This document shows positions 1 through 64,000 of a stretch of DNA of 64,000 nucleotides, piece by piece. The stretch is from Periplaneta americana. Taxonomy: Eukaryota > Arthropoda > Insecta > Blattodea > Blattidae. Each line of letters opens with the position of its first letter. The stretch's first letter is position 1. Made by a program: the position numbers and the translations under genes. The DNA lies in assembly GCF_040183065.1 (NCBI RefSeq), contig NC_091118.1, positions 205,301,686-205,365,685 on the forward strand, written 5' to 3'. Under the pieces are notes generated by a model. The model saw only the letters and a program-made list of their open reading frames with translations. It had not been told where the DNA came from and ran no database searches.

Positions 1-335
1 TTATTGCCAACAACTCAGACGCCTTGCTCCAACACGATAATGTACGCCTACGTTCTACTAACATTACGAAAGCAGATATCCAGGAGTAAATTGTGAGGTG
101 ATTCCTCATACCCCATATTATTCCGATCTTGCGCCCTCAGATTTCCTTCCACCTTTTCCGTTCTCTATCCAACAATCTTCAAGGGAAATTCTTTGATAAG
201 GAAATGCTTTACAAACTTGGCTCGATTTCTTTAATTCCAAACCAGTAGATTTCCTCAGACACGGAATAGAAAAACTACCCCAACATTGGCAGAGTCATTA
301 ATAACTAATGTAGGAGAATATTTAATTTGTCTTCT
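1..335 (+). pseudogene. Mariner transposase C-terminal relic, cut by window edge
   Basis: Translation at 101-148 gives HTPYYSDLAPSDF, the mariner block around the third catalytic aspartate (usually HPPYSPDLAPSD). After a frameshift the sequence continues FRSLSNNLQGKFFDK-like, then GIEKLPQHWQ near 263-292. Frameshifts and stops mean it is dead. It differs from the mariner at 14036. The 5' part lies before position 1. Confidence 0.7.
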
Positions 336-864
336 ATTCATCTTAAATAAAACTTGTCAGCAAAAAAACGCTACAAACTATTTGCACCAACGCTATAATT
401 GTTCAAGCAATTTTTACTTTCATTTTTTTTTTTTTCAGAAAAAAAAAAAGTGTAATTTTTCTTAAGACGACATTCTTTTATGATTAGTAAACATGTGCTA
501 GCAATATTAAAAATAAATTGGTGAAAATGAAAAGGTAGGCTACGCGTAGGAGATCAGGAGGAAGATGAAGAAGCTATAATAGGTGAACTATTTTAGTTTT
601 TTTTTTTAACTATTTCAGTTTGTAATGTTAGCTACTGTCAGCTCCTATTTAGCAACTTTTATGTTCATGAATTGGCGACATTGATTATAGCTCGCGCAAG
701 AAACGATTACCGAAAAGCAATGGTGCACTGCCATCGTGATCTAGACCAGGCCGTAATGCAGGATGTGTGACGTCACTCGATGGGTCGGGCTTTTCTATTC
801 GAGTATACGGAGCTGAGTGAAATATATTACTTTAATGCGTGTCGGTGCTCAATTTTATTTAGTG
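336..864. other. Non-coding; T/A-rich tracts
   Basis: Contains facing poly-T and poly-A runs near 425-450 and a T run near 598-608. From about 733 a short sequence recurs inverted near 2590. No gene seen. Confidence 0.5.
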
Positions 865-1466
865 TAATGTGTGTATAAGATACGTTCACTTCTTATTGCA
901 TAATATGTTGCAGAAATAATTACAAAACTGTGTTATTTTAATGTGAACGGAGTTTTACATGTTAACATAACCTGTTTGCATCAACATTTTAAGTTTGGAA
1001 TGGAAGCTATTTTGAGATTTAATAAAGAATTATTTATATTGTGATTTTAATTTAGCACATCTATCTTCCTTACTTGTAGGTAGAAAATTTACCACAGTCC
1101 CTCCTATGAAATTAGTCTAGGTACGTACGGTTGTGTGTTATTTCATCTGGTAGGTTAGATAAATAGAATTAAATACGACCCAGTATAGTACGGAACAAAT
1201 AAATAAAACAATTAAATTGTTATTCAATGTAATGTGTGCATAAGTTCCATTTATTTGTTGTATAATGTAGCAGGATTATAAAACTGTTATTTTTATGTGA
1301 AGAGAATTCAACATGTTAACATAACCTATTTGCGTCAACATTTTAAGTTGAGAACGAAAGCTATTTTGAGATTTAATAAAGAAGAATATATTTAGGATAA
1401 ACTTCAGAACACGGTTATCTTCCTTACTTAAAGGTAGAAAATTCACCACACTCCCTCCTATGAAAT
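865..1466. repeat. Two-copy tandem repeat (period about 354-365 bp)
   Basis: Copy 1 at 865-1112 and copy 2 at 1230-1466 share long matching stretches: TAATGTGTG(T/C)ATAAG at the start, CATGTTAACATAACCT, TCAACATTTTAAGTT, GCTATTTTGAGATTTAATAA and CCCTCCTATGAAAT at the end. Small indels and substitutions give an estimated identity of roughly 80-85 percent. No protein is recognisable; origin unknown. Confidence 0.75.
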
Positions 1467-1488
1467 GTAGATACGGTTATATTACTTA

Positions 1489-1656
1489 CTAGCGCTGAGG
1501 TATAGTTCCGGTAATTTCTGAACTGAAAACAGTTGAATTTATTTTTTGTGGAGATGCATTTAATCCTCTAAGCAGGGCATAATAAAAGCCTGAACTAACC
1601 GAACTAATTAGTATATGCAAGGTGTATGAATACGAAGGGAACTACCTCAGCGCTAG
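1489..1656. mobile_element. Small MITE with inverted ends CTAGCGCTGAGGTA
   Basis: Left end CTAGCGCTGAGGTATAGTTC and right end GGGAACTACCTCAGCGCTAG are inverted copies apart from a 2-base indel. The 168-bp body has no ORF. A diverged half-copy (ACTAGGGCTAAGGTAGTTCC and following bases) is at 37107-37160. No clear target-site duplication, so superfamily not assigned. Confidence 0.65.
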
Positions 1657-3419
1657 TTTAAGCCTGGTAACATATTAAACTAATCAGACTGGAGTACCGT
1701 ATGAAACGAATAAATACAATTGAAGTGTAGACAAATTGCATTCACAAGTTATACGTAGCGTTATGCTTAATTATGATGCATAATTGCGAATATAGAAATA
1801 AGGAGAGTACTGATAGAGTAAACATAACCTATATTTTCAACACATCAAAATACGCGTGCGATGCAACTGAAAATTGTTGAAACGTGCTTAAATGAATGTG
1901 CAAGAATTTCGTAATGAAGTGAGCATGCTTTATTTCAATTAATTACAATACTAGATACTGTAACAGTAATGAAAACTATAAGGTACAATTTTTCACAATA
2001 TACTACGTATATGTATCTCGCTTTTAGTTCAAATTGTGTATATTATCAAACGTCGTATTATTTATAATGTAGGTTATTTACACATAAGAAGGGCGCAATA
2101 ATTTAAATTTAATAAAACAAATACGGTAAACTAACAATAATGGATTAGACAAGAGTAACATCAGTAACGCTGCACTTAGGCCTAATCATAATTTACTTTA
2201 CATCCCAGCCAATGTTTCACTTTTACGTGTATATTATTACACATATTTACTGTTTATAACACCAAAAATTCACTTAACCACATAAGGGCGCAATGTTTAA
2301 TCGAAATAAAGGCAGTTATTACACATACGAACTTTGCCTGCAATAACGTAATTTTTACACCAAAAATAATATTATACCTTACGTTGCATGTGAATTGTGT
2401 CTCAAGAGTCTCACAATCACTGTTTAAAATTTTACTGACGCAATTACACTGCATTTCAGAGATATATATGTTGTTTTTCATGTACTGCAACTAATTGATA
2501 TGGTTGAAACACCGCCCTTCGCGATCAGCTGTTAAGCGAGTCACGTGGTCTGCCTTACAGCCTGTATAGATCACGGCAGTGAATGGTGGCGTTGCTGTCT
2601 GTTTTGACGCATGTATGTAGGCACGCCGAGGGGGGAGAGGTGCGAGCCGATGGAAGTACTGTCTCCTCCAAGAAGATGAACAAATGAGGACATCGCTGTG
2701 GAAATAAAGAATGTAGCAAGAGAAAAATTCGAAGCTAATTAAACGCGGAACATAGGTTTACGAATGAAATAATAATACCGTGCGATACAAAGACACGCAT
2801 TCACATGTAATGGAACAAACTAAAGTCGTAATGTAACTATCACAACGCAAGACTGATTCTATCGATGTCATTTCTCTTCCGACTGTACTCTTGAATATCA
2901 TTCAAGTTATCTCGTGACCTTTCCTGTCGCCCGCTCTTCCTTATCGCAGTGTTTGATTCGCATTCCTTCCGTCGGTAATCAGTACTTGCGAGACCTATAC
3001 CTATTACTCTTTTTTTTTTCACAATATTATCTGATCAATGTGGTACCTTGCTATCTGATTTGATCCCTGAAAATTACCGATATACTACTAGTTGGAAATG
3101 AGATCAAAATTGGAAGGATTTTATACCTATATGTGAATTACAATTCAACGCGAAATTGAAGAAGGATAAATCACTTTAATTGCAACAAACATAAGGACGG
3201 GAAAATCTCGGCTTTCCTAGAAAGATATGATGACCATAAAGAAGAAGAATCCTATTTATAATGAGAAAATAGAAAATGACTGTTCCACGAAAATCATAGC
3301 TGATAGCTTGTCTCTACATTCCAAATGAACATCCAAAATAGGATAGTACCTTAAGGCAACCACAATAAAACGTCATTTGAGTCGTCCATAATGTTTGCGG
3401 TTACCTCTGATTCTGGTTC
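1657..3419. other. Non-coding AT-rich stretch with weak internal repeats
   Basis: Two related pieces starting CACATAAG..GGGCGCAAT occur near 2083 and 2277. Near 2540-2590 a sequence resembles, in inverted orientation, the stretch at 733-785. No convincing gene; short open frames here have no recognisable features. Confidence 0.5.
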
Positions 3420-3690
3420 TGGCTGAAATTATCAGGCAGTACATCTCACTTGACGATATGTCAGAGGAAGAACATTGTTTGTGTACATTTGATGTCAGAT
3501 TAGTATAAAATGTTACTATTTTTTATAGTTAACATTGTGTGCAATGTAGGGGAAAGGAACTGGCCACCATACTCCAGTATCTCCTGACTTAGTTGTCTTA
3601 TGAGTGATGTCATATTGGTATCACTTACGAGGTTCCAACATGTCTTCGCACAGCTGACTGATCGATATAAGTGGGCGTGACAGACACGCG
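3420..3690 (-). repeat. Dispersed repeat family copy (family A)
   Basis: In the minus direction it reads GAACCTCGTAAGTGATACCA, CTAAGTCAGGAGATACTGGA and a TTCCTTTCCCC..ATTGCA segment; the same ordered blocks recur at 35440-35580 and 59795-60060. Probably a short retroposon, but I see no promoter boxes. Confidence 0.6.
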
Positions 3691-4516
3691 AGTTACTCAT
3701 TTATTCATGACGCAATCGAATTGCGCAACAAGATGACAAAGGTTAGATAAATAAGATGAACTCATCAGATTCAATGGTGCGGCTGCTAACCTAATCACGC
3801 TAGGAAGACGGATGTTTAAAAATTAAAATGATGGGCCAATTGGTACCTATGAAGATGAGTCGAGGAAAAATGACACAAATAACATCCGACTAGAACTATA
3901 GGCTGGCAGTACCTAATACTTTGTAAACATTCAATTAATGTGAAATTTGAATGTGTGATATCAGTACGCCGAAGTTTCTGGACGAGATTAGAGTGTGTTT
4001 GAAAATGGTTTGTCGCGCTCAAACCTCCTGACGTTTCGCAAGCGCCAGTAACATGCGAGCGCGACGTTGTCACAACTAATTGCACTCTCCATCTGTCTCT
4101 CAGTGGCAGTAGTTTTAAAACTGTACAGCGCGAGCCTTTACCCGAGTTTATATCAGTTTCTGTAGGCCTAATAGTTTTATTTTCATTAGGGTTAATAAAT
4201 TTGTCGAATAGCATAAAGGTGGAGTGTGATAAATTAAATTGAGTGATAGGCATAATTTGAAATAGCCCCATTATATTATATTGAAAGAGGTGGAGAATGC
4301 TCTCTTCCCCTTAAGATTTTTCTTCTTTCCCCTGCAGTTTTTTACTCAAATACATGAGAGAGTTTTCTTCTGGCAGAAGCGAAATGGGAATTATATATTT
4401 CAATAAAGAAAAATGCTGATATATACTGTATATATGCCAAAATTAGTATACCCGCCTAATACGCGGTTTACACGAGGTCCCTTGCACAACGTCTTATCGG
4501 AGTTTTACTGTATTAA

Positions 4517-5616
4517 TGCCCACGTGCATCAACGTCTGTTAGTGTAACCATCGGTTAAAATTGTGACCTAATCCCCGATTAAGCATTTTTACGGTGGATC
4601 GACCTCGGTTACAACTTAAATAGGAAGTTAACCACAGTAATCTCTAACCGGCCAAATATGAGCGGTTAAAGGAGATAACCAGCGATTAGTAGAGCAAGTA
4701 AAGCAAAATGGCGGCCATAACCACAGGTGATTATTTCGAAGACGATTATTATTGTGCAGTACTTGAATTACTTGGATAGAGCATGAGCGTGAAGGTTATT
4801 TAGTGGAAAGAGAGAATTCTTGCGAGCAATTAGGTGACAGAAAATTTCAGGAGGGATTTCGTTTATCAAAATCTACAAATGGATCAATTGAAATAACACA
4901 AGAACAATCATATTTCTCCTACGGATCGGCTGCTTATATTACGATTCTATGCAACTATTATTTTCTGTATTTTAAGAGGGAATACTCGAATACCAGTATC
5001 TCTTTCTCTATGTCACTGGCTGAACAAAGAGAGGTTATGGATGGATCTTAGGATAATGCACAATTCCCTGGTGTAGTCCAAGATCGTACACACATTCCTA
5101 CCAATTTTCTGCATCCTTTTCCTTTATGGATATTCCATCTTTTTTATATAATAGGCCTACATTTAAATCTAGTAATTAAGTCTATCGATACTTCAACCTA
5201 ACACTGGGATATAATCATTTTTGGATTCAATTTTCCACTTTGTACGATTTTAACCTAAAAGTACTGAAAAACAAAGAAATGGAACTCACAAATATAACAG
5301 CGCCCAAAGGCAAACAAATGCAACGCGAAAATGTAGGATACGTTCATTTCGATGTAGAACATAGTGAGCGCAGTCGTTTTTAGACGTTGACTATTATCTT
5401 TGCAGCGGTATGGATGCTTTCCTTTAGTCATTTTGTAGAAACAATGTACCATCATAGACTTTACTCTGGTTAAATGAAGTGTCAGCTAGCCATGTTTTAG
5501 TAATCGGTGATTATGAATGGTGCACATAAATTACATTTTAACCACGGCTACTGTTTAACCATCGTTTCGTAATCTATGATTACTGCGTTTTTAATCAATG
5601 TTGATGCACTTCGCCA
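4517..5616 (+). mobile_element. PIF/Harbinger-type DNA transposon relic with 3-bp TAA target duplication
   Basis: Ends TGCCCACGTGCATCAAC (left) and GTTGATGCACTTCGCCA (right) are imperfect inverted repeats; each is flanked by TAA (4514-4516 and 5617-5619). Further inside, both ends carry GGTTAAA-type subterminal repeats. Inside, from about 4803, translation shows FQEGFRLSKST and later NAQFPGVVQDRTHIP, which match the Harbinger transposase N-terminal FREGFRLSKST and catalytic FPGVVGAIDCTHIP blocks; the first catalytic Asp region is lost and stops intervene. TSD, ends and coding remnant agree. Confidence 0.8.
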
Positions 5617-5637
5617 TAACTCATAAATTGGAACCAC

Positions 5638-5657
5638 TGGGGGGGGGGGGAGGGGGT
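5638..5657 (+). repeat. G-tract
   Basis: A run of 12 G, an A and five more G just outside the Harbinger relic. Could form G-quadruplex or be a slippage tract. Confidence 0.7.
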
Positions 5658-5691
5658 AGAAATATTATTTTTATTTCTGTGTGTTCAGAAA

Positions 5692-6028
5692 GTTACACAA
5701 CGCAGAGCTGCACGGATTGTATTCTTCACCTGACATAATTGGGAACATTAAATCCAGACGTTTGAGATGGGCAGGGCATGTAGCACGTATGGGCGAATCC
5801 AGAAATGCATATAGAGTGTTAGTTGGGAGGCCGGCAGGAACAAGACCTTTGGGGAGGCCGAGACGTAGATGGGAAGATAATATTAAAATGGATTTGAGGG
5901 AGGTCGGATATGATGGTAGAGACTGGATTAATCTTGCTCAGGATAGGGACCAATGGCGGGCTTGTGTGAGGGCGGCAATGAACCTCCGGGTTCCTTAAAA
6001 GCCAGTAAGTTAGTTATTTAGTCAGTTA
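5692..6028 (+). mobile_element. 5'-truncated non-LTR retrotransposon (MNLRVP LINE family), 3' end only
   Basis: Encodes the last ~100 residues of the [46 protein letters not shown] to MNLRVP, then TAAAAGCCAGTAAGT. Perfect 11-bp target duplication GTGTTCAGAAA flanks it at 5681-5691 and 6029-6039. The C-terminal WAGHVARM and GRPRRRW motifs are typical of the post-RT region in several LINE clades. Dead on arrival. Confidence 0.9.
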
Positions 6029-6039
6029 GTGTTCAGAAA

Positions 6040-8064
6040 ACATTAAACATACATCATTTATACATGCAGGGTCCCTACAACATACCGATTTTTCGAGCGC
6101 ACTTATTATTTGATTTTGAGACTTCCTAAGCGGCGAGTCTGCGTGCCCATATGTTGATATCGCCGATAAGCGGACACACTTGCAAACGTCAGGAGGTTTT
6201 GAGCGTGACTGTACAGTCCGAAATCTGACAGCCGCAGTGATTTCATAACATTAATTTTCTCGTATGCCGCGATGGTGCTTATCTCTATTCAAATTTCATC
6301 AAATTAAAATGAACTACTTAAGTTAAGTTATATGAATTATCGAATAACCGATTGTACTTCGATAATAATTTAGTACCGGTATATTAACCAACACCAATGC
6401 TTTAATCGTTTAATCTAATTTTATCTTCATATTATGACATTAAATTAAACGCAAAAACAATAATGAATTATGAAGTAAGAGGAAATACGGTAAAATATTA
6501 GGTGACAAAATACAAGAACCTAAGCCTACTTTAAAAATTGTATTTCAACTAGGCCTACCAAATCCGTGGTGAAATACAACTATTTTGTAGTCAGCATTGC
6601 ACAGTGCAACATTATGAAACGAGGAGAAACTAGTGGATGGTCATATTCAGTCATAAAAAAGAGGATAAAATTTCTCTCTGTAGAAATTGAAGTACCGGTA
6701 TCACAAGATGCCAATAGGACACACTGTAATCTTTTGAGAGCCATTGACAAAGAGTGAGATAAGGTATGTACGTATTGAGATAAGATGTGTACGTATGTAA
6801 TCCATATAACGTCTTTGATGTTGATGTAATCAGCCAGAATTATGATAGTATGACGAATTATGCCAGTAATGGATTTCTTTTGTTAGATTGTTATTTTATC
6901 TCGCACGAACTTTGACAATATATTTATATTATTCTTCCTATTATTCTTTATTAAGGCTGGCTGAACTGTAACAAACACTTTCAATATGCCAAATGCTGAA
7001 CAGTTATTGTACATTAACCCGGTAGGCTTAGGCCTATACATTAAATTAAAGGTTATGGGATAAGGCTATGGTATAGTTACAAATACGGTATCCTTGAAAA
7101 CTACTTAAAATGCCAGATAAATAATTATGGTAATCGCACTTTTCTTTAATGTTATCGTAGTAGGGTGTACAATGTTACGCAATAATATCAAAATGAACTC
7201 TGTCAGACATCTGAACAACATTTGGGCGATATGTGCGAAAGTAGGTATGACTAGACCTACCGCAATCACCTAGTGTGACCAATATTTCCGCAAGCTGAAA
7301 TGAAGTTATCTGTCATTTCTACGGCGGGCCCTCTCGTAAATTAATGATATGGTGTTAAAATTAATTAATTTTGTTTTACCACGACTGAAAGTCCGGTAAT
7401 TTCAAAATAAAATCGCGACTAAATATTTCAACTGGTGTAATGTTGCGCAATACAGTCATACAGTCTTTCACACTACCCAATTCAGACTAGTTTATCAAAT
7501 AACGTGAACATGGATTTAACTAAAACAATATACACTACTAAAGAAAGAAAGATATTACCTTACTAATCTATACGATGGATCACCGAGGAAAATGACACTG
7601 AGGACATAACCAAAACAATCGTCCCAACGTCACACGCGCCACACGGCGCAAACAACGACACCAGCTGATTTCCTGCCACAGAGTGCTAAGGCAAAGGTGA
7701 TCTCTCCGTGTTATATTTTGCCGGAAAGATTGCGCAATACCATATATGACGTGTTGAGGCATGCTCTGTTAGAGGACAGTATATTCCCAATATTTCACAA
7801 TGTTGCGTTCTAGCTCTGATCCCTGTTATATGTATGTGAGCAGGGATTATTGTATTTGTGTAATTGTAATGCAATGTCGTCGCTTATTGATTAATGAATA
7901 AGTACCGGTATTAATATTTTTCGAAATTTTGATAGTTTTAGATTGCGGCATTTAAAATTGTCTATGATTTAAAATACCGGTACGTAAGCCTGCCAACTGT
8001 TTAACATAGATTGTGAACATGGAGAGAGGACCAAAGCAAAACCATAGAATCCCGATATAACAAG
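6040..8064. other. Non-coding stretch, no gene seen
   Basis: At 6179-6208 lies a 28-bp sequence that is the inverse of 4013-4042 (blocks CCTCCTGACGTTT and GCTCAAA). Otherwise AT-rich without recognisable coding or repeats. Confidence 0.5.
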
Positions 8065-8186
8065 ATTATTGTATTGTATTTATTAACATTCCATGGTATT
8101 CATACATTGCTTTACAGCTAGAATATGGAACAAGTCAAAAAACTTAATACTATTATAAAATCTTAATTTATAGTCACAGTCTAGAT

Positions 8187-8447
8187 TTATTTTTTTATTT
8201 TATTGGGTTATTTTACGACGCTGTATCAACATCTAGGTTATTTAGCGTCTGAATGATAGGAAGGTGATAATGCCGGTAAAATGAGTCTGGGGTCCTGCAC
8301 CGAAAGTTACCCAGCATTTGCTCGTATTGGGTTGAGGGAAAACCCCGGAAAAAACCTCAACCAGGTAACTTGCCCCGACCGGGATTCGAACCCGGGCCAC
8401 CTGGTTTCGCGGCCAGACGCGCTGACTGTTACTCCACAGGTGTGGGC
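8187..8447 (-). mobile_element. tRNA-derived SINE (family 1) inside LINE 3' UTR
   Basis: Minus orientation: tRNA-like head with A box GTGGAGTAACAGTCAGCGCG and B box GGTTCGAATCCC, then a body with CCTGGTTGAGGTTTTTTCCG and GGTAACTTTCGGTGC, ending in an A-rich tail AATAAAATAAAAAAATAAAT. Perfect 12-bp target duplication CACAGTCTAGAT at 8175-8186 and 8448-8459. Other copies: 9838-10012 and 23664-23905. Confidence 0.92.
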
Positions 8448-8460
8448 CACAGTCTAGATG

Positions 8461-8463
<3 letters not shown>

Positions 8464-8503
<40 letters not shown>
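8464..8503. repeat. (TA)n microsatellite
   Basis: About 20 TA dinucleotides immediately beside the SINE's target duplication, inside the LINE 3' UTR. Confidence 0.9.
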
Positions 8504-8507
<4 letters not shown>

Positions 8508-9566
8508 CGAGATTTACAATATAGTCTACTAGTACAACACAAAGTTTTAGTATCAATTTCATGAAGTGTTATTGAATGTCATGAATTCACCTACAGAATA
8601 GAAGGCGAGAGAAATTAGGTACTTCTTTAATTTGGCCTGAAATAATTTTATGTTTTGAGTTTCATTTTTTACATCGATAGGGAGACTATTAAAAATTTTA
8701 CTGCCATATAACGCACTCCTTTTTGATAGCGCGATAGACTTGCCGATGGAGTATGAAAGTCATTTTTTTGACGTGTATTTATGCTATGAACTGTTGAATT
8801 AGTTACAAAGTTTTCACGATTACATACGAGGAAGATTATTAATGAAAAGATATACTGACAAGCCATGGGCATTATTTGTAGTTTTTTTAAAATAGTCCTA
8901 CAAGATTCCCTAGATTTGGCACCTACTATTATTCTAATTACTCTTTTTTGTAATAGAAATATACTGTTACTATCTGTGGAATTTCCCCAGAATGTTATTC
9001 CAAAACTCATTACCGAATGGAAGTATGCAAAGTATATTCTTTTTAAGGTATTGATATTTACTATCTTTTGCATAGATCTAATAGCAAAACAAGCTGAATT
9101 TAGTTTGGGGGTAATTTCTTTAATATGATTTTTCCAATTTAACACATCGATTTTTAAACCAAGAAATTTGGTTGTTGTTTCTAATAGGGATCTGTTGTTA
9201 ATTATTGCGCTAGAAATTTGCGAGGTTGAATTTGGACAGGATTTAAATTGAATTATGTTAGTTTTGTTACAATTTAATACCAATTTATTGACTGAGAACC
9301 AGTCACATATTTTGAAGAGAATTTCCTCTGTTGAAGATTGGAATGTGTTGGAGTTATTGGCTGTAATTACTATACTTGTGTCATCTGGAAATAATATGGG
9401 ATGACCTACATCTTTTATTAAGGGGGCAAGATCATTTATAAACATTAGAAAAAGTAGGGGACCTAATATTGATCCTTGAGGAATTCCATTATTAGTAGTA
9501 CCCTATGTTGATGCAGATTTCATAGTTCATAGTTGTATTGCGGGACATCATTTATCTCCTCCCCCG

Positions 9567-9837
9567 TTATAGCTTGACCTTGGTACAGTATATCGGAATA
9601 TGATCATTTAATAAAGGTATTATAAAATAAAGTAAAATTATAACAAAATATACAGACAATTTTACTTTTTTTTTTCCTTTTGTACGGAGGAGGGACCCGA
9701 AGGCTTGCACTGCAGCCTGAGGCTTATTGTGCTTAGCACTCCTATTCTGTGAATGATCGGGTAGTCGAATGGTCTCGCTCTTGTACAAGTACAGCACGCC
9801 GCACCATGAACATAACCCGGGCTATTGTATGGATGAT
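9567..9837. other. Non-coding; possible unassigned repeat
   Basis: Contains a patch near 9685-9805 with unusually high GC (GGAGGGACCCGAAGGCTTGC, then GTAGTCGAATGGTCTCGC) that looks repeat-like, but no second copy occurs in this window. Confidence 0.35.
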
Positions 9838-10012
9838 GATATGTGAGTTAATGATAGCGAAATGAGTCTGAGGTCCAACACCGAAAATTACCCAGCAATT
9901 CTGCTTCAATTGGTTGATGAAAAACTTCGGAAAACCCTAACCAGGATTTGAACCTGGGCCCACTTGTTTCATGGACAAACGTGCTAACCATTACTCCACA
10001 GCGGTAGACCAA
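9838..10012 (-). mobile_element. Degenerate family-1 SINE
   Basis: Aligns to the 8187 copy: AATGAGTCTGAGGTCCAACA, CCGAAAATTACCCAGCA, then the inverse B box GGATTTGAACCTGGGCC and A-box region TAACCATTACTCCACAG. Several deletions in the body. Confidence 0.8.
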
Positions 10013-10425
10013 TTTTACATTTACTGTATCTGTTTATCTAAAAAAGCAAGATATCATACAAAATGTAAATTATATTTATTTTATTTAATCTCATCTTTAA
10101 ATTTACACATTATACTGGGATCACTTTCCTTTTTTCTGCATTTCTTCATATTTCTCCAAGTGGCTGCTTGAATACGTGCAGAGTTGTAACACATCAGTAC
10201 AGGCTGTTATAAAAAAACATTAAAACATTTAAGTGCTTCCATTCCCCAAATGAGGTATAGAAATTCTCATACATTCAGAAATTTAAAATAAATGATATAG
10301 TCCAGACACATGATCTGAAGATCGTCAATTTAAGCACATAAACTTAATCATAAACAAAAGCAAGAAAAATCTTTTGAATTCAATATTTTCCAATGTTAAT
10401 AGAAAAAAAAAGTTCGGCCATGTTT

Positions 10426-10443
10426 GGGGGGCAGTGTCCCCCC
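10426..10443. repeat. G6/C6 hairpin
   Basis: GGGGGGCAGTGTCCCCCC: six-base G and C arms around a 6-base loop. A comparable hairpin, GGGGGGGCTGCCCCCCC, is at 41261-41277. Confidence 0.8.
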
Positions 10444-10504
10444 ATGTCTCCCCCATAACTCCCCCTATGATTGTGAATGATTGTTGTTGTAGGCCTACTG
10501 TTTC

Positions 10505-10680
10505 TATTGTTTCGTAGTAATTGGGGTCCAGTCTGGTATTCGTCTTTATTAAACTGAAAATTAGTTGTATTCAGTCGAAGAAAACTACGGAAAAAACTTC
10601 CAGCAGATTGATCAACACCAGGAATCTAACCCGGGACATTCTGAATGCAATTCCAGTATGTTAACCACTCTCACTCGATA
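10505..10680 (-). mobile_element. Strongly degraded tRNA-type SINE
   Basis: TTGGGGTCCAGTCTGG, ACTACGGAAAAAACTTCCAG, GAATCTAACCCGGGACATTC and GTTAACCACTCTCACTC keep the order of family-1 body, inverse B box and inverse A box, but with many changes. Confidence 0.5.
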
Positions 10681-10938
10681 TGAAATTATTTCAAAATGCT
10701 AAGAGGACTGAATAATTGAAGAGCTCGGTGCAACCTGGCATGATACGAACAAGGTGTTTTAGGCAGTGAGACATTTTCAATAGACCCGACTGTATCTCCA
10801 TGTTGGAAGCGTGCGTTTGTTTATACTGAACTCCTGCTCCTAGCTACAAGTACAAGACAATATATTGCGTGCGTTTGTTTGATTATTTTGTGAAAAATGC
10901 TGCTAGTTTATTATAGTAATATTTTTCTTAATTTCATC

Positions 10939-11340
10939 CAGATTGATTAATATTTGGCATAAGAAAGTTGGTATTGAATCAACAAAAATGAACACAGAAA
11001 AATAGATTTGAAAATAAAATGAATATTTATGTAAATTAATATTCTCCTCCGCTACATTCATCTAGTAACTTCAGGGAGCCAACAAAAAGTTACTAGATTT
11101 GTAATCAGAAATTTTAAAAAAGAATTCTTCCATGAAAAACAATTTCGACAGCTCTTTAAATTCCACGCCCCCTTCCAGCCTTAATTTAAAAAGTGTAAAC
11201 ATACGAGTATTTGTAATCAGAATTGAGCTGAATCCATTTGGGGTATGAAAATATAAATTCTGAATAAGTGAAATACCGTAGCTAAAAAAAATTTGGAAAA
11301 ATTTTCATGATTTTCAGTGGAGTCTTCCCTTAAATAAGTC
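10939..11340 (+). repeat. Dispersed repeat copy (family B), related to 17476-18520
   Basis: Shares AATTTCATCCAGATTGATTA, TCTAGTAACTTCAGGG, TTTGTAATCAGAATTGA and TTTTCATGATTTTCA with the later copy, in the same order and orientation. This copy lacks the MITE at 18004 and so shows its empty site (GTTACTAGATTTG near 11090-11102). Confidence 0.75.
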
Positions 11341-11529
11341 TTTTTCAATGCGACATTCACGAAAAATAGCGAAATAGTTGAAAGCGGTAGTTAACGATAT
11401 ACCACTGGACCTTCCACCTTTAATTATTCAGAAAATAAGAGACCATTAGTAGATATTTGCAATCTCTGCGAACATATACGATGATTGTGTGTGGTCAGCT
11501 GGAACTTTTGAAATCAATGCCGCTTTTGT

Positions 11530-11954
11530 TGGAACTCAACCTCTCTCCCTCTCTACGCCACTACCACAAATTCTTCCGCTCCCACCTCATCCTCTCTACC
11601 CACATTCTTTTCCCTTTCCTCACATTTCCTCTCTACATCTTTCCTTTCTCTCTCTCCATCTCTCTTTCTACCGACCTCCCTATTCCTCTCCCTCTCAATC
11701 TTCCCCTCTCTCTGTCATTCATTCCCCTGTCTTCCTCCTTCTCTCTCTTCTACCTTCCCCGTGTCCCTCTGAACATCTTCTTGCTCTTCTCTCTCTCTCT
11801 TTCTCTCCATCCATAACTGTTCTTCTCTCTTTCCATCGCTCTTCTTCTGCCCCTTTCTCTCCCTCTTCATCTCCCTGTCTCTGCCATCTTTCTCCCCATC
11901 TCACCCTGCCTCTCTCCATATATCTTCTTTTCCACCTTACTCCCTCTCCGTCTT
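11530..11954 (+). repeat. CT-rich (polypyrimidine) tract, left part
   Basis: Over 400 bp composed mostly of CTCTCC and TTCCTCT type words. Long open frames on both strands are by-products of the bias. The tract resumes at 12529 after an inserted element. Confidence 0.9.
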
Positions 11955-12528
11955 TGGGCAAATCGCAATATAGCGAACGTAGAAGCTCCGCCCACGACCC
12001 CTTCCACTTCTCCCCTACTATAGTCGCGACGCTGTTATTTCCGGCGTGACTCCGCCTCTTTGCTTTCGTCTTAGAAAGTGAAGGCTCTATAAAGTCTAGG
12101 TAGGTAGTATCGTTCGCCATTTTTGTTCTTTCGTTGTCGAGCTACCGGACGAGGGATCTATTTGCCACACCGTTAAACATTATCATGCCGTAGCTCCTAT
12201 GATAATAAATCAAACGCACTGTAATTCAGCAAATAATTGAGCGGCAAATAACGTCCTCGTATGCTTTCTGCGAACGCCAACGAAAGAGCCAAAATGGCGG
12301 CGATTATATTAAGTATTTATCGAGCCTTCTTTATCTTCATCAGCGAATCACAAGACGCACACGTTTAAATGTAGCCGACCTGTAACGTGATTGGCTGCCA
12401 GAAATAAGAGCGACGGGACTATAGCTCACCAGACACTCTACGTGATAGGCGAGTGTTGTGTCGAATGCACATTTCATGTGGGTGGGGATAACTTCCCCTA
12501 CTGGCGTTCGCTATATTGCGATTTATCG
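11955..12528. mobile_element. TIR element inserted in the CT tract, itself carrying a nested MITE
   Basis: Inverted ends AAATCGCAATATAGCGAACG (left, from about 11960) and CGTTCGCTATATTGCGATTT (right, 12505-12524). The flanks share CCGTCTT (11948-11954 and 12529-12535), a probable 7-8 bp target duplication as in hAT elements. Internal 12018-12424 is a separate MITE. No ORF. Confidence 0.7.
12018..12424 (-). mobile_element. MITE with CTATAGTC inverted ends (copy 1)
   Basis: Ends CTATAGTCGCGACGCTGTTA and, inverted, CTATAGTCCCGTCGCTCTTA. The 407-bp body matches, in opposite orientation, the copy at 18004-18384, including the block with GCCATTTTGGCTCTTTCGTT and GGAGCTA..GATAATAAATCAAA. Confidence 0.85.
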
Positions 12529-12642
12529 CCGTCTTCCTCTGCCTCACCCTCTCTCAATCTTCCTCTCCTCCTTTTAAGCCCCTCCACCTCTCTCTATATC
12601 TTCCTCTCCTTTCTGTCCCTCTTAAAATCCACACCCACTTTT

Positions 12643-12680
<38 letters not shown>

Positions 12681-12835
12681 CCTTTTCTGTCCCTCTCCAC
12701 ATTTCTTCCTCTCCCCGTCTGTTACTCTTCCTCTTTCCCTTTTCTCTCCCTCTCTACCTGTCTCTCACTTTTCCTCTTCCCCTTTCTTTCTCTTATCTCC
12801 CTCTTCACCTCTCTCCCCCTGCCTCTCTTTCTTAT
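12529..12835 (+). repeat. CT-rich tract, right part
   Basis: Continuation of the polypyrimidine tract; includes a pure (CT)n run at about 12645-12678. Confidence 0.9.
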
Positions 12836-13037
12836 GTTTGAAGGTTTCGTGTATATTCTGTGTAATTCGTCCATTATTCAAACATGGAAATTCTCTTTAA
12901 TTTTTCGTACAGAATGAAGTTTCTTTCTTTGTGTCAGTCTGCAGAGGATTATTTGTAAGGCTTTGATAGGGGTGGATGAATGTGCACTTGTTATAATATT
13001 AATGCCTGGTCTTGTCACTCGTTTAATTTTGTAAGTG

Positions 13038-13970
13038 GGAACGGTCACACGTCGCTACTTTTGCAGCGCTGCAGTACAAAAAACTACGCAACTCTCGTAC
13101 TGCGACGTGTGAACAACAGTGCAACCCGAAAAGTAGCGGCTGCCGAACCTGCTGCTCGCTACTTTTTCATACTGCGCGCAGCTTAGAAGCAGCGACGTGC
13201 AGGGTTGCAGCCGCAGCATTTTTGATATCGGTTTTGTTGAAACTTTTGCTGCGGTTGCGACCAGTGTTGCCACCCAAATCTGCCAGTGATACTTTTATTG
13301 TTTGGATATATTTTAATGTTAGATGTGATGAAAATAAATTATTTGTAACAGTTATTAAATGCACAACATAGCCTGAGCATATTTGCTGACGATATAATTC
13401 ATTTTTTTTTTTTTTCCGTAGCGTAGTTTCAAACAGGAGGGTTGCCAACATTGATTACGTGAATATGCTGTTGGTTATCATTTAAGTATAGATACGTTTT
13501 TAAAAGCTTTATAGTAAAAATAATGCCAATTTCTGAATACTAGTTAGGACAGAGAAGCAAATAATAGATAAGTAAGCTTTCGCATGAGTTTCTTAATAAT
13601 GCGAACATAACCACAAAATGTATATTGAGAAGTCAACACGGAGATGGAAACCTAGTTAGGACAGAAAAGCAAATAATAGGTAAGTAAGCTTTCGCACGAG
13701 TTTCTTAATAATGCGAACATAACCACAAAATGTATATTGAGAAGTCAACACGGAGATGGAAACCTGCAGCATGACTGGGGCTGCAAAAGTAGCGCCTTGT
13801 GTGTGAACAGACTCGCAACCTCCAGTTGCAACTTTTGCAGCACTCGGGTTGCGCAGCACGAAAAGTAGCGTACAGCGCGCTCCTTTTGGCTGACGTGTGA
13901 ACACGACACGCAACTTTTGCAGCTGCAGTACAAAAGTTGCGCAGCAAAAGTAGCGACGTGTGACCGTACC
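13038..13970. mobile_element. 933-bp TIR element, ends GGWACGGTCACACGTCGCTA
   Basis: Left end ACGGTCACACGTCGCTACTT and right end inverse of the same sequence; the match extends inward through repeated words such as GTTGCGCAGCAAAAGTAGCG and CTGCAGTACAAAA. No transposase; several short frames are shadows of the internal repeats. No target duplication seen, so superfamily unassigned. Carries a 112-bp tandem duplication. Confidence 0.75.
13540..13763 (+). repeat. Near-perfect 112-bp tandem duplication
   Basis: Copies 13540-13651 and 13652-13763 begin CTAGTTAGGACAGA and end GGAGATGGAAAC; I count only a few differences (e.g. AGATAAG/AGGTAAG, GCATGAG/GCACGAG). Looks recent. Confidence 0.92.
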
Positions 13971-14035
13971 TTTATTCGAATAGGCAACCCGAATCATGCT
14001 ATCAGGATAATATGCTGGTCTAACAACTTTTAATA

Positions 14036-15350
14036 CGAGGGCTATTCATAAAGTAACTTCCGTTTTCATATAGCGCGCGTAACAACAGAGACAGTGGCGC
14101 CGCTCTTGCGGTGGAGTGTACCTTGAAGCAGTACGCGTCGAGCAGCGGTAGAGTCAAGGTCGTGTCTTTGTTCCTCTCTGAGCCACGTGCTGTCAAAATG
14201 TGTGCTGCACTCGCAAGTCCAGCCAGGTGTGAGGTACATTCTGTAATAAGATTTCTTGTGGCCAAAAACTGTAAAGCAAGTGAAATCCAACGCCAATTTT
14301 GTGAAGTTTATGGGCTAGACGTAATGAGTAAAGGTGGTGTAAGACAATGGTGCCGTATGTTCAAAAATGGGCGAACCAATGTCCATGATGAAGAGAGATG
14401 TGATCGACCGAGTATTGTGAATGCAGATCTGATTCGTTTGGTTGACGAAAGGGTTTGAGCAAACGCAGGTTCATCATGTCGGAGCTTAGTGAGGATTTTC
14501 CACAGATTAGTCGTACTCTTCTGTACAAAGTGATTACCGAAGATTTGGGCTACCGGAAACTTTCTGCCAGATGGGTGCCTAAACTCCTTTCTGAGGAACA
14601 AAAGGCTCAGCGGATGGGAGCAGTACTGTCCTTTCTTGAGCGTTACGAAAGAGAAGGTGATGCTTTTCTCGATCAGATTGAGACAGGAGATGAGACTTGG
14701 GTGCGGTATGTGAATGCAGAAAAAAAACTTCAATTAATGCAGTGGGGCCATACTCACTCCCCGAAAAAACCTACAAAGTGCCGTCAAACACTTTCCACGA
14801 GGAAGCTCATGGCAACTGTCTTCTGAGACAAAAGGAATTTTGCTAGTGGATTTCTTGGAGAGGAATGCCACAATTAACGCTGAGCGTTACTGTAACACAC
14901 TAATAAACTTGAAAAGGGCTATTCAAAACAAACATCGTGGCATGTTGAGCTCTGGGGTGATTTTCCTGCATAACAACTCCCGGCTGCATATGGCGCGTCG
15001 TACTGCGACCAAACTGCAAGAGTTCAACTGGGAAGTATCAGATCACCCTCCCTATAGCCCATATTTGGCGCCTAGCGATTACCATCTCTTCATGCACATG
15101 AAGATGTGGCTTGGCTCGAAGCGCTTTGACGATGACGAAGAGTTGAAAACCAGCGTCGTAGGTTGGCTTCAGTCACAGGCGGCCGAATTCTACGATTGCG
15201 GAATTTCAAAGCTCATCAAACGCTACGACCGGAAACTATGTGGAACAATAAACTAGAGTGTATACTTTCAAACGTAGCGTAACCCAATTCTGTAACGTCA
15301 TTCACAGGTTTGTAAAAAATGAATGGAAGTTACTTTATTTATAGCCCTCG
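14036..15350 (+). mobile_element. Mariner element with TA target duplication, full length but dead
   Basis: 1315 bp, flanked by TA (14034-14035, 15351-15352). Inverted ends CGAGGGCTATTCATAAAGTA and, from the right, CGAGGGCTATAAATAAAGTA. The size is normal for mariner. The uninterrupted copy at 15416-15650 gives the empty TA site (ACTTTAAATAATAAAA). Encodes a broken transposase (next entry). Confidence 0.95.
14198..15256 (+). pseudogene. Mariner transposase, frameshifted and lacking a catalytic Asp
   Basis: Cut-and-paste DDE transposase of the D,D34D mariner type, about 350 codons as expected. Starts MCAALASPARCEVHSVIRFL (HTH domain), includes GYRKLSARWVPKLL and GDETWVRY (first Asp), HPPYSPYLAPSDYHLF (third Asp). 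Stop at 14456-14458 with a frame change, and a TGG-to-TGA stop plus frameshift near 14824-14840, break it. At 14972-14974 the second Asp codon is AAC (LHNNSRLH instead of LHDN), exactly 34 residues before the third Asp. So it is inactive even apart from the frameshifts. Confidence 0.93.
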
Positions 15351-15415
15351 TAATAAAAGGAAATAAACCTTAATTGAATATAACTTTCATCAGCCCTGAT
15401 ACTCCTTAAAAATGC

Positions 15416-15650
15416 TTGTAAGGCTTTGATAGAGGTGGATGAAACTGCACTTATTATAATTATCAATGCCTGATCTTGTCACTATAATTTTCTCAAGATT
15501 TGATTTGGTGATTAAACACTGTCCGCATTATTCGAATAGGCAAGTCGAATCACGCAATCACGAATGGTAAACACTAGACATGCTGGTTTAACGACTTTAA
15601 ATAATAAAAATAAAATAAACTTTAATTGAATATAGCTTTCATCACCCCTT
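15416..15650 (+). repeat. Local duplication unit B (uninterrupted)
   Basis: Second copy of the block at 12953-15400 without the TIR element and mariner. Between GTCACT and TATTCGAATAGG it has about 50 bp (TTCTCAAGATTTGATTTGGT and following) that unit A replaced around its TIR insertion. Confidence 0.85.
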
Positions 15651-15830
15651 ACAAAGGCATCCAACATGACATGTGGGCTATGCGACTTACATTACAATAT
15701 AAGTTGAAGAAATGGACGGTGTTTTTGTGAAAAGCAGTATAAACTTAAATTACACTACTAAAGTCCGAACCCAAATGTTATTACATCACCTGACTTGGAA
15801 AGCAGAAATATTTGTGAACTAGGAAATTAG

Positions 15831-16130
15831 GTCCATTCACAATGAAAATTAAACATAACCGTAACATAAACACAGAAGTTTGCGCCCAGGCTACCAAATA
15901 GGATCATTCACAATGATTCACATAAGCATTGACATAAACATTACCGTAAGACGTTAACATGAAAGTTTGCAAACTCCAAACTTTCATGCTTATGCTTACG
16001 TGATTTACAAACAGAACAGAATCGTGGAGCGCTGAAGTATAAGACAGAATATGAGGAAATGGCGTCGTTATGTTTCCATGGTTACCAAGTATGTTTGCTG
16101 TTACGTTTATGTTCCTATCGTGAATGATGG
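15831..16130. mobile_element. MITE (family C), ends CATTCAC..ATAAACATAAC
   Basis: Left CATTCACAATGAAAATTAAA and right, inverted, CATTCACGATAGGAACATAA then CGTAACAGCAAAC. A close relative is at 29325-29576 (shared ACATAAACACAGAAGTTTGC, CACATAAGCATTGACATAAA, GAGGAAATGGCGTCGTT). No ORF. Confidence 0.75.
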
Positions 16131-16300
16131 AAGGCTCATTCACAATGAAAATTAAACATAACGTAAGCGTTAACTTAAGGATGTAAACATTACGGTAAAA
16201 TCAAGAAGTCATACCATCAATCACGATGGGGACATAAACATAACAGCAAACATGACTTCTTGATTTTACTGTAACGTTATATTTAATTTTCGTGTATTTT
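16131..16300. mobile_element. Second family-C MITE fragment with internal perfect hairpin
   Basis: Begins CATTCACAATGAAAATTAAA like its neighbour. Contains an 18-bp perfect inverted repeat GTAAAATCAAGAAGTCAT / ATGACTTCTTGATTTTAC (about 16195-16212 and 16251-16268). Confidence 0.7.
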
Positions 16301-17243
16301 TCATAAACATAGTATCTTTCAAATTCTCGATAATGTAGATACAGAAACATGCAAATGTAATGTTTATTAATTTGGTGAGTTGTAATTGGGTTTTTTTTAA
16401 CCTTCTTCTTAATAAAATATAAGAAGTCTGACACTGTCATTTATTAAACACAAACAAATGCGTTATTAAACAGTATAACTGAACAGAAAAAGAATAGAAG
16501 ATGAAATGTTAAAATATGCTTCCTTGCATTCTACCAGTTTTCATGCAGCCAAGTCATCGTCTTTTTCTCTTTCTTCCTTGCACTTTCACTCTTTTTGTCT
16601 CTTTTTTTTTTTGGCCGTTTCATACCTTTTATCCCTGTGGTCATTATGCAAAACGTACTATGTGATTCATTGTTTATCCATTCTCTTGAGGTGGCTAGTC
16701 AGTTGTCACTGCTCTTCTTTTGTCTCAATGTGAGCTGGTCAATTACAGCAACAGTTGTCACTATTTTCAAACAAGTTTTCTACTTCTGTTTGTAAATAAC
16801 AGCAGTTTATAAAGTAGCAAACATGGATAATGGCAAGCAGAGATAAAAGTCAAATTGAAGTAGCAGACAGAAACACAAAAAGACAAAAATAATAATAAAC
16901 GTTAGTACTAAGCTTCAGTGCTGAAGATTAGTGTTCATCAGTGGCAGCTGGGTATATGCACTGGCGCAATTGCACATCCTGTAATAATTTTTTTTCGTTT
17001 CGTATTTGTTTCTTATTGCTTAATTTGTCAATTTTTCTTTCATTAAGGGCACATTCCACTAAAAATTATAACCTTTTTCCTAATTATTTTTTTAACCAAA
17101 TTTTGAGATCATGTTTCCTATGTAAAGGACTAACAAAATTCAAACTTCGAACTCCCAAATGTTTTTGGCTTTTGTTTTTTTATTTTTAGAAATATTTTCA
17201 AACCCATGTTTTTCAGTAGATGATTTCAATTTTTAAGCTTCCT

Positions 17244-17281
<38 letters not shown>

Positions 17282-17475
17282 GACAAGGAGATACATTTAT
17301 ATGCATTCATTTTATGGAATATCTCATTTATTCACTTTGAAATTTTGAAAATGTTATTTTTTTCTATAATTCATAAAAAAATATTAATGAAAAAAAAAAA
17401 ACAAGCAGTATTTCTTACAAAATAAATGCATAGAAACATGCAGCTACCTCATAAATACTTACAGTACGGTAAAAA
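16301..17475. other. Non-coding, T-rich; no gene seen
   Basis: Pyrimidine-rich in parts (16500-16740). Near 17046 GGGCACATTCC recurs inverted as GGAATGTGC near 17620, possibly ends of an old element. A 32-bp poly-T run lies at 17246-17277. Confidence 0.45.
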
Positions 17476-18520
17476 TTTCATCCAGATTGATTAATATTTG
17501 GCACTAAAAAGTTTGTGTTGAATAAAGAAAAATAAACTTGCGGAAAAATGGATTTGAGAGTAAAATGAATATTTATGTAACACATACCTACTGTTCTCCA
17601 ACCAGGAGATAAACCGTGAAAGGAATGTGCTTACTATTGCGTCATCTATTGGAGCGAAGTAGATAGATAATATTAGAGTTATAACATCAGTTTAAAAATC
17701 ATGCACTCTCCTGCATATGTTATTTCCTGTATGGAGGGATTAAAAGACCAGGAGATTAACAGTGATCTAATTTTGTAACTAGGGTAGTACAAAAATGTGT
17801 ATATCAGTAGTATGGTTTGTGCTTTGAGAGATAGCCAATAGAGATATGAGTACCCACGTGTGTGACCTTATGACATCAACATTCATTCACAGCATCACCC
17901 CGCTTCATTTCATTTTCTGGAGACTTTCTCGTGGTTGGAGTACAGTATTAAAATTCTCATCTAGTAACTTCAGGGGACCAACATTAGAACAAAAAGTTAC
18001 TACCTATAGTCCCGTCTCTCTAATTTCCGGCAGCCAATCACGTTGCAGGTCGCTACATTTAAACGTGTGCGTCTTGTTATTTGCTGATGAAGATGTTAAG
18101 CATTTCCTAAGGTTGGATAAATACTTAATATAATCGCCCGCCATTTTGGCTCTTTCGTTGGCGTTTGCAGAAAGCACACGAGGACATTATTTGCTGAATT
18201 ACAGTGCGTTTGATTTATTATCATAGGAGCTATGACATGTTTAACGGTATGGCAAATAGATCCCTCGTCTGGTAGCTCAGCAATGAAAGAACTAAAATGG
18301 CGAACGATACTACCTACCTAGACTTTATAGAGCCTTGACTTCCAAAGAGGAGTCACACTGGGAATAACAGCATCGCGACTATAGATTTGTAATCAGAATT
18401 GAACTAAATCCATTTGGGGTATGAAACTATATATTCTAAAGAAGTGAAATAGCCAATAATTTTTTTTTGGAAAATTTTCATGATTTTCAATGGAGTCTTC
18501 CCTTAAATCTGTGTTCTTTC
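17476..18520 (+). repeat. Dispersed repeat copy (family B) with MITE insertion
   Basis: Long diverged copy of the repeat at 10939-11340, with about 380 bp extra between the first blocks and the MITE 18004-18384 inserted between TAACTTCAGG..AAAAAGTTACTA and ATTTGTAATCAGAATTGAAC. Confidence 0.7.
18004..18384 (+). mobile_element. MITE with CTATAGTC inverted ends (copy 2)
   Basis: Ends CTATAGTCCCGTCTCTCTAA and CATCGCGACTATAG; 381 bp; opposite orientation to 12018-12424. Its pre-insertion site survives in the sister repeat near 11095. Confidence 0.85.
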
Positions 18521-18695
18521 ACGTGGTTGCTTAAGTTTCCGCTCACTGTACATGAGCTATCTACTTTGGTTTCTCCTATTATACACTTTCGCACAGTGAG
18601 CTTCTACGTATAGGTATGGGCAAGTGAGGGGTTGGTAGTGTGAAGGGAGGGTGTACACAAAATACTGTCTTCCAAGAGTATCATCTCCGAGCTGC

Positions 18696-18700
<5 letters not shown>

Positions 18701-18726
<26 letters not shown>
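18701..18726. repeat. (CA)n microsatellite
   Basis: Thirteen CA dinucleotides. Confidence 0.9.
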
Positions 18727-19110
18727 TCATTTCTTGTTCACTTGGAAACCTAGTGAGCTTGCTAGTCAGCACTCTCACATAAACAAGGTGCTTCCATCTA
18801 CTGACTAAGAAACAATTCAGAACAAAACTCATGCCATCACTTAAAAACACAATCAAGAAATAAAATATTTAATATTTGTACAAATCATGTTCATTTATTT
18901 ACTTTAAATATGAGATATTATACATTGTGTGATTTCATTTATGAAACCTTTGCATGTTATTTTTAAAATAAAATGAAAGTCGTCAACCCTGTCGGCTGTC
19001 TTGATAGGGGATGTCAATTTTATTACCCTCGCACCACACTGGAATGTCCAAATTAAAGTACGAACTAGTCCATTTTGAATCTTGTGTACACTACTTTTAA
19101 CACTTTAATA

Positions 19111-19384
19111 TAAATAACTGATTAACTAGCAGACTTACTCGTGTTAATTATGTAAGTCTGTGCGGCTTACAGCTGTTTCGGTGCTTCATCACACCATCCT
19201 CAGAGCCTACTAGATCTCGGCGTCATCTCGAACTTCTACGCACCTACACAACAGCAGAGAAGTTCGAGATGACGCCGAGATCTAATAGGCTCTGAGGATG
19301 GTGTGATGAAGCACCGAAACAGCTGTAAGCCACACAGACTTACATAGTTAACATGAGTATGTCCGCTAGTTATTCAATTACTTA
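19111..19384. repeat. Large palindrome: 127-bp arms, 20-bp loop
   Basis: Left arm 19111-19237 and right arm 19258-19384 are inverted copies with about nine mismatches (about 93 percent); the inner 80 bp, including GGCTTACAGCTGTTTCGGTG and CTCGGCGTCATCTCGAACTT, has a single mismatch. Transcribed from either strand it would give a long hairpin. No ORF; origin unknown. Confidence 0.95.
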
Positions 19385-19430
19385 AGAATTAGTTTTTTGT
19401 TGCCTGTGGAAGAGTGAGAAGTGTGTGAAT

Positions 19431-19686
19431 AATTGAGGACCGTTTTTGCAAAACTTTCTAACTGCAAAATTTGCAAAATTGAGATTTTGGTGGATTCGTT
19501 AACATAAAGCAGGCCTCTACACGATGTTAAAGTTATCTTAGTAAAATTGAATTATTTCTCTTCATTGTAGTGTGTCAAAGTGTGATGGTTGCACCTATAA
19601 ACTATTTGTCTTCATTCAGTTTTTTGTCTCTCCTGTAAAATTTAGTTTTTTTCAGTTAGCAAGTTTTGCAAAAACGGTCCTCAATT
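19431..19686. mobile_element. 256-bp MITE with 34-bp inverted ends
   Basis: Left AATTGAGGACCGTTTTTGCA and the following AAACTTTCTAACTG are matched 33 of 34 by the inverse of the right end. No ORF, no sure target duplication. Confidence 0.85.
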
Positions 19687-20241
19687 GTATGGTAGTGATA
19701 AAGTGTTCTATAAGTTTCTAAAATAAACACTATTGTGAAACTGAAAAATACGAACTTAATTACAGAAGAATAGTTGACTATTAAAAAAAATGCAAGATCC
19801 ACGCCATAAAAAAAGTACAGGATATTAATTGCAAAGGAAAGGAGGTAAATAAAAAATTTAATAAGGATGTTTATAAGAAAAGCTCTTGGAACTGAGGAAG
19901 TGAAATTATAGAGAGACTATTCTGTAGGATGTCTGAGGGTAGACTTAGTGCTCTGGCCATGCTGTCTGTTGAAAAGCCCTTGAGAGACATCATGAACTTA
20001 AACAAAGGCTGAAAAGGGAGGAGAGAACGATGAACTTTTCATACAGGTATCTACACTAACAATTTTTTGCTTCGTAGAATTCTAATAGCCAATATTATAG
20101 GAATTGTTCGGTATGCTTATTTAAATGTTTGGTAATATTTTATAAAAGTTACAACTGCACACCCAAAACGAAAAGGCACCAGCCGCTACTGGTGTTCATT
20201 GCTTGATACTTGCTGCAAATAGAACATTCTGAGCTTATAAA

Positions 20242-21134
20242 AGGCTGGTTCACAATAAACCGGGAACGAGAACCAGAATGAAAATGAGAAGCAGAGGACG
20301 TGAATATGAAAATTCTTGATTCACAATAAACCGAGAACATAGACGACTATGCATATCGATATGCATGTCAATAACGATATGTAAAGTCGATATTACGCAT
20401 TCTGATGTTATTTGTGTATAATTGACCAAAGGCGTTCTCTCATGAGTACAAGGCAGCCAACATAAACACAGGTTAACCAACTTCGAAATTTCAACTGAAA
20501 CATTTCATTAGGTACGGAACTATAAACATGCCCATGCATCTTTATTATCACAACCTATTTTAAGTCTACCATAACGTAAAATAATTAGAGAAGAAACATT
20601 TGTAATAGAACAAAAATGAACACTACAGTAGTTATTGAATTGACGCATGAATATGTAGTGTGTAATACAACCAATACAGTAATAAAATATGATTCACTTA
20701 TGATCGGTGTTCAAAGATGCAGCTATTGAAAGCCACGTATTCTCCTTCATTTTCTCATCTTTATACGAGGCGCGCCACTTATCGTAGATGTGAGGATTTT
20801 CCTCAACACTCAATATTAGAATCTCATCAAATAAAACTTACTCCATGATGCACAGCACAGAACAAAATAATGCATAGGTTATGTCACAGTCTTCTTGCTA
20901 CAAAATATATGACGACAAAATAGCTTTTAGATGGCAATAGAATGAATCTAGTGGGCTGTGATCGGAAACGTGAATGCCAAAGTTGAAACTTGGCCAACTC
21001 TCCATTCCCGATCTCGGGCTCCGGCAAGCTTTTCGTTAATTGTGAATGCTCACATTTAAATGTATACATTTTAACAATTTTACCGTTTTCGTTTTCGTTC
21101 TGATTCTCGTTTCCGGTTTATTGTGAACCAGCCT
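20242..21134. mobile_element. 893-bp TIR element, ends AGGCTGGTTCACAATAAACC
   Basis: Left AGGCTGGTTCACAATAAACC then GGGAACGAGAACCAGAA; the right end is the inverse (GGTTTATTGTGAACCAGCCT). The terminal motif recurs internally at about 20318 (GATTCACAATAAACCGAGAA). No transposase recognised; target duplication unclear (TAA is adjacent on both sides but offset). Confidence 0.75.
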
Positions 21135-21498
21135 TAATTCTAACAAGCGTGGAAAGCGAGAGAGAGAGTTCTTTAAATTTTCAAGCAAAAGGATAAATTA
21201 AATTTTATCAAACATGCAATGCACTACGTTAATTTTTTTAAGGATCCAATGAATTAGATGAGGTAGGTCTTATATTTTGAGTAACACTGAGTGATGACCT
21301 ATGCCACTTTGAGAAATTACTGAAACAATGACGTCTTCAACATCTGTAAATGCTGATGTCGATGGCAACATGTATTCTTACAATATTTTCGAACTCATTT
21401 TATCTCTTCCTTACCCCACAGCCTGTACAAGGAATTCAATATAAAGTACATACAGTTGCTTATATCAGGTACAATGTTCGAATTTTAAACTTCAGCTG

Positions 21499-21739
21499 TC
21501 ACTGCGTAGTGGCAGTAAGAGGTGCGGGTTCGAGTCGTATGCTCTTGTTGATCTGCTGCACCAGTGCTGACTTGAGCTCCTTCATCTTCTGTCGCCATTC
21601 GATCCAGCGAGCGACCTCGGGGTTGTTCCGATCACCGCGTCCTTCTAGCTGCTGATAGTAAGCCTCGCGAAGGATGCGGAATGCTTGCAGATTGCTGTAA
21701 GGCAGCTGCGTCACTGGGTCGAAGTAGCGAGCTTGGAGC
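21499..21739 (-). CDS. Vps72: Vps72 coding exon 7 (C-terminal, YL1_C)
   Basis: Acceptor TTTGCTTGCAG. Encodes [35 protein letters not shown] and ends [11 protein letters not shown] before TGA at 21501-21499. The R-Y-x-D-P-x-T-x-x-P-Y pattern is the YL1_C signature. The next 180 bp upstream of the acceptor lead straight into a 5'-truncated LINE. Confidence 0.96.
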
Positions 21740-24700
21740 CTGCAAGCAAACTAACATGTTACTACAATACGTGCAGTTACCCAATATTCGAAATCCCAGA
21801 TACCAGACATCCACAGCATAGACACGCAAGATAACGCGTAATTCAGTTACCATATTCGCTGACGTATAAGGTGCATCCACTTTTTTGTTCACGTTTTTGA
21901 GGGAAAAAACTTATCACTGAATATTATTGGGGATCATCAGTGTGGTTTTAGGCGTAATAGATCGACTATTGATCAAATGTTTTGTATTCGACAGATACTG
22001 GAGAAAAAAATGGGAGTATAAGGGTACAGTACATCAGTTATTCATAGATTTCAAAAAGGCATATGACTCGGTTAAGAGAGAAGTTTTATATAATATTCTT
22101 ATTGGATTTGGTATTCCCAAGAAACTAGTTCGATTAATTAAAATGTGTCTTAGTGAAACTTACAGCAGAGTCTGTATAGGCCAGTTTCTATTTGATGCTT
22201 TTCCAATTCACTGCGGGCTAAAGCAGGGAGATGCACTATCACCTTTACTTTTTAACTTCGCTCTAGAATATGCCATTAAGAAAGTTCAGGATAACAGAGG
22301 GTTTGGAATTGAACGGGTTACATCAGCTTCTTGTCTATGCGGATGACGTGAATATGTTAGGAGAAAATCCACAAACGATTAGGGAAAAAGCGGAAATTCT
22401 AGTTGAAGCAAGTAAAGCAATAGGGTTGGAAGTAAATCCTGAAAAGACTAAGTATATGATTATGTCTCGTGACCAGAATATTGTACGAAATGGAACTATA
22501 AAAATTTAAGATTTATCCTTCGAAGAGGTGGAAAAATTCAAATATCTTGGAGCAACAGTAACAAATATAAATGACACTCGGGAGGAAATTAAATGCAGAA
22601 TAAATATGGGAAATGCCTGTTATTATTCGGTTGAGAAGCTTTTATCATCCAGTCTGCTGTCAAAAAATCTGAAAGTTAGAATTTATAAAACAGTTATATT
22701 ACCAGTTGTTCTATATGGTTGTGAAACTTGGACTCTCACTTTGAGAGAGGAACAGAGATTAAGGGTGTTTGAGAATAAGGTGCTTAGGAAAATATTTGGG
22801 GCTAAGAGGGATGAAGTTACAGGAGAATGGAGAAAGTTACACAACACAGAACTGCACACATTGTATTCTTCACCTGACATAATTAGGAACATAAAATCCA
22901 GACGTTTGAGATGGGCAGGACATGTAGCACGTATGGGCGAATCCAGAAATGCATATAGAGTGTTAGTTGGGAGGCTGGAGGGAAAAAGACCTTTGGGGAG
23001 GCCGAGACGTAGATGGGAAGATAATATTAAAATGGATTTGAGGGAGGTGGGATATGATGGTAGAGACTGGATTAATCTTGCTCAGGATAGGGACCGATGG
23101 CGGGCTTATGTGAGGGCGGCAATGAACCTACGGGTTCCTTAAAAGCCAGTAAGTAAGTATGTAGGTTAGCCATTCCAGACAAACTGGGAATTTCTATGAA
23201 AAAATTTTCCAGAAATATTTATTTATTATTAGTGTAAGACGTAAGGCTCTAAATTTAAATATTCTAATGTTTTATTTTCAGAAGAAAAATATTTTACAAG
23301 TTTCATGGGCATTGAATCTAAGTGGTCTTGGCTAGGTAATAGGTATTTTTTGTTTCCCTAAAGTTTGCAGCACTTACTCATAGAGATATCAGCTGTTAAG
23401 CTAGGTGCTCACTTATCGGAAAAAAATTCGTTTGCCGTGTTCGGATTTTTATTCTTTGCATTATTTTAAATGGAGCATCGCCCACTTGTCCATATAGCCT
23501 CTGTCCGCATGATAGAATTTCATCCGGAAAATTCTAAACAGGATTTCTGTATGGTTCAAGATCGAAATAAAGATTGTCATGGCCATATATCGATTGCAAG
23601 GCCTCCAAATGCAGTAATATTGAAGGTATAATGAAATGGATGACGTGAAGTTTTTTTTTTTTTTGTAGGTTATTTTACGACGCTTTATCAACATGTAGGT
23701 TATTTAGCATCTGAATGACATGAAGGTGATAATGCCGGTGAAATGAGTCCGGGGTCCAACACCGAAAGTTACCGAGCATTTGCTCATATTGGGTTGAGGG
23801 AAAACCCCAGAAAAAACCTCTACCAGGTAACTTGCCCCAACCAGGAATCAAACCCGGGCCACCTGGTTTCGTGGCCAGACGCGCTAGCCGTGTCCATAGG
23901 TGTGGACGTTTATTTTATTAAGTCCAATAGTATAAAGAACTTTATGCTCGACCATGCCGAAATGTAGTAATTATACACCTGGTAGCAGACCTTTAATGCA
24001 TGTCATTAAAGTACACCTACTCATTAAAGGTCAGGTCTTTCAGCCAATGACGACTCAGGTTACAACTGTTCAGCCAATGACAGGTCAGCTTTCTACCATT
24101 ATAAAACCGCAAGTATCGATTATTCTCGGATATGCAATCGAAAGAGAATTAGCGAAAAGTCACGGAGGCTGGAAATCCAATACTGTCACAGAAGGTTATG
24201 TTCTGTTACTATAATAATTAGCGTTAATTGTAAATAATATTCAAATAAATTCAATTTGTCATCTCGTTTTTCAATGTCTAATTTAATTTCAATGTTATCT
24301 CTGTAGGTTCTTATGGCCTAGCAAGGTCAATGTGGATATCTGTTCCTCGGAAAAAAATCAATACTTTCGCGTCTGCGCACATCTCACAACATACGGAACA
24401 TTGCTGAAGGTCAGATACAATTAAAATTAATAATATCAAGTTAGAAATATGGTCGAGCATAAAAAGTCGTATGAAACTCGCCTATAATGGTCATTAAGAA
24501 GCTAGTATGAAAATTATGAAACTTGCTTGCGCTTATTTCATAAATATCCATACTCACTTCTTAATTACCTTCATTATAGGTTCGTTGCATAATGTACTAT
24601 TATAATTTATTAAATTAGAATATAGCAATGTAATATGAAGAAAGAACATATGGGATGAGATTGTGAAAATACTAAATTAAACAGATATGTCCTTCATAAT

Positions 24701-27700
24701 TTATATAAGGTACAAAGCTATTCATTTTATTTCCAGGTTCAGTCATTCCAGTTTTTACGAATGTTATATTTTTACTATTTTTAAAACTTTATATCGTATA
24801 TTAAAAATGAAATGACTCTTGTCAACTTTTGTTATTAGAATCAATTTAGAAGATCAGTATCATTTTACAGATAAAATATTGTTTGAATAAAATTTATTAG
24901 GCTATTATTGCAGAAAATAAAGAAAAGGTTCTGTTACGGACATACATTCAGGCAGATTTCCTGAAAGAGCATATAATAAAACTGGAAAGAAGAATCAGTA
25001 CCTGGTGATGGGACAGATGTTCTTCGCTGGTGCCTTGGGTTGGGTCTGTGGGAACGCACTCCTGTACACCTGCTCATCAAGGAATGTGATGAACGTCCTC
25101 TCACACCGAGTGTCATTTGAAGTACTTCCCACATCCTTGTTTTTATCTTCTTCTTTCTTACTCTCTTCAGCATCTGTCTGGTTCTCTTTTCCATTGCTAT
25201 AAACATTTTTTAAAAAGCTAACAAAAATGTCAACATTAACTTCAACTTTAAAACAGACTGAGTTCTATAAGAAACTAATATATAAGATACTGATAATAAA
25301 ATTAACACAATCAATAGACATAATTTAACTTGGTATCAAGATGATGACACATACTTTCTCACTGTATTTACAGAACAAATGAGTTCGTTTTATCATGTTA
25401 TGAATTACTATTACATTTTTATTACGTCATACTGCTTTTGACCAAAAAAAATTGTACAGAACAATGTGTTTCAACTAAGCATAGCTGCTTATCCTACAGT
25501 TTTTATCACCTCCCTAGCACTTGTTTCTTTGTTTGCCAACATTATATTTTCAATAATTGTACTTTCTACTGTAAATTGTTCACGTTTATTTCATCATCCT
25601 TAATTAAAATTTTTCTATCATTTAGGTTATGTTATAGCTTCTGCTGTATGAGATTATGAATAGTTGCGTATCAGAGATTGTTTAATACAGTACAATCCCT
25701 TGTAACCAGCACCCAAATAACCGGCAATACCAAAATAAGGGCACTTTTGGCTGGGCCAAAAAAAATGTTTAAATCTGCCATATTGCCACAGTCTGGGCCA
25801 TCAGTTTTGCCACATTAGGGAGTTTACACAAACTTACATTTTCAGCGAGTATTCGAACCTAAAATTGGTGTATTATTTGTGTTGTGTTTTAATAAAGAAA
25901 ATCCACACAGTTTTTATGTTTATTTAATTATGTTCGGGCCGCCAGTGTTGCCACATTAGGAAGTTCGCACGAACTTTCATTTTCAGTGAATATTCGAACC
26001 TAAAATTGCGTATTATTTGTGTTGTGTGATGTGTTTTAATAAGGAAAATCCACACAGTTTTTATGTTTATTCAGTTATGAGCAAGTGATAGAGAAATAAG
26101 CTTCACATGGCTGCAGTTGGCACCATGAAATACGAACTTTATTTTTATATATATACCTGTATTTAATCAATTATCCGACAAAATCTCGTATCCGGAACTA
26201 GCCTGGTCCCTTTGGTGCTGGATAAGAGGGATTCCATTGTATATATTGATAACTTGAAGTAGAATGCAGTTTTAATAATAATGAAACTGAATCAACAAAG
26301 CCTTCTTAACTAGAATTGTTTACAGAGTTCAATGAAGATATTATAGTTGGCACAACTGGTAACAAGAGAACAGCTAATCATGACACACTACTGCCACCTA
26401 GGAGAATATTTGTCATGAAGAGATGGTACAATAATACATTTTAAAAACAGTTTAGTTTTTGTAACTCAATATTTTATTGTATTAGATTACTTTATTTCTT
26501 CTAATCGTGTGATAGTCAACTAAATCACACTCGAGTTTTGATTTTCTCTAGATAAATCAAAACCTCCATAGTCCATAATCGTACCTATCTTTAAGAAGGG
26601 GGACAAGACTAACTGTGGTAACTTTCGAGGAATATCACTTTTGTTGATGTCGTACAAAATTTTGTCGAATATCCTTTTGAAAAGATTAACTCCATATATG
26701 TAGATGAAATTATTGGGTATCATCAGTGTGGTTTCAGGTGTAATAGATCGACTATTGATCAGATTTTTTGTATTCAACAGATATTGGAGAAAAAATGGGA
26801 GTATAAGGGTATAGTACATCAGTTATTCATAGATTTCAAAAAGGCATATGACTCGGTTAAGAGAGAAGTTTTATATAATATTCTTATTGAATTTGGTATT
26901 CCCAAGAAACTAGTTCGATTAATTAAAATGTGTCTTAGTGAAACTTACAGCAGAGTCCGTATAGGCCAGTTTCTATATGATGCTTTTCCAATTTACTGTG
27001 GGCTAAAGCAGAGAGATGCACTATCACCTTTACTTTTTAACTTCACTCTAGAATATGCCATTAGGAAAGTTCAGGATAACACAGAGGGTTTGGAATTGAA
27101 CGGGTTACATCAGCTTCTTGTCTATGTGGATGACGTGAATATGTTAGGAGAAAATCCACAAACGATTAGGGAAAACATGGGAATTTTACTGGAAGCAAGT
27201 AAAGAGATAGGTTTGGAAGTAAATCCCGAAGAGACAAAGTATATGATTATGTCTCGTGATCAGAATATTGTACGAAATGGAACTATAAAAGTTGGAGATT
27301 TATCCTTCGAAGAGGTGGAAAAATTCAAATATCTTGGAGCAACAGTAACAAATATAAATGACACTCGGGAGGAATAAATATGGGAAATGCCTGTTATTAT
27401 TCGTTTGAGAAGCTTTTATCATCCAGTCTGCTGTCAAAAAAGCTGAAAGTAGAATTTATAAAACAGTTATATTACCGGTTGTTCTGTATGGCTGTGAAAC
27501 TTGGACTCTCACTTTGAGAGAGGAACAGAGATTAAGGGTTTTTGAGAATAAGGTTCTTAGGAAAATATTTGGGGCTAAGAGGGATGAAGTTACAGGAGAA
27601 TGGAGAAAGTTTCACAACGCAGAGCTGCACGCATTGCATCCTTCACCTGACATAATTAGGAACATTAAATCCAGACGTTTGAGATGGGCAGGGCATGTAG

Positions 27701-30700
27701 CACATATGGGCGAATCCAGAAATGCATATAGAGTGTTAGTTGGGAGACCAGAGGGGAAAAGACCTTTGGGGAGGCCGAGACGTAGATGAGAAGATAATAT
27801 TAAAATGGATTTGATGGAGGTGGGATATGATGGTAGAGACTGCATTAATCTTGCTCAGGATAGGGACCAATGGCGGGCTTATGTGAGAGCGGCAATGAAC
27901 CTCCGGATTCCTTAAAGTAAATCAAAACCTCTAGTGAGAGTATTATAGATAATCCCTTTTTAGCTTATCTTCTTAAACTAACATTCAAAAGACATAAATA
28001 AATGAAGTAATTTATTTATAGTGGCAGAGTTAAGTCCAAAGGGCCTTCTCTTATACTCTACCAGATAATGTACTATGCCGTAGAACATAAGAAATGCCAA
28101 AACTAGAGTTTATCTTCTCCTTTGCATGCACAGTTTATGACTGGGGCTCAGTTCCCACTACCTTTTGTCAGTGGGGTCTGCAGGCTCCTGCTTCTCCCTC
28201 TCGTCGTCTCCCTCGTCCACTGTGATCGGACTCTCATGCTGGTCCTGATTCATCACCTCGACCAGAGGCATGGCCACGGAGTGATAGCGTATCATTGGGC
28301 CCTGGAACGTCTTCTTAACTATCCTCGTCTTCTTCTTTTCCATTTCTAATTTCTGGTATTTCTCTGCGTGCCACAAGTAAGAACACATTACTAATTTGAA
28401 TTCTACACTTGGCAGTCTGTGCTGCTCTAAGTACGATTCCAGAGAAAAAATGGTCTACCTGAATTTCCTAAGATCTACATTCAATGCAGTTATATTGTCA
28501 GACTCCAAAGCAGCTATTCTATCAATAGTCTCTAAACACACACATTCATCTCAAACAGCAGAAATAACTAAAATGCTTTCTCAATTAATATCACTCAATA
28601 AAAGAATTGTATTCCAATGGATACCATTCCATTGTGGAATCCTGGGAAACGAGAATGCGGATGCTTTAGCAAAGAAGGGCAGCACTGCTACTTACAGATC
28701 TGTTACTAAATCTACGTATGTAGATTTAATAAATCATGTAGACTTCAACAAACAAAATTTGATAACACAATCTCAAGGGAAAAAATGGAACTCTCTGCAT
28801 CATAATCCACAGTGAATTCCCGATTTACCACGAAAATCGTCTGTAACTGCATTTAGATTGGCAACAGGCCATGATTGTCTGGCCAAACACCTGCATAGAA
28901 TTGGAATATATCAGTCCCCTAACTGCCCATTGTGCAACTCAAACCAAGAAATGCATTCAGAACACCTCAAAATCTGTGCTTCAGTGGCTGACCATGATAA
29001 TATCTTTGAAAAATATTGGAGTGCAAGAGGTCAAATGACTTTATTGTCAAACGCCTGGCATTAGAAAACAACAACAACAACATTCAATGCATTGCACATG
29101 CACAGTGGTTCAAAACAGTGGTACATATGAGATCACTTTGGCAGTTATTGAAATTCAGTTTACTTTGATTGTTGTCATACCTGAAAGGTATACCGAATTT
29201 TGCACATCTCTGCCCCTATTACTTATTTGTTCGATTCCACAATCTTAATCGCTATCATAGCTTAAATACTCGGTCACAACATGGTAACACGCTATAAATT
29301 CCACTCCACACATCATCTCTGTATCAATGAAAATTAAACATAACTGTAACATAAACACAGAAGTTTGCGCCCTAGCTACCAAATGGGATCATTCACAATG
29401 ATTCACATAAGCATTGACATAAACATTACCATAAGACGTTAACATGAAAGTTAATGTTTCATTTTCATGCTTACGTGATTTGCAAACAGAACACAATTGT
29501 GGAATGCTGCAGTATACGACAGACTATGAGGAAATGGCGTCGTTGTTATGTTTGCTGTTATGTTTATGTTCCCATGAGCCTGTTGCTACTTCTCGTCACT
29601 GGAATTATATGCCACCCGAAGTCAAAGGCTACCGAAATTTTATTTTTTTTAAATATAAATTAGAAGAGTATCTTATGATGAGTTGCCAGACATAATGCAT
29701 TGCAAATATTTAATGCAATATAGCACACTGTGTTTATTTTTATTTTTTGTTTCTTATTTTTATTGTATATACTTAATTCAATTGTCTTTAAAATGTTATT
29801 ATGTAAATAGTATTTTCTTTTAATTTAATGTTCATATGTTTACTGCAGTGTTCATTTTTGTGTACTCTTTATTCAAATATCTGTTTATGATTTTATTATG
29901 TAAATCATATTTATTTATCACTTAAAACCAATATGTATTCCACTACGTTCGTTTTTCTTTTATTCTTTCTTGATTGTGTACATTTTTTTCAATTGTCGGT
30001 TTCTTGTTTAATTAGGCCTATGTGAATCCTATTTTCTTATAATTTAATACAAATATGTACAGTAAAAGCCCGATATAACGTGGTTGTTGGGGGACATATT
30101 TTACCCCGCATTATAGCTCAACCGCGACATACCAGAAGTGATTATAGTCCATGTGTTAATGAAATGACAAGTCACATGGAGATGGGTAAAGCTGGTAATT
30201 TAATACACTATACCTCTATACTTACTTAATTACTGGCTTTTAAGGAACCCGGAGGTTCATTGCCGCCCTCACATAAGCCCGCCATCGGTCCCTATCCTGA
30301 GCAAGATTAATCCATTCTCTATCATCATATCCCACCTCCCTCAAATCCATTTTAATATTATCTTCCCATCTACGTCTCGGCCTCCCTAAAGGTCTTTTTC
30401 CCTCCGGCCTCCCAAGTAACACTTTATATGCATTTCTGGATTCGCCCATACGTGCTACATGCCCTGCCCATCTCAAACGTCTGGATTTAATGTTCCTAAT
30501 TATGTCAGGTGAAGAATACAATGCCTGCAGTTCTGTGTTGTGTAACTTCCTCCATTCTCCTGTAACTTCATCCCTCTTAGCCCCAAATATTTTCCTAAGC
30601 ACCTTATTCTCAAACACCCTTAATCTCTGTCCCTCTCTCAAAGTGTGAGTCCAAGTTTCACAACCATACAGAACAACCGGTAATATAACTGTTTTAAAAT

Positions 30701-33700
30701 TCTAACTTTCAGATTTTTCGACAGGTGACTGGATGATAAAAGTTTCTCAACCGAATAATAGCAGGCATTTCCCATATTTATTCTGTGTTTAATTTCCTAC
30801 CGAGTATCATTTATATTTGTTACTGTTGCTCCCAGATATTTGAACTTCTCCACCTCTTCAAAAGATAAATTTCCAATTTTTATATTTTACTATACCTCTA
30901 TACATGAATTTAAATAATGTAATACGTACCATACTATAATATAAACTAGACACTCACCAGTTATGCAGTTTATTCCATAAAACTTGTTATTGTATTGTTT
31001 TTAGCAATAGTTCATTTCACTATTTTACTGTTTATAAACTATCCTGATTTTACACCGACTTAAAAAAGTCTTCAAGTTTTGTTAAATGATACAGAAGACA
31101 ATTACTACCATCAAATTACTTGTGATATAAAGTCTATGTTTAAGTATAATGACTGTTGTATGAAAAAGCAGAAATCAGGTGATGCAATAGTGCAGCTGAA
31201 GGCACACACCATTCTCATACAAATGCTTCACTAAATTTCTCTAAATATTGCACTGTCATTGGTTCGCATGATAGTGAAAGCCTTAAGAGAAATATATTTC
31301 TAGACGATTTTATATCGAATTCGAAGATATTACATTTTTACGATAAAAAATGGAGCATTTTAATAAAAAAAAAAACAAATTATTCCAGAAATCCCACGTA
31401 AATTTGCAGTAGCAAAATTCAGACTGCTTACAGAAAACGATTATTTGGCCAAACACTTGAGTAAAGCCCGGTTCAGACGGTGCGTGTTTCTGTGATGGAT
31501 TCCAAGGTGGCTGCGCGGATGGGTAGCCTGCGTGGTCACTCGCCGGAAGTAATGTGCTCTGGTGGCTCCGTGGATGGCTAGCTTGCTGGATTTCGAGGGT
31601 AGGTTCCTTGCTATTTTTCGGGATAGTTTGCAGGCTGGAAACCAAAGGTGATCATATAATATCACCACTGAAACCATGTCGCCATGTTCGTTGTTTTCCA
31701 ACTAAACCTGTTTTTTTCTATATTCTTTAGTTTCTAAGAAACAACAATTAAATACCGGACTTTAGCTGTTTTGCACTTATGGCTTAATTACTTTATTACG
31801 ACATTTACTACTGTTAATGTAGGACTTTAGTTGTTTTCCACTCACGGTTTAGTTTCTTTTTGACCATGAGTGTTGGCAACAGATGAAACAGCAGATGATT
31901 TTCCAATTTGAACTAGAGTTGGGCAACACGATTCTTTTTTAGAAGTCGATTCCAACGATTCAATCATACATTACGAATCGATTCTAACGATTCGTTCACG
32001 ATTCTTCTCAGTCTGTGATTCCAACTATTCTTTTGAATCGTCAACGAGTTCACGATTCTTCCTACTCTGCGATTCCAACGATTTGTCAACGAACGACTTA
32101 GAGGACACTTTCCTTTGCAAACCACGCGTAGAACAAAAACGTTCTACATCTCTCTCATAGATGGCATAAGAGGCGAGACATTGGATTGTCTCTTTCTCAT
32201 TGGCTGGAACCATTCAACATGACCTCCATTAGTCTACAAAATTACCCAAGATAATGTTTCTAAATTATAATTTATCAGCTGAACCTTATTGTGAAGTACA
32301 TTTGTTGCATTACCGGTACATCTCTATTTAACTATGCAAATTTCAGGTTCGTGTTCATTATTTTTCACACTTTACAAATGCAGTATTTTGATTTCACTGT
32401 CGTTCGGGAGCATTTGGCACGGTTCGGAAATGTCCGCTGACAGGTTACATCAAACAAGTAAATAGAATCGTGGGTTACGATACCATGTCAATTCGTTACT
32501 ATTCTTTTGAACGACGATTCGTTACGATTCTTTTGAACGACGATTCGTTGATACCACGAATCGATTCTTACGATTCTTTATTATTAGTCGTTCGAATGAA
32601 CGATTCGTTCACGAATCGACCCAACTCTAATTTGAACTGTGAAAAGAGCCAGCTCCGTGTGAACAACTACCATCACTGTAGCCAACACGGGAGCCAGCAA
32701 GTGACCACGCAGGGCAGTCATCAGAGCAGCCACCTTGGAATCCATCACAGAAACTAGCACCGTCTGAACCAGGCTTAAAATAGGAATTTACACGAATCCT
32801 AATTGTCCTCTATGCAACAAAGAAGAAGAAATGGCTGAAGATCATCTACAAACCTGTAAAGTTCTACCTGATGGATCCACCACAGAGAAATATTGGAGAG
32901 CAAGAACGCTAATGGCTTCGTTGCCAAAGCCCGGCATTAGATAACAACAACAACAACATTTTTACGAGCTCACAATAAAATTGTTTTTGACCTAAACTTC
33001 ACAGCCTACATATCATGTTAAATGAAGCTTATAACAGAGGCATGTGAACACACAAGCCACTGAATTTATTTACCTAGGGACTTCAGATTGTCTTGCTCGG
33101 TGATTTTGGCTTCCTCCAGCAACTCCTCTTGAGTTGGTCGCCATTCGTCCTGAGTTCGCATTCGACGGCCTCTACGCTTGCGACCCTCTTCAGTGCGTTC
33201 CTTGAGACGTTGCAGGGTGGCTGCAGACTTTGCTGCCGTTGAGCGTCTTATCGACTTGCGTTCTAATAAACAAGCATAAGTACATTCCATTGAGAACATC
33301 AAACTTCCTAATATCAGCATTTTGTGTACCATCCTTCGTACGCCTAAAAACTAATATTATTACATTGATACTAACCAAATGTATCTACAGATATAACTTT
33401 TTTTCGAGGCTTTCTGGGTTTGACTTCAGCAGGTTTTTCCATCTTCTGTAACACGACAACTGGTTCCTGCAATATAAAGGTAAACTTTCAGTAAATCATT
33501 TCACTATAATTATATTCATTATAGGGATGAGTCTCTGTTTCTAAATTTTGATATATTTTTTGAAGACAACATATTTTTCGATCATAAACATTTTTAAAGT
33601 TATAAAATGTCACATTAGAATTGGTAAGGTCTGCTTTTTGTTATTAAAGTTATTTATGGATGAGCACCATCTGTTGCTATCAATACCACGTCATCAGACA

Positions 33701-33870
33701 TCTCTGTACTCAAGTTCTTTCTCAATAGCCATGGCCCGCTCATGGAATTCGCTGCCGCTGGAAATCAGGGGTAGTCTTAGTCCTCAGTTGTTTAAAATTA
33801 GGTTGTTTAGAAATATTTTAAATGCACAGAATTAGTTTTTTTAGGTATAATTTTTATTTATTATTATTAC

Positions 33871-33916
<46 letters not shown>

Positions 33917-35155
33917 TTACACAGTCATTACTTTCTTTTTCCATTAACACTTATATCTAGGTAATTGTCATTGTCTCAGTGTAACCCGCGCTGTGCTGAT
34001 CATACTAATTGTACTATTCCTTTAATTGTGAGATTATATTCATATGTATTAATTCTTTTTTTTTTTAAGTTAATACTGTATACTAGAATATATTTTCCTG
34101 TTTATGATTATGTATTCAGTCTCTTTTTTTATTATTATATATATTTTTTTATTATTGTTATTTTAAAGTTAATACTGATCGTGTATATGTATTCAATCTC
34201 TCTTTTTACTTAATTATGTTTATTATTATTTTTAAGTTAATATTTGTATACCGGTATGTATTTTTCTGTATGTGATTTGATCCTGGTTGAGTGGAAAAGA
34301 AGGCCTGATGGCCTTAACTCTGCCAGGGAAAATTATATTATTATTATTATTATTATTAGTATCTAATGTGAATTTTTTAAAGTGGTATGTGGTCATATTT
34401 ATAATTTACAAAAAAAAATATTTTTGTAGTTTGTTTTCTACAAGTAAGCAACATTAGGTTTACTTTATTAAGTAGATTATTTTAAATATTATTAATTGTA
34501 ATTATTTTATGTAATTAGGTTACCACTGCGACAGGGTGTTTGCCCATTTGCAGTGTAAATAAATACATACATGCAGGATATAAAAATATACCACAGTTTA
34601 GGTTAAGAAAGACAGTTAATAGACATAATATTTACAAGTTAAATTTTGTAACAGTCTTCCACAAACAGTAACAGAATTATCTTTAAATACACATTTTTTA
34701 AATTAATTTCCAAATGGTTAAAAACAAAAGATTATACTGACAAATGAATTTTTGTTGTATAAGATTTCAGCCATTGAATTGTTTGAAAATTCAAATTATA
34801 ATGTTTCTATGAATTATTGGACAATGCCTATTTCTTATTTATATATTTTATTAATGGTATAAATAAATCTTATCTTAAAAAAGAGAAACAGAAATATGTA
34901 AAACTGTGTGAAAACGAAAGGATGATATAAATTTCACTTTACTTTGTATGCCTTAGTCATAATTTTTCTTTTTTTCTTCGGCTCCCCATCTTCCTCTTCT
35001 GATATTGGCTCATCATTCTCTTCAATGCTGAAATCCGAATCCACTTCATCCTCTCCTTCTTCTTCAGACCTGTGAAGCAAACAGTGTGCTGTGTGTAAGC
35101 AAATTACCAAACTTTTTTCTAAACTTATTATAATCTATGAAAAACTATTTTGAGC

Positions 35156-35193
<38 letters not shown>

Positions 35194-36666
35194 AGCTACA
35201 GCTGCAATTATGTGAATTCTTGGAAATAATTTACTTTCTTTCATTTCTCAAATTCACTATGCTATTACAATACAGGGCTTCCATTTCAAAACTTTCCAAA
35301 TCAAGTAACTATTTACTGCAATTTAATTTAAACAAAAAACATGTTAATTTAGATATTGAGGGGAAATTTTAAAACCAGTGTTAACTGCATTTTAGGTTTC
35401 ACCTCCCTCATTGTCCCCCACCTCCATTTGAAATTTCAAATTGCACCCCTATATGATTGTTTAGTCAACTGTCCGAAGACAGGTTCGAACCTCATAAATG
35501 ACAACAATAAGGTATCACTCATGAGGCAACTAAGCTAGGAGGTAATGGGGTAAGGTGGACCCCTACATTATTATACTTAAATTTGAAAGCGTATTCAATT
35601 GTTTATACATTTCATTCATTTGTTTCCACTGCCTTTTGTTTTCTATCATTGCCTGGCAATCTGAATTGTTATCATTGATTAGAGCTGAATAGAATAAAGC
35701 TATAAAGACTATTGTTGGTTATAGGTTATTTCAGATAGTAACACAAACTAATATTAAGGAACATTATAGTTATGTATTATAAAGTTATTCTTTAAAAATT
35801 TTAAACAGGATAGAGGATTATGAAGGTCGAACTTTGAATTTACGTTATTTATGTATATGGTTTTGATAATATGGCAATGCTATGTAGAGGAGTTCCGAAA
35901 TAACAATGGAGCACATTTTGAACATTAAATTTCGTCAATTTATTTAATTAATTTAGAAAAATATCCAAATAAATTGTGTTTTCATTCCATAACAAACTGA
36001 ATGACAATAACAATTCAGGTTGCCAGGTGACGATAGAAAACAAAAGATGTGAAAACAAATGATTGAGATGTGTATAAACAACTGAATACTCTTTCAAATT
36101 TAAGTATCATGAGATATTCGTGCCAGTTCAAATTTCATAGGAGATGGCGTGGGCTAAAATCTAAAATGTAATTAAAACTGTTTTTAAACTTCTCCATAAA
36201 TATCTAAATTTACGTGTTTTTTTGTTTAAAATAAATTTTATTTACTTAAATAGTTATTTAGACTAGGAAGTTTTGGATTGAAAGCCTGGTATATTGTTGA
36301 AATATTATTGTCTCTTTTGATTTCAAAATATGATTCGGATATTTAATCAAGAATAAAAATCATATAAGGTTACCTTCGATTACTAGTTCTTTGTATTGTT
36401 TTTTTATATTACCTGCCTGAATTAGCCCTATACATGTGTTAAAAATAAAATTAGTTTCTATAGCTGAGTCATAGACAATTGGAAGTCTATTCGCAGTACA
36501 TTGTTAAGGAAATTCTCTATACTAACTGATAATCATCATCATTCTCAATTTCACTGAAGCCGCCGTAGGTTGTTTTATAAAAATCATCCTCCTCCTCTTC
36601 ATCTAGAAGTTTGGACATCCGGTTTCCTGCATTGCTACGTCTGTCACGAGTTGTTGCAAGAGCCAT
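21499..36666 (-). CDS. Vps72: Vps72/YL-1, H2A.Z chaperone subunit of SWR1/SRCAP and Tip60 complexes (complete CDS, 7 exons)
   Basis: Nuclear histone-variant chaperone that binds H2A.Z-H2B and helps chromatin remodellers deposit it. Coding exons on the minus strand: 36666-36527, 35069-34943, 33466-33376, 33262-33074, 28363-28162, 25196-25002, 21739-21499 (TGA at 21501-21499). Exon lengths 140, 127, 91, 189, 202, 195 and 241 sum to 1185, i.e. 394 residues, against about 364 in human VPS72. Recognisable in order: N-terminal [20 protein letters not shown] and DEVDSDF acidic H2A.Z-binding segments, KKKRK basic stretch and [16 protein letters not shown] with [13 protein letters not shown] and NLKSLEKY (YL1 domain), [15 protein letters not shown], and the C-terminal YL1_C signature [17 protein letters not shown]. 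All junctions are GT-AG and phases agree. The introns carry many transposons without disturbing the exons. Family identity is secure. Confidence 0.96.
21917..23155 (+). pseudogene. MNLRVP-family LINE, RT and C-terminal part, in 3' flank of Vps72 intron 6
   Basis: Reverse-transcriptase blocks in order: [40 protein letters not shown], a frameshift, [15 protein letters not shown] (intact YADD box), [19 protein letters not shown], then an in-frame stop near 22507, [47 protein letters not shown] and MNLRVP. No RNase H. 5'-truncated; 3' end AAAAGCCAGTAAGTAAGTA. Best copy in the window but broken by one frameshift and one stop. Confidence 0.9.
23664..23905 (-). mobile_element. tRNA-derived SINE (family 1)
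   Basis: Same order as 8187-8447: T-rich (tail) start, GGTTATTTTACGACGCTTTA, AATGAGTCCGGGGTCCAACA, inverse B box GGAATCAAACCCGGGCC, inverse A-box CGTGGCCAGACGCGC. Located in Vps72 intron 6. Confidence 0.88.
23941..24463. repeat. Segment bounded by 15-bp inverted repeats
   Basis: TTTATGCTCGACCAT at 23941-23955 and its inverse ATGGTCGAGCATAAA at 24449-24463. The interior has a repeated CAGCCAATGAC motif near 24040 and 24071. May be a non-autonomous element. Confidence 0.45.
24464..25001. other. Vps72 intron 6, no further features
   Basis: AT-rich intronic sequence without recognisable repeats. Confidence 0.5.
25002..25196 (-). CDS. Vps72: Vps72 coding exon 6
   Basis: Acceptor GTTTATAG, donor CCAG|GTACTG. 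Encodes a polar linker [20 protein letters not shown], then [27 protein letters not shown]. The CPITR block joins directly to the YL1_C motif in exon 7. Confidence 0.95.
25688..26239. mobile_element. Pogo/Tigger-like non-autonomous element with TA flanks
   Basis: Left CAGTACAATCCCTTGTAACC (AGCACC) and right, inverted, CAATGGAATCCCTCTTATCC (AGCACC); both flanked by TA (25686-25687, 26240-26241). The AATCCC..TTATCC..GCACC pattern is typical of pogo/Tigger ends. Contains a tandem duplication with period about 141 bp (GCCACATTAGG at 25809 and 25950). No transposase. Confidence 0.75.
26567..27918 (+). pseudogene. MNLRVP-family LINE, 1352 bp, with 13-bp target duplication
   Basis: Flanked by AAATCAAAACCTC at 26554-26566 and 27919-27931. 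Starts further upstream in the RT than the 21917 copy: [20 protein letters not shown], then [30 protein letters not shown] (G of the QGDALSP block changed to R), [13 protein letters not shown] (Ala of YADD changed to Val), a deletion near 27377, [23 protein letters not shown] then a TGA. Inactive. Lies in Vps72 intron 5. Confidence 0.92.
28162..28363 (-). CDS. Vps72: Vps72 coding exon 5
   Basis: Acceptor GGCACGCAG, donor AAAAG|GTAGTG. Encodes [32 protein letters not shown], then an acidic linker ending EPADPTDK. Follows a 4.7-kb intron that contains three LINE insertions and one four-level nested stack. Confidence 0.95.
28489..29079 (+). pseudogene. RNase H-bearing LINE 3' fragment with (CAA)n tail, 12-bp target duplication
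   Basis: Flanked by ACATTCAATGCA (28477-28488, 29080-29091). Encodes an RNase H end, [14 protein letters not shown] and [20 protein letters not shown], an in-frame stop near 28813, then [20 protein letters not shown] and a CPLC..H..C zinc-knuckle-like [20 protein letters not shown]. Tail AAAACAACAACAACAA. RNase H plus terminal CCHC is typical of I/Jockey-type LINEs. In Vps72 intron 4. Confidence 0.9.
29325..29576. mobile_element. Family-C MITE copy
   Basis: Close match to 15841-16120 with one deletion. It abuts a LINE fragment directly at 29577. Confidence 0.75.
29577..30060 (+). pseudogene. LINE 3' fragment (WNSLPPEVKG family)
   Basis: [20 protein letters not shown] and [11 protein letters not shown], stop, then a T-rich 3' UTR. 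The same protein end is encoded by 41800-42510 (minus). The R-x-W-N-x-[LM]-P motif is the C-terminal signature of Jockey/CR1-like ORF2 proteins. Confidence 0.7.
30222..30888 (-). mobile_element. MNLRVP-family LINE 3' part, 15-bp target duplication
   Basis: Perfect duplication ACTATACCTCTATAC at 30207-30221 and 30889-30903. Minus-strand reading: [14 protein letters not shown]-like region (frameshifted), then [48 protein letters not shown] and the AAGCCAGTAATTAAGTAAG tail. Confidence 0.92.
31465..32775. mobile_element. TIR element with 3-bp TAA duplication (PIF/Harbinger-like), middle layer
   Basis: Flanked by TAA (31462-31464, 32776-32778) inside the LINE. Ends AGCCCGGTTCAGACGGTGCG and, inverted, AGCCTGGTTCAGACGGTGCT; homology extends over TTTCTGTGATGGATTCCAAG and GTGGCTGC, about 55 bp. 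No transposase seen. The TAA duplication fits PIF/Harbinger; assignment is inference. Confidence 0.88.
31914..32629. mobile_element. hAT-type MITE, innermost layer, 8-bp target duplication
   Basis: Perfect duplication ATTTGAAC (31906-31913, 32630-32637). Inverted ends TAGAGTTGGGCAACACGATT and TAGAGTTGGGTCGATTCG. The subterminal regions are arrays of GATTCGTT/AACGATTC words in both orientations. 8-bp duplication and TAG..GGG ends fit hAT. No transposase. Confidence 0.92.
33074..33262 (-). CDS. Vps72: Vps72 coding exon 4
   Basis: Acceptor TTTATTAG, donor CTAG|GTAAAT. Encodes [19 protein letters not shown], a basic RKRRGRR stretch, and [20 protein letters not shown], the core YL1-domain helices. 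Starts in phase with two bases and ends with one. Confidence 0.96.
33376..33466 (-). CDS. Vps72: Vps72 coding exon 3
   Basis: Acceptor TTATATTGCAG, donor TTTG|GTTAGT. Encodes [15 protein letters not shown] then [15 protein letters not shown]. Least conserved part of the protein; accepted because phase (complete codon in, one base out) links exons 2 and 4 exactly. Confidence 0.9.
33640..34365 (+). pseudogene. LINE 3' fragment (SWNSLP type) with (ATT)n tail
   Basis: Translation [50 protein letters not shown]; 3' UTR contains an (ATT)n at 33866-33914 and ends GGCCTTAACTCTGCCAGG followed by (TTA)n. The GCCTTAACTCTGCCAGG end is shared with 41845-41880 (minus). In Vps72 intron 2. Confidence 0.75.
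34943..35069 (-). CDS. Vps72: Vps72 coding exon 2
   Basis: Acceptor GCTTCACAG, donor AAA|GTAAAG. Encodes [30 protein letters not shown] and MTKAYK. The DEVDSDF and TKAYK blocks are characteristic of YL-1. Acidic stretch followed by a basic nuclear-localisation-like run. Confidence 0.94.
35158..35191. repeat. (AAT)n microsatellite
   Basis: About 11 AAT units in Vps72 intron 1, 90 bp from exon 2. Confidence 0.9.
35440..35580 (+). repeat. Dispersed repeat family A copy
   Basis: GTCAACTGTCCGAAGACAGG, GAACCTCATAAATGACA, CACTCATGAGGCAACTAAGC, GGAGGTAATGGGGTAAGGTG: same order as in 59795-60060 and, inverted, 3420-3690. Confidence 0.65.
35581..36526. other. Vps72 intron 1, no further features
   Basis: AT-rich intronic sequence; no repeats or coding recognised. 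Confidence 0.5.
36527..36666 (-). CDS. Vps72: Vps72 coding exon 1
   Basis: Starts [20 protein letters not shown], continues through the acidic EEEEDD run and [10 protein letters not shown], ends DDDYQ with a phase-2 split before GTTAGT. Five bases upstream of the ATG is TTTATTTCACAG, a strong acceptor-like sequence, so a non-coding first exon likely lies at higher coordinates. Confidence 0.95.
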
Positions 36667-36714
36667 CTTTCCTGTGAAATAAAGATCACATATTTTAGCA
36701 TCTGACTGCACAAA

Positions 36715-36847
36715 GTCGCTACTGGTAGTTTAGTTTGTAGAGCAACTGACTATGGACTGAAAGGTCCCGGATTCAATCCCTGGTGGTGGTGGTGGGATTT
36801 GTCAAAACTTCCAGAACTTCTAAAGGGAATACCTTTACCTCTACCTT
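36715..36847 (+). mobile_element. Short tRNA-type SINE (family 2) just upstream of Vps72
   Basis: 10-bp duplication ACTGCACAAA (36705-36714, 36848-36857). A box TGGTAGTTTAGTTTGTAGAGC, B box GGATTCAATCCC, then a (TGG)n piece and the 3' end GGGAATACCTTTACC, which matches the end of the SINE at 61705-62008. It lies 44 bp from the acceptor-like site preceding the Vps72 ATG. Confidence 0.85.
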
Positions 36848-37282
36848 ACTGCACAAAATATGCTTTTTGATATAGTACGTCCTATCAGCTATTACAAGGA
36901 CCTACTTATGTAAGACTCACATCAGATTTTCATGGCTGCTATTCAGAGATCATCACATAATTATAAGGGAACAGTGATCAAATGTCAATGTCAGGGGAAA
37001 TTTAAGTAAGCCTACTAGGGGAGAATCTGCCTCACAGGTCTGTTTACAATATCCAGGTGAAGTCTGATGCAAATTGTGCAGATCAATTATACATACATCG
37101 TCGGAGAAACTAGGGCTAAGGTAGTTCCAGTGATTTCGGAAGTGAAAATCATTGAATTTTCAAGATACCGAGTTGTTGACAATCTTGCCTTCTGATACGT
37201 TGTCAGTCTGAATTTGGAGGTTAAGATCTGTAATAAGTTGTCAGTATATATTTGTGAGATCAAGATTTGTGATAGATTGTCA

Positions 37283-37390
37283 GTCTGAGTTATGTGAGGT
37301 TAGGATATACAAGTTTAAACATAAACAAGATTTGTGATAGGTTGTCAGTTATGTGAGGTTAGGATATACAAGTTTAAACATAAACATACG
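37283..37390 (+). repeat. Tandem duplication, about 63-bp period
   Basis: GTTATGTGAGGTTAGGATAT then ACAAGTTTAAACATAAACA occurs twice back to back, with GATTTGTGATAG(A/G)TTGTCAG between; earlier diverged GTTGTCAGT copies extend to 37195. Confidence 0.85.
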
Positions 37391-37639
37391 AAAAAATATA
37401 TATATAAATGTGAAAAGCATAAGAAGGGGAACATCAAAAGTATTATACTGATAGAAGTTCATCTATTTGTAGACATAATTTTCATTTCTTTAAAAGTACA
37501 CCGGAACCCATATATTTGTCAACAGTGTTACAATCCATTTACGAGCCCATGATTGTTTAGTAACAATATTTGAACGACATAATTGGACAGTCACAAAATA
37601 CATAAAATTAAAAGTATCAAGTAACTCGTTTAAACCTAC

Positions 37640-37930
37640 ACAATTACTTAGCTTGAGTGAGCAGTCCCTGCTTAGGCCTTTATTGCACGCATATCAGAAC
37701 TATGTGATTCAAAAGCATTGCCATAATAATAATACAAACCCTAGATCATAGAAGTAACTTCTATAGATACTTCTATGATCTAGGATACAAACCCTTTGTC
37801 ACAGGACATACACCCGATAAAACCGTCAGCCTTGTATTAGTTGTATTAATATGACGGTACTTTTGAATCACATAGTGGTGGCATATTTACTTTGCATAAA
37901 AGCCCTAAGTAGGAACCGGTGGAGCATAGA
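37640..37930. mobile_element. Fold-back element with embedded micro-palindrome
   Basis: Left CTATGTGATTCAAAAG (37700-37715) and right inverse CTTTTGAATCACATAG (37861-37876); matching extends outward with gaps (CTGCTTAGGCCTTTATTGCA versus inverse CTACTTAGGGCTTTTATGCA). Inside is the 44-bp palindrome at 37740-37784. Confidence 0.65.
37740..37784. repeat. Perfect 17-bp palindrome with 11-nt loop
   Basis: CCTAGATCATAGAAGTA and its exact inverse TACTTCTATGATCTAGG around ACTTCTATAGA. Flanked by ATACAAACCC on both sides, like a 10-bp target duplication. Confidence 0.9.
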
Positions 37931-38699
37931 CAAATAACACGACGCTCAATACGTAGGGAATATATATTCACAATAAAGAGAAAATAATATGTTCTCTATA
38001 CTGTGATACATCCATAGATAGTTGCTAACCACTAGGATCGCTACTATCTACTCATTCTCATTACAGACAATGCGAAATAGTACCGGCACAGTCTATTGTT
38101 CCTATAGTAACCTCACAACTGAAGCTTCGTGACTGTATATACTACACCCCAGATCACATATAGATTGATCAATTCCTATGTTAAAATCGGTTGCACTTTG
38201 AAGAGAACAACCGCCAGGATCGCCACCCGTTCGCCGTAAACGAACACGAGTTGGCAGTACAGTCGCTAATGCAATTCAAATGGGAGTTATGACGTGACTC
38301 CTTATGTAATAACTAGATGGCAGCATAGTAAACCTGACAAAAGTTGTTACCGTCAAAACATATAACGCCGAGCAATTTGGGTATAGGTGATCTAGGCTCA
38401 CACAAGGGTGGTGGTCTTTCTTCCTCAGTGTAATGACCTCGAGTATTACCTAAATTACTTTATGTAGCTAGTTAATTTGAAGTGTTTATTTTAAACTCTG
38501 ATTATTATTAAAATGGTATTTTATAAGTAAACACAGGAAGAACAAAGCGGTAAATTCAAACTGCCATACGACTACACTTCATTGAGGCAGACATCAGAAA
38601 TAGTGATTTAAGTTAGCAATGGAGAAGTACTATGAAGTAAAAAAACTGCAACAAAAACAATAGTAATGTTAACATTGTTGCTTGATTTATACCGAGTTT

Positions 38700-39080
38700 A
38701 ATATTCATTAAAGTGTTAAGGATTTATTTTTATTTACTACTGCAAAGTTAGTGATTTTCGTTTTAACATAGGGAAATTGGGAGATGTGCATTGGCTCCTC
38801 TGAACAAAGATGGCCGAATGACATAGAAAAAATGACGTCATACGTTTGCGCAGAAGAAGGGGCGTAGGAGGGTAGCAGCCATATTGTAATTGTATAGATC
38901 TCTTCGAAGAGTAATTTAAGCATTAACATTATTTTGATTTATCGTAAACATCCTACGCTATATTGTTTGGAAAGTTTAGTGAATCGTTTGTAGATATTTT
39001 ATAACTATATTGTATCGTTCCTGGTAATTGTGCGTTACGTTTTTTAAGCAAAACTATCGATTTTTTTTCTTCCCGTCTAG
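38700..39080. promoter_or_regulatory. Candidate Rab11 (possibly bidirectional) promoter region
   Basis: Between the divergent Vps72 and Rab11 start codons. It holds a perfect CRE-like palindrome TGACGTCA at 38833-38840, a YY1-like AAAGATGGC at 38806-38814 and another, GCCATATTG, at 38878-38886, plus a GC-richer patch GGGGCGTAGGAGGG near 38859. I saw no TATA box. CRE plus YY1 sites are common in TATA-less housekeeping promoters; that these sites work here is inference. Confidence 0.45.
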
Positions 39081-39108
39081 GGAATAGGGCCTAAATTCCA
39101 AGTAGAAG

Positions 39109-63561
<24,453 letters not shown>

Positions 63562-63814
63562 TAATTATCATTATCTTGTTGTTTAGTTGTCAATGGTGGG
63601 TAATTTAATTAATGACTAAAAGCAATAGATTTATCTGCATTCTTCTTCGTAGCATTTCTCTTCTTTTGAATGGGAGCCACTATATTTGTGGTTACTTACA
63701 CAGTAATTTGAAACTAATTGTACATACGAGTAACTTTTAAAGTTGATTCTTTTAAGTTAGTTGCAATGCTACAATCCATAACAATGCCCAGCAGATTTTT
63801 TTAGTATCTGATAG

Positions 63815-63816
<2 letters not shown>

Positions 63817-63862
<46 letters not shown>
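63817..63862. repeat. (AAT)n microsatellite
   Basis: About 15 units, in the next Rab11 intron. Confidence 0.95.
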
Positions 63863-64000
63863 CAAAGGGCTGTATTCAGGATATGAATCATTGTTAATTG
63901 ATTCAGTTGGGGTTGGGATTTATCTTTAGTGCAGTGGTATAGTACATACACACTTTCAACAATAAGCAACCTGTTGAGAGATTTTCAACGTCTTCCAGAT

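Follow-up and report, generated by a model that had tools for sequence, protein, structure and literature searches.

Three nested insertions, a LINE, a TIR element and a hAT MITE, in a Vps72 intron of Periplaneta americana

That transposons nest, and that such nests can serve as a relative clock, is already known. In the accessible parts of the work on TinT (transposition in transposition), nested transposons serve as such a clock, as exemplified by 1,978 nested CR1 elements of chicken (PMC2169234). The main DNA elements of the P. americana genome are Tc1-Mariner and hAT according to the available portion of its description (PMC12774602), so a hAT MITE is to be expected there. Excerpts of a study of Herves, a hAT element of Anopheles, report that its transposase binds CGATTCAT repeats near the Herves ends and that CGATTCTT did not fully compete for this transposase (PMC3143072). 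Among PIF/Harbinger elements, the 72 mJing MITEs of rice have a TAA or TTA target-site duplication (TSD) in about 67% of cases, again in the accessible text of the source (PMC6850418).

Here we describe a nest of transposons in a window of 64,000 nucleotides from P. americana (contig NC_091118.1, positions 205,301,686 to 205,365,685, forward strand), analysed together with 3.23 Gb of genome in 91 contigs. In the window, positions 31332-32967 consist of three nested insertions, a hAT MITE within a TIR element within the tail of a LINE, and all boundary pairs are present in the sequence (Table 1). As in TinT, the inner element is the younger one; the nest differs from TinT (PMC2169234, accessible in part) in being a single locus with three element classes that orders insertions and not families. 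As a nest it is ordinary and of a known kind; its contributions are a coding hAT relative and a lead towards a possible landing hot spot. It also offers a clean and sharply delimited chain of relative dates that links three transposon families in a large insect genome.

Table 1. Features of the nest and of the surrounding Vps72 gene (positions in the window)
Feature	Position	Strand	Remark
YL1_C (PF08265) match, Vps72 exon	21670-21738	-	other side of the intron; converted from genome coordinates
Left LINE target duplication ACATTTTTACGA	31332-31343		last GA occurs in the LINE too
LINE 3' piece, part 1	31344-31464	+	5'-truncated; antisense to Vps72; final 3 bases are the TAA target copy
Left TAA target copy, middle element	31462-31464		boundary of 31465-32775
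Middle TIR element (PIF/Harbinger-like MITE), first 449 bp	31465-31913	+	starts AGCCCGGTTCAGACGG; ends with the left hAT MITE target copy
Left 8-bp hAT MITE target duplication ATTTGAAC	31906-31913		
hAT MITE, 716 bp	31914-32629	+	ends TAGAGTTGGG...CCCAACTCTA
Right hAT MITE target duplication ATTTGAAC	32630-32637		
Middle TIR element, last 138 bp	32638-32775	+	ends ...CTGAACCAGGCT
Right TAA target duplication, middle element	32776-32778		
LINE 3' piece, part 2	32779-32955	+	coding end, stop, (AAC)n tail
Right LINE target duplication ACATTTTTACGA	32956-32967		
ORF with Vps72 exon (YL1, PF05764)	33069-33350	-	upstream side of the intron
ORF with YL1 (PF05764) match	36520-36729	-	

The LINE lies between the YL1 and YL1_C exons, on the plus strand and antisense to Vps72, in an intron of about 11.3 kb provided that no exon intervenes. 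The original prediction had spoken of a four-deep nest; the three insertions in the intron stand, and the fourth "layer" is the intron itself. Seating of the LINE in a further repeat was considered and rejected, as a 212-bp query of the joined intron flanks matched only the window's own two halves in a genome search that skips very common words. An Rfam search of window positions 26000-40000 returned no matches. Elsewhere in the genome, a second YL1_C match (G000:C8:176670142-176670210, plus strand, E 9.8e-4) is perhaps another YL1_C protein or a copy of Vps72.

LINEs integrate by target-primed reverse transcription, and the outer element displays a simple-repeat (AAC)n tail, a 12-bp repeat at its ends and a 5' truncation. 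By this mechanism, a 5'-truncated LINE would have been placed in the DNA of the Vps72 intron, antisense to the gene, as the first step of the history. Without its inserts the LINE piece is 298 bp long and its protein reads through, as had been claimed, the frame being continuous across the junction once the inner layers are skipped. When the joined 298-bp piece was used as a query, all 40 scored places (from 1,578 candidates) matched at 95-97% identity over 295 to 298 of 298 bases; three further rows of the search were short extra tail pieces. ACATTTTTACGA occurs on the plus strand of the window only at the two places listed in Table 1. LINE copies elsewhere read AAAGA directly before TAAAAAATGG at the window copy's start point and end in (ACA)n; the 12-bp repeat therefore shares its final GA and its initial ACA with the LINE, and the TSD measures 7-12 bp. 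Thus, of the TSDs previously described as bounded to the base (12, 3 and 8 bp), the TAA and the 8-bp ATTTGAAC are present as described, while the outer one has a true length somewhere between 7 and 12 bp. The window copy is 5'-truncated, because 25 of 30 fetched copies continue upstream alike, with CAAAGA preceding TAAAAAATGG (the other five are truncated or different there). A longer copy (L060) contains a 478-aa frame with an RNase H match (PF00075, E 9.3e-15) and, below the cut-off, a match to zf-RVT, and the window copy begins downstream of RNase H; no RVT_1 model match was found in the L060 stretch read, nor was a reverse transcriptase domain seen for the LINE. Two relatives of this LINE occur in the window itself, one at 28816-29079 (68% over 267 bp), preceded by an RNase H frame at 28381-28812, and another at 51776-51843 (81% over 70 bp).

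The middle element is 587 bp long without its insert and has AGCCYGGTTCAGACGG ends. Its terminal inverted repeats (TIRs) of 82 bp are 86.6% identical and start with AGCCYGG, and its longest stop-to-stop frame is 79 codons. Given its TSD and the uninterrupted LINE copies, we conclude that the TIR element entered a TAA of the LINE; in this second step a non-autonomous element, probably of PIF/Harbinger, was pasted into the LINE's coding tail. Of 1,697 candidates obtained with the first 449 bp of the middle element as query, 40 were scored, the best at 97% excluding the window; cutting the query at base 449 biases the result towards copies whose inserts lie at or after that base. Of 29 other fetched copies, 28 are continuous across the hAT site, the exception being L014. 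Among the 26 copies with both ends (L023 and L028, whose ends are incomplete, were left out), 12 carry TAA, 9 carry TTA and the remaining 5 have imperfect duplications.

On these TAA/TTA TSDs, the middle element is probably a PIF/Harbinger MITE. It resembles rice mJing in its 3-bp TAA/TTA TSD and its terminal inverted repeats and differs from it in the repeats themselves, which in mJing are 11 bp long and start with GGCTG (PMC6850418, from the accessible text). A further difference from PIF/Harbinger MITEs such as mJing concerns the partner transposase: a DDE_Tnp_4 (PF13359) search scored 150 places from 2,642 candidates, and in both of the two loci read the TIR ends were absent within 3 kb. 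The AGCCYGG ends are accordingly linked to no transposase, as would be the case if the element belonged to another superfamily that makes 3-bp TSDs; we consider this unlikely, since the TAA or TTA of 21 of the 26 copies is the target of PIF/Harbinger MITEs such as mJing (PMC6850418, same portion). The earlier label "Harbinger-like" is therefore retained as probable for its TSDs; no transposase partner was found in the 2 of 150 scored loci read. As a side observation, middle-element copies abut or lie within one another at G000:C15:44854539-44855697 and C4:118431709-118432438.

hAT elements generate TSDs of 8 bp, commonly nTnnnnAn. The innermost element has the 8-bp TSD of hAT MITEs, and so do its relatives: 27 other copies were compared, of which 25 are complete at both ends (L069 and L073 are incomplete and were left out of the count), and their 8-bp TSDs are exact in 22 and carry one mismatch in 3. 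Of the 22 exact TSDs, 18 have T at position 2 and 21 have A at position 7.

A coding relative of the MITE was found through the hAT dimerisation domain. The search scored 150 places from 31,016 candidates, and the flanks of 20 were read for the MITE's end. L102 alone ends in CCCAACTCTA, with seven CGATTC-type motifs beside it, and 17 others had no match to the MITE's end. In L092 and L100 the MITE's last 44 bases are matched at 84%, far from the domain and without CGATTC motifs; in the neighbourhood of L092 (L110), nothing matched the left end of the MITE. The neighbourhood of L102 (L109) contains an element of 3,023 bp (reverse strand, 1250-4272) that has the MITE's ends and the TSD CTATGCAT on both sides. 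It is 95.2% identical to the MITE over MITE bases 1-272 and 72% over the right 116 bp, and because of this low match on the right it is not the direct parent of the MITE throughout. Its 622-aa ORF, free of stops, contains zf-BED and Dimer_Tnp_hAT domains and matches the Hermes transposase with an E value of 1.6e-20. In the alignment to Hermes, the D of DSWT, the D of SDNAAN and the E of CERVFS are kept, which we take to be the catalytic D, D and E of hAT transposases. Since this coding relative shares the MITE's ends and combines an 8-bp TSD with a BED/hAT transposase ORF, the assignment of the inner element to hAT is firm, in agreement with the original prediction. Most likely, the MITE would have been mobilised by a transposase encoded in this genome by a relative with matching ends.

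The MITE is rich in one short motif. CGATTC or its complement GAATCG occurs 19 times, at MITE bases 16-157 and 552-700, whereas 1,000 composition shuffles averaged 0.29 and never exceeded 4. Of the 18 occurrences of ACGATTC in the window, where dinucleotide shuffles predict 5.1, the MITE contributes 12, and the array word noted earlier, GATTCGTT, is found in the MITE 4 times. Herves and the window MITE are alike in having repeated short motifs near both ends with the core CGATTC in common (PMC3143072, in its accessible part). The MITE is unlike Herves in that CGATTC is followed by TT, GT, CA, AA or TA; the exact Herves motif CGATTCAT is absent from the MITE and occurs once in L109. The common core suggests that the CGATTC motifs are putative transposase-binding sites.

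How did the three layers come together? The nesting alone settles which layer came first, second and third. The hAT MITE entered the middle element, as shown by its TSD and by the uninterrupted middle-element copies, and in this third step the 716-bp MITE was pasted into ATTTGAAC inside the TIR element. We are highly confident that the nest arose by three successive and independent insertions, the LINE, then the TIR element, then the hAT MITE. Had the 1.3-kb segment been native to the LINE, or the hAT-like segment native to the middle element, other copies should carry them; instead, all 40 scored LINE copies are uninterrupted and lack the segment, 28 of the 29 fetched middle-element copies lack theirs, and the hAT MITE is found elsewhere with its own 8-bp TSDs. 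For the copies examined (40 LINE and 29 middle-element), a native insert is rejected, and its probability is negligible. The nesting and relative order originally proposed for the three elements thus hold.

A second alternative is that a middle element already carrying the hAT MITE jumped into the LINE as one unit. The TSDs taken alone are compatible with such a joint arrival, and the difference in divergence between the middle and hAT layers is not significant. However, the junction between the two is spanned by the window alone (40 scored places of 2,416 candidates), and with no second compound copy among the scored places, an ancestral compound would have to have been lost or to lie among the unscored ones. 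We regard joint arrival as improbable and retain three separate insertions.

Divergence of the window copies ranks LINE above middle element above hAT MITE, which agrees with the nesting and is weak as proof. Private substitutions amount to 2.35% (7/298) in the LINE, 1.19% (7/586) in the middle element and 0.70% (5/710) in the hAT MITE; distances to consensus are 3.36%, 3.07% and 2.39%, and terminal branches 0.033, 0.019 and 0.011, respectively (L014, a partial match, was left out of the divergence set). By Fisher's test, P is 0.049 for the LINE against the hAT MITE, 0.25 for the LINE against the middle element and 0.39 for the middle element against the hAT MITE, so that the first pair alone comes near significance. 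The full order was recovered in 70% of bootstraps for private sites and in 39% for distance to consensus. Among the other retrieved copies, a biased sample in that it was drawn from the best matches to the window, the median pairwise distance is 1.35% for the LINE, 3.24% for the hAT MITE and 4.16% for the middle element. In these best-match samples the retrieved LINE copies are therefore the least diverged set, contrary to the expectation that the innermost hAT family would be the youngest. Nesting orders insertions and not families: the LINE copy is the oldest layer, yet its retrieved relatives are the least diverged.

The middle element also appears to have been entered repeatedly at one point. 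At the hAT site, L014 carries a different element of 183 bp (1950-2132), with ends CACAGTCTA...TAGACTGTG and a 7-bp duplication, TTTGAAC. A search for the L014 junction (40 scored of 2,510 candidates) gave, besides L014, two matches that extend beyond the junction by 24 and 33 bases. In L113 and L114, of which only the left junction was seen, a CACAGTC-ended sequence follows the same base, and because their interiors differ they look like separate insertions. Four middle-element copies (the window, L014, L113 and L114) are struck at one base, a count that comes from a search directed at this one junction. The landing site is ATTTGAAC followed by TGTG, at middle-element bases 442-453, and two end types meet there: the TAGAGTTGGG-ended hAT MITE with its 8-bp TSD, and CACAGTC-ended elements, for one of which a 7-bp TSD was seen.

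Ranked by TSD target preference, the site comes 12th among 580 for the hAT MITE and 28th among 581 for the CACAGTC family, the latter scored with 11 seven-base targets chosen and trimmed by eye. The site is acceptable, not outstanding, and is not singled out by the 7/8-bp preferences taken by themselves. A script that allowed shifted ends detected a 6-10 bp repeat in 13 of 20 CACAGTC copies (7 bp in four, 8 bp in four) and none in the other 7. The landing target is absent from the 22-base flanks of 20 other CACAGTC copies, which counts against a strong preference for the middle-element MITE. The site lies within an imperfect palindrome, TTTTC...GAAAA, seen by eye, and this is a possible reason for the landing choice. 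Tentatively, the 587-bp MITE might carry a landing hot spot and thus, as it spreads, provide a standard harmless docking site for later transposons, an idea that we find worth stating and somewhat doubtful. If true, the target choice of two DNA transposon families would become testable in one multicopy, near-identical target.

Other repeats accompany the nest in the window. A second insertion lies in the same intron at 30207-30903 on the opposite strand, with a minus-strand frame; its sequence features suggest the 3' piece of a LINE, and it is flanked by 15-bp repeats ACTATACCTCTATAC at 30207-30221 and 30889-30903. At 30060-30110, a stretch starting with CAGTAAAAGCCCGATATAACG presumably resembles the end of a pogo-like element. 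Further along, nearly 1 kb of ACT/ACC trinucleotide repeat occupies positions 57864-58832.
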